Source: Prevotella sp.
Lineage (GTDB): Bacteria > Bacteroidota > Bacteroidia > Bacteroidales > Bacteroidaceae
Assembly: GCA_017459445.1 (NCBI GenBank)
Contig: JAFUDJ010000019.1
Location: forward strand, 1-64,000
Direction of reading: 5' to 3'
DNA: 64,000 bases
The notes beneath the pieces are model-generated. The model was not told the DNA's origin, did no database searches, and saw nothing but the letters and a program-made list of their open reading frames with translations. Shown here piece after piece: positions 1-64,000 of the stretch. The first letter of the stretch is position 1. Every line of letters begins with the position of its first letter. Made by a program: the position numbers and the translations under genes.

Positions 1-1128
1 GCGGCCCATGGGCACGCTGGTGGCTACGGCGATGCCGCGTTGCTGGTCGTTGTTGACGGCGCAGTAGAAGTGATAGACCACGCCGTCGTGCTTCACCACG
101 TACGACTTGTGGGCGAACATCTCGTCGTAGGGCTTCGAGGGAACGATGAGGTCCTCGCCCTCCCAGTCCTGCCAGTGGATGAGGTCGCGCGAGACGGCGA
201 AGGTGTTGTAGGCGTTGTACTTGCGGGAGGGGTTGTAGGCCGAGAAGTAGAACATGACGTAGAGAGGGGTGGATTCGGTGGCCGAACCACCGAGCACACT
301 GCCGTCCATGCGGACTATCTGGGCGTCGCCGGTGATGATGCCGGGGGCCTCGTGGTAGTAGATGGGGTTCTGCGGGTAGCGCTTCCACTTCTTCAGGTCG
401 TTTGAGAGGGCTATGCCGATGCGCTCGGCCTTCAGGTTGTTCTGGGGGTTGATGCCACCGGCGTTGTAGAACATGACGAAGCGCTTGCCCAGCGTCTGCT
501 GCGGGTCGGCGTAGATGGTGCTCTTATACTGCACCAGCTGCTCCCACCACTGCACGTCCTTGTCGTGGATGCTGAGCAGGGGCCGGTCCCCGGTCTGCCA
601 CTCGTGGGCCCGGGTGACGTCGCCTTGGGTCCACGCTATGCCGATGTTCAGCGGCTCGCGCACGGCCTCGTAGCCCGTGCCGTGACCGCCGATATAGGTC
701 ATCCAGTGGCGGCCCTTATACCTATTTATATTATAGCTGCCGCCCCACGTCCAGTCGATGAGCGCCGGGAATCCGCCGCGCTGGTTGGCGTCCCAGCGCG
801 TCGTGTCGGCGGGATAGCTCAGCAGCCGTCCCTCCCTGCGCCAGTGCAGCAGGTCGTCTGACGAGGCCAGCCACGTCTCGTAGCCCCGGCCGTCCAGCCC
901 GTCCTTGCCGTTGTAGACCACGTAGGTCATCAGCCATTTGTCACCCACGCGGAACACCGTCGGGCAGTCTATCTTGTGGTAGTTGTCCGCAGGGGCCACC
1001 ACCATGCCGTACTTATAGGGCGTGCGCACCTCATCATAGATGCGTTGCATCTCTTGTTGGCTGATACCATCAGCTAATAAAGGTAAAAAGGTAAAAAGGT
1101 AAAAAAGTAAGCCACCTATTACCTTCAT
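1..1128 (-). CDS. Secreted beta-propeller glycosidase (GH43/GH32-like), 3' end outside window
   Basis: The first 376 residues are in the window and the gene runs off the left edge. An N-terminal signal peptide (residues 1-20) is followed by a repeating blade pattern typical of five-bladed propeller glycosidases: DCPTVFRVGDKWLMTYV, ETWLASSDDLLHWRREG, IGIALSNDLKKWKRYP, TFAVSRDLIHWQDWEG. The W/Y-rich 'LxxSxDLxxW' motif at blade ends is characteristic of the GH43/32/62/117/130 group; I cannot pick the family. The ATG at 1128 is chosen because the signal peptide starts there. The hydrophobic core LLFYLFTFLPL is encoded by an octamer repeat, and a second small repeat hairpin sits in frame near residues 279-284. 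It lies 50 bases after the upstream hydrolase and probably acts on plant cell-wall glycans in the periplasm or at the surface. Confidence 0.72.
   Translation of the reverse strand, partial: MKVIGGLLFYLFTFLPLLADGISQQEMQRIYDEVRTPYKYGMVVAPADNYHKIDCPTVFRVGDKWLMTYVVYNGKDGLDGRGYETWLASSDDLLHWRREGRLLSYPADTTRWDANQRGGFPALIDWTWGGSYNINRYKGRHWMTYIGGHGTGYEAVREPLNIGIAWTQGDVTRAHEWQTGDRPLLSIHDKDVQWWEQLVQYKSTIYADPQQTLGKRFVMFYNAGGINPQNNLKAERIGIALSNDLKKWKRYPQNPIYYHEAPGIITGDAQIVRMDGSVLGGSATESTPLYVMFYFSAYNPSRKYNAYNTFAVSRDLIHWQDWEGEDLIVPSKPYDEMFAHKSYVVKHDGVVYHFYCAVNNDQQRGIAVATSVPMGR
276..300 (-). repeat. In-frame hairpin repeat (GGCCGAACC family)
   Basis: CGGTGG-ccgaa-CCACCG forms a 6-bp stem followed by GAGCACACT. 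The same loop and the same trailing AGCACACT occur in the three units at 11113-11215 inside another glycosidase. Here it encodes about SVLGGSATES between two propeller blades. Confidence 0.6.
1077..1110 (-). repeat. TTTTTACC octamer array encoding a signal-peptide core
   Basis: Four head-to-tail GGTAAAAA-type units on the plus strand (TTTTTACC on the coding strand). The same 34 bases occur at 14216-14249 in the signal peptide of another gene. Because 8 is not a multiple of 3, successive units are read in different frames and give LLFYLFTFLPL. Confidence 0.8.
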
Positions 1129-1178
1129 ATTATGATTATTGATTGATGTTGCTTTCATTGCTCTTGTTCTTTACCTTT

Positions 1179-3902
1179 TTATTTTTGAAACAACCAGTCG
1201 ACCTCACCCGACGGACCGTTGAGACCGCAGTCGCGGGGCTTGATGTTGCTTTGGGTAAAACCTGCCACCATCAGGATGCCCTTGGGCAGGCGGATGGTAT
1301 TGCGTCCTGCCGGCAGAGAATACTGGTGAATGTTGACCTTCGGCATCTGGACGATGCTGATGGCATTGGTCAGCAGGGGCTCGGCCTGTCCGAATTCGTT
1401 GCCTGTGGCGTCGATTTCCAGCTTCGGAGCCTTGGCAAACTTGCTGTCGTCGTCCTTGAAGAGACCAATGAGCAGCTTGACAGGCTGCGGACTGTCGTAA
1501 GTGATGCTGGTGCCGACGATGCGCGTGGTGTCGCGGTTTAGCACCAGCGCCTGCAGACCCACGAGTTCAGGGGCCAGCGAATCCACTGGCGTGTCGGGAC
1601 GGTTCTCAAAGAGGATAGCGCCCTTCTGAAGACTGACGAGGTTACAGCCCCCCCCCCCAGCCCCTCCCCTTGAAGGGAGGGGAGTGCCTGCGGACAGGAT
1701 TTGGACATCCGTGGCGGGCTTTGCCGACAGAATGATGACGTCGGTCTGAGCCACGGGGTGCTTCAGCTTTTCAATGTTCTCCTTGAAAGCATCCAGCTCC
1801 TCCTGATAGACCTTGCCCAGCTCGGTCCATGTCTTCATGTGGCCGCCGTCGCCTCCTATGGGAATGCGGCGCTGGGCCGTCTGCATGGAGTTGGCATAGA
1901 GGTAGGTCTTGTCCGTCGCCATGGAAAGCTCGCGCCACCAGCGCTGGCTTTGTTCCAGCAGTGGTAGTGCGGCTTCAAGGCTGGCCAGCCGGTGGGTCCA
2001 CTTGTAGTCGAGCACCTGGCGGGCGGCAAGGACTTTGTAGCGGAAGGCCAGGGCGAAGAGCCAGTAGCAGACGAAGTCCTGGCGGACGCGCTGGAGTTCG
2101 TCGGCGTGGCGGGTGGCTTTCGAGGTGATGCTCCAGACTTCCTCCGCAGCGCGACGTCCGTGGTCGTTGCACTGGTTGACGATGTCCAGCGGTAGCTCGC
2201 CGACATGGGGGAGGCCCTTGTATTCCTTCTCCGCCCACTCGATGAGCTTCTCACCCTCCGGTCCGCAGCTCTCATAGAAGCCGGGATAGATGGTGTATTT
2301 GTAAGGATTCACCAGCTGTCCCATCGTCATGCCGAGCAGCAGCGTCTGGCGGTTGCCCTCGGTGATGCCGAAGCGCCGCAGCAGCTTGGGCGCTATCTCG
2401 CCCGCCTCGTCGTAGGCTGTCAGCAAGTGGTCGGCACTGACGGAGTCGATGCCGTAGTAGTCGGCCAACTCATGTGTCCAATAGGAGCGCTCGGAGATGA
2501 CAGCGGCCAAACCGCTGTCCACTGTGTAGGGGCGGTTGTCGTTCCATGCATAGCGGCCCCAAGCGCGGTACCACATCCAGTCGCGGTCCAGCTGCTTCAA
2601 ACGTTCGCCGTTAGGCAGGCGGTCTGCCGTGTAGGGCCAGTCCCAATAGGAGGCCTGCGGATAAAGGTGGAGACCCTTCGAGTGGTGCACGCGGTGCATG
2701 GCTTGAATAGCTTTCTGTATGAAAGCAGGCGACGACCAGCGCCACGGTTCCAAATTGGCCAGTATGTGTACATTATCTATATGTACGGGGGCGGCAGCGG
2801 CCAGCTGACGGTGCGTCTCTCCCCACGGGCCTCCAGGCTTGTAGGTGGTCAGTGACTCACCCGTATACTTCGACATGGTGTAGATGTTTGGATACAGCGG
2901 CAATGCCTCCTTCAATACCCTTGGCCCGTCGGTATCGTGAGAACGGAGCACAATGGGGGGAATGTCCGTTCGGCCAGAAGCCTGCAAGCCGTCCTTGATG
3001 CCGGGGATGATGGTTTCCGTCATCCACTTGATGTCGTCGTCGATGCCGCTGATAGCCTCGCCGAGGCACACCAGCAGTCCCACGTTGGGATACTTCTCGA
3101 TAAAGGCGGCAATGCTTTTGCGCGTATAGTCTGAGATGAGCGGCGTGATGGGGCGGTGGCGGTCCTGTGTCTTCAGGCCGTAGTGGTCGGCAAAGGGCTT
3201 CGAGAGGATGATGTTGTAGAACATTTGGATGATGGCAATGCCACGTCGGTCGGCCTCATGGGTGAGGAACGAGAATACCTCCTCATTCTTCTTAAACGTT
3301 TCTTCGTCGACTTCGAGGGCGAAGGGATAGTCCTTCAGCTTCACCAGCGAGGCAAACGGGTGGCCGTTCCACAGGTAGAGCGAGTTCATCTTGTTCTCCA
3401 CCATCATATCAAGGTACTTTATCCATTCCACCTTGTCGTAGAACCATGGGAAGTTCTCCGGTGTGTAGGGATATTCATAGACCCCATGCCCCGGCAGATA
3501 GACCGGTTTCTGCAGTCCGATGCAAGTGCCGCGCATGACCATCTGTGGTGCGTCCGTCGTGGGCTGCACACCCTCTAAAGTTCCCGCCATTTTTATGCGC
3601 TCGGCCAGCTCCACGCAACCGTAGATGACACCCGTGGCGTCGTTGCCACTTATCGTAATACCTCTCTTGTCTTTAGAGATAGTGTAACCTTCTGCATTTC
3701 CGCTACTTGCATTGGTCAGCGAGATGCGCATGCCTTTATTCGGTGTCACCTCATAGCCCAGTGCCGTCAACTTCTCCGTCAAGTATTCCTTGGCATACTG
3801 TTCGCGCTGCGACGCCTGTTTGCTGGTCACAATATTCACTTTCTGCGCTATGGCAACTATAGCCATGCACAGCACCATGCCTAAAGCAGCTATTCTTTTC
3901 AT
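1179..3902 (-). CDS. Secreted glycoside hydrolase with GH67-type N-terminal domain
   Basis: 907 residues. Signal peptide 1-19 (cleavage near AIAQ), then an alpha/beta domain at about 20-130 (KVNIVTSKQASQREQYA...) of the kind that precedes GH67, GH20, GH84 and GH115 barrels. A (beta/alpha)8-type catalytic region spans about 150-500, with EWIKYLDMMVENKMNSLYLW, EADRRGIAIIQMFYN and VGLLVCLGEA; the Glu in CLGEA is a candidate catalytic residue. The C-terminal 200 residues look like a beta-sandwich. Likely a uronidase or related exo-enzyme on pectin side chains; GH138- or GH115-like enzymes are alternatives I cannot separate. An 11-base C tract and an inverted repeat (1648-1685) are carried in frame and encode a Gly/Pro-rich stretch. 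It follows a terminator at 3924, so it probably has its own promoter. Confidence 0.68.
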   Translation of the reverse strand: MKRIAALGMVLCMAIVAIAQKVNIVTSKQASQREQYAKEYLTEKLTALGYEVTPNKGMRISLTNASSGNAEGYTISKDKRGITISGNDATGVIYGCVELAERIKMAGTLEGVQPTTDAPQMVMRGTCIGLQKPVYLPGHGVYEYPYTPENFPWFYDKVEWIKYLDMMVENKMNSLYLWNGHPFASLVKLKDYPFALEVDEETFKKNEEVFSFLTHEADRRGIAIIQMFYNIILSKPFADHYGLKTQDRHRPITPLISDYTRKSIAAFIEKYPNVGLLVCLGEAISGIDDDIKWMTETIIPGIKDGLQASGRTDIPPIVLRSHDTDGPRVLKEALPLYPNIYTMSKYTGESLTTYKPGGPWGETHRQLAAAAPVHIDNVHILANLEPWRWSSPAFIQKAIQAMHRVHHSKGLHLYPQASYWDWPYTADRLPNGERLKQLDRDWMWYRAWGRYAWNDNRPYTVDSGLAAVISERSYWTHELADYYGIDSVSADHLLTAYDEAGEIAPKLLRRFGITEGNRQTLLLGMTMGQLVNPYKYTIYPGFYESCGPEGEKLIEWAEKEYKGLPHVGELPLDIVNQCNDHGRRAAEEVWSITSKATRHADELQRVRQDFVCYWLFALAFRYKVLAARQVLDYKWTHRLASLEAALPLLEQSQRWWRELSMATDKTYLYANSMQTAQRRIPIGGDGGHMKTWTELGKVYQEELDAFKENIEKLKHPVAQTDVIILSAKPATDVQILSAGTPLPSRGGAGGGGCNLVSLQKGAILFENRPDTPVDSLAPELVGLQALVLNRDTTRIVGTSITYDSPQPVKLLIGLFKDDDSKFAKAPKLEIDATGNEFGQAEPLLTNAISIVQMPKVNIHQYSLPAGRNTIRLPKGILMVAGFTQSNIKPRDCGLNGPSGEVDWLFQK
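1648..1685 (-). repeat. C11 homopolymer plus inverted repeat inside a gene
   Basis: Eleven consecutive C residues (1648-1658) are followed by CCCCTCCCCT-tga-AGGGAGGGGAG, a near-perfect inverted repeat. It encodes PLPSRGGAGGGG in a linker before the C-terminal domain. A tract this long is prone to slipped-strand length change, which would shift the frame. Confidence 0.75.
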
Positions 3903-3923
3903 TCTCTTGGTCCTTTTATATAT

Positions 3924-3963
3924 AAAAAGGACTGATGACGAGCTTAAATGTCATCAGCCCTTT
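3924..3963 (-). terminator. Intrinsic terminator after the outer-membrane barrel gene
   Basis: On the minus strand GGGCTGATGAC pairs with GTCATCAGTCC across a 10-base loop and is followed by TTTTTATATA. Confidence 0.8.
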
Positions 3964-3987
3964 GGCTTACGCAACTTCCCGTTAGGG

Positions 3988-6840
3988 CTATCGCTTCTTT
4001 GGCTTTTGGGAAAAACGGTAGCTGATGCTGAGAAGAACGTAGCGACGGAGGCTATTGATCCACGTCTCGGTACGGCCTTGAGCATTGACATGGTATTTCA
4101 AGTTGGACACTTGGCCCAGCAGGTCGTAGGCTTTCAACTTGGCCACCCAGCGGCCCTTGGCCAGCGATTTAGTGAGCGAAGCATTCCAATAGAGGCGGTT
4201 GTCGTTTAGCTCCGAATCGGTGTAGCCACGACGGTGGTATAAGTCAAGGTCGGTGTCGATGGTGAAGTTCAGCGGCAGTTTGTATTGGGCATAGAGACCG
4301 TAGGAGATGTTCCAGATGTTATCGGGCAGGACATTCGTGAAATCCAGCGAGCGGTTCAGATGTTGCCATGCCAGTTCTCCGCGCAGGGTGCAGTTGAGGT
4401 TGCCCTTCTGGTAGCGTAGGCGGGGCTTCCAGCGGGCGTAGGTGGTCAGCACGCGACTCAGTTCCGTGGATGTGCTGCCACTGACACTGGCGAGGTCGGT
4501 GCTCTTTTCTAACGCCAGACGCAGCTCGTTCTCCAGGTGGAACAGCTTCTTGCCGCCCAGGGCACGGCGGTGACTCAGGGTGGATGACAACTTCCAGTTG
4601 CCCGACTTAATGTTTTCCGCGCGGTAGGTACGTACGCCCGTCACGGGGTCGTAGTCGTAGCCCTGAGCCCAGGCGTTGCGCTTGGCGGTGGCCTGCAACT
4701 CAATGCGCATTACTTGGTCGATAGAGTCGATACGTGCCGTGTATTCTGCCTTGAACTGATGCTCCGTCTGTATCTTCAGGTCGGGATTGCCGAGGCGGAC
4801 GTACAGCGGGTTGGTGGTGTTGGGGAAGGTAATCAGGTTAGAGATGAGGGGCGTCCTCTGGGAGAGCTGATAGTTACCGTAGAGTTGCTTGCTGCGCCCC
4901 TTGGTCTTGCGGTTGGCCAGAAAGAAGTAACCAAAAGGTTCGAACAGCGTGTAGTGGCGGGTGAGGGAGGTTTGGTAGGGCTGGCTGTCGTAGCTCATGC
5001 GCTGGCGGTCGAACGAGACGGGCAGGGTGACGTGAAGGTTCATGGTCCAACCGTTCTCCTTGGCGAAGGCATAGTAGCTGAAGTCCACGCCCGTGTTGTG
5101 CCTGAAGCCCCGCGTGGTCTGATAGCGGGTGTTGTCGAGGTCGGGTAATAGGGGCAGCGATTCACCGGTAGCCAGATATTCCAGCTGGTCGTTGTTGCGG
5201 CGTGAAGGGCTGATGCCGTAGTAGGGACTCAGGTGGAAGTGCTCCGACAGATGCAGGTTGTAACTGATGCGGGCTGTCAGCGAGTAGTTGTCTGACGGCG
5301 ATTCCGTGCGGCGGTGCTGGTAGTCGGTGGTGCTTATATTATAAAAGGTATAGTGGTGCCAACTCTCACTCTTGGGGCTAAACGTGCGCTGGTAGCTGCC
5401 CGACAGGGAGAAGTCGATGTTGTCGCCCGAGGGTAGTTTCAGCGAGAGGCTGTTGTGCAAATTGCCCCACAGGCGGCCCTGCCTGTTCCACGAGCGGCTG
5501 CGCACGGCGTTGGTGCTGTCGGCAAAGAGCTGGTCGGCGGCAGTCAGCGACCAGTTCTCACTCTCCGACTTCTGCCGCTCATACTCAAGGTTGAGCCACG
5601 AGTTGAAGAAGACCTTCGTGTGCAGGCGCAGCTGGTTGCTCAGGCTCAGCCGGGCAGGCATGTCGCGACGCGTACCCTCCGACTGTGAGAACGTAGAACC
5701 GTTGTTGAGGTAGGTTTCTCCAAGGGAGCGCGTCTCGGCGCGGTCGTCCTTCCACTCGGCACGCACCTCCGTATTGTTCTGCAGGCGCCCCTCCATGCTG
5801 TTCACCATGAACATGCCACCCACCTGTTTGAAGTGGCGGTCGCCCGCCTGATTGGTCTTGCCCTTGTCCTTGCCCTCGTCGTTGAAGTCGATGCTCTCGT
5901 TGACGTTGTTCGCCCCGCCGAACAGTACGGCGCGGGTATGGTCGGTATAGCGCAGGCCGAAGCCCTTCAGCCGGTAGCGCTCATCCGTCCCGTAGCCAGC
6001 TTCCAAGTTGGCCGTACCGCCGATGCTGTACTCGCGCTTCAGAATGACGTCCATGGTGTATTCCTTCTTGTCCTCGTCGTTGTTGCCGGTGTACAGTTGC
6101 CAGTCGGTCTGCTTCTTGTAGACCTCGACGTTCTTCACCGTGTAGTACGGCAGATTGTCGAGCATCACCTTGTTCTTGCCCTTGAAGAAGTCGGCGCCGT
6201 TCAGCGTCAGGTTGTCCACCTTCTTGCCGTTGACAAAGATTTCGCCCTCCTCCGTCAGTTCCACGCCGGGCAGTTGCTTGATGAGGCCGTCGAGCATGGA
6301 GCCTTCGGGCACGTTGAAGGCATCGGCATTGTAAACCAGCGTGTCGCCCCGCCACACCATCTTGACCTTCGTGGCCTTGACCACCACCTCGTCCAGCTCG
6401 CCGCCCTCATGGTGATGAGCCTTGGCGGTTTTCTTCATATAGACGGGCGGTCCTTCGATTTCCCTGACCCGTCGGCCGATGTGCTTCACCTCGTACGGCA
6501 CGTAAGTGGTCTCGTAGTTCGGATGCTCCACCTTGATGATGTAACGGCCCGGCTCATGGATGATGAGGCCGTAATCTATGCTGACCGTGCGCTTCATGCC
6601 CGTCATGTAGCTGCTACGCTCCATCAGCTGGATGGTGTCCTGCACGACGGTAGAGTCCGCCCGTAGCAGCGACGCCCGCCCATCCTTCGGCACCGGCGCC
6701 TTGGTGAATGAGTCGCATACCCGGCCGTGCAGCCATATATTCTTCTCCTTCTTGGCAGGAATGCTGTCAACTTTCGTTCCTTGCGCCCAGAGTGCAGACA
6801 CGCCAAGGGCTAAGAAGAGTATCATGATACCTTTCTTCAT
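3988..6840 (-). CDS. Outer-membrane beta-barrel protein with TonB-plug-like domain
   Basis: About 950 residues from the ATG at 6840 (a TTG three codons upstream is less likely). Signal peptide MKKGIMILFLALGVSALWAQ, a carboxypeptidase-regulatory-like beta-sandwich (about 30-125), then a plug-like segment with DELDEVVVKATKVKMVWRGD, LIKQLPGVELTEEGEIFVNG and LNGADFFKG. The rest is alternating aromatic strands of a large barrel and ends near RYVLLSISYRFSQKPKKR. This is the 'outer membrane protein beta-barrel' relative of TonB receptors. No SusD-like partner is next to it. It is the last gene of the sigma factor unit and starts 26 bases after the TlpA-like gene, so the barrel is probably the effector of that regulatory unit. 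Confidence 0.82.
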   Translation of the reverse strand: MKKGIMILFLALGVSALWAQGTKVDSIPAKKEKNIWLHGRVCDSFTKAPVPKDGRASLLRADSTVVQDTIQLMERSSYMTGMKRTVSIDYGLIIHEPGRYIIKVEHPNYETTYVPYEVKHIGRRVREIEGPPVYMKKTAKAHHHEGGELDEVVVKATKVKMVWRGDTLVYNADAFNVPEGSMLDGLIKQLPGVELTEEGEIFVNGKKVDNLTLNGADFFKGKNKVMLDNLPYYTVKNVEVYKKQTDWQLYTGNNDEDKKEYTMDVILKREYSIGGTANLEAGYGTDERYRLKGFGLRYTDHTRAVLFGGANNVNESIDFNDEGKDKGKTNQAGDRHFKQVGGMFMVNSMEGRLQNNTEVRAEWKDDRAETRSLGETYLNNGSTFSQSEGTRRDMPARLSLSNQLRLHTKVFFNSWLNLEYERQKSESENWSLTAADQLFADSTNAVRSRSWNRQGRLWGNLHNSLSLKLPSGDNIDFSLSGSYQRTFSPKSESWHHYTFYNISTTDYQHRRTESPSDNYSLTARISYNLHLSEHFHLSPYYGISPSRRNNDQLEYLATGESLPLLPDLDNTRYQTTRGFRHNTGVDFSYYAFAKENGWTMNLHVTLPVSFDRQRMSYDSQPYQTSLTRHYTLFEPFGYFFLANRKTKGRSKQLYGNYQLSQRTPLISNLITFPNTTNPLYVRLGNPDLKIQTEHQFKAEYTARIDSIDQVMRIELQATAKRNAWAQGYDYDPVTGVRTYRAENIKSGNWKLSSTLSHRRALGGKKLFHLENELRLALEKSTDLASVSGSTSTELSRVLTTYARWKPRLRYQKGNLNCTLRGELAWQHLNRSLDFTNVLPDNIWNISYGLYAQYKLPLNFTIDTDLDLYHRRGYTDSELNDNRLYWNASLTKSLAKGRWVAKLKAYDLLGQVSNLKYHVNAQGRTETWINSLRRYVLLSISYRFSQKPKKR

Positions 6841-6866
6841 CGTGTACAAGTTATGTCTAACGGAAA

Positions 6867-8879
6867 CTACTTTAAAGGCAGGCTGCGGATGTACTCTTTC
6901 AGCGTGTTGCCTAGAAGGCCGATGGCGGCGATGCGGCCCTTGGGGTCGAAGACGATGCTTTCAGGCAGGGCTTGGATGCCGTAGGCTTGTATGGCCGCTG
7001 CCGTCCACTGCTCGTAAGAGTTGATGGAGTCGGCGGGGACCGACAGGTGTTCGTAGGTCAGGTTGCGGGCCTTGACGTAGCGTCGCCACGACTCCTTGTC
7101 GCTGTCGAGGGCCAAGCCGATGACGCGCAGGTTCTTGCCGGCATGCTCCTTGGCCAGCTGCTTCATGGCCTTGCAGCTGCTGCGCGTCAGGTTCTCGCGT
7201 GTCGACCAGAAGTTGAGCACCACGTAGTCGCCCCGTCCGATGTAGTCGCTGAGCCGGTGGCTGACGCCCAGCGTGTCGATGCACTCGGCATCGTGGAACT
7301 TCGTACCGGGCTGGCGCTTCTGCAAGCCTTCGTACCACTGCCAGACGGGTTGCAGGGCTACGTGGTCGGCATACGGGCGGTCTTTCTTCAGGTAGCGCGA
7401 CAGTTCGTCGAGCGTCATGGTGGTGTAGTTGTCGGCCAGGTACCAGACGGGGATGAGGTTGTCCGCATTCTCCTCGATGAGCTGCATCTGCAGCTGATGG
7501 GCGTCGACCGACAGGCGGTTGAAGCCCTCAGTGTCCATGACCTCGAAGTCGTGGTTGAAGCCGAACTCGCTCGTGTACTTGTGCAGTTCAGGCTTCAGTG
7601 CGTCCAGTCGGCGCTGGCACTCGGCAAAGCGCTCGTTCAGAGGTGAGCCCGTCAGCGTCATCTGCGTGAGGTCGACGGTGGTGGGGATGCTGTCGGCGAA
7701 GAGCAGCATGCGGTGGCCTTTGCCGTCGGACACCTCTAACAACTGGTCCTTGGCGAAGTCGGCCGTCAGCGAGAACTGCTGGTGACCGGTCTCTGCCTCG
7801 TAGGCCTCCTGCTTGGGGTAGACGGGCTGTACTTTGATGGGCAGGGCTTCCTGAGTCGCAGGTCCCGTCAGCGATACCTCCACGGTTTGGGGAACGGTGT
7901 GTTTGTATAAATGGTACCGCGTATACTGCAGTGGCAACAGCCGCAGCTCGTCGGTCTTCACGAAGGGGCCTATGTTCTTGCTCATATATTCCACGGAGAG
8001 TGGAATGGAAGACGAGACGCACTTGCTCAATTGCTCCGCCGCCTTATGCAGTATACGGCTACGCACAGTGCCTGCTTCTGACTCACCAAGGCCAGGCGTG
8101 GCTTTCAGAATCTCCGTGTACTGCCGTGTGCTCAGTTTGCCCTTGTAGCCCTCCAGCAGATTCTTTGCCATGTAGGCGATGGCGTCGCAGTTCTGCTCGT
8201 TGCCGCTCTGTTGGTTTTGCTGGTAGAGGCCGTTGAGGTATTGTATCTGCGAGAGCAGCGTCTCGTAGAGGGCGCGCTCGCTCTGGCTGATGGGGCGGCG
8301 GGCCGTCCGGTCACGCGGTTCCCACGGGTTGTCCTGCCGGAAGGGCTGCATCTGCCAGATGCCGCCGTAGAGCTTGAACAGCAGGCCGTCGATGGTGTGG
8401 CAGGGCTGTCCGCTGCGGTCGGTGAAGTCTGTGGCGCACCACAGCATGCCATAGCTGGTCAGCCCGTCGGCATCGAGGAAGTTGAGGAGACGGAAGTTGT
8501 AGTTGTCCTTCAGGTCGTAGGTGCCTACGATGCCGCTGTAGTAGTTGTCCTTGCGCTCGTAGACGAGCGTGGCAAAAGGCTTCTCGCCGTCTTGCGTGGA
8601 GTGGAAGTAGCTGCTGGCGGCCTGTGGCACCAGCTGGCTGAAGGTATTGAGCAGCGAGGTCAGGGCAACGGGTGTTGCCGGGCCGTCGGCGGTGGTGACG
8701 TACTTGAAGGTCCACTGCTGCTGATTGTGGCTCCAATGGGTGTCGAGGGCCATCAGTTCGCTGCTTTGCAGGAAGGTGCCGATGGCACGGTCCATAACCT
8801 CGATGCCGTCAGACGGCTGAGCGTTGAGCGTCAGGCACAGGGCGAGTGCCAAGGTGAGGATGTTAAGTCGAAGTCTCAT
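6867..8879 (-). CDS. TlpA/thioredoxin-fold periplasmic protein lacking CxxC
   Basis: About 670 residues; a start at 8891 would add MIPP. Signal peptide MRLRLNILTLALALCLTLNAQ. Roughly 500 residues have no domain I recognise, then a TlpA/AhpC-like thioredoxin fold occupies about 530-670: GRGDYVVLNFWS, LRVIGLALDSDKESWRRYV, YGIQALPESIVFDPKGRI. Where active members have W-C-x-x-C after FW, this one reads FWSTRENLTRSSCKAM, so only one Cys remains and the disulfide chemistry should be lost. It sits between the anti-sigma-like gene and the outer-membrane barrel gene, which suggests a binding, sensing or chaperone role within that unit. Confidence 0.75.
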   Translation of the reverse strand: MRLRLNILTLALALCLTLNAQPSDGIEVMDRAIGTFLQSSELMALDTHWSHNQQQWTFKYVTTADGPATPVALTSLLNTFSQLVPQAASSYFHSTQDGEKPFATLVYERKDNYYSGIVGTYDLKDNYNFRLLNFLDADGLTSYGMLWCATDFTDRSGQPCHTIDGLLFKLYGGIWQMQPFRQDNPWEPRDRTARRPISQSERALYETLLSQIQYLNGLYQQNQQSGNEQNCDAIAYMAKNLLEGYKGKLSTRQYTEILKATPGLGESEAGTVRSRILHKAAEQLSKCVSSSIPLSVEYMSKNIGPFVKTDELRLLPLQYTRYHLYKHTVPQTVEVSLTGPATQEALPIKVQPVYPKQEAYEAETGHQQFSLTADFAKDQLLEVSDGKGHRMLLFADSIPTTVDLTQMTLTGSPLNERFAECQRRLDALKPELHKYTSEFGFNHDFEVMDTEGFNRLSVDAHQLQMQLIEENADNLIPVWYLADNYTTMTLDELSRYLKKDRPYADHVALQPVWQWYEGLQKRQPGTKFHDAECIDTLGVSHRLSDYIGRGDYVVLNFWSTRENLTRSSCKAMKQLAKEHAGKNLRVIGLALDSDKESWRRYVKARNLTYEHLSVPADSINSYEQWTAAAIQAYGIQALPESIVFDPKGRIAAIGLLGNTLKEYIRSLPLK

Positions 8880-8931
8880 GGGTGGTATCATATTATTTTA
8901 ATTTCTATTTTTTCAATTTTTAAATTCCTTA

Positions 8932-9606
8932 CTACATGGCTACAAAGCGGATGGTGTCAGCCAGTATCCCGTCCAGAATCAGCTGGTTGACCAGCCGTTG
9001 CAGATGGGCATCGGCGCGGATAAGGCGCTCCACGTTGGCCTGATAGCAGCTGTCGCGGATGTCGGTCAGGCTTTGTTCCACTTTGCTGATATAGTAGTTA
9101 AGACTATCCGCTGCCGAGGGGGCGTTGAGTTTGGATGCTGCGGACGATGAGTTTGAACCGTTCAAACTATGAGTTTGCACCGTGCAAACTATGCGTTTGC
9201 GCCGTTCAAACTTCATGTTTGCATGGGTGGCAGGTGCTGCAGCCATCTTCGGCTCTTGCGGTAAGGAGGATTGGAGCAGGGGCTTTGCCTGGGGAGCTAC
9301 CGGCTTTACTCCTTGCTCCGCCTCTGCAAGAGAGGGGAGCGGCTGCGACTTTTGCACTGTCAGCATGACGGCAAAGGCTATGCAGGCGGCGGCAGCCAGC
9401 GATGTGAGGGCGATGCGCCACGCCTTGGCCTTCGGTCGGGCCTTCCCCTTATTCACCTCACGTATCACGCTGTCGACGAAGTCCGTGGGGAGCTCCGTTG
9501 GCTTGCGTCTGGCCTCCAGTCGGCGCAAGGCTTCGCGCAGGTCGTCGGAAGAGCCATCGTCTTTGACCAGCAGGTCTTGGGTATCTTTCAGCTTATTCAT
9601 ACTCAC
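8932..9606 (-). CDS. Probable anti-sigma factor, single-pass membrane protein
   Basis: 224 residues. A charged N-terminal cytosolic part with a helical DLREALRRLEARRKPTELP segment is followed by one membrane segment at about 63-85 (ALTSLAAAACIAFAVMLTV) and a periplasmic tail with a helical C-terminus. The gene overlaps the end of the ECF sigma gene by 14 bases, the usual arrangement for a sigma/anti-sigma pair. I see no recognisable zinc-binding anti-sigma motif, so the assignment rests on topology and position. Residues about 128-152 are encoded by a 22-bp palindromic repeat array (9151-9223) and are probably not a conserved part of the protein. Confidence 0.65.
   Translation of the reverse strand: MSMNKLKDTQDLLVKDDGSSDDLREALRRLEARRKPTELPTDFVDSVIREVNKGKARPKAKAWRIALTSLAAAACIAFAVMLTVQKSQPLPSLAEAEQGVKPVAPQAKPLLQSSLPQEPKMAAAPATHANMKFERRKRIVCTVQTHSLNGSNSSSAASKLNAPSAADSLNYYISKVEQSLTDIRDSCYQANVERLIRADAHLQRLVNQLILDGILADTIRFVAM
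9151..9223. repeat. 22-bp palindromic repeat array inside a coding sequence
   Basis: Units begin at 9151, 9173, 9195 and 9217 (the last truncated). Each is GTTTGnnccgnnCAAAC, an inverted repeat, plus a 5-base spacer (TATGA, TATGC, TTCAT). The reading frame of the anti-sigma-like gene stays open through it. A single unit of the same type, GTTTGCG-cct-CGCAAAC, lies at 18316-18332. Confidence 0.85.
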
Positions 9607-10123
9607 GTTGTTTAATCATTGTCTGTAACTTCTTGCGTATTCGGTGCAGCCGCACGCCTAGGGCGTTGGGTTCTGCATCCATGATGTAGGCGATGTCTCG
9701 CAGCGGTCGGTCGTCGTAGTAGTAGAGGTGGAGCAGCAGCTGGTCGTCGGGCGGCAGTTCGCCAATGGCTTCTTCCAAAGAGCGGATGCGCTCCTCGCGC
9801 CCAGTGGACAGCTCGGCCTCGTCGTCGGATGTCAGCGAACCGAATTCGCTGACCACACTCACCGATTCGATGTCCACCGTGTAGGGGCGCCGTCGGCGCA
9901 GGTGGTTCAGCGCCTCGCGGTAGGCTATGCGCAGCAGCCACGTCAGGAACGAGGACTCTCCCCGGAATGTCGGCAGCGCGTGGAACGCCTTGACGAAGGC
10001 ATCCTGTGCCACCTCCTCAGCATCCTCGCGGTCGGCGATGAGGCGCCGGGTGAAGTCGAGCACCTGCCGGGCGTGTTGCTGCACCAGTTGGGCGTATTGT
10101 TGTTGACTGACGGTTGAGCTCAT
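9593..10123 (-). CDS. ECF-type RNA polymerase sigma factor
   Basis: 177 residues from the ATG at 10123; the in-frame GTG at 10141 falls inside the upstream terminator and is unlikely. Region 2 is seen at about 18-80: RQVLDFTRRLIADREDAEEV, AQDAFVKAF, FLTWLLRIAYREALNHLRRR. Region 4 is seen at about 120-172: LEEAIGELPPDDQLLLHLYY, LRDIAYIMDAEPNALGVRL, HRIRKKLQ. It is the first gene of a unit that continues with the membrane partner, the TlpA-like protein and the outer-membrane barrel protein. No hybrid two-component regulator or SusR-like protein is seen in the 35-kb region, so this factor may be the local regulator, but no target promoter can be recognised by eye. Confidence 0.9.
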   Translation of the reverse strand: MSSTVSQQQYAQLVQQHARQVLDFTRRLIADREDAEEVAQDAFVKAFHALPTFRGESSFLTWLLRIAYREALNHLRRRRPYTVDIESVSVVSEFGSLTSDDEAELSTGREERIRSLEEAIGELPPDDQLLLHLYYYDDRPLRDIAYIMDAEPNALGVRLHRIRKKLQTMIKQREYE

Positions 10124-10130
10124 TCTACTT

Positions 10131-10173
10131 AAAAAGACCACACACCCTGCAAAATATTACAAGGTGTGCGGTT
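10131..10173 (-). terminator. Intrinsic terminator after the GH78 gene
   Basis: On the minus strand CCGCACACCTTG pairs with CAGGGTGTGTGG around a short AT-rich loop and is followed by TCTTTTT. Confidence 0.8.
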
Positions 10174-10200
10174 AAAAGAAGTTAATACGTAGCTTTCTCC

Positions 10201-13200
10201 TTAGCGTTTGCCAAGTTTCGTAAGGTCTATCTGTTTATAGCTGACGCGCTGGCGCCGCCAGGTATAGACGCAGTGCAGCTTGCCGTCCCTGCCCTGAATG
10301 ATGGCGGGGTAGGAGTATTGGTCGATGGGCGAGTCCTCTAAGGTAAGAACGTGGCGCCACGACTGGCCGTCGTCGCTCAGGGCTATGGAGACAGGTGTTC
10401 GCACGCCTTTCTTGGTCAGGGGCAGCGTCTCGAAGTTGTTGTAGATGAGGGCGTGGCGACCGTCACGCAGCGTGACGGCATCGGTGCCGCTCTGGTTGTT
10501 CTCGACGGCAGAGAGCGTGACGGGCGTCCACGTGTCGCCGTTGTCGCTGCTGTAGCTGGTGGCTAAGCGGGCGTTGTGGGTTCGCATCAGCACTTGCAGC
10601 CGGCCATCCTTCAGTTTCAGGATACTGGGCTGTATGCAGTCGATGGGGTGCGGCTGGTTGTCATCGGTCTTAATAGCCTCCGTCGACTCTACGGGGATGT
10701 ATTTCCACGACAAGTCCTTCACGGCTTTGCCCGTCTTCCACTGGCCGTCGCTCAGGTCGAGAATCTCCATGTGGAAGCGCCAGCCATTGCCCTCGGTAGA
10801 GGAACCGCAGAGCAGCCGGTCGTTGATGAGCTCTGGCTTGTTCTTGATGGGACCAAGGAAGGCACGGCCTTCTGCATCCTTTGGCAACGGTTCCTTATCG
10901 CTCCACGTGCGGCCGCCGTCCTTCGACTTACAGAGCCACCCCGTCCAGTCGCCTACCGTCGAGCCTATCTTGAAGAAGAGCCACAGTTCGCCATTGGGCA
11001 TCTCGAAGAGCACGGGGTTCCAACAGGCCTTGCGCTTCAGTGTGGCGGGGACGCCGGTGAGGCGGGTGGTCTTGGTGTTGTAGTCGTAGGTGGCTTCGTC
11101 GGGGAGGCGGGACTTGACGGCCGAACCGTCAAGCACACTAAGGGCATAGGCCGAAGAACCGTCAAGCACACTAAGGCCATAGGTCGAAGAAGCGTCAAGC
11201 ACACTGAGGCGGATGGGGCCGGCGGTGGCGGGGGTGGTGTCTTCAGTGAGACCCGAGAGGCCCATCATTGTGGCGCGCGGGTCGTTGAGGTCCAGCACAC
11301 CGTCGGCAGCCAGGATGGGAGTGCTCCACTCGTTACTGCCTTTCTTCTTGATGTTGACATAGATGCAAACGTCCGGGTCGCGTTCATGGGTGCCGCCGAA
11401 ATATGCGGTGACGAGGTCGCCCTTCTTGGTCTCAACGATGGTGGAAGCATGAGCTTCGGGGAAGAAGGTGTGGTCGTAGAGGAATTCATCCTTGACGATG
11501 GCCTTGTGGGTGGTGGGAATGTCGACGTGGAAGTCGTATTGTCCGGAGCCAATGGTCTTCACAGTGCCGTCGGGGAAGTGGACGTCGGCGGTGGTATTGC
11601 AAGGCACGAGGACATGCCAGTCAAGGTGTTGCAAGGTCTTCTTCCAGTTGCTCTCGATGGTGCCATAAGGGGTGTCGTAGCTGACATTAGCCCACTCGCA
11701 GTCTTCGATGTCGAAGGCTGGCTTTAGGACGAAGTGCTTGTAGGCCGACGGAAATTGCAACGCCACACTTTGACCATCGGTCAAAGAACCGTCGGGAACG
11801 GTGGCTTGTTGGATGCCGTCGGGAACGGTAGCTTGACGGATGCCGCCGAGGTATTGGTAGCACCAGGTCAGGAGGTCGCCCAGCAGCATGACGTGGTTGC
11901 CCGAGTTCATCTTAGGCGAGGCCTTGTCGCCGTTCCAGAGTTCCCAAATGGTGGTGGCTCCCTGTTCAGCCATGTAGCCCCACGAGGGGTAAGTCTTCTG
12001 GGTTGCCAACAGGTAGGCCACATCGGCAAAGCCGTTGTCGCTGAGTGTGCGCAGCAGCCATGAGATACCGATGACACCGCACGACACATGGCCCTTGTTC
12101 TTGACACAGATATTTTCCACGACTTGCTTCACTACATCCTCACGGCAGTCGTCGGGCACAATGCCGAAGGCCAGTGGCAGCAGGTTGGCCGTGGCCGTAT
12201 TGTTGCCATAGTAGACGCTGTCGGGGTAGAGCACGTGGCCGGGACGTGGTGAGGTGCCGCGCTTGACGGTGAGGAAACGTTTGTTGAAGGCTTCCGTCAT
12301 CTGTTCGCGCATGGGCTTCCATTGGTCGGGTTCACAGCCCCATTGCTCCAGCAGTTGCATGGTGTGGATGACATAAGCAGTCGACATCAGCGAGCCATCG
12401 GTAATGCGGTTGGGGTCTTGTGAGTGAATGAGTTCCAGCTTTTCGGGTGGCGGGCACCAGTCGCCATAGCGGTCTTTCTCGATGATGCCGTCCTTGCTGT
12501 ATTCCGCAAGGAGGTGCTGCAGCCACTTCTTGATATAAGGATAGCTGTCGATGATGGGTTGGCGGTTGCCATACTGCCGATAGAGCATATCGCAGGTGAA
12601 GGGCAGGGCTGCTGGCCACGTCACGTTATCCGAGAAATAGTTCCAGAACGTGGGGGCTACGTCGGGGATGCAACCGTCAGAGCGCTGGGCCTCGCAGATG
12701 TCGCGCATCCACTTGGTGTAGAGCCGTTCGTTGTCGAAGAAGAACGACTCGCCCAGACTTCCTACCGTGCGGTCGCCAAGCCAAGGTTGGCGCTCGTCAC
12801 GCTGCGGACAGTCCGTGGGCATACCTTTGTAGTTGTCGAGGATGCCCCGCCAAGCATTGTGCATCACCTTATTTAATATGGTGTCTGAGCACTCGAAACG
12901 TCCCGTAGTGGTCATCTCGTCGCTCACCTGCTGACCAACGAAGTCAACTTTGACGGCATTTTTCAGTCCAATGACCTCTACATACTTGAAACCGTGATAG
13001 ACAAATGTCGGCAACCACCAGTGGTTTGTGCCTTCCTCGCCGTTGCAGACATAGATATCTGTCGACCGGGCATTGCGGAAGTTCTCGCGGTAGAGTGTGC
13101 CATCGGCATTCAACTTCTCAGCATAGACAAAGCGGATGGTGTCACCTTTCTGACCACGCACCTTGGCCTTGAGCCAGCCCGTCATATTCTGACCCATGTC

Positions 13201-14295
13201 GATGATGACGGAACCGTTGCCAGGGGTGACTGACAGAGGCTGAATCTCCTGCAATATCTTCATACCGGGTGTCATCTGTCCGCGAAGCACAGCCTGTGGA
13301 ATGTCGGTACGCTCAGCCTTGAGCCACGAGGAATCGTCGAAGCCAACCTCGCTCCAACCCTTCATCTCCATGCGGGCGTCGTATTCCTCACCGTCGTACT
13401 CGTTGTTGGCGCGGATGGGACCGTTGGCTGTTACCTTCCATCCCTTGTCATCCGTTTGAAGGCGCTGCGTCGTACCGTCCTCGTACTCCACGATGACATT
13501 GATACGGCATTTGGGAAGTCCGAAGACGGGAATCTTGTACGGCTTATGCTGCTGCATGGGGAACAGACGACCATTGCCCAAAGCAATGCCAAGACAGAGG
13601 GTGGTTTGAGGCTTGAGAATGGGAGTAATGTCGTAGGTGTTGTAGTAGATGGTCTTACGATAATCAGAGGGAACGGGAGTGAGCACACGGTCGCCCTGCC
13701 GCTGACCATTGACATAGAACTCGTGCAGGCCGATACCAGCCACGTAGGCAGTGGCACGTTTCACCGTCTTGTCTTTCTTCAGTTCAAACTCCTTGCGCAG
13801 ATAGCGGGCTGCCAGTCGGGTATGCATGCCGCGTTCCTCACCTGGCTGCAGGCTCTCCAGTCCAATCCAATAGCCACTCCACTTCGACTCGTTGAGCAGC
13901 CCGATGCTGAAGCGTCCGCCATCCGTCCATTCTGTTTCACCCTTGTTGGTGAAGACCTTCAGTTTCCAAGTGCAGAAAGTGCCACTCTTCAGTGGCGTAC
14001 CTTGATAGCGAATCCATAGCTGTTCGTCCGATGTCACCTTGCCGGTGTTCCACGCCTCGCCGTTGTCGGTAGACACGATTATCTGATAAGCCGTTTGGTG
14101 CACATCCTGCTTGTCCGAACAAATCTGCCACGAGAAGCGCGGCTCACTGGTGTCAATGCCCAGTGGCTCCGTCAGGTTTTCTACACGCAGGTTTGTTATT
14201 TCAACCTTAGCGGATAAAGGTAAAAAGGTAAAAAGGTAAAAAAGTAAAATACCCATCCACCTACTTTGTCCCTGAATGATACTAAATATACGCAT
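10201..14295 (-). CDS. GH78 alpha-L-rhamnosidase fused to a BNR/sialidase-like propeller
   Basis: 1364 residues. Signal peptide (about 1-30), N-terminal beta-sandwich domains (VEITNLRVENLTEPLGIDT, PRFSWQI, IGLHEFYVNGQRQGD), then the (alpha/alpha)6 GH78 barrel with DCPQRDERQPWLGDRTVG at about 490, which contains the conserved acidic residues of the family. A C-terminal beta-sandwich ends at about 950. From about 975 a second enzyme-like domain begins (EAHASTIVETKKGDLVTAYF) with Asp boxes SKDGGRTW, SSDNGDTW and SDDGQSW, a six-bladed sialidase-type propeller. Two repeat blocks are inserted in frame (about residues 818-843 and 1027-1061). It probably removes rhamnose and a second sugar from rhamnogalacturonan. 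The specificity of the propeller cannot be told from sequence. Confidence 0.85.
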   Translation of the reverse strand: MRIFSIIQGQSRWMGILLFYLFTFLPLSAKVEITNLRVENLTEPLGIDTSEPRFSWQICSDKQDVHQTAYQIIVSTDNGEAWNTGKVTSDEQLWIRYQGTPLKSGTFCTWKLKVFTNKGETEWTDGGRFSIGLLNESKWSGYWIGLESLQPGEERGMHTRLAARYLRKEFELKKDKTVKRATAYVAGIGLHEFYVNGQRQGDRVLTPVPSDYRKTIYYNTYDITPILKPQTTLCLGIALGNGRLFPMQQHKPYKIPVFGLPKCRINVIVEYEDGTTQRLQTDDKGWKVTANGPIRANNEYDGEEYDARMEMKGWSEVGFDDSSWLKAERTDIPQAVLRGQMTPGMKILQEIQPLSVTPGNGSVIIDMGQNMTGWLKAKVRGQKGDTIRFVYAEKLNADGTLYRENFRNARSTDIYVCNGEEGTNHWWLPTFVYHGFKYVEVIGLKNAVKVDFVGQQVSDEMTTTGRFECSDTILNKVMHNAWRGILDNYKGMPTDCPQRDERQPWLGDRTVGSLGESFFFDNERLYTKWMRDICEAQRSDGCIPDVAPTFWNYFSDNVTWPAALPFTCDMLYRQYGNRQPIIDSYPYIKKWLQHLLAEYSKDGIIEKDRYGDWCPPPEKLELIHSQDPNRITDGSLMSTAYVIHTMQLLEQWGCEPDQWKPMREQMTEAFNKRFLTVKRGTSPRPGHVLYPDSVYYGNNTATANLLPLAFGIVPDDCREDVVKQVVENICVKNKGHVSCGVIGISWLLRTLSDNGFADVAYLLATQKTYPSWGYMAEQGATTIWELWNGDKASPKMNSGNHVMLLGDLLTWCYQYLGGIRQATVPDGIQQATVPDGSLTDGQSVALQFPSAYKHFVLKPAFDIEDCEWANVSYDTPYGTIESNWKKTLQHLDWHVLVPCNTTADVHFPDGTVKTIGSGQYDFHVDIPTTHKAIVKDEFLYDHTFFPEAHASTIVETKKGDLVTAYFGGTHERDPDVCIYVNIKKKGSNEWSTPILAADGVLDLNDPRATMMGLSGLTEDTTPATAGPIRLSVLDASSTYGLSVLDGSSAYALSVLDGSAVKSRLPDEATYDYNTKTTRLTGVPATLKRKACWNPVLFEMPNGELWLFFKIGSTVGDWTGWLCKSKDGGRTWSDKEPLPKDAEGRAFLGPIKNKPELINDRLLCGSSTEGNGWRFHMEILDLSDGQWKTGKAVKDLSWKYIPVESTEAIKTDDNQPHPIDCIQPSILKLKDGRLQVLMRTHNARLATSYSSDNGDTWTPVTLSAVENNQSGTDAVTLRDGRHALIYNNFETLPLTKKGVRTPVSIALSDDGQSWRHVLTLEDSPIDQYSYPAIIQGRDGKLHCVYTWRRQRVSYKQIDLTKLGKR
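11113..11215 (-). repeat. Three in-frame 33-bp repeats with hairpin
   Basis: Three approximate copies of a unit containing CCGTCAAGCACACTAAGG. The first forms CTTGACGG-ccgaa-CCGTCAAG (11113-11133). They encode LSVLDGSSAYA three times, between blades of the propeller domain. The family is shared with the single copy at 276-300. Confidence 0.8.
11768..11844 (-). repeat. Hairpin plus two 27-bp direct repeats inside the GH78 gene
   Basis: CTTTGACC-atc-GGTCAAAG (11768-11786) is followed by two copies of a 27-base unit starting at 11789 and 11816 (CCGTCGGGAACGGT...). They encode QATVPDGIQQATVPDG just after the catalytic barrel. Confidence 0.8.
14216..14249 (-). repeat. Second copy of the TTTTTACC signal-peptide array
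   Basis: The same 34 bases as at 1077-1110, again encoding LLFYLFTFLPL. An inverted copy lies just upstream of the start codon at about 14310-14338, so the mRNA could fold with the start codon inside the loop. Confidence 0.8.
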
Positions 14296-14332
14296 GTTCT
14301 GTCTCTTCTTTTACCTTTTGACTTTTTTACCT

Positions 14333-15814
14333 TTACTCATTAAGGTCACGTTCCTTGGCCTTGTAGCCGTCGGGCGACAGCTCCGTCTGCTCTTTCGTCA
14401 AATAGTTCTTGGTAGCGTCGATGGCGATGAGCACACCGTCCTCCACGCGAGCCGACTGCGGATGGTAGCGGAAGGTGAGCACCTTCGAGTCATATTCTCC
14501 CAGATATTTTAGCTTGCCCGTAGCCGCATCCATCCACCATACGTTCTTCTTCTCGCCACTGATTTTCGTCAGGTCCAGCTTCATCTGGTTGCCGTTGTAG
14601 TTATAAACCAACAGGTAGTCGTTGCCACGGGTGGCGATGAGGCGGTTGTATTGCTCGCCATTCTCCAGAATGATGCTTTGGTCAGGCATACGCTCAAAAT
14701 AGGGGAACGAGAGAATGAGGCGCTTCAAGTACTGCATCTGCGAGAAGCCGGGGTCTTTCAGTCCCTGATACCACGTCTTCACGTCGCCGGCGTCCCCATA
14801 GCTCGTAGGATAGCCGGGCTTCAGCATCTGCATGATGGCATTGTGGCCGTAGGTATGTCCGCAACTGCCTGCAAACACGCTCCAGTAGGCATAGCGACGC
14901 ACGTCGTAGTCCTGCCAGCGACCCTCGTTGGGGTCATGCAGTCCCATGGGGATGTCCTCATACGAGGGTTCTGCGTCGAGCACGGGCTTGATGGGATTGT
15001 ATTTCCACGTCGAGTCGACGTACATCCAGTTATCCTCCTCCGTATTGTCGGGGATGGGGTAGTCCTTGTTGCCCATGCGCTGCCCGTACTTGCGGTGTCC
15101 GCTCTGGAAGGTATGGAAGTCGAGCCATTGTGCCTTCGACCACCACTTGGCCGACGTATAGCGGCCACGGGGGTGGTAGGTCATGAGGTGGTTCTTGTCT
15201 ATCGACTTAATGGTCGTGGCCAGTGTCTCCCATACGTCGGCGTTGATGTCGCCTTGGATGTCGCCACCCATGAACCAGATGATGTTCTTCTTCGACTTAT
15301 AGCGGTTGGCCAGGAATGTGCCGTACTTCTTCGCATCGTCAACGCTCAGTTTACCGTCCTTCACCAATCCGCCCCAGATGCACACCATGCCGATGTAGAT
15401 GCCGTGCTGGGCAGCCATGTCGACGATGTAGTCCATGTGGTCCCAATAGGTGTAGGTGCCGGACATTCCTGACTTGCCGGATTTCGTGGAGAAGGCCTCC
15501 ATATTCCAGCCGTCGACATTGCTCAGCTGTCCGTAGATGTTGTACGCCGGTACGCCGTCGATGGTCTGCACCTGCACCACGTTATAGCCCGCCTTGGCCA
15601 CACTCTGCAGATACCACTCCGCTTCGGCGCGGTCGAGCCGTTCGGGCAGCAGCCATCCTGTCTCGCCCAGCCAGAAGAAAGGCTGTCCGTTTTCAAACTG
15701 CAGATAGCGCTGGTTATCCGACACCCGTAGCTTGCCATTGTCCCACGGCTTGTTGCCTGCCTGTGCCGACATGGTCAGCAGCGCAAGGCTTAGTATCATC
15801 ACGATTTTCTTCAT
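14333..15814 (-). CDS. GH140-type hydrolase (apiosidase-like, DUF4038)
   Basis: About 493 residues from the ATG at 15814; an ATG nine codons upstream would overlap the preceding gene. Signal peptide MKKIVMILSLALLTMSAQA. A (beta/alpha)8 domain from about 25 to 380 carries DNQRYLQFENGQPFFWLGET, AEWYLQSVAKAGYNVVQVQ, NIIWFMGGDI and GHTYGHNAIMQM, then a small C-terminal beta-domain (LLVYNYNGNQMKLDLTKI, VWWMDAATG). This architecture is the apiosidase-like GH140 group, known from rhamnogalacturonan-II breakdown, where it cleaves at apiose. It starts 7 bases after the GH95 gene ends and ends 37 bases before the GH78 gene, so the three are probably one transcript. Confidence 0.83.
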   Translation of the reverse strand: MKKIVMILSLALLTMSAQAGNKPWDNGKLRVSDNQRYLQFENGQPFFWLGETGWLLPERLDRAEAEWYLQSVAKAGYNVVQVQTIDGVPAYNIYGQLSNVDGWNMEAFSTKSGKSGMSGTYTYWDHMDYIVDMAAQHGIYIGMVCIWGGLVKDGKLSVDDAKKYGTFLANRYKSKKNIIWFMGGDIQGDINADVWETLATTIKSIDKNHLMTYHPRGRYTSAKWWSKAQWLDFHTFQSGHRKYGQRMGNKDYPIPDNTEEDNWMYVDSTWKYNPIKPVLDAEPSYEDIPMGLHDPNEGRWQDYDVRRYAYWSVFAGSCGHTYGHNAIMQMLKPGYPTSYGDAGDVKTWYQGLKDPGFSQMQYLKRLILSFPYFERMPDQSIILENGEQYNRLIATRGNDYLLVYNYNGNQMKLDLTKISGEKKNVWWMDAATGKLKYLGEYDSKVLTFRYHPQSARVEDGVLIAIDATKNYLTKEQTELSPDGYKAKERDLNE

Positions 15815-15821
15815 AGTCTTC

Positions 15822-18239
15822 TTATTGCAAAATATATTCATTGCCTGCCTTTGTCTGTATATAATAGGTGTTTGCCGTCTTGCCGCGTTTCAGTCCTTTA
15901 CCCTTCAAAGGAGTGTTGCAACGTATCTGGCATGTGCCGCCGTTGCGGGAGTGGATGACAGCCTTTGTCAGCCGACCGCCCTTCCAGTCGATGTCAATCT
16001 CAAAACCGCCACGGGCCACGAGTCCCTTCACGCTGCCGTCTTTCCATGTGGAAGGCAGGGCGGGCAGCAGGTAGACAAAGCCGTCGTAACTCTGCATCAG
16101 CATCTCGGCGATGCCCGCCGTACACCCGAAGTTGCCGTCAATCTGGAACGGCGGGTGAGCATCGAACATATTGGGGTACGTACCACCCCGCTGCTTCACG
16201 GTGCCGAAGATAAGGAAAGTGTCAACCGTCAGTGTCAGCTGGTCCTTGATGAGTTTGTAGGCATGCTCGCCGTCCAGCAGTCGGGCCCATGAACAGACTT
16301 TCCAACCCATGCTCCAGCCTGTCGACACGTCGCCGCGTGCCTCCAGCGACTTGCGGGCTGCTTGCCACAGTTCCGGGGTGCGATAGGGAGAAATCTGGTT
16401 CGACGGGTAGAGACCGAACAAGTGAGAGAAGTGACGATGGTCGTCTTTCGGGTCGTCCAAGTCGTCGAGCCATTCCTGCAACTGTCCCCAGCGGCCTATC
16501 TGCATGGGCGGCAACTGTTTCAGTTGAGAATGGATAACAGGCAATAGGGCGTTTTCGTCGCCTAGTATCTTGGCAGCTGCCAGAACGTTCGTGTAGAGTT
16601 CGGCCACTATCTGGTTGTCCATCGTCACACCGGCGTCCAGCGGTGTGGGGCGTCCCTTGCCTCCATGCTCAGGCGACTCGCCCGGACAGACCACCAGCCA
16701 ACCTTTTGTCGGGTGCTTCTGCAGCGTCTGTGTATAGAAGCGGGCAGCCTCCAGCATGATGGGGTAGTACTGACGAAGGAAAACTTCGTCACACGAGTAG
16801 AGGTAGTGTTCCCACAAGTGGCGGCACAGCCATGCCGAGCCCGTCGGCCACAGTCCTGTCTGGGCACGGTCTACAGGTCCCGTGATACGCCATTGGTCGG
16901 TGTTATGGTGTAGCACCCAGCCCTCGGCGCCGTACATGTCGCGGGCGGTCTCGCGGCCTGTCTCACTGATTTCGCGGATGAGTTTGAACAGCGGTTCGTT
17001 CATCTCCGTCAGGTTGGTCACCTCCGACGGCCAGTAGTTCATCTCTAAGTTGATGTTCGTCGTATACTTCGAGTCCCACGAGGGCAGCATCTTGTCGTTC
17101 CAGATGCCCTGCAGGTTGGCCGGGTTCATGTTGTCGGGCTGCGAACTGCTAATCAGCAGGTAGCGCCCGAACTGGAAGTAGGTGGCCACAAGGTAGTTGT
17201 CGTCGACTGAATCGCCGACCACGCTAAAGCGCTCAATGCGCTTGTTCATGGGTACTGTGGCGTATTGGTCTTCGCCAAGGTTCAGGCTGACGCGGTCGTA
17301 GTATTGATGATAGGTTTTCTCGTGCAGGGCCTTCAGGGCTTCGTAGCCCATCTGCATGGCACCGTGCAACCGCTCCTTTGACTGCTGGACCTCGTCGCCC
17401 GTGATGTCCTTGTAGTTCTTGACATTGGTGCCAATAGCCACGAAGACTACGGCTTCGTCGGCTCCTACCACACTGATGTTGCCGTTACTGCTACTCACCT
17501 TGCCACCTACGGTCTGTACTGCCAGGCGTCCCATGAAGCGCACCTTGCCCTTCAGTCCTTCGTGCTTGGCTGATACGCCATGCAAATATGTGGTGGCAAA
17601 TGGTTCACTTCCCATTTTTGACTGTTCATTTCCTGTCAGCACGTTCTCGTGCGGCGATGTCATATTGACGGTAAAGGTGAGCTTGCCCTTCTCGCTGGCC
17701 GTTAGCCGGATGGCAATGACATGATGGCCACCCAGCGGGGCGATGGTCTCCCGCTCGTAGCGTACGCCGTCCACGCTGTAGCGCACCACGCTCTTGGCGT
17801 TGTCCAAGTCCAGCCATCGCTCGTAGCCCGTGTAGTCGGCATGTCCGGGCATGCTGATGTACAGGTCGCCGAACGGCTGATACGGCATACCCATGTTCTG
17901 CCCTACGGCATTGGGCATCACCTTGTCGTTGGCCAGCTGCTGCGCCTCCTTATACTTTCCTTCAAAGATAAGCCGACGTACTTCTGGCAGTGCCTTTTTG
18001 GCATTGGGGTTCACCACCTGGTTCGGCTGTCCGGCCCAGATGGTCTCCTCGTTCAGTTGGATGTGCTCTACGGCAGGCGTTCCAAACACCATGCCACCCA
18101 TCACGCCGTTACCGATGGGTAGCGCCTGTGTCCACGTCTGCGCCGGGCGGTCATACCATAGCCGGTACTGTGCCCTTGCAGGCATGTGCAACAAGAGGCA
18201 AAGTACCATCGTCAAAGCTGTCAACATTAGTCTTCTCAT
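15822..18239 (-). CDS. GH95 alpha-L-fucosidase / alpha-L-galactosidase
   Basis: 805 residues, the usual size. Signal peptide 1-23 (MPARAQ). The N-terminal beta-sandwich begins [20 protein letters not shown] with GVMGGMVFG and [14 protein letters not shown], all diagnostic of GH95. The (alpha/alpha)6 barrel has [20 protein letters not shown] and [15 protein letters not shown], which hold the Asn residues that position the catalytic water, and later [20 protein letters not shown] and [18 protein letters not shown]95 enzymes invert alpha-1,2-fucose or alpha-L-galactose linkages. With GH140 and GH78 beside it, an L-galactosidase or fucosidase role on RG-II or xyloglucan-like side chains is reasonable. 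First gene after the terminator at 18274, so probably the start of its unit. Confidence 0.92.
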
Positions 18240-18273
18240 CGTTCTTCGCTTTATTACATTATTATATAATAAT

Positions 18274-18307
18274 AAGACTGACGATTCTGTTATTTGTCGT
18301 CAGTCTT
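18274..18307 (-). terminator. Hairpin terminator at the end of the pectin lyase unit
   Basis: AAGACTGACGA pairs perfectly with TCGTCAGTCTT across 12 bases; on the minus strand it is followed by ATTATTATAT. It separates the lyase unit from the GH95 unit. Confidence 0.7.
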
Positions 18308-18315
18308 AATGTGGA

Positions 18316-18332
18316 GTTTGCGCCTCGCAAAC
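18316..18332. repeat. Single palindromic unit of the 9151-type repeat
   Basis: GTTTGCG-cct-CGCAAAC, a perfect 7-bp-arm palindrome of the same form as the array at 9151-9223, lies between the lyase gene and its terminator. Confidence 0.6.
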
Positions 18333-18355
18333 ACGGTGCATGCGCCATGTAAGGG

Positions 18356-20674
18356 CTATTGGCGAAGGATTTTCCTGCTAACGGTGGTGCCGTCTTTCAT
18401 GAGGGCCTGTACGATATAGATGCCACGGTCGAGGGCTGCCAGATTGCAGAACTGCGACAGTGCCGACCGGGCGGCCTGCTTGCCATCGGTGTCGTAGACC
18501 GTGATGGATGCTACGTCGCCGTAGATGATGATGCCGTTGGCCGTTGGCTGTATGTCGGCCTGCACCTCATGGATGGCTGTCGGGGTGCTCTCCTTGAAAC
18601 CGGCAGCTACGAGATTCGTCATGTAGACATCATTAGTGCCAATGGAGTTGAGGCGTACCACGATGGGGCTCGTGGCCTGGGGAACTCCGTAGTGGGTGAA
18701 GTCGATGGCCATGCAGCGCTGGTCAAAGGTGAAGGTCTCACCGTCGTTCCAGTTGTTGTCGCCGGGATGTTTCCACTGCACCTTGATAGTCGATGACTTG
18801 CCGCCGCCATAGAGGAAGCTGCGTAGCATGCTCAGTGAGGGCAGTGTCAGCTCAATGTAGCCGTTAGACTTGGCTAGCATGTAGGCTCCTAATGTGCCAC
18901 CGCCATACAATGCGCCAATCTTAGTGGGATAGTTGCCGTTCTTGCCGTAATAGTCGGGCAACAGTTTGTTGTTGGACGATGCACTGGTCAGATAGGTAGT
19001 CACGGCTGTAGGCAAGGCGGCATCTTGGAACAGATAGTCATCAATGAGCGGTTCCGTGATGTACTGCTTGCCGTTGATGGTTGTCACCTCGGCAGCGTCG
19101 AACAGCGTGCCGTCGTTGACTGGCAGTGTCTCCAGATTAAAGGCGGGACGCTCCCATTCGGCCTCGTAGGCTCCGTAGTCGGGAGCTGCACCGTGGTAGG
19201 GCAGGGTGATGGCGCGCCCGTAGTCTTCGAGCCATTCATCCGGCAACTTGTACGAATCCTGGAAAACGTCCGAACAGTAGAAGTCCTCGATGGGCATGCC
19301 CCGGTCGATAAGTGGATTGGGAATCATCTCCGTGAGCGTATCCGTCACTTCCTGCTTGTTCTCGTCGATTCGCTTCTCGGTCATCAGTTTCCAGTTTTCG
19401 TCATATTTCCAGCTCATCACCTCGCTGTTCTTCGGACGTGCGAAGTGGAGCGGTAACTCACCATTGGCTTGGCGGGGACTGAGGGCTGTTTCCAGCGTGA
19501 CATCCTCGAACCAGGAACTGATGTCTTGCCAATCCTTGGCCGACAGACGTCTGTACTCCTTGCCAGTCTTGGGATTTGTTCCTTTGCCCATATTGTATTG
19601 TGGCGACAAATCCATCAAGTCCTGCCAGTTGGTATATTCCGAGTCGGGCCACATGTCGCCGAAGCGGTGGTTGGCCTCGCCGGGCAGGAAGCCCAGGCAG
19701 TTGCGCAGGTGGAACACGGTGCCGCCCAGCATGTCGACGTCGCAGTTGAAGCGGAAGTTGACCTGCTTGTTGGCGAATGCCGTACAGTTGATAATCCAGT
19801 TACCCTCGTTGTGGTTGTTCTGGTCAAAGCCGTGGTACAGGTTGTAGGCCGCCACGCAGTTGGTGAAGATATGGGCACCATAGCTGCCACCGCCTTGCTT
19901 ATTGCCGCCCTGCTTGAAACCGTTGCCGTTGACACCTTCGCGGCCGTCCTCGAGATAACCGTTCCAAATGGCCCAGCAGTTGTCGATAAGACAGGGATAG
20001 GTGGCATAGTAGAGGTCCCATCCGTCGTCGCTGTTGCCCCAGCAGCGGTCGCCGTGCCACTCGTTGCCCGGGCCGGGGAATAGCTTGTTGGCGAAGCCGT
20101 CGGCATTTCCTCCGTGCGACTGCACGTCGTAGTTATAGTACGAGTCGCAGTTGATAATCTGGTTATAGCGGCCGAAGAGGTACTTGGGGTTACGGTTGTT
20201 GCCACCGTTGCCGTCCTTGTCGAAGCCGAGCTGCAGGCCCGTGTCGCCGTTACGGTAGAAGTTGCAGCGCTCAATGACACAATACGAGGCCTCCAGCTTC
20301 ATACCGTTGTCGGCGGCATGGGTGAAGTCAATGTCGCGCCAGTACCAGTAGTCGGCGAAGGGGTTCATCAGCACACCACGGAACTGTCCGGCATAGTCGT
20401 CGCCCGTGTGGGGCTGGCTGCTGAAGTCGAGCACCGCCCGCCCGTTTTCACCAAACACGCAGATGCGATGATGGCGTGTGCCGCTACGTCTTACGTTGAT
20501 GAGGTCGCTGACCTCGTAGGTGCCGGCTTCCACCCAAAGGGTGTCACCAGCAACGAGACTTTCGATGGCGGCCTTGATGTCCGTTCCGTTTGCTACGTGC
20601 AACTGGCGTGCTTGGAGGCTGCAAACGGAGAGAATGGAGGCTGCAAAGAGGATGAATGTAAGGTTGGTACGCAT
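18356..20674 (-). CDS. PL9-family pectate lyase with T9SS-like C-terminal domain
   Basis: 772 residues. Signal peptide 1-22, then a right-handed parallel beta-helix. Conserved PL9 features are visible: DNGMKLEASYCVIERCNFY, GNADGFANK, NSDDGWDLY (the DDxxD calcium ligands) and GNGFKQGG, whose Lys corresponds in spacing to the catalytic base of Pel9A. A beta-sandwich follows, and the last 75 residues (ASITVYDTDGKQAARS, GIYIVQALMKDGTTVSRKIL) look like a type IX secretion sorting domain, so the enzyme is probably exported to the cell surface or medium. Last gene of the lyase unit; it starts 5 bases after the CE8 gene ends. Confidence 0.88.
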   Translation of the reverse strand: MRTNLTFILFAASILSVCSLQARQLHVANGTDIKAAIESLVAGDTLWVEAGTYEVSDLINVRRSGTRHHRICVFGENGRAVLDFSSQPHTGDDYAGQFRGVLMNPFADYWYWRDIDFTHAADNGMKLEASYCVIERCNFYRNGDTGLQLGFDKDGNGGNNRNPKYLFGRYNQIINCDSYYNYDVQSHGGNADGFANKLFPGPGNEWHGDRCWGNSDDGWDLYYATYPCLIDNCWAIWNGYLEDGREGVNGNGFKQGGNKQGGGSYGAHIFTNCVAAYNLYHGFDQNNHNEGNWIINCTAFANKQVNFRFNCDVDMLGGTVFHLRNCLGFLPGEANHRFGDMWPDSEYTNWQDLMDLSPQYNMGKGTNPKTGKEYRRLSAKDWQDISSWFEDVTLETALSPRQANGELPLHFARPKNSEVMSWKYDENWKLMTEKRIDENKQEVTDTLTEMIPNPLIDRGMPIEDFYCSDVFQDSYKLPDEWLEDYGRAITLPYHGAAPDYGAYEAEWERPAFNLETLPVNDGTLFDAAEVTTINGKQYITEPLIDDYLFQDAALPTAVTTYLTSASSNNKLLPDYYGKNGNYPTKIGALYGGGTLGAYMLAKSNGYIELTLPSLSMLRSFLYGGGKSSTIKVQWKHPGDNNWNDGETFTFDQRCMAIDFTHYGVPQATSPIVVRLNSIGTNDVYMTNLVAAGFKESTPTAIHEVQADIQPTANGIIIYGDVASITVYDTDGKQAARSALSQFCNLAALDRGIYIVQALMKDGTTVSRKILRQ

Positions 20675-20679
20675 GGGGG

Positions 20680-22989
20680 TTACTGATAGAGCTTTTGTCC
20701 TATGGTGTTATAGCGCATACCGTCTTTCTCGATGACGAGACGACCGTGCTCAAAGAACTTAGTGGCCTTAGTAGCCATAGAAGCCTTATTCGTCTCTATG
20801 CCAGTGCTGATGATGGCTGCAGCGGCGGGGCCGAAACCTCCCATGCGATTGGCAGCACGGACGGTATAGCCCGGCGAAGAACCGTCAGTAGCGGAGGCAC
20901 TGACCACACAATGACTCTCGGTGCCGTCGACAATGGCAACGAAATCGCCGTTGTTCTCAATGAGGAAGGCTTTGGCCTTCTCGTTAGTCGTCCACGACAG
21001 CGTGTTGCCTGTAATTTGACAAGATGTGATGACCACTTGGCGGCATTCCTCGTCAGGCTGCCAGTCGGGATAGACGTTGCGCAGCTGGAAGCGGGCTGTC
21101 TCGTCAGCCTTCAGAATGGTATCGTAGGTCTGGCTGTCGGTTGCGGTGAACGTCAGCACATTGCTGGCCGGGCTGACCACATTGCCCTGCTCGTCCATGG
21201 TGTTGTACTCATGGAAGTCAAAGGCACGACAGACGCTTTCACTGTCATCCTTGCTCTTGACACCCGTGGTCGTTACACGCTTCGAATAGTCGATGTCGCG
21301 TACAATCGCGTAGTTATCAGTAGCCTTTCCACTGGTCTGGTCGTTGCCAATACGCTTGGCTGCATCGGCTGATAGCGTGGTGTTCAGATAGGCTGCCTTA
21401 GGCCATGCACGCCAGCCACGTCCGAAGTCCCAAGTCTTCGACTTACAATCTACATAGCAATCCATGAAGATGTATCCATGACCGCCCTCGGCATCATAGT
21501 CCTGCTCAACGGTGTAGGGTGCGGCAATATGCGTGTCGCCCTTGTAGTCGCCCTGCGAAGGCTGGCGATTCACACAAAGCAGATTGCAACGGTTGAAGAA
21601 TACATCGCCCCGTCCACAGATGAAGTCAACAGTACCCTGAAACTCGGAGTCCTCAAAATACAGTTGTCCATGGTCGGTATGCGAATAGTAGGTGTCCTGA
21701 CGGGAGATGAGCCGCAGGTTCTTGCCGATGGTATGGTGGCCACGGTCATGCAGGGCTGCTGCCTGTCCGTCATTGCCGCCATAGCTGTAGTTGTTCTGGA
21801 AGGTGATGTCCTGCAAGTAGGTGCCATTGGCCCGAAGCATGATTGGTGCCGTGCGGCTGACGCTGGCCATAGTGGGTTTGATTTGGATACTGACGCCATC
21901 CGTACTCTGTCCGATAAGCGAGATGTTGTCGACCTTCAGCGTGTCGCGGCCATAGGCTGTGGCTCCCGATTCAGGGTTTTTATACTCGCCATAGTCATAC
22001 GTACCGTTCTTCAGGAAGATGAAACGGCGCTTGGCACTCTGCGACTGGTTCACTTGCGTGATGGCATCACGCAATTCATCGATGGTGCTTACGACGATAT
22101 AGTCGTTGACCAACAGGCTTTCCTCTGTGACATAGTTGGCTATGAGATTGGTGTTACCCTTGATGTTAAAGGTGTAGTTGGAGGCTGTTGACACTATCTT
22201 GCCTGTCTCTGTTGTCCAACCCGTAAAGAGATAGCCTTCAGAGGGCTGCTGGGTCAGCGTCACAGAAGTACCGCTTTGGAAACTGGTCTGCTGGGGATAC
22301 ACCTGTACCGTTCCGGCACCTTCAGGACTGACGCTGACCGTGAGTGTGTAGGTCAACTGCTGGCCTACGGTGCCGTAGAGCGTTCCTTCGAAGGTGAGCT
22401 CGCCCAAGGAGAGACCTTTGTCGGCAGCGATGTCGAAATTATAGATGTTCACGCTGAGACCGAATTGCTGCTCACTGGCAGCAGTTCCGCTGAGGTCGTA
22501 GCTGTATTCCGATACCGTACTGGCACCGGAGCCTGCGCCACGGTTGGGGTGTACGCCGGTTTCCAAGGTCGTCTTGGTATCGTCACAAAGCCATGCGGCA
22601 TCGAAGTTACCCTTGTCGGTCTTCCAGCGAAAAGCCTTGAAACTGACCCTGGTGGGTGTAAAGGCAATGCCATCTTTCAGCTTGACGGTAAAGGTGACGT
22701 AATTGGCGTCGGTGGCTGCAGATGCCTTGGAAGACACTGGGAACATGGTCTGTGTGATGCCCTCTACATCAGATGTCTTGGACACAGGGGTTCCGATTCC
22801 GCTACCCTTGGTAATCTCAGTTTTTTCAATAAACTGGCTGGTAGATACCGGTGAATAGACGGAAGCTTCCGTTATGGTGCCACTGTTCAATGCCCAGCTG
22901 ATAGATGCTGACTCATTGTTGGCGGTCTGTGCATTTGAAGCAATGATGGCCCATGAGGCCATCATTGCTGTGAAGAATACTCTTCGCAT
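20680..22989 (-). CDS. CE8 pectin methylesterase, multidomain, secreted
   Basis: 769 residues. Signal peptide 1-20; an unassigned beta-rich domain (about 25-210); an InlB/'bacterial repeat' domain at about 215-285 (GYLFTGWTTETGKIVSTASN); the CE8 beta-helix at about 295-640. CE8 marks are IFLKNGTYDYGEYKNP, LQDITFQNNY, QAAALHD, RQDTYYSHTDHGQLYFED (Asp acid/base), QGTVDFICGRG (Asp nucleophile) and GRGWRAW in place of the usual LGRPW. Then a short FN3-like domain (about 660-730) and the tail HGRLVIEKDGMRYNTIGQ, shared with the two preceding lyase genes. It de-esterifies homogalacturonan, which makes it accessible to the neighbouring pectate lyases. Confidence 0.9.
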   Translation of the reverse strand: MRRVFFTAMMASWAIIASNAQTANNESASISWALNSGTITEASVYSPVSTSQFIEKTEITKGSGIGTPVSKTSDVEGITQTMFPVSSKASAATDANYVTFTVKLKDGIAFTPTRVSFKAFRWKTDKGNFDAAWLCDDTKTTLETGVHPNRGAGSGASTVSEYSYDLSGTAASEQQFGLSVNIYNFDIAADKGLSLGELTFEGTLYGTVGQQLTYTLTVSVSPEGAGTVQVYPQQTSFQSGTSVTLTQQPSEGYLFTGWTTETGKIVSTASNYTFNIKGNTNLIANYVTEESLLVNDYIVVSTIDELRDAITQVNQSQSAKRRFIFLKNGTYDYGEYKNPESGATAYGRDTLKVDNISLIGQSTDGVSIQIKPTMASVSRTAPIMLRANGTYLQDITFQNNYSYGGNDGQAAALHDRGHHTIGKNLRLISRQDTYYSHTDHGQLYFEDSEFQGTVDFICGRGDVFFNRCNLLCVNRQPSQGDYKGDTHIAAPYTVEQDYDAEGGHGYIFMDCYVDCKSKTWDFGRGWRAWPKAAYLNTTLSADAAKRIGNDQTSGKATDNYAIVRDIDYSKRVTTTGVKSKDDSESVCRAFDFHEYNTMDEQGNVVSPASNVLTFTATDSQTYDTILKADETARFQLRNVYPDWQPDEECRQVVITSCQITGNTLSWTTNEKAKAFLIENNGDFVAIVDGTESHCVVSASATDGSSPGYTVRAANRMGGFGPAAAAIISTGIETNKASMATKATKFFEHGRLVIEKDGMRYNTIGQKLYQ

Positions 22990-23025
22990 AGTAGTTAGTT
23001 AATTTGTAGTTATACGTTTATCTTT

Positions 23026-25083
23026 TTACAGCTTCTGTCCGATGGCATTGTAGCGTATGCCGTCCTTCACGATGACGAGGCGACCGTTCTCAATGAACTT
23101 GGCAGTCTTAACAGTTTTAACGTCCTTACTGGTATTGATGCCCGTCGTCGTGCCGGAGGCCGGACGCTCGTAGGGTCCGAGGTCGCGGGCCGAGCCCGTG
23201 ACAGTACGAGCCAGGAAGGGGAAGTCCTGAACGAGCGTTGCCCATACTTGGTTGACGTTGTCAAGGTCGGCATTGCCGGCATCTATCATCTTGCTGTCGG
23301 CAACCAAACGGCCGAACTTACGGGGCAGACCGCCGTAGATGTCGCGGGGCTTCAGGGCATCTTCCTCGTCAAGCGACAGATAGTCGCTGATACTGACGTC
23401 CGTCACCAGATGGTTGCTCCAGCCGTTCTTCGACATGGGAGCGGCCAGGGCGTTGTAGTCGTCGTAGCCTACGTCAATTTCCTGCTTGCCTAAGCATACA
23501 TTATTATAATACTTGGTATTGGCATCAGAGCCGCCGCCCTCGAACATATAGTCGTAGCTGTTGTTGAAGGCCAGACAGCCCACCAGCACGTGGCCGTCCT
23601 TATGGCTGTTGCAGTCGAAACCCTTCACACTGCTGCTCACGTTGTTGCCGAAGGCGATGCAGTTGAAGGCATAGTGGACACCCTTGGAGCTGCCGCCGGT
23701 ACCGTTGCCGCCAAGCTTGATACCGTTGCCGTTGCCAGAGAACGACATCGACGAGTTCTTCTGGATGTACTGCTTCACCCAAAGGTGGTCCTCGGCCTTA
23801 CCCGACTCCCACTGCCAGCATTCGGCCAGCACGACGTCGTAATCGGTCTCGAAAAGGTCCCAGCCGTCGTCGCTGTTGCGCCAGGCACGGCAACGGATGA
23901 AGCGGTTGCCCTTGCCATTGTGCATCTTGCAGGCAAAGCCGTCGGCATCGCTACCATAGTTGCTGTCGTAGTCGCAGTTGTGGTGTGAGTCGCAGTCGAT
24001 GATGTCGTTATATGAACAGTGGGTGCCGTCGTTAGAGGACAAACCGGGGAAGTCGTCGCTGAACTTATGACCGAAGCCGAGCTGGATGCCCGAATCAAGG
24101 TTATAGGAGAACTCGCAACGCTCAATGCGGTTGTGCGAGCCTTCCAACTTGATGCCGTTGTCGGCAGCATGGGTGATGTGCAGACCGAAGAGCCACCAAT
24201 AGTCGCCGGTCATCAGGATGCCGCGCTCACCGACACGCTCGTTGGTCAGACCGTTCACAAAGTCGAACACAGGCTTCTCGTCTTCGTAGGCACGGATGAC
24301 GATAGGCTGGTTGGCCGTACCGCTGTTCTTGATGCGCACGGTGTACTTGCCGTCGCTCTGTACGCCCTGATAGTACGTGCCGCCACGGCAGATGATGTGG
24401 GTGCCGGGCTGGGCAGCATTGACAGCCTTCTGCAGGTCGGTGTACGGATTCTCGAACGAACCGTCGGGGACGTTGTTATTGCTGGGATTCGGTGCCATGT
24501 AAATCACTTTCACCGGATTCGGGAACGGCGTGGTAGGCACGGGGATGCCCTCGGTGATATACGTGGGGTCGTCTATCTCCGGTTCCTGCTGGGTGACGCT
24601 GTTGAGCGTGATAGTGACATCGTCCAGATAGATAGTGGCACTCAAACAGGTGAAACGAATCAGTACCTCGGTGTCTTCCTCCTCAGAGTTGCACTTGAAC
24701 GAACTGGTGCCGTAGGGCGTGCTGGACGAAACGGTAGCTTCGCCAAGCTGGGTCCATGTCTGTCCGCCGTCGGTCGATTTCTCTACGCGCAGCTTCTTGC
24801 CGCTGCCCGATGCACGGTGAGAGAAAGACACCTTGCCGGGCTGGCACAACACGGGAGTGACGGCATAGCCATTGTTGTTCATGGTCAGACGCTTGCTACC
24901 ATTGTCACTCTTGCTATAGACGCCCTTGATTTTCCAGTCACCGGAAGAGAGTGTCACGGTGGTCTCATTGGAGGGTGCCGATGTGGGCAGCCCCGTCTCG
25001 AAGTTCTCAGTGAACTTGTCATCTGCTGCCTGTACCATGAGGGCACTGAGCAGCAGCATAACGCTTGATATGAGTTTTTTCAT
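23026..25083 (-). CDS. PL9-family pectate lyase with N-terminal carbohydrate-binding-like domain
   Basis: 685 residues. Signal peptide 1-19. Residues about 22-165 form a jelly-roll type module (TENFETGLPTSAPSNE, VSFSHRASGSGKKLRVEKS, IYLDDVTITL), similar to the duplicated modules of the lyase at 31552. The PL9 helix follows with DNGIKLEGSHNRIERCEF, GSDADGFACKM, NSDDGWDLFE and GNGIKLGGNG, so both the calcium-binding DDxxD and the candidate base Lys are present. The tail ENGRLVIVKDGIRYNAIGQ is the short C-terminal signal seen in three neighbours. It starts 8 bases after the 25092 gene ends, on the same transcript. Confidence 0.87.
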   Translation of the reverse strand: MKKLISSVMLLLSALMVQAADDKFTENFETGLPTSAPSNETTVTLSSGDWKIKGVYSKSDNGSKRLTMNNNGYAVTPVLCQPGKVSFSHRASGSGKKLRVEKSTDGGQTWTQLGEATVSSSTPYGTSSFKCNSEEEDTEVLIRFTCLSATIYLDDVTITLNSVTQQEPEIDDPTYITEGIPVPTTPFPNPVKVIYMAPNPSNNNVPDGSFENPYTDLQKAVNAAQPGTHIICRGGTYYQGVQSDGKYTVRIKNSGTANQPIVIRAYEDEKPVFDFVNGLTNERVGERGILMTGDYWWLFGLHITHAADNGIKLEGSHNRIERCEFSYNLDSGIQLGFGHKFSDDFPGLSSNDGTHCSYNDIIDCDSHHNCDYDSNYGSDADGFACKMHNGKGNRFIRCRAWRNSDDGWDLFETDYDVVLAECWQWESGKAEDHLWVKQYIQKNSSMSFSGNGNGIKLGGNGTGGSSKGVHYAFNCIAFGNNVSSSVKGFDCNSHKDGHVLVGCLAFNNSYDYMFEGGGSDANTKYYNNVCLGKQEIDVGYDDYNALAAPMSKNGWSNHLVTDVSISDYLSLDEEDALKPRDIYGGLPRKFGRLVADSKMIDAGNADLDNVNQVWATLVQDFPFLARTVTGSARDLGPYERPASGTTTGINTSKDVKTVKTAKFIENGRLVIVKDGIRYNAIGQKL

Positions 25084-25091
25084 TGTAGTTC

Positions 25092-27551
25092 TTATTTAAT
25101 GGTTTGACCTTGTACGTTGTAGCGTATGCCGTCTTTCACGATGACCAGACGGCCGTTCTCCATAGCCTTATAGGTTTTGTTGGCCTTATAGGCTTTGTTG
25201 TCCTTGTAGGTTTCAATGCCTGTTGCCGTACCGGTGTCAGGAACACGGACGTACATATCGTAGACACGAGCACCGCCACTGGATGACGTATTGATTAATT
25301 CGATGGTGCGAATCTGCTTGGCCACCTCCTCGCTGATGCCGGCCTGGGCAATCATATTCCATTCAAGCAGCGTGGTCTTCTTCATCTTTTCCGTGGTGAA
25401 CGAACCGGTGGTGCCATCGGCCAGCGTCCAGTTAATCTTATAGGTACGGTCGCCGGTAAAGTGCAGGTTAATCTTCAACTGTAGCACGCCATTGGCAAAG
25501 TGCCAGCGAATGCCGCCATTGTTCTTGCCGATGTCGAAGCCGCCCTGGGTGCAGCCGTTGGGTACGCTACCGTCGCTCTCGGTCTTTTCTGGACTGTAGC
25601 TCGTTGTGTTGCTGCTGCCGGGTATCTGCTCCAGAACGCCCTGCAAGTCTGTAGGCAGTGCATCCCAGGCATCCTGGAAGTGATACCAGTCGCCAGTGAG
25701 CACCTTGAACGGAGTGACCACGGTGATGATACCGGTCGTGCTGACGGGCTTCACGCCCTCGTCGGCATTGCCGGAAACGGTAATCTTGAAGGCGCAGCCC
25801 GCCTGCGGTGTGCCGCTGATGGTCAGCGTGTTGCCATTGACGCTGTAGGTCAGACCCTCTGCCAAATTCTCGACAGTGGCGGTAGTACCTGCCTCGTTCC
25901 ACTCATAGACGATGTCCTCAATGGCCTTTCCCTCGACAACCTCCTGCAAGGAGTTGGCCGTGGTGCAGGTGAGCTCAATCTTCTCAGGTACAGTGAATTC
26001 GAAGGGCGTGCCGTCCAGTTCATAGGCTCCGAAGTCGGGAGCTTCGTCGTTGTAGGGGATATAGATGTCATCGACGGTGATGCGCTCCAGTCCGGCTGCG
26101 GCACACTCTTCCTCGGTCATCTTGCGCTCAGGCGTATAGCCGATGATAGGCGTACCCATGTCCTTGAAGATGCTGCCGGGTTTCAGTTTTGCAAAGTTGT
26201 TGTTAGGCAGTGAGCCGTCGGCCTCGCGGTCGGCCATGAAGTCGGCAACGCTCAGTGACAGGAACTCGCCGGAGTGGTCCTGGGTTTCCACAGGTGTGAT
26301 GCCGCTTGCTTTATAACCTTCTTTGTAGGGGTCACAGCCGTCAATGGTAGTCCATGAGTTGAAATCTGTATCGGGCAGTATAGAACCCTCTTTGTCGGCA
26401 GACAAGAATTCATGGTTGCCTTGATGGATACCACTCTTCGTAAAGGTGGCACCCCATCCCACGCAGTTGCGGATGGTCATGCCGCCATACTTGAAGAGGG
26501 TGGGGAAACGGTAGTTGTACTCATTGCCCCAGGCTACACAGTTGAAGATGTACATGCCCTCGTAGGCATTGTTCTGGTCGAAGCCCTTGTGCAGATTCTC
26601 GAAGGCCACACAGTTGGTCACCACGTGGGCGCCTACCGACTGGTCGAAAGCTGCGCCGCCGGCAGAGCCGCCACCGCCCAGCTTGAAGCCGTTGCCGTTC
26701 TTGCCCTCCTTGCCGTCCTTGGTATAGCCGGCATGCCAGGCCCAGCTGTGGTCGATGACCACGGGGTGGTAGACCATGTAGAGGTCCCAGTTGTCGTCGC
26801 TGTTGGTCCAGGCGCGGCAGCCGTGGAACTCAGTGCCGGGGCCGGGGAACAGCTTGCAGGCGAAGCCGTCGGCGTCGGCGCCGTCATCGCTGCCGTTGTA
26901 GGTGCGGCTGTCGTAGTTCTCATACGAGTCGCAGTTGATGACCTTGTTGTAGCGGCAGTAGGTGTAGTCGGGGTTGAACTCAGGCTGTCCGCTGATGGGG
27001 AACGACTTGGTCTCCTCGATGCTGAAGTCCTTGAACATACCAATCTGCAAGCCCGTGTCGTTGTTCCAGCGGAACACGCAGCGCTCAATGATGTTATACG
27101 AGCCCTCGACCTTCATGCCGTTGTCCTCGGCATTTTGGAGCGTCAGGCCGTAGAATGTCCAGTAGTTGGCCAGGTGGTTCACATAGATGCAACGGCCCAT
27201 CTTAAAGGCAGACTCCGTCGTGTGCTTCATGGCCGAGCCGTCGATGATGACCTTTCCTGCGGCCTCATCGGGGTAGGCGCGTAGCTCGCAGCGCAAGTCG
27301 GGGTTAGTGTTCAGTGCGGGAATCTTGATTCGCTCGCTGATGATGTACGTTCCCTCATGCACCAGAATGCGGTCGCCCGCCTTCACCAGTTCCATTGCCT
27401 TGTGGATGGTCAGCAGTGGAGCCTCCTCAGTACCTGGATTGTTGTCGTTACCGGTGGTTGCCACATGGATGTCGGCTGCTGTCACGGTTCCGAAACACAG
27501 GGCGGTCATACAGGCCGCAATGCCTCGCTTCATAGTCAATAGTTTGTTCAT
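25092..27551 (-). CDS. PL9-family pectate lyase with Ig-like and C-terminal beta domains
   Basis: 819 residues (an ATG six codons in, at 27533, is also possible). Signal peptide, then a PL9 beta-helix at about 27-480: DNGMKVEGSYNIIERCVF, DGADADGFACK, NSDDNWDLYM (DDxxD kept) and GNGFKLGGGG. An Ig-like domain (about 510-600, LTYSVNGNTLTISGTPQAG) and a C-terminal module with FDIGKNNGGIRWHFANGVLQ may bind substrate. The stretch before the tail, KDNKAYKANKTYKA, is encoded by 18-bp tandem repeats. The end, ENGRLVIVKDGIRYNVQGQ, matches the neighbouring tails. Confidence 0.87.
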   Translation of the reverse strand: MNKLLTMKRGIAACMTALCFGTVTAADIHVATTGNDNNPGTEEAPLLTIHKAMELVKAGDRILVHEGTYIISERIKIPALNTNPDLRCELRAYPDEAAGKVIIDGSAMKHTTESAFKMGRCIYVNHLANYWTFYGLTLQNAEDNGMKVEGSYNIIERCVFRWNNDTGLQIGMFKDFSIEETKSFPISGQPEFNPDYTYCRYNKVINCDSYENYDSRTYNGSDDGADADGFACKLFPGPGTEFHGCRAWTNSDDNWDLYMVYHPVVIDHSWAWHAGYTKDGKEGKNGNGFKLGGGGSAGGAAFDQSVGAHVVTNCVAFENLHKGFDQNNAYEGMYIFNCVAWGNEYNYRFPTLFKYGGMTIRNCVGWGATFTKSGIHQGNHEFLSADKEGSILPDTDFNSWTTIDGCDPYKEGYKASGITPVETQDHSGEFLSLSVADFMADREADGSLPNNNFAKLKPGSIFKDMGTPIIGYTPERKMTEEECAAAGLERITVDDIYIPYNDEAPDFGAYELDGTPFEFTVPEKIELTCTTANSLQEVVEGKAIEDIVYEWNEAGTTATVENLAEGLTYSVNGNTLTISGTPQAGCAFKITVSGNADEGVKPVSTTGIITVVTPFKVLTGDWYHFQDAWDALPTDLQGVLEQIPGSSNTTSYSPEKTESDGSVPNGCTQGGFDIGKNNGGIRWHFANGVLQLKINLHFTGDRTYKINWTLADGTTGSFTTEKMKKTTLLEWNMIAQAGISEEVAKQIRTIELINTSSSGGARVYDMYVRVPDTGTATGIETYKDNKAYKANKTYKAMENGRLVIVKDGIRYNVQGQTIK

Positions 27552-27565
27552 AAGTCAAAAATATT

Positions 27566-28870
27566 TTATTGTTTTACTTTCATTACTTTCACCGTACCGT
27601 CGCTCATCTGCTGGCGTACGATGTTGATGCCATGCTGCAAACCGCTCTGGCGCATGCCCGACAGGGAGTAGTAGTCGGCAGAATGGGCCGTCGTGAAGTC
27701 GAAGTGCTTGATGCCGGTCGACACGCCGCCGTTGGCATAGCCCGTCACGCCCTTGCCGACTTCCACCATGAGGTTGGCACCGGCACCTGTCTGTTCGTTG
27801 CCGACGACTGAGGGCACCAGGTCGACATCGAAGCCCTCGTAGCTGTAGTATTTGTCGGGGTTGAAGTATTCTGCACCGCCAACGTCCTGCTTCTTGTCGG
27901 CCAGTGCGCTGCCGCCCTGCTTGCTTCCTACCAGCTGGTAGTTGTAGTCAGGATAGCCGTGCTTGGCATCGGTGTAGTCTTTGTCGACGATGACGCCATT
28001 GGCAAACCAGCATTTCTCGGCATAGATGTTCGACAGGTAGCCGTAGCCGATGCTATAGTTGTTGTCTGTGTTGGTGTAGTAGCAGTTCACCACGTGCACC
28101 TTGCCGAAGCGGATGCGCGGGCAGCGTTCCATGCATCCCTCGTCCCACCAGCAGTTGGCGAACGTTGTGTTCAGATGTCCGATGCTCTCGGTAGCTTTGT
28201 CGCTGGAGCCCCATGTGTTGCAGTAGCGGTGGTCGTCGCTGCCGCCAGAGCCTCCGCCCAATGGCGGGATGCGGTAGATGAAGTGGCACCACGTCACGCA
28301 CACATAGTCGGACTCGTGGTTGCAGTCGAAGCTGCTGTCCACGCCGTCGCCGATGGTGCAGTGGTCCACCCAGATGCGCTTGACCCCTTGGAACAGCAGG
28401 GCGTCGTCGCCGTCCACATCGTAGGCTCCGGCTCCCTGTATCGTCAGGTTGCGCAGAATGATGTTCTCTGAGTCGGCACCGCTGCCACTGGTGAACTTCA
28501 TGATGCCGCTGTTCTTCTTCGTGCGGTCCTTGCTGTAGATGCGGCTGCCGGGCAGGCCGAGCACGGTCTTGTTCTTGACGTGCCACGTGTGCATCGACTT
28601 GAACTCTATCTCGCCCTTGACATAGATAATCAGGGGCACGTCACGCTCTTTGGTGACAGGGTCCTTGGTGGTCATGGCAGCCTCTAATTCGGCTTCGGTC
28701 GTCACTACGACTTCCTCACCGCCTTCGCCACCTGTTACCTCAAAGCCCGGCTGGGCGCCCCAGCCGAACGGGCGGTTCAGGTCGTATTCACTCAGCGGCG
28801 TTTGCGCTGCGCTGAATGAAGACAGATACATCATAAGTGATAAGGCTATCAGCAGTCTTGTTAGTTTCAT
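27566..28870 (-). CDS. PL1 pectate lyase (paralogue 1)
   Basis: 434 residues, signal peptide 1-22. PL1 beta-helix motifs: NIILRNLTIQGAGAYD, IWVDHCTIGDGVD (the W-V-D-H signature), NHESDYVCVTWCHF and CMERCPRIRFGKVHVVNC, whose RCPRIR Arg is the expected catalytic base. It cuts de-esterified homogalacturonan by beta-elimination and needs calcium. The C-terminal 60 residues (DYYSLSGMRQSG, IVRQQMSDGTVKVMK) form a compact tail shared with the next two genes and probably direct type IX export. It is the first-described of three tandem paralogues separated by only 10-18 bases. Confidence 0.92.
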   Translation of the reverse strand: MKLTRLLIALSLMMYLSSFSAAQTPLSEYDLNRPFGWGAQPGFEVTGGEGGEEVVVTTEAELEAAMTTKDPVTKERDVPLIIYVKGEIEFKSMHTWHVKNKTVLGLPGSRIYSKDRTKKNSGIMKFTSGSGADSENIILRNLTIQGAGAYDVDGDDALLFQGVKRIWVDHCTIGDGVDSSFDCNHESDYVCVTWCHFIYRIPPLGGGSGGSDDHRYCNTWGSSDKATESIGHLNTTFANCWWDEGCMERCPRIRFGKVHVVNCYYTNTDNNYSIGYGYLSNIYAEKCWFANGVIVDKDYTDAKHGYPDYNYQLVGSKQGGSALADKKQDVGGAEYFNPDKYYSYEGFDVDLVPSVVGNEQTGAGANLMVEVGKGVTGYANGGVSTGIKHFDFTTAHSADYYSLSGMRQSGLQHGINIVRQQMSDGTVKVMKVKQ

Positions 28871-28888
28871 CAGTTAATATTTTTGTAT

Positions 28889-30220
28889 TTAATAATTCAT
28901 TTTCACCGTTTTCGTTGTTCCGTCGCTCATCTGGTATCTTACCATGTTGAGGCCCTGCTGGGGCGTGGAGAACCGCATGCCGGCGGCATTGTAGTAGCTG
29001 GCGCTTACCACCTGGCGCTGGCTGTTTTCGGCAATGCCCTTGATGGCAGTAGTCTCTCTCTGGCTATTGTTGCCGCGAGTAGCCAACAGGTCGTAGTCGA
29101 GCGTGGCGCCGGCTCCCGTCTCTTCATCCTCGACAAACGCCTTGACGAGGGTCTTGTCGTAAGCCTTCACACCGACGGCGGAACCGTCGTCGTAGGGATT
29201 GTAGAAAGGCTGGCCGCCAACGCTGGCCTTCACGTCTTCGCCGCCCAGAACGTCGGTGATGACGAGGTTGAAGTCCTTATAGTTCTTTTCGGTGGCGTAG
29301 TTTTTCCATTCCAGCGTCTTCGAGCCGTCCTGTGTGTTCTTGGTGAAGTCGGCGTTATTGGGCAGGTTCAGGTCGATGGCCGTCATGTCACACTTCTCCT
29401 CGTAGATGTTGGCCAGGTAGCCCGGTCCCACCAGATAGTTGGCTCCCACGTTGGTATAGTCGCAGTTGACCACATGGATTTTTCCCTTGCGCACACGCGG
29501 TGTTCGCTCCATGCATCCCTCGTCGAACCAGCAGTAGGCAATGGTCGTATTCAGGTGGCCTATGTCCTCGGTGTTCTTGTCGCCGCTGCCGATGAGCAGC
29601 GGGAACCGGTGGTCGTCAGCACCGCCCTTGCCGTCGGGCCAAGGCGGTAGCAGGTAGCGGAAGCGGCACCAGGTGATGGTGATGTTGTCGGAACCCGTCT
29701 TGATGTCGAGGCATCCGTCCACGCCGTCGATGAAGTCGCAGTGGTCTACCCATACGTTCTTGCAGGTGACAAGCTGCATGTTGTCGGCGGAGGAGTTGTC
29801 GAAGGCTCCGGCGCATTCCATGGTGATGTTGCGGATGATGACGTTCTCGCACTCCTTGAAATAGAAGATGCCCGACTCATCCTGGACGGTGGTATGCACA
29901 CGGTTGTAGAGGCGCGTGCCGGGCTTTCCGTAGAGCGTCAGGTTCTTGGCCTGTCCTATGAAGAATTTCTCGGGCACGTAGATGTCGGCGTCGAAATAGA
30001 CGGTGCGGTCCTGAATCGTACCGTTAATCTTCTTGAAGGCATTCTTCATCTCTTCGTAGGTGGTGACGTGGTAGACGGTGTTGGTCTCGTCGCCCGTCGT
30101 GCCGTTGCCCAGTGCAGCCCATCCGATGGGCTGGTTGGCGTCGAAATCCGACAGTTGTGCCGATGCGGGTTGGTTAGCCAGCATACCCAATAGTATCGCC
30201 AAGGCGCTAAAATGTTTCAT
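28889..30220 (-). CDS. PL1 pectate lyase (paralogue 2)
   Basis: 443 residues, signal peptide 1-21 (QPASAQ). Same order of motifs as its neighbours: NVIIRNITMECAGAFDN, VWVDHCDFIDGVDGCLDI, GSDNITITWCRF and CMERTPRVRKGKIHVVNC with the catalytic Arg in RTPRVRKG. The tail YYNAAGMRFSTPQQG and VRYQMSDGTTKTVK keeps the shared C-terminal signal. Sequence between the core motifs differs clearly from paralogues 1 and 3, so the copies are old enough to have separate substrate preferences (chain length or methylation). Confidence 0.92.
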   Translation of the reverse strand: MKHFSALAILLGMLANQPASAQLSDFDANQPIGWAALGNGTTGDETNTVYHVTTYEEMKNAFKKINGTIQDRTVYFDADIYVPEKFFIGQAKNLTLYGKPGTRLYNRVHTTVQDESGIFYFKECENVIIRNITMECAGAFDNSSADNMQLVTCKNVWVDHCDFIDGVDGCLDIKTGSDNITITWCRFRYLLPPWPDGKGGADDHRFPLLIGSGDKNTEDIGHLNTTIAYCWFDEGCMERTPRVRKGKIHVVNCDYTNVGANYLVGPGYLANIYEEKCDMTAIDLNLPNNADFTKNTQDGSKTLEWKNYATEKNYKDFNLVITDVLGGEDVKASVGGQPFYNPYDDGSAVGVKAYDKTLVKAFVEDEETGAGATLDYDLLATRGNNSQRETTAIKGIAENSQRQVVSASYYNAAGMRFSTPQQGLNMVRYQMSDGTTKTVKMNY

Positions 30221-30230
30221 TCCTATACCT

Positions 30231-31520
30231 TTATTTATATATTTTGTTCGTTCTCGTCGTTCCGTCGCTCATCTGGAATTCCATGATGTTGACGCCCTTC
30301 TGCGGAGCAGTAAGCTGCGCACCGTTCAGGTTGTAGTAGCGGATGCCAACCACCTGAGCGTCGTCGGCAGCCTTGACCCCCTTGATGGCTGTTGGGGTGT
30401 ATTCGCCGTAGTGTTCGTTGCCACGGGTGGCCAGCAAGTCTTCATCCAGCGTGGCACCGGCACCATTCTCAGGGTCTTTTAGTATAGAAGCCACCAAGCT
30501 CGCATCATATACCCTGCACTTGTAATTATTATCGTTATATGGATTGTAATAGTCTACAGTGCAACCTGCACCCTTTTCCTGCCGATTAGGCTCACCAATG
30601 CAGCCCGTAACCGTGAAGTTATAAACCTTCTTTTCCGTCAGATAATACTTCAGATGACTATCCGAAACCACGGTATTGGTAAAGTCGCCGTTCTCGATAT
30701 ACAAATCACAGCCATGTCCCACGCCAATACAATACTGGGCAGGGTCTTCTTCTGTACCATTCTCCCACAGGCAGTTGGCAATATGCACGCTGCCCCAGCG
30801 AATACGCGGGCAGCGTTGGCCACAGCCGTGATGCCACCAACAATTGGCAAATGTAGCGTTCAGCTTTCCTTCCTCATCGCGACTGTTACTACTGCCCCAC
30901 ATAGAAGAACAGCGGTGGTCGGCACTTTCTGAATTAGGCCAGGGAGCAATATAGTAGGCAAATTTGCACCACGAGATGGTGAGATTATCTGCATCGTCCT
31001 TTGCGTCCAGGTTGCCATCTACGCCATCTTGAATATCACAGTGGTCAACCCAGATATTCGTAGATGTCACAAACGACATGTTGTCAGCGGCACTGATGTC
31101 GTAAGCCCCTGCACCTAAAAGCGTCAGATTGCGGAAGATGCAGTTATTCCATTTCTGGCAGAAGAAGAAACCGGCATAGTCGGCATTGTCATTGTGGTAT
31201 CGGTTGTATAAGGCAGAGCCCGGCAGACCGTAGATGGTGCAGTTCTTGACACCATCATAGCGAAGTTTCTCTTTGACTTCAAATTGTCCGCTGATGTAGA
31301 TGGTCTTTGAAGCCTTGCCGCCCTTACATCCCTGCAGGGCTGAACGCAACTCGTCTTCGTTGGTCACAACGACGGGGTTCAGGTTGTTGCTGCCCGTACA
31401 CTCTTTGCCTATTGACGCCCACCCCACGGGGGCATTCTCATCAAAAGGCGACAGCTGAGCATAGCACTCAGCTATGCCCAGCGTCACCATTACGCCAATT
31501 GCGGCTAATACCTTATTCAT
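30231..31520 (-). CDS. PL1 pectate lyase (paralogue 3)
   Basis: 429 residues, signal peptide 1-21. Motifs: CIFRNLTLLGAGAYDI, IWVDHCDIQDGVDGNLDA, DADNLTISWCKF and CGQRCPRIRWGSVHIANC, with the catalytic Arg in RCPRIRWG. Tail YYNLNGAQLTAPQKG and MEFQMSDGTTRTNK. The spacer between this gene and the upstream 1193-residue lyase (31521-31551) is almost wholly made of TCAATTA/TCAATTG heptamers. Confidence 0.92.
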   Translation of the reverse strand: MNKVLAAIGVMVTLGIAECYAQLSPFDENAPVGWASIGKECTGSNNLNPVVVTNEDELRSALQGCKGGKASKTIYISGQFEVKEKLRYDGVKNCTIYGLPGSALYNRYHNDNADYAGFFFCQKWNNCIFRNLTLLGAGAYDISAADNMSFVTSTNIWVDHCDIQDGVDGNLDAKDDADNLTISWCKFAYYIAPWPNSESADHRCSSMWGSSNSRDEEGKLNATFANCWWHHGCGQRCPRIRWGSVHIANCLWENGTEEDPAQYCIGVGHGCDLYIENGDFTNTVVSDSHLKYYLTEKKVYNFTVTGCIGEPNRQEKGAGCTVDYYNPYNDNNYKCRVYDASLVASILKDPENGAGATLDEDLLATRGNEHYGEYTPTAIKGVKAADDAQVVGIRYYNLNGAQLTAPQKGVNIMEFQMSDGTTRTNKIYK

Positions 31521-31556
31521 ATATTGTCAATTGTCAGTTATCAATCGTCAATTATC
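31521..31556. repeat. TCAATTR heptamer repeats between two lyase genes
   Basis: About five imperfect 7-base units (GTCAATT, GTCAGTT, ATCAATC, GTCAATT, ATCTGAC) fill the intercistronic gap and run into the stop codon of the upstream gene. Same family as 42845, 47572 and 58751. Confidence 0.8.
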
Positions 31557-34500
31557 TGACCATTGCCTTGACGGCACCACGGAAGCCGTTGTCGCCTTCC
31601 ACCTTCAGAACCACCATGCCGTTGGCACCTTGCGGCAGACGGATGGCAGTGGTCTGGCCGTTGAACTGGTGCTGGCCGATGATGCGTCCTGCGGCATCGT
31701 AGAGGGCTGCGCGGTAAGCGCTGACGCCCGTCTGGCCGTTGACGGTGACGAAGAGCACGCCGCTCTGAGCCTGGAACAGGCGGACGCTGTTGCCCTCTGA
31801 CTCTTGGCTCATCACACGGATGCCGTCAGTAATCTGGCCGTCGTACTCATAGGCGCCCAAGTCAGGAGCCTCGCCATCGTACTCGATGCCGTTGATGTCG
31901 ATGCCGCGATAGTTCGTAGCGTCAATCTTCGTACCCTTGTCGATGAGCAACTGCTGAGCCGTTACGGTCGTGCCGTCGTACATCTTGTGCGTGGCATCGC
32001 CGTAGATGTGTGCAAAGGTCGTCTCGGGCAGGTTGCCGTCCTCGTCGCGCGGAGCCGTCAGCTCCTCGTCGTTGTCTACGTTGACGAAGAAGTCGGGATG
32101 AGCCTTCTGGAACTCGCTCGTGGTAATGGTCAGTCCGTCGAGCGTCTCGTCAACCTCGAAGCGACCGTACAGGCCATACTTGCCGTCCTCGCCAGCCTTG
32201 GACAGACCCGTTGACTTGTCGCGCTTGTTTGTGGCATCGTTGTCGTTGATGGCAATACAGTTGGTCAGGCGTACCTCATGGCCGCTGTAAATGTCCTCGT
32301 AGATGCGGTAAGAATAGGTCTTTTCGCTGATAGAAGCCAATGTCATACCCGTACAGTTGTTCAGGATGATGTCACCGGCATTGTGGTTCTGGTCGAAGCC
32401 CTTGGCCTTGTTGTGGATGGCGAGGCAGCGGTTCAGCACCACGTTCATGGCGCCCTGGTTGGAACCGCACTTGTATCCGTTACCGTTGCCGTCGGGAGCG
32501 ACAGTCTCCAGGTCGAGGAATCCGTTCTTATAGGAGATGCAGTTCTCGATGACGATGGTCATGTTGTCGCCGAAGCCGCCCTCCTTCTTGTAGAATACGT
32601 CCCAGCCGTCGTCCGAGTTAGCCCATGCGCGGCAGCCGTAGAAGTAGTTGTTGTCGCCCACTGAGAGCTTAGGAGCAAAGCCGTCGGCATCGCCCTGTCC
32701 CTCGTCGCAGTTCAGGTAGGAATCACAGTTGATGACCTTGTTGTTGGCTGCGAGGTTCTTCATCTGCAGGCCGGTGTCGCCGTTCTTGTAGAAGTTGCAC
32801 AGCTCAATGATGTTGTCGTGGCCGTCCTGTGTGCGGTTGATGATGTCGCTTGCGGAGCCGCCGGTCGGCTTGTTACGCTCGATGAGCAGGCCGTTATCCG
32901 AGGCGTTGGTGATGTCGATGTTCTTGAAGTGCCAGTAAGAGCTGGTCAGACGCACACCCTGATAGGGGTTGTTGCTATGGGCGTGGTAAGGCATGCCGGA
33001 GAAGTCGAGCACGGCCTGGCCGTCCTTGCCGAAGAGCTCGATGGGCTTGTCGGCCTCACCGTTGACATCATTGATGTTGATGCGCTTGTCGTAGACGTAC
33101 GTACCGGCCTTCATCCAGATGCGGTCGCCGGGCTGTGCAATGTCAACGGCCTTCTGCAAGTCAAAGAAAGGACGCTCCTCAGAACCGTCGGCGATGGCGT
33201 CGTCACCGTCGGGCGAGCACCATATTTCGTCGCCTATGATGTTGTCGGGCGTTTCGGGAATGTCTTCCGTCACGAATTCCTTCTCCTCACCGTAGACCGT
33301 TCCCTTGCGGGTGATGGCGTAGGCACGGACGAAATAGGTCGTGGCCTCTTCCAGCGATACGCTGGTTGAGAACTTATACGACGGCTTCGACATGGCCTCG
33401 CGCGTACCATTATTATATGTAAGACCGGCTGTAGTGCCGTAGATGATACCCACCTCCTGCAGGTCCAGACCGCCGTCGTCGGTGACAATACCGCCCAAAC
33501 GGTACTTCCTGCCGCTCTTGGTCACGTCGCTTGTAGCCACAACGGCGAGGGTAGCCTCTGCCGTCATGAACGACTGGACGTCGCCGTATGCGTAGCCGGC
33601 GTTCGACAGGGCGTAGGCGCGGTAGTACACTATCTGCTCAGCCTTCAGGCCGGTAATCAGCAGCGAGAACTCTTTCAGGTCCTTCACGTCCTCTACTTCC
33701 ACGATGTTATCAGCCAAGGAGGGCTGGGCGTTCAGGCTCCAGATGATACCGGCCTCGGTGATTGCCTGGTCACCGCCGTCCACTATCTGTCCGCTCACCT
33801 CTGCCGAGTTCTTCGTAATGTTGCTTGCAGCGCCCGTAGCCACCGTGGCCGGGATGCCGAAAGCCTGTGCATAGACCGTCAGGTCGTCGATGTCGGCGTC
33901 ACCGCCTGCGTCGTTGGCCAGCTTGATGCGGTTCACGTTGAGGCTGTTCACCTCCACGGTGCGCTCTTTGTCGCTGCTGGTAATGGTGGCTGCGGTCCAG
34001 GTGCCACCGCCGTCGGTCGACGTATAGGCTGTCACCTCTTTGCGCGTCTGAATCCATGTCACCTTCTTCACGCCGCTGTTCAGTATCGGGGTGATGACGT
34101 AGGAGCCGTTCTTCGGCATGCGCAGGTTGGCGGTAGAGCCGTTGGTATAGCTGCTATTGGTAGAGAGGCCGGCCTTCGTGTATATCCACGTGCCCTGTCC
34201 CGGCACGTAGTATTCGGCGTCCACTGCCGAAGAGTTGGCCGGATACTGTGTCTGGTCCTCGAAGTCCTGTACGAAGTAGCGGCCCTGCTTGTCGACGGTC
34301 TGTGCCGACTCGTTGACCAGCGTCTTGAACGACTTCACGTCGCCGTAGGCCTGCGTGTTGTTATACTTGGCGTAGGCGCGGTAGTAGATGGTGGCACCCT
34401 CGCGCAGGTCGCTCAGCTGCACCGTGAAGTTATCGGCTATGGCGATGGCAGCAGCCACGTTGTCGCTCAGCGTCGGCTCCTTGCTGAAGATGCTCCATAC

Positions 34501-35133
34501 GATACCCACCTCGGTGATGGCCTCACCCTCGTTCTTGGTGATGGTGCCGCTCACCGAGGCACTGCTGGTAGTGACCTCGACAGCGTCGCCGGTGGTCAGT
34601 TCCACGGGCGTTGTATATACCTGTGCGTAGACGGCCACGTTGTCGATGTCGGCATCCTTCGAGGCGTCGTTGGCTATCTTGATGCGGTTCACGTCGGCAT
34701 TGTCGACCTGGGCGGTCACCGTCTTGCCGGAGGTGGTGGTGGCCACTTCCGTCCACGTCTCGCCGCTGTCGGTCGAGGCGTACACCTTCACCGAGGCGCG
34801 TCCGATGTAGAACGTCACCTTGCTCACGCCGTTTGTCAGCACCGGCGTGATGACATACGAGCCGCTTTTGGGCATGCGGAGGTTCTTCGTCGAACCGTTC
34901 TCGTTGTAGCTCGCATTGGTCGACTGGAAGGCGTTGTAGTAAATCCACTCGCCCTGGTCTTCAACGTTGAAAACCTGCGCCTCGCCGTTCTTGGTTTCAG
35001 GATACTGCGTGGCGTCCTCAAAGTTCTGTAGGAAGTACAGACCGTCGCCACCGATAGCCCATGCCTGGGCCACCATTCCGCAGAGTGCCAGCAACAGCAT
35101 GGACACTCTCCTGGTTAGGAAGTTTTTCTTCAT
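31552..35133 (-). CDS. Large PL9-type lyase with duplicated N-terminal binding modules
   Basis: 1193 residues. Signal peptide 1-26. Two copies of a two-part module follow (about 27-270 and 285-520), each a jelly-roll (NLRMPKSGSYVITPVL and NLRMPKNGSYVITPIL) plus an FN3-like domain (ASVSGTITKNEGEAITEVGI and AEVSGQIVDGGDQAITEAGI). A third FN3-like domain (about 530-630) precedes the PL9 helix (about 640-1080), which shows DNGLLIERNK, GQGDADGFAPK, NSDDGWDVFY and GNGYKCGSN, so DDxxD and the base Lys are kept. The last 90 residues (YRAALYDAAGRIIGQ, LPQGANGMVVLKVEGDN) form a type IX-like sorting domain. First gene of the lyase unit; a promoter-like element lies at 35196-35203. Confidence 0.86.
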   Translation of the reverse strand: MKKNFLTRRVSMLLLALCGMVAQAWAIGGDGLYFLQNFEDATQYPETKNGEAQVFNVEDQGEWIYYNAFQSTNASYNENGSTKNLRMPKSGSYVITPVLTNGVSKVTFYIGRASVKVYASTDSGETWTEVATTTSGKTVTAQVDNADVNRIKIANDASKDADIDNVAVYAQVYTTPVELTTGDAVEVTTSSASVSGTITKNEGEAITEVGIVWSIFSKEPTLSDNVAAAIAIADNFTVQLSDLREGATIYYRAYAKYNNTQAYGDVKSFKTLVNESAQTVDKQGRYFVQDFEDQTQYPANSSAVDAEYYVPGQGTWIYTKAGLSTNSSYTNGSTANLRMPKNGSYVITPILNSGVKKVTWIQTRKEVTAYTSTDGGGTWTAATITSSDKERTVEVNSLNVNRIKLANDAGGDADIDDLTVYAQAFGIPATVATGAASNITKNSAEVSGQIVDGGDQAITEAGIIWSLNAQPSLADNIVEVEDVKDLKEFSLLITGLKAEQIVYYRAYALSNAGYAYGDVQSFMTAEATLAVVATSDVTKSGRKYRLGGIVTDDGGLDLQEVGIIYGTTAGLTYNNGTREAMSKPSYKFSTSVSLEEATTYFVRAYAITRKGTVYGEEKEFVTEDIPETPDNIIGDEIWCSPDGDDAIADGSEERPFFDLQKAVDIAQPGDRIWMKAGTYVYDKRININDVNGEADKPIELFGKDGQAVLDFSGMPYHAHSNNPYQGVRLTSSYWHFKNIDITNASDNGLLIERNKPTGGSASDIINRTQDGHDNIIELCNFYKNGDTGLQMKNLAANNKVINCDSYLNCDEGQGDADGFAPKLSVGDNNYFYGCRAWANSDDGWDVFYKKEGGFGDNMTIVIENCISYKNGFLDLETVAPDGNGNGYKCGSNQGAMNVVLNRCLAIHNKAKGFDQNHNAGDIILNNCTGMTLASISEKTYSYRIYEDIYSGHEVRLTNCIAINDNDATNKRDKSTGLSKAGEDGKYGLYGRFEVDETLDGLTITTSEFQKAHPDFFVNVDNDEELTAPRDEDGNLPETTFAHIYGDATHKMYDGTTVTAQQLLIDKGTKIDATNYRGIDINGIEYDGEAPDLGAYEYDGQITDGIRVMSQESEGNSVRLFQAQSGVLFVTVNGQTGVSAYRAALYDAAGRIIGQHQFNGQTTAIRLPQGANGMVVLKVEGDNGFRGAVKAMVR

Positions 35134-35195
35134 GATAGTATTATTTTATTAGTAGTTTGTCGTAATTGTTGCTATATGTCCATAGTAAGACGCTG

Positions 35196-35203
35196 CAAAT
35201 GTA
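35196..35203 (-). promoter_or_regulatory. Promoter -7 element for the pectin lyase unit
   Basis: TACATTTG on the minus strand, matching the Bacteroidetes TAnnTTTG element, 63 bases upstream of the first lyase ATG. No clear TTG is found at the expected -33 distance. Confidence 0.5.
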
Positions 35204-35311
35204 AGCATTTCTTATTGACATTTGGCTGTGGTAAGTTGTTTTTTCGACGTAAACGTTTGCGCATTTGTAACAATTTTGTAATATCCTGCCGTGCTTTTTT
35301 GGGCAGATTAT

Positions 35312-35342
35312 TTGGCTCTTTGCCGGAATTGTATTACCTTTG
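35312..35342 (+). promoter_or_regulatory. Promoter for the riboswitch-controlled thiamine uptake operon
   Basis: TTGG at 35312 and TACCTTTG at 35335-35342 with a 20-base spacer, just before the TPP aptamer. The 348-base gap between divergent genes is fully accounted for by this promoter, the riboswitch and the opposing -7 element. Confidence 0.8.
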
Positions 35343-35352
35343 CGGCAGTTTA

Positions 35353-35456
35353 TCAAGGGGTGCTCACGGTTGTGGGCTGAGATGATACCCTCCAAACCTG
35401 ATGCGGACAATGCCGACGTAGGGATGATAGAGTACGCTGAAGAGCCCCTTATTTTC
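35353..35456 (+). ncRNA. TPP (THI-box) riboswitch
   Basis: The aptamer shows the conserved blocks in order: GGGGTGCTC, GGCTGAGATGATACCC, ACCTGATGCGGACAATGCC, GACGTAGGGA (35355-35425). P2 is GGGG/TACCC. Downstream, GAGCCCCTT (35446-35454) is complementary to AAGGGG at the 5' edge of the aptamer and is followed by ATTTTCTTTT. The 5' G-run could therefore pair either inside the aptamer or in a terminator-like hairpin. The known rule for this element is that bound thiamine pyrophosphate lowers expression of the downstream uptake genes. Confidence 0.93.
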
Positions 35457-35481
35457 TTTTATTATAAATAAGGTATAAGCA

Positions 35482-37938
35482 ATGAGAAAGATTTTCCTGT
35501 TCGCTGCACTGGCTTGTGCAGCAGGTGCGAAGGCACAGAACACGCAGGCCCTCTACGACTCAACCGAGGTGGAGCGGCTGCAAGAAGTGGTGGTCAAAGG
35601 CGTGCGCGCCCAGAAGAATGCGCCCTACGCCATCAGCAACATCAAGAAGAAGGAGCTGGGCGACTTCTCGAAGACGGGCCGCGAGCTGCCCTTCCTCTTC
35701 TCGCAGACGCCCGGCGTCATGGCATGGAGCGAGAACGGACTGGGCACGGGTACCACCTATATGCGCATCCGTGGTGCCGGCGACTCGCGCATCAATGTCA
35801 CGCTCGACGGCGTGCCCCTCAACTCGCCGGAGGACCAGTGCGTCTTCTGGGCTAACATGAACTCGTACGGCTCGCTGCTCGGAAGCGTGCAGATACAGCG
35901 CGGCGTCGGCACGTCGACCAATGGCGACGGCGCCTTCGGCGGCACGGTGGCCCTCTCCTCGGCCACGCCTTTGCAAACACCCAGCCTGGAACTGAGCGGC
36001 TCCTACGGCTCCTACAACACGTTCAACTTCGGCGGCAACTTCTCGACGGGCCTGCTGTGGAAGCACTGGATACTGGACGGAGCCTACCACGAGACCCATA
36101 CCGACGGTTTCATCCACGGCACCAGCGGCCGCTCCGGTTCCTATTACGGCGGCCTCAGTTGGGTGTCTGACGACATTGTCGTCAGATACAAGAACATCGG
36201 CAACTTCGAGCGCACCGGCCAGGCCTGGAACGGCGTCACGGCAGGCGACAACAACAACTCGCTCATGGACGGCATGTACCTCGGCGACACCGGCATCAAG
36301 ACCTACAAGGACATGTACGATGCCGGACTGGGCAAGTTCAATTCGCTGTATGAGCGCTTCATCACCGACGAATACGGCTACATGACGCCCGGCGGCCCCT
36401 ATCCCACGGAGCGCTATCGCATGGCCGACGGCTCCTTCTGGGACAAGACGACCGACAACTTCTGGCAGAACCACAACATCCTCTCCATGGCGTGGAACAT
36501 CAACGACCGCTGGTCGACGTCGGCCTCGCTGCACTATACCTACGGCTACGGCTACTACGAGGAGTTCCGCTACAACAAGAAACTGGTGGATTACGGCCTG
36601 CAGAACATCACCTACACGGATGGCAGCGACGACGAGGTGACCGTCGGGCGCAGCGACTTCGTGCGCAAGAAGGGGCTGACGCAGCACACCTACGGCCTCG
36701 TGTGGAACGCAGAGTATAAGAGCGACCGCTGGAACATCGTCGGCGGACTGTCGCTGCAGAACTTCGACAGCAACCACTTCGGCTACCTCACCTACGCCGG
36801 CAATGACATGGTACGGCAGACTTATCTCCCCAACGGCGACCGCAGATACTATGACAGCGACGCCCACAAACTGGACGGCAACGTGTTCGTCAAGGCCGCC
36901 TATCACATCAACGACCAGTGGGACGTCTTTGCCGACATGCAGTACCGCCACGTAGGCTACAAGACCGACGGCTACAACGACAAATACTACGTCGACGACG
37001 ACAATGTGCCGCACAAGCACATCCTCGACATCAACAAGAAGTACGACTTCTTCAACCCCAAGGCAGGCTTCTCGTGGCAGTCGAACGGCCATCGCGTCTA
37101 CGGCTCCGTGGCCATGAGCCACCGCGAGCCGGAGCGTAACAACTTCACCGACAACGGCACCTATCCCGCCCCCAAGGCCGAGCAGCTGATGGACTACGAA
37201 CTGGGCTATACCTTCAACAGCGACATCTTCCGCGCAGGCGCCAACCTGTACTATATGGACTACAAGGACCAGTTCGTGCAGACGGGAGCCCTGAGCGACA
37301 TCGGCGAGAACCTGACCACCAACATCAAGAATTCCTACCGCATGGGTATTGAACTGCAGGCAGGCGTCGACGCTACGCCCTGGCTCTCCGTCGATGCCAA
37401 TGCCGCTATCAGCAAGAACCATATCAAGAACTTCGACGAGGTGGTGGAGGACTGGCGCGACAAGTATGCCGGCGACGCCGATGCCAACGCCGACGCCATG
37501 GCCAAGTGGCACGTCGACGGCAACGGCGACCAGCTGCGTACCATCCACCACGGCAACTCCACGCTGGCCTTCTCGCCCTCGGTGCTGCTCAACGGCTTCG
37601 TCAACTTCCACTGGCGCGGCCTGCAGGCCGTCTGGCATACAGGCTTCGTGAGCCGTCAGTATCTGGACAACACGGAGTGTAAGGACCGCTCGCTGCCCGG
37701 CTATAGCGTGACGAACGTCAACCTGAGCTACAGCCTGAAGCCTAAGAAGGTGCTCAAGGAAGCCGTCATCGGACTGCACCTGAACAACCTGTTCAACAAG
37801 CGCTATGCTGCCAGCGGCTGGGTCTATTCGGCCCTTGACGAGAAGGACGGCTACACCCCCGACCACCGCTACTACCAAATCGGCTTCATACCCATGGCCG
37901 GATTCACCATGATGGGCAACCTGACGCTACGGTTCTAA
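35482..37938 (+). CDS. TonB-dependent outer-membrane receptor for thiamine (Omr1-type)
   Basis: 818 residues. Signal peptide MRKIFLFAALACAAGAKAQ, a TonB-box-like stretch and plug (VERLQEVVVKGVRAQKNAPY, LPFLFSQTPGVMAWSENGLG, YMRIRGAGDSRINVTLDGVP), and a 22-strand type barrel that ends in the aromatic motif MMGNLTLRF. It sits directly behind a TPP riboswitch and 6 bases before pnuT. That is the omr1-pnuT arrangement known from Bacteroidetes, in which the receptor brings thiamine across the outer membrane. A downstream thiamine pyrophosphokinase gene (tnr3), often third in that operon, is not present here; a terminator follows pnuT. Confidence 0.9.
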   Translation: MRKIFLFAALACAAGAKAQNTQALYDSTEVERLQEVVVKGVRAQKNAPYAISNIKKKELGDFSKTGRELPFLFSQTPGVMAWSENGLGTGTTYMRIRGAGDSRINVTLDGVPLNSPEDQCVFWANMNSYGSLLGSVQIQRGVGTSTNGDGAFGGTVALSSATPLQTPSLELSGSYGSYNTFNFGGNFSTGLLWKHWILDGAYHETHTDGFIHGTSGRSGSYYGGLSWVSDDIVVRYKNIGNFERTGQAWNGVTAGDNNNSLMDGMYLGDTGIKTYKDMYDAGLGKFNSLYERFITDEYGYMTPGGPYPTERYRMADGSFWDKTTDNFWQNHNILSMAWNINDRWSTSASLHYTYGYGYYEEFRYNKKLVDYGLQNITYTDGSDDEVTVGRSDFVRKKGLTQHTYGLVWNAEYKSDRWNIVGGLSLQNFDSNHFGYLTYAGNDMVRQTYLPNGDRRYYDSDAHKLDGNVFVKAAYHINDQWDVFADMQYRHVGYKTDGYNDKYYVDDDNVPHKHILDINKKYDFFNPKAGFSWQSNGHRVYGSVAMSHREPERNNFTDNGTYPAPKAEQLMDYELGYTFNSDIFRAGANLYYMDYKDQFVQTGALSDIGENLTTNIKNSYRMGIELQAGVDATPWLSVDANAAISKNHIKNFDEVVEDWRDKYAGDADANADAMAKWHVDGNGDQLRTIHHGNSTLAFSPSVLLNGFVNFHWRGLQAVWHTGFVSRQYLDNTECKDRSLPGYSVTNVNLSYSLKPKKVLKEAVIGLHLNNLFNKRYAASGWVYSALDEKDGYTPDHRYYQIGFIPMAGFTMMGNLTLRF

Positions 37939-37944
37939 GTAAAG

Positions 37945-38544
37945 ATGGTATCACTGTTCACTCTTCCCTCTTCGTTTCTCGCTGCCCACTGGCTGGACAT
38001 CGTGACGACAGTGTTGGGGCTGGCGTACATCATCCTGGAGTATAAGGCCAGCATCTGGATGTGGCTGGCCGGTTTCCTGATGCAGGCGCTGGGCATCGTG
38101 CTGTACTATGAGAAGGGGCTCTATGCCGACTGCGGCATGGAGTTCTACTATCTGGCCATGACCGTCTATGGCTGGTGGCGCTGGATTAAGCCAAAAGCTG
38201 ACAGCCGGAAGCCAATGGCCATCCGCCACTTCCCCCGCCGCCTCGTCCTGCCGTGGCTGGCCCTGACGGTCAGCATCTGGGGCGTCATCTACTGGCTGCT
38301 GGTGACGTTCACCAACTCCACCGTTCCCGCCGCCGATGCCTTCACCACGGCGCTGAGCATCGTGGGCATCTGGGCCCTGGCGCACAAGTATCTGGAGCAG
38401 TGGTTCGTCTGGATAGCCGTCGATGTCGTCACCTGCGTGCTCTATTTTTACAAGGACATTCCCTTCAAGGCATCGCTCTACGCCCTCTACGTCGTCATAG
38501 CCGTGGCAGGCTTTTTCAAGTGGAGGCGCCTCATGCGCGCGTAG
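37945..38544 (+). CDS. pnuT: PnuC-family thiamine transporter PnuT
   Basis: 199 residues, the usual length for the family, with about seven hydrophobic segments: WLDIVTTVLGLAYIILEYK, WLAGFLMQALGIVLYY, FYYLAMTVYGWWRWIK (the Y-G-W-W-x-W motif of PnuC proteins), LVLPWLALTVSIWGVIYWLL and ALYVVIAVAGFFKW. PnuC proteins are inner-membrane facilitators for vitamin precursors. The TPP riboswitch upstream and the Omr1-type receptor 6 bases before the start indicate thiamine rather than nicotinamide riboside. Uptake would be completed by phosphorylation in the cytosol. Confidence 0.92.
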   Translation: MVSLFTLPSSFLAAHWLDIVTTVLGLAYIILEYKASIWMWLAGFLMQALGIVLYYEKGLYADCGMEFYYLAMTVYGWWRWIKPKADSRKPMAIRHFPRRLVLPWLALTVSIWGVIYWLLVTFTNSTVPAADAFTTALSIVGIWALAHKYLEQWFVWIAVDVVTCVLYFYKDIPFKASLYALYVVIAVAGFFKWRRLMRA

Positions 38545-38570
38545 CCTTGCAGTAGGGAAAGCCCCGTTTT

Positions 38571-38619
38571 TGAGTGCCGTCAATGTCGGATAAATCCGGC
38601 ATTGATGGCACTTCTTTTT
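38571..38619 (+). terminator. Intrinsic terminator after pnuT
   Basis: GTGCCGTCAATG...CATTGATGGCAC (arms 38574-38611, one G-T pair) followed by TTCTTTTT. Confidence 0.88.
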
Positions 38620-38622
38620 GCG

Positions 38623-38754
38623 TTTCTCCGCTAAACCAACCGAATTTCTCCGCTAAACGATGTAATTTTCTCCGGTAAAAGTGCATCGTTTACCGGAGAA
38701 ATGAAGTCGGTTTAGCGGAGAAACTGACTACGTTTAGCGGAGAAACACGAAACG
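38623..38754. repeat. Array of six 22-bp units, mirror-arranged
   Basis: Units start every 22 bases at 38623, 38645, 38667, 38689, 38711 and 38733. The first three read TTTCTCCGSTAAA and the last three TTTAsCGGAGAAA, so units 1/6, 2/5 and 3/4 are reverse complements. Each 13-14-base core is followed by a unique 8-9-base spacer. Together they could form a long imperfect hairpin. The remainder of the 38545-38920 gap holds only the pnuT terminator and the next promoter. Confidence 0.9.
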
Positions 38755-38812
38755 GAGTGACATAAAGGCAGGAGGGAAAGCACGGAAAAGAAAAAAATAG
38801 TTGGCGGAAAAG

Positions 38813-38843
38813 TTGCAAGTGTGAAAGTTTATTCGTACATTTG
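38813..38843 (+). promoter_or_regulatory. Promoter for the OmpA-family gene
   Basis: TTG at 38813 and TACATTTG at 38836-38843, 20-base spacer, 77 bases before the ATG. Confidence 0.75.
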
Positions 38844-38856
38844 CAAGCGGAAAAGT

Positions 38857-38872
38857 TGCCGACTAGTCGGCA
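38857..38872. repeat. Perfect 16-bp palindrome in the ompA leader
   Basis: TGCCGACTAGTCGGCA lies 14 bases after the -7 element, in the expected 5' leader. It could be an operator or an mRNA-stabilising stem. Confidence 0.6.
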
Positions 38873-38920
38873 GGATTGCTTAAAAGAGGAACTTATACAC
38901 CAACCTAAAAATTGTTTTAT

Positions 38921-40228
38921 ATGATGAAAAAATTATTATTGTGTTTGTTCGCGCTTTCAACTATTTGTGTGTACGCTCAGGACACAGAAGGACAGAACAA
39001 CAAGTGGTACGTCGGTATTGGCGGCGGCATGCACTACAACGACATGCACTTCACCAAGCTCGACAAGGACATCTTTGCCAACGACAACGGCGGCCTGTGG
39101 AGCGGCATGGTCTCTGTGTTTGTTGAGCGCAACTTCGGGCGCAACGGCAACTTCGGCCTGCGTCCCGAGGTGGCTTTCCTCACCCGTGGCGGAAAGATAG
39201 AGGGTATCTACGGCACGAACAAGGGTGACTACGAGAACTACTACCGCAACAACGGCATCGACGACATCAGCTACTGCCTCAAGGCACGCTATCTGGACAT
39301 CCGCATACCGGTGTTCTACCAGTTCGGCAAGTATTCCAGCCGCCTGCGCCCCTACATCTATGTGGCACCGGTGCTGGGAATTCCCGTCGGCGGTAAAATC
39401 AGGGCTGAGGAAATGTACCAGTCGGGCGCCTACAGGGGTGAGGAAATCGACGTGAAGAAGTCGAACATCGCCACCACGTACTTCGCTGGAGCCATCGGTG
39501 CCGGACTGAAGTGGTTCCTCAACGTGGAGGGACGCCGCATCTACCTCGGACTCGATGCCAGCTACGAGCTGGGATTCACCGACACCTACGGCAAGAAGGA
39601 GCGCGACGGCGAGGCCATCGTGCAGCACGAAACCTTCTTCCGCACGTACGACATCCAGGGCAAGCGCAAGTTCCAGGGATTCGAGGTCAAGGCAACGCTG
39701 GGCATTCCCCTTGGCAAGCGCCACGTGGCCGCTGCCCCCGCACCGCAGCAGGTGGTGGAGACCGACTACCGCCCCATGCCCGTGACACAGGCCATTGCCG
39801 AGAAGCCGGCATCGAAGCCGCAGGAGAAGCCCTGCTACTCGCTGGATGAAATCAACGACATGCTGCACCGTGGCGAGAGCGTCTACGGAAAGGTGTTCTG
39901 CGCCATCGACGCCATCCAGTTCGACTTCGGAAAGAGCACCCTCACCAGCAGCTCGTACACCTACCTGAACCAGCTGGCCAAGCTGCTGAAGGAGACGAAC
40001 ATGCGCGTGGAGGTGAAGGGACACACCGACAACGTGGGCACCGAGGACTTCAACGTGAAGCTGTCGCGCGACCGCGCCGAGGAGGTGGTGAAGTACCTCA
40101 CCCGTCAGGGCGTCAGCGAGTCTAACCTGTCGTACAGCTACTACGGCATGTCGCGCCCCCTGGCCAGCAACGACACCGAGGACGGACGCAAGATGAACCG
40201 CCGCGTGGAATTCGAGATTTTAAAATAA
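38921..40228 (+). CDS. OmpA-family outer-membrane protein
   Basis: About 435 residues from ATG at 38921 (a TTG three codons earlier is unlikely). Signal peptide MMKKLLLCLFALSTICVYAQ; an eight-strand porin-like barrel at about 25-255 (WYVGIGGGMHYNDMHFT, FQGFEVKATLGIPLGKRHV); a Pro/Ala-rich linker; and a C-terminal OmpA peptidoglycan-binding domain at about 325-435 with FDFGKSTLTSSSYTYL, VEVKGHTDNVGTEDFN, LSRDRAEEVVKYL and NRRVEFEIL. The Asp/Arg of the HTDNVG and LSRDRA motifs that bind diaminopimelate are present. It anchors the outer membrane to peptidoglycan. Confidence 0.93.
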   Translation: MMKKLLLCLFALSTICVYAQDTEGQNNKWYVGIGGGMHYNDMHFTKLDKDIFANDNGGLWSGMVSVFVERNFGRNGNFGLRPEVAFLTRGGKIEGIYGTNKGDYENYYRNNGIDDISYCLKARYLDIRIPVFYQFGKYSSRLRPYIYVAPVLGIPVGGKIRAEEMYQSGAYRGEEIDVKKSNIATTYFAGAIGAGLKWFLNVEGRRIYLGLDASYELGFTDTYGKKERDGEAIVQHETFFRTYDIQGKRKFQGFEVKATLGIPLGKRHVAAAPAPQQVVETDYRPMPVTQAIAEKPASKPQEKPCYSLDEINDMLHRGESVYGKVFCAIDAIQFDFGKSTLTSSSYTYLNQLAKLLKETNMRVEVKGHTDNVGTEDFNVKLSRDRAEEVVKYLTRQGVSESNLSYSYYGMSRPLASNDTEDGRKMNRRVEFEILK

Positions 40229-40263
40229 GCAAACTGAGTCATCAACTAAATATTTAGCAGCAA

Positions 40264-41952
40264 ATGAAACTGAGAAAGATATACAGCCATCTGTGGATGG
40301 TGGCCATCATGGCAGTGGCAAGCCTGTTGACGACGGCTTGTGTCAAGGACGGCGAGAAGAGCATCGTGCTTGAAGGCGGCGAGACCGCCCAGATGATTGT
40401 CAGCAACTGGCGCGTGGAGCGCGTGGAGCTGTACAACGTCCCCAGCGAGACTTACCATTCCGACATGCCCGACGACGTACTGTGGGGCGGCGTGCTGACA
40501 CTGGACGAGAACCACGTCGGCATCTTTGCGCCGCGCGCCGGACAGGAGGACAATGCACGCGAGTTTGAATGGGACATCGATGGCAACGAGCTGTCGATAG
40601 GCGGCACCGAATACGACATGATATCGCTCGGCCGCAGAATCATGGCGCTGGAGGTGCCCGTCGTCGTTGACGGCGTGGTGTTCACCAAGCGCTACGTGCT
40701 GCGCAATCTGGGACGCGGCAGCTACACGCCCGGTGGCGGCGGCAATGACGACCCCGGCATTGGCGACCCGGACGACGACGACCCCAACATCGACAACGAC
40801 GCTACGCAGACCGTCAGCTCCGACGAGGGACGTACCTTCACGCGTAACGGCTATACCGTCATCGTGCCAAGGGGCGCCGTTCCTACGGGAACCAACGGAC
40901 AGACCGGTAACGTGGCCTTCTCCATCCAGCAGATTGGCACCGACGAGCTGCCCGCAGGGCTGCCCTCGGGAACGACACTGCTGCCCCGTGGCGCCGTGAA
41001 GATTGAGCCCATGAACTTCGTCTTCAACTCGCCTATCACCATCAATATCCCGCTCGACGGCAACGACCCCGACGACGTCGCTGTTTACTGGTACAACCCG
41101 TCGACAGGACAGTGGGAGCTTGTGCCATTCTCCAGCATCAACGGCAACGGCACGGCATCCATCTCCGTCATCGAGCTGGGCTACTTCATCGTGGTGAAGA
41201 AGCCGACCGGAAACACTGCCTACAACTACGGAGGCGTACACATTGCCCGCCAGTACATAGAAAACGGATACTACTACTATCTGACACTGGTGCCCGTCAG
41301 CGGCAGCAACTCGTCGAAGAGCATTGCCTTCACCTCCAACGGACAGGACCTCTACATGGCCGGCGTGCCCATGGGAACCTATAGCGTGACGGTAACCCGC
41401 GAACAGCGCAGCGACCTCACATCGGCTGCGACCGCCACCCAGACGGCTGTCGTCGGCAACGTCGAAGTGAAGACACGCCTTGTCAAGGGCTCCGGAGGCT
41501 ACTCCACCTATACGGGATGGACGGAAATCGTGCTCAGCAACCTCAACTGGACGGATTCGCGTAACCAGACTTGGGGCGAAGCCACGGTGACTTACGGAAC
41601 GGGTAAGTTCCAGGCTACGCTGACATGGTACAATGCAAGTGGAAATACCGTCGACTACGACCTGCACCTCGAGAATTCCAATGGCGGCCATGTCTATTGG
41701 AGCAACATGACATGGGGTGCTTTCAAACTGGACCGCGACTGTATTGACCAGTTGGGTAACGTCGTGGAAAACATCTTTAGCGTCAGCGATGACTTCGCCC
41801 GAGGTACGTACCGCATCTATGTCCGCCATTTCGGTGGTGCTACGGGCATCCGCTACAACTGCCGTATCATTGTCAACGGCGTCGTGGTGAAGTCGGTTAC
41901 CGACATCTGTAACAGCGGCGACCAGAACATCTACACGTTCACCGTTGAATAG
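40264..41952 (+). CDS. Large lipoprotein with ZU5-like domain
   Basis: 562 residues. Lipobox LLTTAC (Cys about 21). The N-terminal 130 residues look like a small calycin-type domain (MIVSNWRVERVELYNVP), then an Asp-rich linker (PGIGDPDDDDPNIDND). Residues about 180-320 resemble a ZU5/anti-codon-like beta domain (YTVIVPRGAVPTGT, GAVKIEPMNFVFNSPITINI, DVAVYWYNPSTGQWELV). The C-terminal part (TVDYDLHLENSNGGHVYW) resembles the DUF2135/YfaP type. It starts 35 bases after the OmpA-family gene and shares its terminator, so the two probably act together at the outer membrane. I cannot give a precise function. Confidence 0.7.
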   Translation: MKLRKIYSHLWMVAIMAVASLLTTACVKDGEKSIVLEGGETAQMIVSNWRVERVELYNVPSETYHSDMPDDVLWGGVLTLDENHVGIFAPRAGQEDNAREFEWDIDGNELSIGGTEYDMISLGRRIMALEVPVVVDGVVFTKRYVLRNLGRGSYTPGGGGNDDPGIGDPDDDDPNIDNDATQTVSSDEGRTFTRNGYTVIVPRGAVPTGTNGQTGNVAFSIQQIGTDELPAGLPSGTTLLPRGAVKIEPMNFVFNSPITINIPLDGNDPDDVAVYWYNPSTGQWELVPFSSINGNGTASISVIELGYFIVVKKPTGNTAYNYGGVHIARQYIENGYYYYLTLVPVSGSNSSKSIAFTSNGQDLYMAGVPMGTYSVTVTREQRSDLTSAATATQTAVVGNVEVKTRLVKGSGGYSTYTGWTEIVLSNLNWTDSRNQTWGEATVTYGTGKFQATLTWYNASGNTVDYDLHLENSNGGHVYWSNMTWGAFKLDRDCIDQLGNVVENIFSVSDDFARGTYRIYVRHFGGATGIRYNCRIIVNGVVVKSVTDICNSGDQNIYTFTVE

Positions 41953-41991
41953 TCAGCAGCGAATAAGCTCAATCAGTAGCGAATAAGCTCA

Positions 41992-42041
41992 TAAAAAAAT
42001 ACGCTACGCATATCCTTCCGGAGTGCGTAGCGCATTTTTTT
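41992..42041. terminator. Bidirectional intrinsic terminator
   Basis: A7 - GCTACGCA - loop - TGCGTAGC - GCATTTTTTT: it serves both the lipoprotein gene (plus) and lpxA (minus). Confidence 0.92.
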
Positions 42042-42064
42042 GAAGTGATTTCCCGCCTCTTGCC

Positions 42065-42844
42065 TTAGAGCTTCGTGATGATGCCGGTCTTGGTAGAGCG
42101 CAGGAACTCGATGATGTGGCGGATGAACGGACCGTCGGGCACCTGCTCCTCAATCTGGTTCACGGTGTCGAAGAGCGACGTATGACCGTGGAACACCAGG
42201 CGGTAGGCGTTGGCGATGTGCTTCAGCATCTTCTCGTCGACGCCGTGCAGACGGGCCACCTGCATATTGACGCCGCCGTATTCGCCGTGCTTGGTGCAGA
42301 TAATGTAGGGCGGCACGTCCTTCGAGAATGTCGTTCCGGCCTGTATCATGGCGCCTTTGCCGACGCGCGTCTTGGCATTCTCGATGACCGAGCTGGAGAA
42401 GATGACGCCGTCCTCGATTTCGCAGTCGCCGGCAATCTTCGTGCCGTAGCCGAAGACGCAGCGGTCGCCCACCTTGGTGTCGTGCGAGATATGGGCGCCC
42501 TCCATCAGCACATTGTCGTTGCCGATGACGGTCTGGCAGCCCCGGTGTGTGGCGCGGTTGACGACGACGTTCTCGCGGAAGATGTTGTTGTCGCCGATGA
42601 TGCACTCCGACTTCTCGCCCCGGAACTCAAAGTCCTGAGGCAAGGCGGCGATGACCGTGCCCTGATGCACCTTGTTGCCCGAGCCCATGCGCGTGCCGTT
42701 GCAGATGCTGACGAAGGGGAACAGGATGCAGTTGTCGCCGATGACCACGTCGTCCTCGATATAGACGAAGGGGAATATCTTACAGTTGTTGCCGATTTTC
42801 GCCTTGGGCGATATCTCAGCCTTTGGACTTATTTCGCTTGCCAT
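42065..42844 (-). CDS. lpxA: UDP-N-acetylglucosamine O-acyltransferase LpxA
   Basis: 259 residues from the ATG at 42844; an ATG three codons upstream lies in heptamer repeats. Left-handed beta-helix hexapeptides run from residue 3 to about 185 (ISPKAKIGNNCKIFPFVYIE, IGDNCILFPFVSI), with FRENVVVNRATHRG and LMEGAHISHDTKVGD carrying the catalytic His. A C-terminal helical domain (VDEKMLKHIANAYRLVF, IIEFLRSTKTGI) completes the LpxA fold. It transfers the first acyl chain in lipid A synthesis in the cytosol. It is the last gene of an RND efflux operon, an uncommon place for lpxA, and may be a second copy besides a housekeeping one elsewhere. Confidence 0.88.
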   Translation of the reverse strand: MASEISPKAEISPKAKIGNNCKIFPFVYIEDDVVIGDNCILFPFVSICNGTRMGSGNKVHQGTVIAALPQDFEFRGEKSECIIGDNNIFRENVVVNRATHRGCQTVIGNDNVLMEGAHISHDTKVGDRCVFGYGTKIAGDCEIEDGVIFSSSVIENAKTRVGKGAMIQAGTTFSKDVPPYIICTKHGEYGGVNMQVARLHGVDEKMLKHIANAYRLVFHGHTSLFDTVNQIEEQVPDGPFIRHIIEFLRSTKTGIITKL

Positions 42845-42883
42845 AATTATCAATTATCAATTGTCAATTGTCAATTATTCATT
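42845..42883. repeat. TCAATTR heptamer repeats between tolC-like gene and lpxA
   Basis: ATTATCAATTATCAATTG and further TCAATTG/TCAATTA units fill the 37-base intercistronic space. Confidence 0.85.
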
Positions 42884-44273
42884 ATTTTCCGCCTCCGCCG
42901 AGGGCCGTATAGAGGCTGACCACGGCCTGCATCTTGTAGAAGTCGTCGGTCACCTTGTTAATCTGGGCCGAGAGCAGCTGCGTCTGTGCCGTCAGCACTT
43001 CGAGGTAGCTGCTGCCGCTCGACGTGTAGAGCTGGCGGGTGTCGTCCACGTTTTTCTGGAGCACCTGGATGCGCTGCGCCTCTATCTTGGCGTTGGCGTC
43101 GTAGCTGTTGTAGTTGACAAGGGCGTTGCTGACCTCGTTGCCTGCCGAGAGGATGGCGTTCTGCCACGTGTTGAAGGCCTGCTCGTACTGCAGCTTCGTC
43201 ACCTTCAGGTTGGCAATCAGGGCGCCACGGGCAAAGATAGGCTGCGTCAGCGAGCCGAACAGCGTGGTGAGCCACTTGCCGGGATTGAAAGTTCCGTTGC
43301 TGTTGGTGAAGGCCGCTGAGGCGCCCACGGTGATGTTGGGGTAGAACTGTGAGCGGGCGGTCTGCACGTCGTGGAAGCAGGCGGCCAGCGACATCTCGGC
43401 GTTATGCACGTCGGGACGGTTCTTCAGCAGCGCCACGCCGACGCCCGTCGAGAACTCTGCAGGCAGCGACTGCTGGGCCAGCGTGGAGCGGGGAATCTGC
43501 TGCCCCTGCTGTCCGATGAGCAGTGACAGGGCGTTCTCCGTGGCACGTATCTGGCGGCGCATGTCGTTAGCCTGCGTCTGTGTGGACAGATAGGCGGCTT
43601 CGGCACTCTGCACGCTGGTGGAGCGCATGCGGCCCAAGTTATACTGTAGCTGCATGATGTCCCACGTCTCCTTGGCCATCTGCGACATCTCGGTGACGAT
43701 GCGCAGCTGTTCGTCGAGCATCAGCAGCGTGTAGTAGGCGTTGGCGATACCGCTGACGACCTGTGCGCGGACGGCCATCTGGTAGTCCTTCATGCCGAGC
43801 AGCTTCATCTGTGTGCTGCGCTTCTGCGACAGGATGTTGCCGAAGAGGTCCAGCGTCCACGACGCACTGACGGGGATGGAGTAGCTCTTCGTGGTCACCG
43901 ACGGGTCGGTATACAGCGTGGCGATGGTACCCATCGGCGTGGTGCCGCCAAGGGAGACGGCGGGCAGGAAGGCCAGCTTGGCAGCCTTCAGCATGGTTCC
44001 GTACATCTGAACGGTCAGCGCGGCGTTCTGCAGGTTGGCGTTCTTCTGAAGTCCCTGCTCGATAAGCGCCTGCAGCTGCGGGTCGGTGAAGACTTCGCGC
44101 CACGGCAGGTTGCCGAACGATGCCGTGTCCTGCACGGCCAGCGTGTCGCGGTCGGACAGAACGTCGCGGATAAGTCCCGTGGTCTCCACGTTGTCAGGCC
44201 GCTCGTACTTATTATATACGCCGCAGCTGCTGACAAGCAGCGTCACGGCAGCAAAAATCATAATCTTCTTCAT
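42882..44273 (-). CDS. TolC-family outer-membrane efflux lipoprotein (NodT/OprM type)
   Basis: 463 residues from the ATG at 44273; the open frame extends 12 codons further but only the inner ATG gives a lipoprotein signal (MKKIMIFAAVTLLVSSC, Cys 17). Two TolC repeats are seen, each with long helices (LIEQGLQKNANLQNAALTVQ, FGSLTQPIFARGALIANLKV) and AVSLGGT/NITVGASAAF barrel strands. It forms the outer-membrane duct of the RND pump encoded just upstream (acrB- and acrA-like genes). Confidence 0.93.
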   Translation of the reverse strand: MKKIMIFAAVTLLVSSCGVYNKYERPDNVETTGLIRDVLSDRDTLAVQDTASFGNLPWREVFTDPQLQALIEQGLQKNANLQNAALTVQMYGTMLKAAKLAFLPAVSLGGTTPMGTIATLYTDPSVTTKSYSIPVSASWTLDLFGNILSQKRSTQMKLLGMKDYQMAVRAQVVSGIANAYYTLLMLDEQLRIVTEMSQMAKETWDIMQLQYNLGRMRSTSVQSAEAAYLSTQTQANDMRRQIRATENALSLLIGQQGQQIPRSTLAQQSLPAEFSTGVGVALLKNRPDVHNAEMSLAACFHDVQTARSQFYPNITVGASAAFTNSNGTFNPGKWLTTLFGSLTQPIFARGALIANLKVTKLQYEQAFNTWQNAILSAGNEVSNALVNYNSYDANAKIEAQRIQVLQKNVDDTRQLYTSSGSSYLEVLTAQTQLLSAQINKVTDDFYKMQAVVSLYTALGGGGK

Positions 44274-44281
44274 AAGCAAAT

Positions 44282-44330
44282 CATTTCTACTTACTCCTTT
44301 ACTCCTCAACTCCTTACTTCTCTAATTCAT
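44282..44330. repeat. TTACTCCT octamer-type repeats at the acrB/tolC junction
   Basis: CTTACTCC-TTTACTCC-TCAACTCC-TTACTTCT, four near-identical octamers, lie between the two efflux genes and run into the 3' end of the acrB-like gene. Confidence 0.7.
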
Positions 44331-47300
44331 AGTCTACCGGTCGGTGGGCATACTGTGCTATCTCCGAAGCCACGGAATCGTTCTCCTCTTCGTCCTCGAA
44401 CTTCATCGGGCGGAACTTCTCCTGCAGGCTCTGGAAGATGACAAACAGGCCGGGTACGACGAGCACCTGCAGCAGCGTGCCGACAAGCATACCACCCACG
44501 GCGGCGGCACCCAAGGTCTGGTTACCGTTCTTGCCGACGCCCGATGCGAACATCATAGGCAGCAGACCGATGACCATGGCGAACGACGTCATGAGGATAG
44601 GACGCAGACGGGCGGCAGCACCCAGGATGGCCGACCACGAGATGGCCATACCCGTCTCGCGGCGCTCCAGGGCGAACTGCACAATCAGGATGGCGTTCTT
44701 GGCCAGCAGACCAATCAGCATGATGAGCGAAATCTGCATGTAGATGTCGTTCGAGTGGCCGAACAGCATGGTGAACAGGAAGCAGCCTGCCAGTCCGAAC
44801 GGTACGGAGAGCACCACGGCCAGGGGCAGGATGTACGACTCGTACTGTGCCGACAGGATGAGGTAGATGAACAGGAAGCACAGCACGAAGATGATAGCCG
44901 TGGAGTTGGTGGACTTAGCCTCCTCACGCGTCAGACCTGTATAGTCGTACGAGTAGCCTGTGGGCAGCACGTCGGCAGCCACCTCCTGTACGGCCTGGAT
45001 GGCCTCACCCGTCGAGTATCCGTCGGCCACCGTGGCCGTTACGTTGATGGAGGTGAACAGGTTGAAGCGGTTGATGTTGGACGGACCGTAGACGCGCTTC
45101 AGGTTGCAGAACTCCTTGACGGGCGACATGCCGGCTCCCGTGCGTACATATATATTATTAAGCGACTCCTCGGTCATGCGCGTCTCGGGCGAGCCCTGCA
45201 CCATGACACGGTAGAGCTTACCGTAGGCGTTGAAGTTAGAGGCATACAGACCGCCGTAGTATCCCTGCAGCGTGGTCAGCACGACGCGCGGCGAGATGCC
45301 GGCCTGCTTACACTTGGCCACGTCGACCGAAATCATGTACTGCGGATAGTTCGGGTTGTACGACGTCTGGGCGGTCTGGATTTCCGGCCGCTTGTTGAGC
45401 TCGGCCAGATAGTCCTTCACGATGTTGAAGAACTTGCTCAGGTCGCCACCCGTGCGGTCCTGCATGACCAGCGACACACCTGAGTTGGCCGAGAAACCGG
45501 GAATCATAGGCGGTGCAAAGGCCAGAATCTGGGCGTCCTTGATGTGGGCCGTCTTCAGATATATCTGGGCCAGCACACCCGTCGACTCGTACGGATTGAG
45601 GAAGAAACGGTAGATACCGTCGCCCTGCCACAGTCCGCTGAGCTTCCACCAGAATCCCTTCTGGCGCTCCGAGAACGGCTTCAGCTTGATGATGAACGTG
45701 GCCTGGTCGCTGCCGGCACCGGCAATGAAGTTGTAACCCTGTATCTGCTCACGGCTCTGGATGGCGGGGTCGGCACCCAGGATGGAGTCTACCTGGTTGA
45801 TAATCTGGCGCGTGCGGGCCACCGACGTTGCCGGCGGCATGGAGACGGTACAGAATACCGTGCCCGTATCCTCGTCAGGCACCAGACCGGTCTTAGTGAA
45901 CGACATGCTAAGCACCATGACGACAAGGCCCAGAACGACCGAGCCTAAGATGATGACGGGCTTGCGCACCAGTTTCTCGACGCTGTTCTTGTATTTCTCC
46001 GTCACCTTGCCGAAGGCCACGTTGAACGAGGCGTGGAAGCGGTCGACGACTGACATCTTACGCTCATGGCCCTCCTTGTCGTGCGGCTTCAGGAAGATGG
46101 CGCACAGGGCAGGCGACAGCGTCAGGGCGTTCAGTGCCGAGATGAAGATGGAAACGGCCATCGTCACACCGAACTCACGGTAGAACGTACCGCTGGTGCC
46201 ACCGATGAACGACACGGGGATGAACACCGAGGCCATCACTAAGGTGATGGAGATGATGGCGCCCGAAATCTCGTTCATGGCGTCGATAGAGGCCGTCAGC
46301 GCCGACTTGTAGCCCTGGTCGAGCTTGGCATGGACGGCCTCGACCACCACGATGGCGTCGTCGACCACGATGGCGATGGCCAGCAGCAGGGCCGACAGCG
46401 TCAGCAGGTTGATGGAGAAGCCGAACACGTTGAGGAAGAAGAACGTACCAATGAGCGACACCGGCACGGCAATGAGCGGGATGAGCGTGGAGCGCCAGTC
46501 CTGCAGGAAGACGTAGATGACGATGAACACCAGGATGAGGGTGAACACCAAGGTAAAGACCACCTCCTCAATGGACGCATAGAGGAACTCCGTCACGTCG
46601 TAGTTAATCTTATAGAACATGCCCGGGGGCATCAGCTTCTGCTGCTCCTCCAGTTCCTTCTTCACGTTCTTGGCAATCTCGTTGGCGTTGGAGCCGGCAA
46701 TCTGCTGCACCATACCCATCACCGACGGGATGTTGTTGTTCTTCATCGACACCGAGTACTGCAGGCCGCCCAGCTCTATCTTGGCCACGTCCTTCAGCTT
46801 CAGCGTCTGGCCGTTGGCGTCGCTGGAGATGATGATGTCGCCAAACTCCTCAGGCGTCTTCAGACGGCCCGTGTAGCGCATGGCATACTCGTAGGCCACG
46901 TCCGACTGCTCGCCGAAGGTACCGGGGGCAGCCTCGATGTTCTGTTCGGCCAGCACGCCGCTGATGTCCGACGGCATCAGGTTGTACTGCTTCATCACGT
47001 CGGGCTTCAGCCAGATACGCATCGAATAGGTCTTCACACCGGGTGATTGCACGTCGCCCACACCCTGAATACGCTTGATGGCCGGTACGATGTTGATGTT
47101 GTTGTAGTTGGTCAGGAACTCGTCGTCGTAGCGACCGTCGGAGGTCAGCGTGAACATAAGCACCTGCGACGTCTGACGCTTCATCACCGTCACACCAATC
47201 TGAGTCACCTCGGCAGGCAGCAGGGCCTGGGCCTGTGACACACGGTTCTGCACGTTGACGGCACACATGTCGGGGTTCATGCCCTGGCGGAACAGGATGG

Positions 47301-47571
47301 ACAGCTGGGCCGAGCCCGACGAGGCCGTAGAGGAAATATAGTCCATGCCCTCCACACCGTTGATGCTCTCTTCGAGCGGCACGATGACGGAGTTCTTCAC
47401 CGTCTCGGCGTCGGCACCAGGGTAGCTGGTCCATACCACGACGGTAGGGGGTGCAATATCGGGGTACTGCTCAATAGGCAGCGATACCAGTCCGATGAAG
47501 CCCAGGATGACGATGAGGATGGAAATCACCGTCGACAGCACCGGGCGCTTGATAAAGGTTGTAAAAGTCAT
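44314..47571 (-). CDS. RND multidrug efflux permease (AcrB/MexB family)
   Basis: 1085 residues from the ATG at 47571. Typical HAE1 permease: FIKRPVLSTVISILIVILGF start, two large periplasmic loops, and 12 membrane segments. The proton-relay motif LLAIAIVVDDAIVVVEAVH has the two essential Asp residues, with GGTSGTFYREFG and FSINLLTLSALLLA nearby. Second-half segments include LSAQYESYILPLAVVLSVPF and ASGVGKNGNQTLGAAAVGGM. It exports hydrophobic compounds from the periplasm and inner membrane using proton motive force. Flanked by its adaptor and duct genes. Confidence 0.95.
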   Translation of the reverse strand: MTFTTFIKRPVLSTVISILIVILGFIGLVSLPIEQYPDIAPPTVVVWTSYPGADAETVKNSVIVPLEESINGVEGMDYISSTASSGSAQLSILFRQGMNPDMCAVNVQNRVSQAQALLPAEVTQIGVTVMKRQTSQVLMFTLTSDGRYDDEFLTNYNNINIVPAIKRIQGVGDVQSPGVKTYSMRIWLKPDVMKQYNLMPSDISGVLAEQNIEAAPGTFGEQSDVAYEYAMRYTGRLKTPEEFGDIIISSDANGQTLKLKDVAKIELGGLQYSVSMKNNNIPSVMGMVQQIAGSNANEIAKNVKKELEEQQKLMPPGMFYKINYDVTEFLYASIEEVVFTLVFTLILVFIVIYVFLQDWRSTLIPLIAVPVSLIGTFFFLNVFGFSINLLTLSALLLAIAIVVDDAIVVVEAVHAKLDQGYKSALTASIDAMNEISGAIISITLVMASVFIPVSFIGGTSGTFYREFGVTMAVSIFISALNALTLSPALCAIFLKPHDKEGHERKMSVVDRFHASFNVAFGKVTEKYKNSVEKLVRKPVIILGSVVLGLVVMVLSMSFTKTGLVPDEDTGTVFCTVSMPPATSVARTRQIINQVDSILGADPAIQSREQIQGYNFIAGAGSDQATFIIKLKPFSERQKGFWWKLSGLWQGDGIYRFFLNPYESTGVLAQIYLKTAHIKDAQILAFAPPMIPGFSANSGVSLVMQDRTGGDLSKFFNIVKDYLAELNKRPEIQTAQTSYNPNYPQYMISVDVAKCKQAGISPRVVLTTLQGYYGGLYASNFNAYGKLYRVMVQGSPETRMTEESLNNIYVRTGAGMSPVKEFCNLKRVYGPSNINRFNLFTSINVTATVADGYSTGEAIQAVQEVAADVLPTGYSYDYTGLTREEAKSTNSTAIIFVLCFLFIYLILSAQYESYILPLAVVLSVPFGLAGCFLFTMLFGHSNDIYMQISLIMLIGLLAKNAILIVQFALERRETGMAISWSAILGAAARLRPILMTSFAMVIGLLPMMFASGVGKNGNQTLGAAAVGGMLVGTLLQVLVVPGLFVIFQSLQEKFRPMKFEDEEENDSVASEIAQYAHRPVDYELEK

Positions 47572-47610
47572 AATTATCAATTATCAATTATCAATTGTCA
47601 ATTGTCAATT
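47572..47610. repeat. TCAATTR heptamer repeats between acrA- and acrB-like genes
   Basis: Five or more TCAATTA/TCAATTG units fill the intercistronic spacer from the acrB start to the stop of the adaptor gene. Confidence 0.85.
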
Positions 47611-48781
47611 ATTTCTTCATCGAAGAAACGATGTCGCCGGCCGTCATGGCCTTGGCCTGCTCGTCAATCTTCTGCTGGTAGCGCTCCGGCGTGATGGGCA
47701 CTATCTCCATGCCGTCGCTCAGCTTGGTGATACCGTTGGTGACATACTTGTCGCCGGCCTTCAGACCGTCGGTCACAATGTAGTTGTTGCCGTCGTTCTG
47801 CGGGTCGACCTTGATTTCGGTGTACTTCACCTTGTTATCCTTGCCAACGGTATAGACGAACTTCTTGTTCTGCACCTCCGAGACGCAGGCCTGCGGAATG
47901 ATGATGGCCGCTGCGGCCTGGCGAGGAATAATGATGGTGCCGGAACCGCCGCTCTTCAGCAACTTCTCCGGATTGGGGAATTGGGCGATGAGCTGTACGG
48001 TACCCGTGGCGGCGTCGATGACACCGCTCATCTTCGTCACCTTGCCTTCATGGCCGTAGATGCTGCCGTCGGCCAGCTGCAGCTTCACGGCAGGCAGGCT
48101 GCCGATGCCGCTGCCCGACTGCTGCATCTGCATGGCGGCTTTCTCCGTCACCGAGAAGTAGACCTCCATCGACGAGATGTTCGACACGTTGGTCAGCACA
48201 TTGGAGCCGCTGACCAGCGCACCTTTCTTGAAAGGTATCGTGCCCACCACACCGGCGGCGGGGCTCTTGACGTAGCAATAGCTCAGCGCCTCCTTGGCAG
48301 AGGCCAGCCCGGCCTGCGCCTGAGCCAGCTGGGCCTTGGCGCTCTCCATCGTGTTCTCTGAAGTCTGCAGCTCGTAGTCGCCCACCACTTTGTTCTCGTG
48401 CAGCTTCTTCGTGTTGTCATAGGTCAGCTGGGCCGTATTCACCTGCTGCTGAGCCGTGTTCACGGCAGCCTGCGCCTGGCGCACGGCGGCCTGCGCCGTC
48501 TCGTTGTCAATGACGAACATCAGCTGGCCGGCACCTACCGCCTGACCTTCCTTGACCAGTATCTGCGTCAGGAAACCCTGCGCCTTCGGCCTGATTTCTA
48601 CATCCTGAACACCCTTGATGGTGGCAGGGTAAGTGGTCTGCATGTCGGCTGTCGACGTACCGGCCGCCACCACGGGGTACTCATTGTCGCCAAACGAGGG
48701 GCGACCACCGCCGCCACCGCAAGAAACAAGCGTTGCAGCAATGGCTGCAAGCATCATTAATCTTTTCATTTTCATACTCAT
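47609..48781 (-). CDS. RND efflux periplasmic adaptor (AcrA family lipoprotein)
   Basis: 390 residues. Lipobox ATLVSCGG. Barrel-sandwich and lipoyl halves flank a coiled-coil hairpin at about 100-170, rich in Ala/Gln (AVRQAQAAVNTAQQQVNTA, MESAKAQLAQAQAGLASA). The typical YCYVKSPAAGVVGTIPFKKG turn follows, then the beta-barrel and membrane-proximal domains (LLKSGGSGTIIIP). It bridges the AcrB-like permease and the TolC-like duct. First gene of the efflux-lpxA operon; the promoter region at 48846-48881 contains a perfect palindrome. Confidence 0.94.
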   Translation of the reverse strand: MSMKMKRLMMLAAIAATLVSCGGGGGRPSFGDNEYPVVAAGTSTADMQTTYPATIKGVQDVEIRPKAQGFLTQILVKEGQAVGAGQLMFVIDNETAQAAVRQAQAAVNTAQQQVNTAQLTYDNTKKLHENKVVGDYELQTSENTMESAKAQLAQAQAGLASAKEALSYCYVKSPAAGVVGTIPFKKGALVSGSNVLTNVSNISSMEVYFSVTEKAAMQMQQSGSGIGSLPAVKLQLADGSIYGHEGKVTKMSGVIDAATGTVQLIAQFPNPEKLLKSGGSGTIIIPRQAAAAIIIPQACVSEVQNKKFVYTVGKDNKVKYTEIKVDPQNDGNNYIVTDGLKAGDKYVTNGITKLSDGMEIVPITPERYQQKIDEQAKAMTAGDIVSSMKK

Positions 48782-48845
48782 ATTTACTATTATGTTTAAT
48801 GTCTTGACGCGAAAACCCGCTTTCTCTCATTTGGTTTTCGGCTTG

Positions 48846-48881
48846 CAAAGTTACGAAAATATCCTTATATTTAAATATAAG
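48846..48881 (-). promoter_or_regulatory. Efflux operon promoter with a palindromic operator candidate
   Basis: TAACTTTG (minus strand, 48853-48846) fits the -7 element, 65 bases before the adaptor ATG. Eleven bases upstream lies an 18-bp perfect palindrome centred on TTATATTTAAATATAA (48864-48881), covering where the -33 contact should be. Such a site would suit a dimeric repressor, but no regulator gene is adjacent. Confidence 0.6.
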
Positions 48882-48945
48882 CCTCCCCATATTTAACAAA
48901 GTTTATTCAATAGCGTGCCAATTGGTGTCATTGGTGCCCGAAAAA

Positions 48946-49282
48946 CTGCATTTCCTGCACTTGATACAGACAGTCAGGAGATTAGGTAGATTTTCCTGCA
49001 CCGGAACCTGCACCGGAGTTGTTCGGCACGCCTGCTCTTGTGTTTTAGCAAACCGCCACTTTGCAGCCTCCAAACCGCCACTTTGCAGCCTCCAAACCGC
49101 CACTTTGAAGCCTCCAAACGGCATACTTACGCCTGCTAAATGCCATACTTACGACCGCTAAATGCCATACTTACGACTGCCTTTTTCAAGTTGTGAACAG
49201 CAGTGCAGGTTTTGGTGCGGGTTTCGGTGCAGGAAAATCTACCTAATCTCCTGACTGTCAGTATCAGGTGCAGGAAATGCAG
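48946..49282. repeat. Large inverted-repeat element enclosing a 22-bp array
   Basis: Left arm 48946-49013 and right arm about 49209-49282 are inverted copies. A 35-base core (48969-49003 against 49225-49259) matches perfectly and the rest has only scattered mismatches. The roughly 200 bases between the arms contain the six-unit 22-bp array. No target-site duplication or transposase is visible. The 612-base gap 48782-49393 holds this element plus the two flanking promoters and no gene I believe. Confidence 0.88.
49050..49181. repeat. Array of six 22-bp units inside the inverted-repeat element
   Basis: Units start at 49050, 49072, 49094, 49116, 49138 and 49160. The first three are AAACCGCCACTTTGCAGCC-type and the last three AAAnGGCATACTTACGCC-type. 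Within the array the AAA-7-TTT spacing and the 22-base step are kept while the sequence changes. Confidence 0.88.
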
Positions 49283-49357
49283 GCAGTAACTTGGAAGTAA
49301 CTTGTTGCGAGAATTTAAACTTTCCTTGTTTTTCCTTGGCTGGTTCAAAAAAAGTCC

Positions 49358-49365
49358 GTAACTTT
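49358..49365 (+). promoter_or_regulatory. Promoter -7 element for the small nuclease-family gene
   Basis: TAACTTTG, about 30 bases before the ATG at 49394, with CCTTGG near the -33 position. Confidence 0.65.
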
Positions 49366-49393
49366 GCAAACGAATATTGTTTTGTTAAAGCAT

Positions 49394-49735
49394 ATGGACA
49401 TATTAGAGCGTATGCCGTGGATGGCCCAGAATGCTGTGTTCAAGCGGCTCTCTGAGATTGCCGAGGTAGCCTCGCTAAACAAGGACGAACGCAGGAAGTA
49501 CGACGAGAGCCTCCGTGCTTACCGTGACACAATAGCTGTTATGAACGGGCAATTCCAGCAGGGCGAGCAGAAAGGTCGTGTAGAAGGTCGTGCAGAAGGT
49601 CGTGCAGAAGGTAATATTGAAGGCCGGACGGAAGAAAGATTTGACATAGCCCGTAAGATGAAGCAGAAAGGGATGGCCGCTGAGGTGATAGCAGACATAA
49701 CGAGTCTCACCGCAAAGGAGATAGAAGAACTTTGA
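49394..49735 (+). CDS. C-terminal fragment of a PD-(D/E)XK (Rpn-like) transposase-family protein
   Basis: About 113 residues from MDILERMPWMAQNAVFKRL; a TTG ten codons upstream lies on the -7 element. The text matches the C-terminal third of 'Rpn family / PD-(D/E)XK nuclease family transposase' proteins: the ERMPWMAQNAVFKRLSEIAE block, the YDESLRAYRDTIAVM helix, a charged (GRxEG)n repeat (QKGRVEGRAEGRAEGN), and a final helix pair ITSLTAKEIEEL. The N-terminal catalytic domain of about 190 residues is missing. Yet the piece starts right behind a good promoter and is open to its end, so it may be expressed as a stand-alone protein rather than be plain debris. Confidence 0.6.
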   Translation: MDILERMPWMAQNAVFKRLSEIAEVASLNKDERRKYDESLRAYRDTIAVMNGQFQQGEQKGRVEGRAEGRAEGNIEGRTEERFDIARKMKQKGMAAEVIADITSLTAKEIEEL

Positions 49736-49740
49736 AGGGC

Positions 49741-49769
49741 TTGGGTAAGAAAAAGCATAAATACATTTA
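49741..49769 (+). promoter_or_regulatory. Possible promoter for the secreted-protein module
   Basis: TTGG at 49741 and TACATTTA at 49762-49769, an imperfect match to TTG/TAnnTTTG with an 18-base spacer, 22 bases before the ATG. Confidence 0.4.
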
Positions 49770-49790
49770 ATTAACTAATAAAAAATCATT

Positions 49791-52331
49791 ATGAGAAAAC
49801 TTTACTTATTAAAAACAATGCTCCTGCTATGCGCAATCATAGTGGGAAGCGGCTCGATGTGGGCAGAAACTAAGACATCGTGGGTGAAGACTGCCCCCGC
49901 AGACCTTGTAACGGGCGACGTAGTAGCTATCGTTGACCAAACCAGTGTTACGGCGATGTCAAACGACAACGGGACTTCTTCCGCTCCTGCCGCAACGTCT
50001 GTAACGCTGAACGCAGACAAGTCGGAAATAACAAGTACGGTGGCCGAGACTTTGGAATGGGTCGTGACCGTTACAACCGAAGACAACGTTCGTTCTTATC
50101 AGTTTGGCGTTGGTGAAAACTACCTTTACACGACTACTAGTAACAATGGCCTTCGTGTAGGTCCTACTACGACAAACAGTCACAATGTATGTGGTATATA
50201 CAATAATAATGGTACGGATTTTGTTACAATTTATGATGGCTCTAAAACCCGTTATGTTGGCGTATATAATTCACAAGACTGGCGAAGTTATACCTCAATA
50301 AACACAAACATCGAGAAATGTGTCACCGCTTTCTATAAAAAAGTGACCGTTGACAATGGCAAGACAGACATTGCTACTATTGGCACGGACTTGACCCCAA
50401 CTGAGGTGAATGTTGAAGATGAAGGAACATTCGCTGTAGGCATGACTTTTGCATCACAGGATGCCACCGACTATGAAGTGACATGGACTTCCAGCGACAC
50501 TGAGGTTCTTGACGTGGACAATTCTGGTTACTATCAGGCTTATGCTGCTGGCTCTGTAATAGTTACCGTCAAGGTTGAACCTGTTGATGACGATACATAT
50601 AATGCAGTAAGTCGCCAGTTTACCGTCACTGTCACTGACCCCAATGCTCCTGGTACGCTGAATAATCCTTATACTGTAGCTCAGGCTATCGCAGCAACAC
50701 CGACAAGCGGCACATTGGAAAATGTCTATATCAAGGGTGTTGTTTCGTCATTCTATAACACTAATATCATGGGGGATGGCACGAACTATCGCTACTATAT
50801 TTCTGATAAAGACGGAGAAGACGAACTTCTTGTCTTCAGAGGAAAAGGAAAGGACAATGTGGCATTTTCCGATGTTGATGACCTCCAGATTGATGACGAG
50901 ATTGTGATATATGGTGGCTTGAAAATTTACAGTAATGCCCCAGAAGTCGTCGACAGCTATATTATTACCTTGAGTCGTGTTGAAAAGGCTGATGCCGAGT
51001 TCTCGTTTGGCGAGACTACGGCGTTCTCTGTTGATAAGTTCCTTGAGTTTGAGGCTCCTACACTGACTTATGCTGAAGGCTTTGATGGCTCTGTCGTCTA
51101 TAAGAGTTCTGACGTTGATGTTGCTGAGGTCGACATGGAAACAGGTGCTATCACTGTGAAGGCTAAGGGTGAAACTACTATCAGCGCAAGCTCTCTTTCC
51201 ACGGATAACTTCAAGGCTGGTTATGCATCGTACACCCTGACCGTTACTGCCAATGCTGATGTTAACCCCGTCGGACCTTCAGCAACGGGTGGCAAGTTTG
51301 TGAAGGTGACTAAGACAGAGGATATTACTGATAACGATGATTCTTATCTGATTGTTTACGAGGAGGAAGGTGTCGCTTTTGATGGTAGTTTATCAACACT
51401 TGATGCGGGAAATAACGTCATTTCGGTAACTCTTGACAAAGAAAAAAACGAAATTGCGGCTACAAATGAACTCTTGAATTCCACGTTTGCTATCAATGTA
51501 ACATCAGGAACGGTGAAAAGTGCTTCTGGCTACTATATTGGTGTTAGTACTTATAGCAATGGGCTGAGACAGACCAACAGCGAAGAAAGTCCTTATACAA
51601 ATGATATTTCTATTGATGAAAGTGGAAATTTGTTGATATCAAATACCATAGAAGATAAGGGTACAATGACGCTATACTTTAATCCGAATAGCGGAGATAA
51701 TAATTATCGTTTCCGTTTCTATAAGGGAGAAAGTAGTACGGCTAAGCCCGTTCAGCTTTATAAGTATGTTCCAGGCGAGACTCCACTCTTCTTCGACGTA
51801 GAGGTTGGTGAGGCAGGTTACAAGACGCTTGTTAGCACGGTAGGCTTTACCGCTCCTGAGAATGCTGCTGCCTATATCGTAACAGCTCAGACGAGTGATG
51901 AGATTACGTTGACGAAGGTTGCGCAGGTTCCTGCTGGTGAGCCAGTCATTCTGAAGGGCGAGGGAACTGTTTCTTTGGTCATAGATGAATATTCTGACGG
52001 TGTCAAAGAAGAATTTGAGGCTGCTAACCTGTTGAAGATTAGCGACGAGAACACCAAGAGCGGTGTGTATGTGCTGTACAATGGTGACGAGGGCGTAGGC
52101 TTCTACGAGTGGACTGGTGGCTCCTTAGGTGCTGGCCGCGTCTATCTGCCCGCCGCTAACGGTGCCCGCAAGTTCCTGGCCTTCAACTTTGGTGGCGAGA
52201 CTACGGGTATCAAGGATGTGAATCGTGAGGCAGCAGCCAACGGCAATTACTATAACCTCAACGGTCAGCGTGTTGCTCAGCCCGCCAAGGGCCTCTATAT
52301 CGTCAATGGCAAGAAATACATTGTTAAATAA
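49791..52331 (+). CDS. Large secreted modular protein with shared C-terminal tail
   Basis: 846 residues, more A+T-rich than its neighbours. Signal peptide 1-26 (GSGSMWAE). Beta-rich modules follow: about 30-190 (lectin-like, related to the 510-660 segment), Ig-like BIG2 domains (about 200-285, TWTSSDTEVLDVDNSGYYQA; and about 400-490), and an OB-fold-like domain in between (about 290-395, VYIKGVVSSFYNTNIMGDG). The last 190 residues (DVEVGEAGYKTLVSTVGFTA, VPAGEPVILKGEG) end in YYNLNGQRVAQPAKGLYIV plus NGKKYIVK, nearly the same as the end of the interrupted gene at 62857. That tail is type IX sorting-like. No catalytic motif seen; probably a surface-exposed binding protein. Confidence 0.72.
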   Translation: MRKLYLLKTMLLLCAIIVGSGSMWAETKTSWVKTAPADLVTGDVVAIVDQTSVTAMSNDNGTSSAPAATSVTLNADKSEITSTVAETLEWVVTVTTEDNVRSYQFGVGENYLYTTTSNNGLRVGPTTTNSHNVCGIYNNNGTDFVTIYDGSKTRYVGVYNSQDWRSYTSINTNIEKCVTAFYKKVTVDNGKTDIATIGTDLTPTEVNVEDEGTFAVGMTFASQDATDYEVTWTSSDTEVLDVDNSGYYQAYAAGSVIVTVKVEPVDDDTYNAVSRQFTVTVTDPNAPGTLNNPYTVAQAIAATPTSGTLENVYIKGVVSSFYNTNIMGDGTNYRYYISDKDGEDELLVFRGKGKDNVAFSDVDDLQIDDEIVIYGGLKIYSNAPEVVDSYIITLSRVEKADAEFSFGETTAFSVDKFLEFEAPTLTYAEGFDGSVVYKSSDVDVAEVDMETGAITVKAKGETTISASSLSTDNFKAGYASYTLTVTANADVNPVGPSATGGKFVKVTKTEDITDNDDSYLIVYEEEGVAFDGSLSTLDAGNNVISVTLDKEKNEIAATNELLNSTFAINVTSGTVKSASGYYIGVSTYSNGLRQTNSEESPYTNDISIDESGNLLISNTIEDKGTMTLYFNPNSGDNNYRFRFYKGESSTAKPVQLYKYVPGETPLFFDVEVGEAGYKTLVSTVGFTAPENAAAYIVTAQTSDEITLTKVAQVPAGEPVILKGEGTVSLVIDEYSDGVKEEFEAANLLKISDENTKSGVYVLYNGDEGVGFYEWTGGSLGAGRVYLPAANGARKFLAFNFGGETTGIKDVNREAAANGNYYNLNGQRVAQPAKGLYIVNGKKYIVK

Positions 52332-52349
52332 ATAAAGCAACTAACGATT

Positions 52350-52538
52350 ATGAAGAAGATATATATTACGCCCGCTACGCAGGCTATTCTTATGGATGCC
52401 GTCCTGCTGCAAGCTGCATCGACCGAAACAGTTGGTGTAAAGGAAGGAAAGGCTACTGACCCTAATAAGCTGCTTGGCCGTCGTGGCTACTACGACCCGG
52501 AGCTTGACGAGGAACTTGAAGAAGAGGAAGAGTTCTAA
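52350..52538 (+). CDS. Small acidic-tailed protein, partner of the secreted protein
   Basis: 62 residues, 18 bases after the large secreted gene. N-terminus MKKIYITPATQAILMDAVLL, a variable middle, then LLGRRGYYDPELDEELEEEEE. No signal peptide of the usual kind and no known domain. A second gene with the same plan (MKKVYIAPAT...VLGRGGFFDDSED) follows the large gene at 62857 at the same spacing. The conserved start and LGRxG-acidic end around a variable middle look like a precursor or anchor peptide, but function is unknown. A strong hairpin follows at 52568. Confidence 0.8.
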   Translation: MKKIYITPATQAILMDAVLLQAASTETVGVKEGKATDPNKLLGRRGYYDPELDEELEEEEEF

Positions 52539-52567
52539 GTAAGCAGTAAAAACCAAATACGCTGAAC

Positions 52568-52609
52568 AAGGGGACGTACAGGAGTGTGAAGCCTGTGCGT
52601 CCCCTTCTA
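52568..52609 (+). terminator. Strong hairpin after the small-protein gene
   Basis: AAGGGGACGTACAGG pairs with CCTGTGCGTCCCCTT (one wobble) across 9 bases, followed by CTAGTTT. The T-run is weak, so it may also protect the 3' end. Confidence 0.75.
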
Positions 52610-52763
52610 GTTTGCTCATACTAACAGTATTATAAACTGTCGCTATTTAGAAGAAACTCGTAGATATTCATTTTTCGTTTGCAAACGATACAACAGTCTG
52701 ATGACAGAAACAAGAATTCTATTTACTTTTTTTGCGTAAATACGCATTTTTCGCTAACAGGAA

Positions 52764-52794
52764 GGGGAAATTGGATTTCAATTTGCCCTTTTTA
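52764..52794 (+). terminator. Second terminator-like hairpin
   Basis: GGGGAAATTG-gattt-CAATTTGCCC followed by TTTTT. The rest of the 52539-52891 gap is A+T-rich with no gene seen. Confidence 0.6.
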
Positions 52795-52839
52795 GCCCTT
52801 TTCATTTTGCGCCGTTTTCAAAATATCTTCCTTAAATAT

Positions 52840-52870
52840 TTGGAAAGTTCAAATAATGTTTTTATCTTTG
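52840..52870 (+). promoter_or_regulatory. Promoter for the toxin-antitoxin-like pair
   Basis: TTGG at 52840 and TATCTTTG at 52863-52870 with a 19-base spacer, 21 bases before the ATG. A textbook Bacteroidetes promoter with a very short leader. Confidence 0.85.
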
Positions 52871-52891
52871 CAGCAAACTCGATAAATAGCT

Positions 52892-53200
52892 ATGGTAGTA
52901 TCTATAGAACGTAAAACAGCAGAAGATTATCTGCAATTGCTTTATGCACTTAGCAGAGAAGCACGCCTGTATGTGGTTTCCAAACTGGCCGACTCTTTGC
53001 TACAGGAGGAATCTGGTGATGTATTAAAGTGCAGGAAAGCCAGAGTGGTGCGACGTCCGTCTACTATGTCTGATGTGGAACTTGAAAAGCGTTTCTCAGG
53101 CATGGTGTCGCCAGATTATCCAGAAACAGAACCTACTTGGGCTGAGGTGATTAGCTCGAATAGTGGGAAAACGATTAAACCAATAGAGAAATGGCTGTAA
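52892..53200 (+). CDS. Probable antitoxin of a type II pair
   Basis: 102 residues. A helical N-terminal part (TAEDYLQLLYALSREARLYV, SKLADSLLQEE) is followed by a basic hinge (CRKARVVRRPSTMSDVELEK) and a C-terminal part with PETEPTWAEVISSNSGKTIK. This is the layout of small antitoxins whose C-terminus wraps the toxin, but I recognise no named family. The gene overlaps the MazF-like gene by 10 bases and precedes it, as antitoxins usually do. Confidence 0.6.
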   Translation: MVVSIERKTAEDYLQLLYALSREARLYVVSKLADSLLQEESGDVLKCRKARVVRRPSTMSDVELEKRFSGMVSPDYPETEPTWAEVISSNSGKTIKPIEKWL

Positions 53201-53553
53201 ACAGGGTTGCCCAAAGGGAAATAATAGAAGTGCCTTACCAATTACCCGATGGCGAGATAAAACCGCACATGGCTTTGGTGTTGTCTACAGAAAAGTTGCA
53301 AGATGCGGAAGATGGTATGTTTTATGCGGTTTTGATTTCATCGAAAAACCTGAATCCGGAGTTCACGATGCAAATCAAAAATGAATGGCTAAGTAAGCCG
53401 CTTTCAAAGAAATCCTATTTTGTTACCCACATAGTTTCATATTATCGAACCGACGAAGTTATTCAGTCTTTCAATAATTACGTAAAAGCTGATTATTTCG
53501 ACGCTATCATGAATAAGGTTATTCTAAGTATGTTTGATATTGAGTTAGAATAG
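53191..53553 (+). CDS. MazF/PemK-like toxin candidate
   Basis: 120 residues. REIIEVPYQLPDGEIKPHMA (beta-hairpin, then the conserved P-x-x-x-L/V core as PHMALVLST), GMFYAVLISSKNLNPEFTMQ and SYFVTHIVSYYRTDEV follow the order of strands in MazF/PemK endoribonucleases. The usual R-G-(D/E) in the first loop is not evident, and the C-terminal helix is YFDAIMNKVILSMFDIE. If active it would cleave mRNA in the cytosol and be held by the upstream gene's product. It ends 6 bases before the membrane-protein gene, so it may share a transcript with it. Confidence 0.55.
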   Translation: MAVNRVAQREIIEVPYQLPDGEIKPHMALVLSTEKLQDAEDGMFYAVLISSKNLNPEFTMQIKNEWLSKPLSKKSYFVTHIVSYYRTDEVIQSFNNYVKADYFDAIMNKVILSMFDIELE

Positions 53554-53559
53554 TAAATA

Positions 53560-56082
53560 ATGGAGAATATGAAGACATGGAAAGTATGGCTGCCTGATGT
53601 GCTGGTGGTCGTGTTGTTTATATTGATTTCGTTTGCCTATTTCTTCCCTGCCGACATAGAGGGCCGCATCCTGTATCGCCACGACGCCTCGGCGGGGCGT
53701 GGCGCCGGCGAGGAAGCCATGCAGTACTACCAGCGGACGGGAGAGCGTACCCGCTGGACCAATGCCCTGTTTGGCGGCATGCCTACCTACCAGATGTCGC
53801 CGTCGTACAACAGTACCACGCTGCTGACGAAGGTGGCCGACGCCTTCCACCTGTGGCTGCCTGAGAATGTGTGGTACGTGTTCGTCTACCTCTTTGGCTT
53901 CTACATCCTGCTGCGGGCCTTCGACTTCCGCTGGTACTTAGCCATGCTGGGCAGTGTGGTATGGGCCTTCTCCAGCTATTTCTTCATCATCATTGCTGCC
54001 GGTCACATCTGGAAGGTGATGGCCCTGGGCTATCTGCCGCCTATGATAGCGGGCATTGTGCTGGCCTATCGCGGCAAATACCTGTGGGGACTGGTGGTGA
54101 CCGCGCTGTTCGGCGCCTTGGAGATTCTGGCCAACCACGTGCAGATGACCTATTACTACCTGTTCATCATCCTTGCCATGGTGGTGGCATTCATCATCGA
54201 CGGCCTGCGGCGGAAGGAGTACAAGCACCTGCTGAAGGCCACGGCCACGTGTATAGCGGCAGGGGCTATGGCCGTCTGTCTGAACCTGTCGAACCTCTAC
54301 CATACCTGGTCGTACGGTCAGGAGACGATGCGCGGCAAGAGTGAGCTGGTGAAGAAGGACGCCGCCAACCAGACCAGCAGCGGACTGGACCGCGACTACA
54401 TCACGCAGTGGAGCTACGGCATCGACGAGACGTGGACGCTGCTCGTGCCCAATGCCAAGGGCGGTGCCTCGGTGCCGCTGTCGGAGAGCAAGACGGCCAT
54501 GAAGCATGCCGACGAATACTACCGTGGCATCTACCAGCAAATGGGCCAGTACTGGGGTAACCAGCCTATGACGGCCGGTCCCGTGTATGTCGGTGCCTTC
54601 GTGCTGATGCTGTTCGTGCTGGGCCTGTTCATCGTCAAGGGTCCCATGAAGTGGGCACTGCTCGCCGTCACCATCCTGTCCGTCCTCCTGTCGTGGGGCC
54701 GCAACTTCATGCCCTTCACCGACTTCTTCCTCGACTACATACCCATGTATGCCAAGTTTCGCACGGTGGCCAGCATCCTGGTCATCGCCGAGTTCACCAT
54801 ACCTCTGCTGGCCATGATGGCGCTGAAGCAATGGCTTGCAAACAGTCAGGAGCCGGCTTTAAAACAGCCGGGCGGCAGCCGTTTCTTCACGCTGCGCACT
54901 TCACTCATCGTATCCTTTGCCCTGACAGCCGGCGCGTGCCTGCTGTTTGCGCTGATGCCGAGGGTGTTCTTCCCCGACTTCATCAGCTATAACGAGTTGC
55001 AGGCGCTGAGCCAGATACCCGCCGAAGAGCTTACCCCGCTGCTGCAGAACCTGACGGAGATGCGCGTCGCCGTGTTCACCGCCGACTGCTGGCGCTCCTT
55101 CTGGGTCATTGCCATCGGCACCCTCTGCCTCGTCCTCTACCAGTACCGCAAGCTGCGCGTCGAGTGGTGCGTGGCTTTACTGACGGTGCTCTGCCTGATA
55201 GACATGTGGCAGGTGAACAAGCGCTACCTGAACGACGACATGTTCGTGTCGAAGAGCATGCGCGAAGCCCCCATGCCGAAGTCGACGGCCATCGACTATA
55301 TCCTGCAGGACAAGTCGCTGGACTATCGTGTGCTCAATCTGGCCACGTCGACGTTCAACGAGAACGAGACTTCCTACTATGTGAAGAGCATTGGCGGCTA
55401 CCATGCTGCCAAGCTGCGCCGTTATCAGGAGCTGATTGACGCCCACCTGTCGCCAGAGATGAACCGCCTCTTCAGGGCCATCAGCGAGGCTGGCGGCGAC
55501 ATGACCAAGGTCAATGGCGACAGCATCTGTCCGGTGCTCAACATGCTCAACACCAAGTATTTCATCCTGCCCTTGGAGGGCGGTCAGACCGTTCCCTTGG
55601 AGAATCCCTATACCTACGGCAACGCCTGGTTTGTCGACAAGGTCGTTTATGCCGACAATGCCAACGAGGAACTGGAGCGCTTAGGCCACCTGTCGCTGCG
55701 CCATGAGGCCGTTGCCGACCGGCAGTTCAGCGAACAGCTGGGACAGAGCGTGGCACAGGACACGCTGAGCATCGTACAGATAAAAGCCTACGAGCCTAAC
55801 CGGCTGACCTACGAGGTCAACTCAGGCAAGGGTGGAGTGGTGGTCTTCTCGGAAATCTACTATCCCGGCTGGACGGCAACCGTCGACGGCGTGGAGCAGG
55901 AGCTGGGCCGTGTGAACTATGTGCTGCGTGCCCTGCAGGTGAAGCCTGGTCGCCACGAGGTCGTGCTTAGCTTCTTCCCCAAGAGCATCGACCGCACAGA
56001 GACCATTGCTTATGCCGCCTATGTCGTCCTGCTGCTGGTCATTGCCCTCCTGGTGTGGATGGAGTATCGTCGGCGCCGATGA
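53560..56082 (+). CDS. YfhO-family multispanning membrane protein
   Basis: 840 residues. About a dozen hydrophobic helices from WLPDVLVVVLFILISFAYFF on, with the family pattern of a large loop after TM1 (FGGMPTYQMSPSYNSTTLL), paired helices LAMLGSVVWAFSSYFFIII and LWGLVVTALFGALEILANH, a long extracytoplasmic C-terminal domain (about 560-810, TYEVNSGKGGVVVFSEIYYP) and a last helix TIAYAAYVVLLLVIALLVW. This matches YfhO proteins, which belong to the GT-C-like superfamily and act in glycolipid or teichoic-acid-type sugar transfer in other bacteria. The role here is unproven. Its 3' end overlaps the convergent permease gene by 44 bases. Confidence 0.85.
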   Translation: MENMKTWKVWLPDVLVVVLFILISFAYFFPADIEGRILYRHDASAGRGAGEEAMQYYQRTGERTRWTNALFGGMPTYQMSPSYNSTTLLTKVADAFHLWLPENVWYVFVYLFGFYILLRAFDFRWYLAMLGSVVWAFSSYFFIIIAAGHIWKVMALGYLPPMIAGIVLAYRGKYLWGLVVTALFGALEILANHVQMTYYYLFIILAMVVAFIIDGLRRKEYKHLLKATATCIAAGAMAVCLNLSNLYHTWSYGQETMRGKSELVKKDAANQTSSGLDRDYITQWSYGIDETWTLLVPNAKGGASVPLSESKTAMKHADEYYRGIYQQMGQYWGNQPMTAGPVYVGAFVLMLFVLGLFIVKGPMKWALLAVTILSVLLSWGRNFMPFTDFFLDYIPMYAKFRTVASILVIAEFTIPLLAMMALKQWLANSQEPALKQPGGSRFFTLRTSLIVSFALTAGACLLFALMPRVFFPDFISYNELQALSQIPAEELTPLLQNLTEMRVAVFTADCWRSFWVIAIGTLCLVLYQYRKLRVEWCVALLTVLCLIDMWQVNKRYLNDDMFVSKSMREAPMPKSTAIDYILQDKSLDYRVLNLATSTFNENETSYYVKSIGGYHAAKLRRYQELIDAHLSPEMNRLFRAISEAGGDMTKVNGDSICPVLNMLNTKYFILPLEGGQTVPLENPYTYGNAWFVDKVVYADNANEELERLGHLSLRHEAVADRQFSEQLGQSVAQDTLSIVQIKAYEPNRLTYEVNSGKGGVVVFSEIYYPGWTATVDGVEQELGRVNYVLRALQVKPGRHEVVLSFFPKSIDRTETIAYAAYVVLLLVIALLVWMEYRRRR

Positions 56083-57391
56083 TGTGATGGCGCACAAAGG
56101 AACGGTGGCCGTACCATACTACCACGCCGAGGCATAGCAGCGGAATGAGGAACGACACGTTGGTGCTGGGCAGTCCCAGCATCGTCATGCGGCTTTGGAT
56201 GATGGCTGCCTGGATGGGCGGGAAGAAAGAGCCGCCAAGGATGGCCATGATGAGGCCGGCACCCGCAATCTTGATGTCGCTGCCCGTGCCCTTCAGGGCG
56301 ATGCCGTAGATGGTAGGGAACATCAGCGAGAGGCAGGCGCTGACGATGACCAGACAGTAGATGCCGCTGCGGTCGGTGAAGAGAATGGTGCCGCAGACCG
56401 CCGTCATGCCGACAATGCCCAGCGTCGACAGCATGCGGCTGGGCGTGAACCACGTCATGAGCCATGTGCAGACAAAGCGGCTGCCGGCAAAGCAGGCCAG
56501 CGCTACCGTGTTGTACTTCTGCGCCAGCACCATGGCATAGGTCTCCGTCATGCCCTCGGCTGTAAATACGCGCGTACCATATTGTAATATAAACGTCCAG
56601 CAGCACACCTGTGCGCCGACGTAGAAGAACTCCGCTATCACACCCTCACGGTAGTTGGAACGGTGCATCAGGTCGACCAGCATCGACCATGTGCCCTTGG
56701 TGTTGCGGCGTTCGCTCTCACCGGGCATCTTCAGCATGCCTATGGCCACCATCGTCAGTACCACGATGCTGCCGATGTAGATGTAGGGCTGCATGAGCAC
56801 GCCCAGGTCGTAGTCCTTGATGATGTTGAACTGAGTCTCGGGCAGGTTGAAACGCAGCTTCGTGTCCATCGAGGTGATGTGCGAATGCACCGCCGTAGCC
56901 ACCAGCATGCCTGCCAGCGAGCCTAATGCGTTAAAGGCCTGTGCGGCGTTCAGACGCTGGATGCCCGTCCGCTCACTTCCCAGACTGTAGATGTAAGGGT
57001 TGCAGCTCACCTCTAAGAACGACAGTCCGCAGGTCAGTATGAAGTATGACATCAGGAAGGGATAGAAGGCTCCCACCCAGCGTGCCGGCAGGAAGAACAG
57101 GGCGCCGGCGGCAAAGAGTCCCAGGCCAACCATGATGCCCCACTTGTAGGAATAGCGCTGTATGAAGATGGCTGCGGGGAACGCCATGCAGAAGTAGCCC
57201 AGATTGAACACGACAGGCACCAGCGAGGCCTCGGTGGTGCTGATGCGGAAGATTTTGGAGAAGGCGTTCACCATCGGTGTCGTCACGTTATTGGCAAAGC
57301 CCCATAGCGCGAAGCAGGCTGTAATGAGGACGAAAGCCGTCAGGTACGACTTGTTTTCAATATGGAAAAACTTTTTGTCTATCGTTGTCAT
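56039..57391 (-). CDS. MFS sugar permease, L-fucose:H+ symporter (FucP) type
   Basis: 450 residues, 12 predicted helices. Family hallmarks: FVLITACFALWGFANNVTTP (TM1), VPVVFNLGYFCMAFPAAIFI, and FILTCGLSFLEVSCNPYIYS with RTGIQRLNAAQAFNALGSLA, which resembles the TM4-5 region of FucP. It imports a hexose or deoxyhexose across the inner membrane. It is divergent from fkp, with 119 bases between starts, so L-fucose is the most natural substrate: imported fucose would be phosphorylated and turned into GDP-fucose by Fkp. The last 44 bases are antisense to the end of the YfhO-like gene. Confidence 0.85.
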   Translation of the reverse strand: MTTIDKKFFHIENKSYLTAFVLITACFALWGFANNVTTPMVNAFSKIFRISTTEASLVPVVFNLGYFCMAFPAAIFIQRYSYKWGIMVGLGLFAAGALFFLPARWVGAFYPFLMSYFILTCGLSFLEVSCNPYIYSLGSERTGIQRLNAAQAFNALGSLAGMLVATAVHSHITSMDTKLRFNLPETQFNIIKDYDLGVLMQPYIYIGSIVVLTMVAIGMLKMPGESERRNTKGTWSMLVDLMHRSNYREGVIAEFFYVGAQVCCWTFILQYGTRVFTAEGMTETYAMVLAQKYNTVALACFAGSRFVCTWLMTWFTPSRMLSTLGIVGMTAVCGTILFTDRSGIYCLVIVSACLSLMFPTIYGIALKGTGSDIKIAGAGLIMAILGGSFFPPIQAAIIQSRMTMLGLPSTNVSFLIPLLCLGVVVWYGHRSFVRHHIIGADDTPSTPGGQ

Positions 57392-57429
57392 TGTATGGTT
57401 TGATTTTTATGGTGGCTTGGTTTTGGTGG

Positions 57430-57488
57430 CAAAGATACGAAAAATTTGTAATTCATAATTCATAATTCATAATTATTTTCTATCTTTG
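57430..57488. promoter_or_regulatory. Divergent promoters of permease and fkp around AATTCAT heptamers
   Basis: TATCTTTG is present on the minus strand (57437-57430) for the permease and on the plus strand (57481-57488) for fkp. Between them, 57450-57475, lie three AATTCAT heptamers, which occupy the -33 zone of both promoters. No TTG is found at the right spacing for either. Confidence 0.75.
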
Positions 57489-57510
57489 CACGTAAAAAAC
57501 ATGCAAAGCA

Positions 57511-60243
57511 ATGAAAAAGCTACTATCCTTACCGCCTAATCTCGTGGACAGTTTCCATGACGTGACGGGCTTTTCGCGTGACGAATTCTTCTGTACCAGC
57601 GACCCCATCGGTCACCGGTTAGGCTCAGGCGGCGGCACGACATGGCTGCTGCAGCAGGCCAGCCAGTGGCTGGGCGGCGAGCGCTGCATCGTGCTGCATG
57701 CCGGCGGACAGAGCCGCCGCCTGCCGGCATACGCGCCCAGCGGTAAGATACTCACCCCCATCCCTGTGTTCCGCTGGGAGCGCGGCCAGCGCCTGTCGCA
57801 GACCTTGCTCGACCTGCAGCTGCCGCTCTATGAACGCATGATGGCCCAGGCTCCTTCCCGCCTGAGGACGATGATAGTCAGCGGCGACGTTTATATCCGT
57901 GCTGCCGAGCGCATCGGCCCGATTCCCGATGCCGACGTGGTGTGCTACGGCCTGTGGCTCGACGCCTCCATTGCCAAGGACCATGGCGTCTTCGTCAGCG
58001 ACCGCCGTTCGCCGAACGTACTGAAGCAGATGCTGCAAAAGCCCTCAGTCGAGTGCCTGTCCGAGTTGCAGCGCGACCATTTCTACCTCACCGACATCGG
58101 CATCTGGCTGCTCAGCGACAAGGCTGTACAGCTTTTGGAGAAGAGAAGTGTGGAACCTGCGAGCCCTGCGGGTCCTACAGGCCCTATGAGTCCCATTGGT
58201 CCCCTGAGGGAATACGACCTCTACGCCGAGTTCGGCTGTGCGTTAGGCACCGACCCCACCATCGACGATGCTGAGCTGCGCAGCCTGTCGGTGGCCATCG
58301 TGCCGCTGGCGGGTGGCGAGTTCTACCACTTTGGCACGTCGGCCGAGATGATTTCCTCGACGGTGGCCATCCAGAACCTCGTCAACGACCAGCGCGACAT
58401 CATGCACCACGACCGCAAGCCGCACCCCACTATCTTTACGCAGAACGCCGTGACGCACTATCGCTTTACCAGCCAGAACACCAACATCTGGGTAGAGAAC
58501 AGCTGCGTGGGACCGCACTGGACGCTGACGCACGACAACATCGTGACGGGAGTGCCCGAGAACGACTGGACCGTCACGCTGGAGCCGGGCCAATGTATCG
58601 ACGTCGTCCCTATCGGCGACACGCAATATTGTGTGCGCCGTTACCATATCAGCGACCGTTTTGCCGGCGCTGAGCAGCAGCGCCGCCAGTTCCCTGTGGT
58701 GGACAGTCTGGAGGACATCGGTCGTATCGTGCAGCAGCCTGCCGCCGATAATTCTCAATTATCCATTGTCAATTATCAATTACTAAGTGCTGAGGATATT
58801 TCCAATCAGGCTAACCTGCGCCGTCTCTTTGCACAGCGTAAGGCCTTCCGTGCACAGAATTGGCCCGCCTTGGCCCGCAACTGGCAGCACTCAGTGTTCT
58901 ACCAGCTCGACCTCGACGATGCCGCCCGGGAGTTCCGCGACTTGCAGCTGCCGTTGCCGCCGCCTGTCGGCGACGACGCCCCGCTCATGATTCGCATCCA
59001 CGACGCCATGTTCCGCGACCAGAGCGACCGCGCCTTCAGCCTCTTGCGCGACGGCCTTGTGAACTCCGGGCATGCCGGCATGCCCGGGCTGTCCGGCTAT
59101 GCCCCATGCCCCGCTCCCCGCCTCTCCGTCCATGCCGACCAGATAGTGTGGGGGCGTTCGCCGGTGCGCATCGACCTGGCAGGCGGATGGACCGACACGC
59201 CGCCCTACTGCCTGATGGAAGGCGGCAGCGTGGTGAACATCGCCATCGAGCTGAACGGCCAGCCGCCCCTGCAGGTATATATCAAGCCCAGCAAGGAGCT
59301 ACGCATCGTGCTCCGCAGCATCGACCTCGGCGCCATGGAGGTCGTAGAGACCTACGAACAGCTGGCTGCCTACAACAAGGTTGGCTCGCCGTTCTCCATT
59401 CCCAAGGCCGCCTTGGCACTGGCCGGTTTCCTGCCCGCCTTCTCTGGTGAGTCGTTTGCGTCGCTCAGCAGTCAGCTACAGGCTTTCGGCAGCGGCATCG
59501 AGCTGACGCTGCTCTCTGCCATCCCCGCCGGCAGCGGGTTGGGCACGAGTAGCATCCTGGCCTCCACGGTGTTAGGAGCCGTCAGCGACTTCTGCTCGCT
59601 GGCGTGGGACAAAAACGAGATAGGGCGCCGCACCCTTGTGCTGGAACAGTTGCTGACTACCGGCGGCGGCTGGCAGGACCAGTTCGGCGGCGTCTTAGGC
59701 GGCGTGAAGCTGTTGGAGACGTCGCGTGGCTTCGACCAGAACCCGCTGGTGCGCTGGCTGCCCGACGGCATCTTCACGCTCCCCGAGTATCGGCAGTGCC
59801 ATCTGCTATACTATACCGGCATCACCCGTACTGCCAAGACAATACTGGGCGAAATCGTGCGCCGCATGTTCCTCAACCATCAGGAGGAGATACGCCAGCT
59901 GCGCTCCATGAAAGCCCATGCACAGGATATGTATGAGGCCATCCAGCGGCAGGATTTCGCTGCGACGGGCCGCCTCATTCTCAAGACGTGGCAGCAGAAC
60001 CAGCTCATCGACAGCGGCACCAATCCCGACGGTGTGCGTCGCATCACCGACCTCGTCGATGACCTCTGCTTAGGCTATAAGCTGCCGGGAGCCGGCGGTG
60101 GCGGATACCTCTACATGGTGGCCAAGGACCCGGAGGCTGCCGCCCGCATCAAGCAGCTGCTGAACAACAACCGCATGAACGCCAACGCCCGCTTCGTCGA
60201 CATGACGCTGTCCAAGACAGGCCTCCAAGTCTCGCGCAGCTGA
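57511..60243 (+). CDS. fkp: Bifunctional L-fucokinase / GDP-L-fucose pyrophosphorylase Fkp
   Basis: 910 residues. The N-terminal pyrophosphorylase half (about 35-410) has VLHAGGQSRRLPAYAPSGKI, the nucleotide-binding loop, then a beta-helix part (NTNIWVENSCVGPHWTLTHD). The C-terminal GHMP kinase (about 543-905) has SPVRIDLAGGWTDTPPY, IPAGSGLGTSSILASTVLG (ATP loop) and LPGAGGGGYLYMVAK. It converts L-fucose to fucose-1-phosphate and then GDP-fucose in the cytosol, for fucosylated surface glycans. Three repeat-derived segments are inserted: about 218-232 (collagen-like GPTGP), 414-424 (heptamers), and 519-526 (a 22-bp palindrome), all in loops or between the halves. Confidence 0.95.
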   Translation: MKKLLSLPPNLVDSFHDVTGFSRDEFFCTSDPIGHRLGSGGGTTWLLQQASQWLGGERCIVLHAGGQSRRLPAYAPSGKILTPIPVFRWERGQRLSQTLLDLQLPLYERMMAQAPSRLRTMIVSGDVYIRAAERIGPIPDADVVCYGLWLDASIAKDHGVFVSDRRSPNVLKQMLQKPSVECLSELQRDHFYLTDIGIWLLSDKAVQLLEKRSVEPASPAGPTGPMSPIGPLREYDLYAEFGCALGTDPTIDDAELRSLSVAIVPLAGGEFYHFGTSAEMISSTVAIQNLVNDQRDIMHHDRKPHPTIFTQNAVTHYRFTSQNTNIWVENSCVGPHWTLTHDNIVTGVPENDWTVTLEPGQCIDVVPIGDTQYCVRRYHISDRFAGAEQQRRQFPVVDSLEDIGRIVQQPAADNSQLSIVNYQLLSAEDISNQANLRRLFAQRKAFRAQNWPALARNWQHSVFYQLDLDDAAREFRDLQLPLPPPVGDDAPLMIRIHDAMFRDQSDRAFSLLRDGLVNSGHAGMPGLSGYAPCPAPRLSVHADQIVWGRSPVRIDLAGGWTDTPPYCLMEGGSVVNIAIELNGQPPLQVYIKPSKELRIVLRSIDLGAMEVVETYEQLAAYNKVGSPFSIPKAALALAGFLPAFSGESFASLSSQLQAFGSGIELTLLSAIPAGSGLGTSSILASTVLGAVSDFCSLAWDKNEIGRRTLVLEQLLTTGGGWQDQFGGVLGGVKLLETSRGFDQNPLVRWLPDGIFTLPEYRQCHLLYYTGITRTAKTILGEIVRRMFLNHQEEIRQLRSMKAHAQDMYEAIQRQDFAATGRLILKTWQQNQLIDSGTNPDGVRRITDLVDDLCLGYKLPGAGGGGYLYMVAKDPEAAARIKQLLNNNRMNANARFVDMTLSKTGLQVSRS
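58164..58207 (+). repeat. In-frame CCTATGAGTCC-type 9-bp repeats in fkp
   Basis: CCTGCGGGT-CCTACAGGC-CCTATGAGT-CCCATTGGT-CCC, four 9-base units in frame, encode PAGPTGPMSPIGP in a loop of the pyrophosphorylase half. Confidence 0.7.
58751..58783 (+). repeat. In-frame TCAATTR heptamers in fkp
   Basis: TCTCAATTATCCATTGTCAA and following units encode SQLSIVNYQLL at the junction between the two halves of Fkp. Same family as the intercistronic arrays at 31521, 42845 and 47572. Confidence 0.85.
59066..59087 (+). repeat. Perfect 22-bp palindrome in fkp
   Basis: CCGGGCATGCC directly joined to its reverse complement GGCATGCCCGG, encoding GHAGMPG just before the kinase half. Confidence 0.75.
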
Positions 60244-60274
60244 TAGGAGAATTAAAGAATTAAAAATAGGTGAG

Positions 60275-61105
60275 GTGGAGTTTAGGACAGTCGTTGACAT
60301 ACCGAAGGCAGGTTTTGCGATACAGCCGTGCGAGCCGCTGCTGTTCGTCGGTTCCTGCTTTGCCGACAGCATCGGGCAACGGTTCCGCGAGGAGGCCTTC
60401 CCCGTCGTGGTCAATCCCTTTGGCACGATGTACAACCCCGTGTCGGTGCTGCATACCGTTGAACGCTGTGCCGAGGTGCCCCGCATCGTGTTCCTTACGC
60501 TTGGCACCAACCATATCTACCGTCTGAAGGCCACGGGCGAGGTCGTCGACAACTGCGAGAAACGGCCGCAGAGCCTCTTTCAGGAAGAGGTGCTGACGGT
60601 TGACGAGTGCTGCGACTACCTGTGCCGTGCTGTCGGCGTGTTGCAAAGCCGTCGCCCCGACGTGCAGGTGGTGCTCACCGTCAGCCCCATCCGCTACCGT
60701 AAGTACGGCTACCATGAGAGCCAGCTGTCGAAGGCAACTCTGCTGTTGGCAGTGGAAAAACTCTTCACACTTCACCATTTCCCCTTCACGACTTACTTTC
60801 CCGCCTACGAAATCGTGTTGGACGAGTTGCGCGACTACCGCTTCTACGCCTCCGACATGCTGCATCCCTCGCCGCAGGCCGTGGAATACGTCTGGGAACG
60901 GCTGGTCGACACGTGCTTCTCCCCCGCCGCCAAGGCATACCTTGACGAGTGGCGCCCCGTGAAGCAGGCGCTGAGCCATAAGCCCTTCAACCCCGATGCG
61001 CCAGAGACCATCCGCTTCCGGCAGCAGACGCATGAGCGCCTTGAGGCCCTGCGCCGGAAATACCCATCCCTGGCTGTTCCTTCACATGGAGCCACAGCGT
61101 TGTAA
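60275..61105 (+). CDS. GSCFA-family protein
   Basis: 276 residues from a GTG at 60275; no in-frame ATG upstream. It carries the name-giving motif FVGSCFADSIGQRFREE, then VVNPFGTMYNPVSVLHTV, TLGTNHIYRLKATGEVV, VVLTVSPIRYRKYGYHESQL and SDMLHPSPQAVEYVWERLV. The GSC (early) and DxxHPS (late) placement suggests an SGNH-like esterase fold, though activity for the family is not well established. It lies 31 bases after fkp on the same strand, a common neighbour in this group, and ends two bases from the convergent ATPase gene. Confidence 0.87.
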   Translation: MEFRTVVDIPKAGFAIQPCEPLLFVGSCFADSIGQRFREEAFPVVVNPFGTMYNPVSVLHTVERCAEVPRIVFLTLGTNHIYRLKATGEVVDNCEKRPQSLFQEEVLTVDECCDYLCRAVGVLQSRRPDVQVVLTVSPIRYRKYGYHESQLSKATLLLAVEKLFTLHHFPFTTYFPAYEIVLDELRDYRFYASDMLHPSPQAVEYVWERLVDTCFSPAAKAYLDEWRPVKQALSHKPFNPDAPETIRFRQQTHERLEALRRKYPSLAVPSHGATAL

Positions 61106-61107
61106 TA

Positions 61108-62214
61108 CTAACTATTTAGTAGGAAGTCTGCCAAATACGGTACAGCAAATACCAGTTCCCCACGTCTTGGGGCTTCAATGACCCCAGCCTCAATAAGACG
61201 CTTTCGATAAGGCTGGATGGCCGGGCCTCTTTTCCCAAGCGCAGCCTGTAGCTTGGCAGTAGTCGTCGTTTCTCCACAACGCGCAAGTGCTTTCAGGAAA
61301 ATCCTGTCATTGTCTGATAGTGGAGTCAAAATAGGCTTGAACACATTGTCTTTCATGTCCAGCATGGATGCTTTCTCCGCCTTGTCCATAATAGAATCGT
61401 CCACTATGCCGCCTTTCGGGGTATACTGGATGATATAGTATCCAATCAGTTGCATGAGGTATGGGAACCCATGTGTTGCCGATGCAGCACGGTCAAGCAT
61501 GTCATCCGATACCGATAGCCCCGTCGAACGGAATGCTCTTTCGTAGTAAGCTCTGATTTGATTGGTCGAAATCGTTCCCAGTACCACCTTCGTCGCACGG
61601 TTAAGAAACGTAAGTACGCTGTCGTTGAGTACACTGGAAACTGCATGTGGAAGCCCCGCCATCGCTATTGCAATGTTTTTGCGGTCACCTACGAGTTCTT
61701 GATAAGATGCTGCCACTTCGCGCATCGCAGCCGAGGTACGCACTTCGTCAATTAGAATCAGTGCACCTTTGCCTTTCTCTGCCAGCTTGTCGCATAGCAG
61801 TGACATCTTTGCACGGAATCCATATTGCCGCTCTGCCGCCTCCGAAAAGGTAAGACCAAATGAAAAGCCGAGTGCACCTGCGCTAATGCCCGTCAGTTTT
61901 CGTTTCTCGTCCATGAAGTAAGGAGAGCCGTTCAGTTGGAACTGTTCGATGATGCTCCCCGGCATTCCCTCATGAGCCGTAACGCGAGCTACGATATAGC
62001 CAGCCTTTGATGCGCGGTCGCTCAGTTCGAGCAGCAGAGCCGTCTTACCCATACCGCGCTGTCCAAGAAACAGCGTACAGCGGTTACGTGAGCCGACAGG
62101 CTCCCTCAGTCCTTCCATAAACTGCTCTATTACAGCGTCGCGCCCGATATATTGTTCCGGACGGTTACCGAATGTGGGCTGAAACAGCATGTGAGTATCT
62201 TCTTGGTCAACCAT
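61108..62214 (-). CDS. AAA/STAND-type ATP-binding protein
   Basis: 368 residues. Walker A GQRGMGKT (about 52-59), Walker B GALILIDEV (about 150), sensor-like IAIAMAGLPHAV, and a C-terminal winged-helix domain at about 300-365 (DNDRIFLKALARCGETTTTA, RKRLIEAGVIEAPRRGELVF). This matches the 'ATP-binding protein' group of archaeal-type ATPases, often carried singly in accessory regions of Bacteroidetes. It has no membrane segment, so cytosolic. The upstream 20-bp tandem repeat (62231-62277) sits where its promoter should be. Function unknown; a regulatory or defence role is possible. Confidence 0.8.
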   Translation of the reverse strand: MVDQEDTHMLFQPTFGNRPEQYIGRDAVIEQFMEGLREPVGSRNRCTLFLGQRGMGKTALLLELSDRASKAGYIVARVTAHEGMPGSIIEQFQLNGSPYFMDEKRKLTGISAGALGFSFGLTFSEAAERQYGFRAKMSLLCDKLAEKGKGALILIDEVRTSAAMREVAASYQELVGDRKNIAIAMAGLPHAVSSVLNDSVLTFLNRATKVVLGTISTNQIRAYYERAFRSTGLSVSDDMLDRAASATHGFPYLMQLIGYYIIQYTPKGGIVDDSIMDKAEKASMLDMKDNVFKPILTPLSDNDRIFLKALARCGETTTTAKLQAALGKRGPAIQPYRKRLIEAGVIEAPRRGELVFAVPYLADFLLNS

Positions 62215-62230
62215 ACTTATCTCCTTTTAT

Positions 62231-62277
62231 TCTTCTTTATTTTCTTTTATTCTTCTTTATTTTCTTTTATTCTTCTT
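62231..62277. repeat. 20-bp tandem repeat upstream of the ATPase gene
   Basis: Two full copies of TCTTCTTTATTTTCTTTTAT (62231-62250 and 62251-62270) plus 7 bases of a third, 17 bases before the start codon. On the coding strand it is a purine-rich run. Confidence 0.85.
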
Positions 62278-62381
62278 GCGTTTGCAAAAATACTATAATT
62301 CTTTTGAATAACCAAATTTTTCCAACGTTTTCCATATCCTATGCTGTTGGAAAAGGCATTGTCGACGCTGCTTTTACCATG

Positions 62382-62491
62382 TCTGCATGTCGTAAACATG
62401 GTGTTTACTAATAGTAAGTGCCATGTTTACTAATAGAAAGTGCCATGTTTACTGACAGTAACCGCCATGGTTACTGTCTGAAAAAGCGGCG
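62382..62491. repeat. Array of about five 22-bp units
   Basis: Clear units start at 62404, 62426 and 62448 (TTTACTAATAGTAAGTGCCATG type, core TTACT-aat-AGTAA), with degenerate units on both sides. Units 3 and 4 form CAGTAAC-cgccatg-GTTACTG. The 22-base step is the same as in the arrays at 9151, 38623 and 49050. Confidence 0.85.
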
Positions 62492-62518
62492 AGCCTCACG
62501 GCCAGCCGCTTGAAAAAA
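62479..62518 (-). terminator. Intrinsic terminator after the second small-protein gene
   Basis: On the minus strand AAGCGGC pairs with GCCGCTT and is followed by TTTTTC. Confidence 0.7.
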
Positions 62519-62563
62519 CAACATTAATAACTCTCGAAGAATCAAAGCTCCGAGGTATAGCGG

Positions 62564-62641
62564 GAGAGGCTGTGACAAGGGCGAAGCAGGGCACGAACAG
62601 TTATCAATCACCACCGCTGTCGCCTTTTGGCACAGCCTCTC
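62564..62641. repeat. Long hairpin downstream of the second small-protein gene
   Basis: GAGAGGCTGTG (62564) pairs perfectly with CACAGCCTCTC (62631), and the stem continues imperfectly inward (AGGGCGA with TCGCCTTTT). It corresponds in position to the hairpin at 52568. The 62215-62654 gap contains this, the terminator, the 22-bp array and the 20-bp repeat, and no gene I believe. Confidence 0.75.
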
Positions 62642-62654
62642 GTTAATTCAGAAG

Positions 62655-62837
62655 TTAGTCTTCGCTATCGTCGAAGAAACCGCCACGGCCAAGGACAGAG
62701 CCCTTGCTGGAGTCGTAATTGGTAGAACTTACATCGACGCTATTTACGTCAGTTCCTGAACCAGAGACATTAAGCAGGCTGAACTGCGTGTCAATTTTGT
62801 ATGATGTCGTTGCGGGTGCAATATATACTTTTTTCAT
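62655..62837 (-). CDS. Small acidic-tailed protein, second copy of the module
   Basis: 60 residues: MKKVYIAPATTSYKIDTQFS at the start, a Ser/Asp/Val-rich middle, and VLGRGGFFDDSED at the end. Same plan as the gene at 52350 (MKKIYITPAT...LLGRRGYYDPE) with an unrelated middle. It lies 19 bases downstream of a gene whose product ends in the same AQPAKGLYIVNGKK tail. No maturation or transport gene is adjacent on the visible side. Function unknown. Confidence 0.8.
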   Translation of the reverse strand: MKKVYIAPATTSYKIDTQFSLLNVSGSGTDVNSVDVSSTNYDSSKGSVLGRGGFFDDSED

Positions 62838-62856
62838 AATTCTATCCTCCTTTTGA

Positions 62857-64000
62857 TTATTTCATGATTACTTTCTTGCCATTCACAATATAGAGACCCT
62901 TTGCAGGCTGGGCTACACGCTGACCAGCGAGGTTGTAGTACACATTCTCCAGTGCGCTTACAGCTTTTACGCCCTCAACAGCCGTAATGTCTTCGTCGAA
63001 GGCAAGGACAAGACGAGCGCCGGAAACTTCTGAAGTCGTCTCCAGATAAGCCTTGCCAGCATCGGGTGACAAAGAATCGCCCACTTTGTAGAAACCATAG
63101 TCTTCACCTTGTTTAGCAAACACATACTGTGTTTTCTCTGCATTGTAGATGTCGCCGCCAGTTGTCGGTTTAAGTAGGTTGTCGCCAATTGATGTAGTGC
63201 AAATAGTAGTGGGAATCTCAGTTGTTGCACCAGCTAAGAAAAGACCTGTCTGAGCAGGTACTTTGCCCGTAACCTGTGTCATATTCACCTTGCCAGTAGC
63301 TGCAGACTCTGCACGATAAGCTTTTACAGTAGTGATTCCTGTAAAGTCTAGAGGATAAATAGAAGAGAATGTTGCATAACCTGCATCGCTGATAGTGGCG
63401 GGGACGTTTACTAATGTCGGAGCGACCCATTTGTAATCAGAGAAATTGACCGTAAGATTATAGTAGCCATCGGCAGTGACGCTGGCATTCCCTTGATTCG
63501 TGTCTATCCACTCATTATCGCCCTCTTTTTTATAAGCATAGTATTTGAGGTCTTTGCCGTTAATGCCCACAAACTGGTAGCCGTCATCGTAATTTGCAGA
63601 GCTTACCTCTAATGGCGCAATACCAGTTTATATGTTTGAACTACGAGAGGTTTCTGACAAATAATGTGTTTCAGTGGACCATCCGTTATATCCAGACGCA
63701 ACAGCGATAAGCCTAGTTACTGTACATGCTCCTGTTGAGGGAGTAAAATCAATTTGTAATGCTCTTGCAATCGTGCTACTTACAGGATAAGTAAGGACAT
63801 AATTGTTTGCTCCTTTTTCCATTGTTGGTGTGTTGTTCCCGTCTATTCCCCAGTTGTTTCCAGCATTCTTAGGGCGATAAGCATTATCCCAATTAAATGT
63901 TGTTCCTTCGAAAATGGTAAAAAGTAGATTGTCGTAATCTTTTGGCAAGTTAAGTATATACGAATATGTGCCATCTCCATTGTCTGTCATGGTGCCATTT
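62857..64000 (-). pseudogene. Secreted modular protein interrupted by an in-frame stop; 5' end outside window
   Basis: About 380 codons are visible in one frame, broken once by TAA at 63630-63628. Before the stop: GYNGWSTETHYLSETS, and after it: GIAPLEVSSANYDDGYQFVG, together a SusE/SusF-like starch-binding or CBM type module (xYNGWS...). The C-terminal 190 residues match those of the gene at 49791 (ISDAGYATFSSIYPLDF, KAYLETTSEVSGARLVLAFD, VYYNLAGQRVAQPAKGLYIV). Protein similarity continues smoothly across the stop, so this is a single nonsense change rather than two genes. A recent mutation, a sequencing error or read-through would each explain it. Confidence 0.7.

Follow-up and report, generated by a model that had tools for sequence, protein, structure and literature searches.

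Dispersed YxxP peptides beside exported-protein genes in Prevotella: candidate precursors of a lasso-related, RRE-guided system

The window, i.e., the whole 64,000-nucleotide stretch of DNA that was analysed, carries two units in which the frame of a tail-bearing protein, a tiny gene and a hairpin follow each other (Table 1). The large protein of copy 1 opens with a signal-peptide-like stretch (read by eye) and ends in NLNGQRVAQPAKGLYIVNGKKYIVK; 18 bases separate its ORF from the small gene, whose product starts with MKKIYITPAT and closes with LGRRGYYDPELDEELEEEEEF. In copy 2, 19 bases of the minus strand lie between the stop of the tail (62857-62859) and the small gene, and the tail frame is open for only 256 codons, up to an in-frame stop at 63628-63630, so that the large gene of this copy looks interrupted. 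A sequence-only reading of this DNA had proposed the order tail protein, small gene and hairpin, which is confirmed for both copies with a spacing of 18-19 nt; its further statement that order, spacing and ending recur at 62.5-64 kb holds for copy 2, with the correction that the large gene there looks interrupted.

Table 1. Features of the two units in the window
Feature	Position	Strand	Basis or description
Large secreted partner protein, copy 1, 846 aa	49791..52331	+	ORF, Big_2 Ig-like domain matches, C-terminal tail
C-terminal tail of copy 1, T9SS motif D/E-like (GLYIVNGKK...K)	52197..52328	+	Profile of tails
Small YxxP peptide gene, copy 1, 62 aa	52350..52538	+	Leader-like codons 1-24, variable middle, LGRRG-acidic end
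YxxP motif (Y5-P8), copy 1	52362..52373	+	Position matches lasso-type RRE-binding motif
Hairpin with 15-bp stem, terminator-like, 3' of copy 1 small gene	52568..52606	+	
Hairpin 3' of second small gene, copy 2	62564..62641	-	
Second small YxxP peptide gene, copy 2, 60 aa	62655..62837	-	
3' part of copy 2 tail-protein frame, 256 codons	62857..63627	-	

Across the genome, we found about twenty tiny acidic proteins of this YxxP kind. K2, K3, Y5 and P8 are invariant in all 16 aligned own-genome members, most of which came from a plain similarity search (E up to 10). Y and P are likewise kept in 50 of the 50 proteins of a wider alignment, a circular figure because 45 of them were chosen with a pattern demanding [YFH]..P; this alignment used 45 of the 52 tail-anchored small proteins (L150, L152, L171, L174, L185, L190 and L209 were omitted). 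The leader-like part has the consensus MKKxYxxPxxxVxxI....LLAxS, with a variable residue after the P (the L of YxxPxL), and the product-like remainder combines an S/T/G/N-rich middle with an acidic G/S-R-x-G-[FW]-D/E end, the last 14 residues being on average 39% acidic over 68 genes. None of the 68 small genes examined encodes a Cys in residues 27 to the end (10 have one nearer the start), on which ground the cysteine-based RiPP classes were rejected. Synonymous changes occur in the codons for the conserved lysines and proline, and the variable part of a tandem paralogue pair gives pN 0.29 vs pS 0.73, both of which support these as real coding genes. We compared eight paralogue pairs, selected for previously shown flank similarity, and obtained evidence of segment exchange in the small-gene core; one pair is 86% identical upstream of the small gene and 92% downstream of it, and the middle of that gene is 38% identical (24% with gaps). 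Pfam and NCBIfam gave no convincing match to the small proteins: the lasso precursor model NF033528 matches 4 of 50 peptides weakly (best E 0.017), and single-member matches to an IS982 transposase (E 0.031) and a fluorinase (E 0.0024) were rejected as chance, as was the one match from a solved-structure search with the family, to a fusion protein (E 0.04).

The association of these genes with tails extends well beyond the window. In this genome, the upstream sequence could be read for 22 small genes, and a tail precedes 19 of them, the exceptions being C3:72906 (internal stop), C17:99620 and C37:67653; C44 and C38, which are cut by contig ends, and C20, a chance match (E 0.34), were dropped. 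The chance probability that a small gene lies within 300 nt of any of the 84 tail matches in this genome (weak ones up to E 10 included) is about 0.006, and the observed pairing is far beyond it. Because the tail profile derives from 13 tails that belong to paired genes, only C4, C25, C11b, C36 and C16 test the pairing independently; the C26b pair, whose tail is identical to one used in the profile, was also counted among these tests. The pairing of 16 of the 17 tail matches over 70 bits is circular, since the profile itself came from paired tails, and was not used as evidence. In other genomes, 52 of the best 80 of 438 confirmed tail-anchored places have a small gene within 250 nt, a count biased towards tail-bearing loci because the contigs were searched with the tail; two further pairs among these 80, missed by the pattern, were recognised by eye (L143, where the small frame continues into the next gene, and L177, where the P is replaced), and L147 ends at the tail. 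Among congeners, 15 of 26 small-anchored loci (drawn from 49 congener matches) are paired with a tail. Pairing with a tail is not obligatory: six of the 11 unpaired congener small genes directly precede an exported protein instead (by eye; two of the six are near-identical), L086, L095 and L100 have no recognised exported neighbour, and two small genes occur in a congener for which neither SprA nor TIGR04183 nor a tail was matched. The exported nature of neighbours in the fetched loci was judged by eye or from profile matches. In this genome the small genes are not mostly away from tails, and the proposed pair is borne out as genuine and recurrent, its small gene keeping both ends while the middle diverges.

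The C-terminus of the partner proteins comprises a GxYIV strand and a lysine-rich end, recalling the T9SS motif D/E, whose sufficiency is treated in part of PMC10202324. The large protein of the window (P0001) has no match to TIGR04183 or PF18962 at E up to 1, the family matches of 43 C-terminal regions do not include TIGR04183, and a profile comparison of the tail with 20 type A tails aligned only 17 columns at a probability of 47%. SprA_N scores over its cut-off in this genome, which points to the presence of a T9SS; SprA is also found in 10 of 11 congeners, and the congener devoid of it also has no tail match. The 10 partner proteins scanned with Pfam display Ig-like, repeat or other accessory domains, or nothing.

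A separate operon encodes a PqqD-type RRE, an HPr-kinase-like kinase and an S24/S26 signal-peptidase-like protease, and in this genome it is adjoined by an ABC exporter gene. We found one PqqD domain in this genome and in nine of 11 congeners, five in one congener and none in another. Matches of the operon proteins lie under curated cut-offs, except those to PF05402 (PqqD-type RRE) and the ABC domains; in NCBIfam the RRE comes closest to two models of lasso PqqD proteins (E 5e-6 and 9e-6, neither reaching its curated cut-off), and among solved structures the RRE alignment matches the lasso B1 protein TfuB1 best (6jx3, E 0.0038). The kinase residues H136, K157, D176 and D177 are invariant in six of six sequences, in agreement with the H-K-D-D motif that part of PMC9266682 reports in lasso tailoring kinases. 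The distribution of the small peptides tracks this operon: among 148 genomes of the order, the four with small-peptide matches all belong to the 20 that have the kinase (Fisher p 0.00025, or 0.0019 when the own genome is left out). The other 16 kinase-bearing genomes have no small-peptide match at E 0.001, and some weak kinase matches may belong to other HPrK families. Among congeners, G001 (79% complete) has 13 small matches and no PqqD match, and G004 (99%) has PqqD and no small match.

Relatives of the small peptides are also encoded beside the kinase gene itself. A YxxP small frame adjoins hprK in six of 19 other kinase loci, and in a seventh it lies 4.7 kb away; none was found nearby in the remaining 12, three of which belong to genomes with dispersed ones, and contig ends truncate several of the kinase loci. 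No precursor was found beside the operon in the own genome or in five congener operons. The pattern for operon-encoded frames was relaxed stepwise after the first find; with one fixed pattern, a frame occurs in 4/6 gaps before hprK vs 3/37 other gaps (p 0.004), or in 5/7 vs 2/36 (p 0.0004) if L316 is counted as an hprK gap, and the reversed pattern occurs in 0/6 and 2/37, respectively. No ATG was found before the motif in the operon-encoded frames of L311, L312 and L316; such ATG-less short frames were sought by eye in chosen gaps, with L313, L318 and L319 excluded. A profile match between 48 dispersed and seven operon-encoded peptides reaches a probability of 92% and an E of 7.5e-7, a value inflated because both sets were picked with the YxxP pattern. 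Outside the scanned operons L217 and L218, PqqD, nucleotidyltransferase and sigma-factor calls were made by eye or from profile matches.

Taken as dispersed precursors of a lasso-related, RRE-guided system, which is the best reading that we can offer, the 62- and 60-residue proteins of the window are probably leader-core precursors of a RiPP-like pathway, scattered mostly beside genes for exported proteins. The N-terminal part, up to LLAxS, would be the leader, and its YxxP strand is predicted to bind the PqqD-type RRE of the genome; YxxPxL is described in part of PMC10368454 as the lasso-type RRE-binding leader motif. The RRE would then present the peptide to the kinase and the protease of the same operon, the latter putatively cutting near the LLAxS site to leave the acidic remainder as a product that is possibly phosphorylated. 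Once exported, this product would most likely act at the cell surface with the exported partner, or under the same conditions. The sequence-only reading had listed a precursor peptide among several options, and this one is the best supported, in its favour being the pairing, the leader-like end, the lasso-like RRE matches, the kinase residues, the co-occurrence with the operon, the operon-encoded relatives and the hypervariable core. Against it count the 12 kinase loci and 16 kinase-bearing genomes in which no such peptide was found, the own operon and five congener operons that have no precursor beside them, the sub-cut-off matches of most operon proteins, the congeners G001 and G004, the missing ATG in three operon-encoded frames, the lack of a C-terminal Ser and the three congener small genes for which no exported neighbour was recognised. 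A more elaborate version, to which we assign a low probability, has one operon making many variable peptides for the surface, each with a surface protein of its own as counterpart. The protease would free a new amino terminus on the exported peptide, which would then be attached to its partner or retained by it, perhaps by serving PorU as an amine acceptor, and the scattered genes would amount to a system for labelling or antigenic variation of the cell surface. According to part of PMC10202324, this T9SS sortase uses amino groups of short peptides in addition to A-LPS.

The small protein could instead be dedicated to T9SS cargo in the cytoplasm, as a chaperone or secretion cofactor whose acidic end masks the basic C-terminal motif until export. 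The tight pairing in this lineage, the opposite charges of the tail end (GKKxxxK) and the acidic small-protein end, and the hairpins behind both window pairs, which suggest a shared transcription unit, would all suit such a role, yet we regard it as unlikely. Many tail matches have no small partner (19 paired genes against 84 tail matches), SprA is present in seven of eight other-family genomes having no small-peptide match, and the small genes directly before other exported proteins and those in the congener with no SprA, TIGR04183 or tail match speak against it as well. Because small genes occur without a detected T9SS, we rejected the idea that they act in general as T9SS-specific partners. 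The dedicated chaperone, anchor or immunity partner of the tail, which the sequence-only reading had also entertained, accordingly goes unsupported: the peptides precede tail-less exported proteins, occur without a detected T9SS and follow the operon.

Nor do we give much credence to a peptide that is secreted unmodified, as a signal, pheromone or bacteriocin, and for which the surface protein next to it would be the receptor or immunity factor. This proposal accommodates the variable middle between conserved ends, the segment exchange in the core and the many paralogues per genome, and it overlaps with the RiPP-like reading, differing from it solely in the absence of modification; however, no signal peptide is recognisable by eye on the small proteins, the 10 scanned partners have no receptor-like domain, and the link to the RRE/kinase/protease operon suggests that processing comes first. 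It is very unlikely that the small gene belongs to a duplicating 3' cassette without a common biochemical function, spreading with the tail end and spacer: the similarity of paralogous units is indeed concentrated in the tail end, the spacer and the first codons, but amino acids are kept despite synonymous codon change, pN is below pS even in the exchanged core, and relatives lie beside the kinase gene in other families. Least probable of all is a canonical lasso peptide system. The YxxP leader, the discrete RRE, the kinase with its H-K-D-D residues and the ABC exporter gene by the own operon would fit it, as would a gene of some other genomes that was judged by eye to resemble a nucleotidyltransferase. 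It is disfavoured because the B2 leader peptidase was not found above cut-off: Transglut_core3 is absent from the own genome, whose assembly is 55% complete, and from 10 of 11 congeners, with one match below cut-off in the eleventh. No Asn-synthetase-like cyclase gene was recognised by eye in the operon neighbourhoods.

If the precursor reading is true, RRE-guided precursor peptides are far commoner in Prevotella than cluster-based mining shows, and such mining undercounts them because most adjoin a surface-protein gene while the enzymes are encoded elsewhere. Small proteins that are abundant in Bacteroidales but unannotated would likewise gain, as a class, a first testable role, and peptide modification would be linked with surface protein export. 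We found no description of scattered precursors served by a single processing operon among the titles and abstract starts that searches of open-licence papers listed.

Among known systems, the lasso systems with a tailoring kinase (paeninodin, pseudomycoidin and the Bradymonas bsf cluster) come closest, sharing the YxxP(xL) leader, the discrete PqqD-type RRE and the H-K-D-D kinase, as well as the ABC exporter by the own operon and the nucleotidyltransferase-like gene of some relatives. They differ in that the operon described here has an S24/S26 signal-peptidase-like protease and no B2 (PF13471) above cut-off. Lasso tailoring kinases act on a C-terminal Ser, whereas all 50 aligned peptides, read by eye, end in another residue, and the precursors here, about twenty, are dispersed and mostly lie by an exported-protein gene. 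The HPr-rel-A system (TIGR04352 kinase and TIGR04353 PqqD) shares the combination of an HprK-related kinase with a PqqD-type chaperone, although its models match far below their cut-offs. T9SS type A cargo (TIGR04183, Por secretion tail) resembles the partner in the GxYIV strand, the lysine-rich end and the SprA of the genome, although the window protein matches neither TIGR04183 nor PF18962 at E up to 1. Ordinary RiPP clusters, finally, keep their precursors in the operon, whereas here they are spread over the genome and mostly share a unit with a single exported protein.

The recurrence of a tail protein gene, a small gene and a hairpin as a unit, proposed in the sequence-only reading, is borne out: both units were located, the second on the opposite strand with the same order of tail, spacer, small gene and hairpin (Table). 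An in-frame stop (63628-63630, -) lies inside the tail frame of copy 2, whose large gene therefore looks interrupted in the present assembly; upstream of this stop, another open frame of 120-123 codons is still open at the window end. In our reading, the pair couples a surface protein gene to a precursor peptide gene of its own. Directly before the tail gene of unit 1 lies the 3' part of a PD-(D/E)XK transposase-family frame (49364-49735, +; PDDEXK_2, below cut-off) carrying a GRAEGRAEG repeat, and genes similar to it by eye adjoin other small-gene units (L255, L288). A 910-aa protein encoded elsewhere in the window (57511-60243, +) combines fucose pyrophosphorylase and GHMP kinase domains and is apparently a bifunctional enzyme of fucose salvage.

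Table. Components of the two tail protein and small gene units
Feature	Position	Strand	Remarks
Large secreted protein, 846 residues	49791-52331	+	signal-peptide-like start by eye; Big_2 domain matches; ending ...YYNLNGQRVAQPAKGLYIVNGKKYIVK
Small gene copy 1, 62 residues	52350-52538	+	18 bases behind large gene
15-bp hairpin, copy 1	52568-52606	+	3' of small gene
Small gene copy 2, 60 residues	62655-62837	-	19 bases behind tail
Hairpin, copy 2	62564-62641	-	3' of small gene

The pairing extends well beyond the window. In the 1.97-Mb, 55% complete assembly of the same genome, taken here to be Prevotella-like on the strength of its nearest named tail loci, a profile of 16 small proteins gave 24 matches and an N-terminal profile one more (contig C37); leaving out two small genes cut by contig ends and one chance match, 19 of 22 small genes have a tail-matching C-terminus 18-272 nt ahead of them, against a chance expectation of about 0.6% each, the independent pairs being those beyond the 13 whose tails built the tail profile. 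Small matches occur in 10 of 11 genomes of the same genus, where 26 loci were examined around the small gene and 15 proved to be paired with a tail; of the remaining 11, six (two of which are nearly identical) immediately precede what by eye is an exported protein, one (L090) stands behind a diverged tail, one (L089) is near a contig end, and three (L086, L095, L100) have no recognised exported neighbour. A scan anchored on the tail instead, biased because its profile was derived from paired tails, placed a small gene no more than 250 nt away in 52 of the best 80 named loci (two more by eye), most often at 18-19 nt; every one of the 80 is labelled Bacteroidales, including the cultured Prevotella multiformis and Hoylesella loescheii. 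Two loci (L135, L208) carry, 9 and 87 nt behind the tail, a different tiny gene for a 54-57 residue lipoprotein-like product in place of the YxxP peptide, and in a Bacteroidales assembly (L143:4154-5500) a small YxxP frame has no stop of its own and reads through to the following gene's signal-peptide-like region, the whole making a 449-codon frame. In the long-gap units of the window's own genome (C11, C26, C35, C41), several small genes lie 166-272 nt behind the tail, and the AT-rich spacer ahead of them is conserved, contains AAATCCTTT-like repeats and may hold their own promoter. Among the titles and abstract openings listed by literature searches, none concerned such peptide and tail protein pairs, and the passages found in surveys of Bacteroidales RiPPs (PMC10352776), rumen lasso peptides (PMC7533575) and rumen bacteriocins (PMC13289728) do not mention small YxxP peptides.

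The small protein begins MKKxYxxPxxxVxxI; hydrophobic residues come next, and then a site of small residues (LLAxS, MIAxS). All 16 own-genome members share K2, K3, Y5, P8, S24 and R44; the tyrosine and proline are also invariant in a wider set of 50, most of them chosen by a pattern requiring both and with L177, a relative with the proline replaced, left aside. From residue 27 to the end, the proteins are 29% D/E and, across 68 genes, free of cysteine; within the last 14 positions, 56/68 genes place an aromatic residue beside D/E or one position removed from it, and G/S/A-R occurs within the last 25 positions of 45/68. The gene is conserved at the protein level, since all four proline codons are used at the conserved proline across 67 genes, and both lysine codons at the conserved lysines. 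In eight paralogue pairs chosen for similar flanks, identity over ungapped positions is 68-100% in the 75 nt upstream plus the first 8 codons; in the middle of the small gene it falls to 23-40% when gaps are counted (the youngest of the pairs keeping 65%), and it returns to 86-92% (ungapped positions) over the downstream 300 nt in three of the eight. A tandem pair on contig C26 has pS 0.06 in the first 24 codons and pS 0.73 with pN 0.29 in the rest. Similar flanks, a divergent middle and this pN relative to pS point to a variable part either exchanged as a segment or faster-evolving than its flanks, yet constrained as protein sequence.

Because a YxxPxL motif is reported as conserved in the leaders of lasso precursors (PMC10368454), the YxxP start led us to look for RiPP recognition elements (RREs). 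The window's own genome has one PqqD domain, adjoining an HPr-kinase-like gene (hprK), an S24/S26 signal-peptidase-like gene and an ABC exporter, with all matches below curated cut-offs save PF05402 and the ABC domains. The nearest NCBIfam models of this RRE are lasso PqqD models, the solved structure closest to the RRE alignment is the lasso B1 protein TfuB1, and the H, K, D and D residues kept in 6/6 of the operon kinases are consistent with those reported for lasso tailoring kinases (PMC9266682). Nine of 11 congeners have one PqqD domain, one has five and one none; in the five inspected, a sigma-factor gene (by eye) comes first, the kinase and protease genes next and PqqD last, and the exporter is missing. 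At four of these five loci (L218, L219, L221, L222), the sigma-factor gene is separated from the HprK/S24/PqqD genes by one for a secreted-looking protein of 130-190 residues and unknown family.

The peptide is associated with this operon through co-occurrence, through one congener (G010) and through YxxP frames beside kinase genes. Among 148 genomes of the order, the small profile matches four and the kinase profile 20, and every one of the four also carries a kinase match (Fisher p 0.00025, or 0.0019 when the own genome is excluded), while SprA is found in 18/20 relatives, including 7/8 other-family genomes without a small match. G010 alone among the congeners lacks SprA, TIGR04183 and tail matches, yet the operon is there together with two small genes, each preceding an exported protein (by eye). 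Using a pattern loosened after the first find, we located a YxxP small frame in the interval from pqqD to hprK, or immediately ahead of hprK, in 6 of 19 other kinase loci (L249, L251, L252, and L311, L312 and L316, whose start codons are not clear); a seventh (L245) has one 4.7 kb upstream, directly before a lipoprotein-like gene. The L249 peptide ends in EEEEF, as does the window protein. A single fixed pattern places such frames in 4/6 gaps before hprK versus 3/37 other same-strand gaps (5/7 versus 2/36 after reassigning L316, where the script had overlooked the kinase), and the reversed pattern in 0/6 and 2/37. When profiles of the dispersed peptides and the operon-encoded ones are compared, they match at E 7.5e-7, though their common selection pattern inflates this value.

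The pairing, the operon and the tie between the two are thus observed. Beyond them, we posit that the RRE would recognise the YxxP strand of the peptide, that the kinase and signal-peptidase-like protease may then act on it by modification and cleavage, and that the acidic product would be exported to work at the surface with its partner protein. Against this mechanism stand the 12/19 kinase loci with no YxxP frame nearby, the 16 of 20 kinase-bearing genomes of the order with no small-profile match, the absence of a C-terminal Ser from the small peptides, and two congeners: G001 (79% complete), with small genes and no PqqD match, and G004, with PqqD and no small match.

The tail is probably a shortened T9SS signal, since its last residues resemble motifs D and E, and for one T9SS cargo the final 22 residues, holding both motifs, are reported as sufficient for secretion (PMC10202324); known T9SS tail models do not match it, and profile comparison with T9SS tails aligned only 17 columns. 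We do not class the system as a lasso system, because the lasso leader peptidase, PF13471, is absent from the own genome (55% complete) and 10/11 congeners, with one sub-threshold match, and the surroundings of the operon showed no cyclase recognisable by eye. Rumen lasso clusters are reported to contain HPr kinase, PqqD and nucleotidyltransferase genes (PMC7533575).
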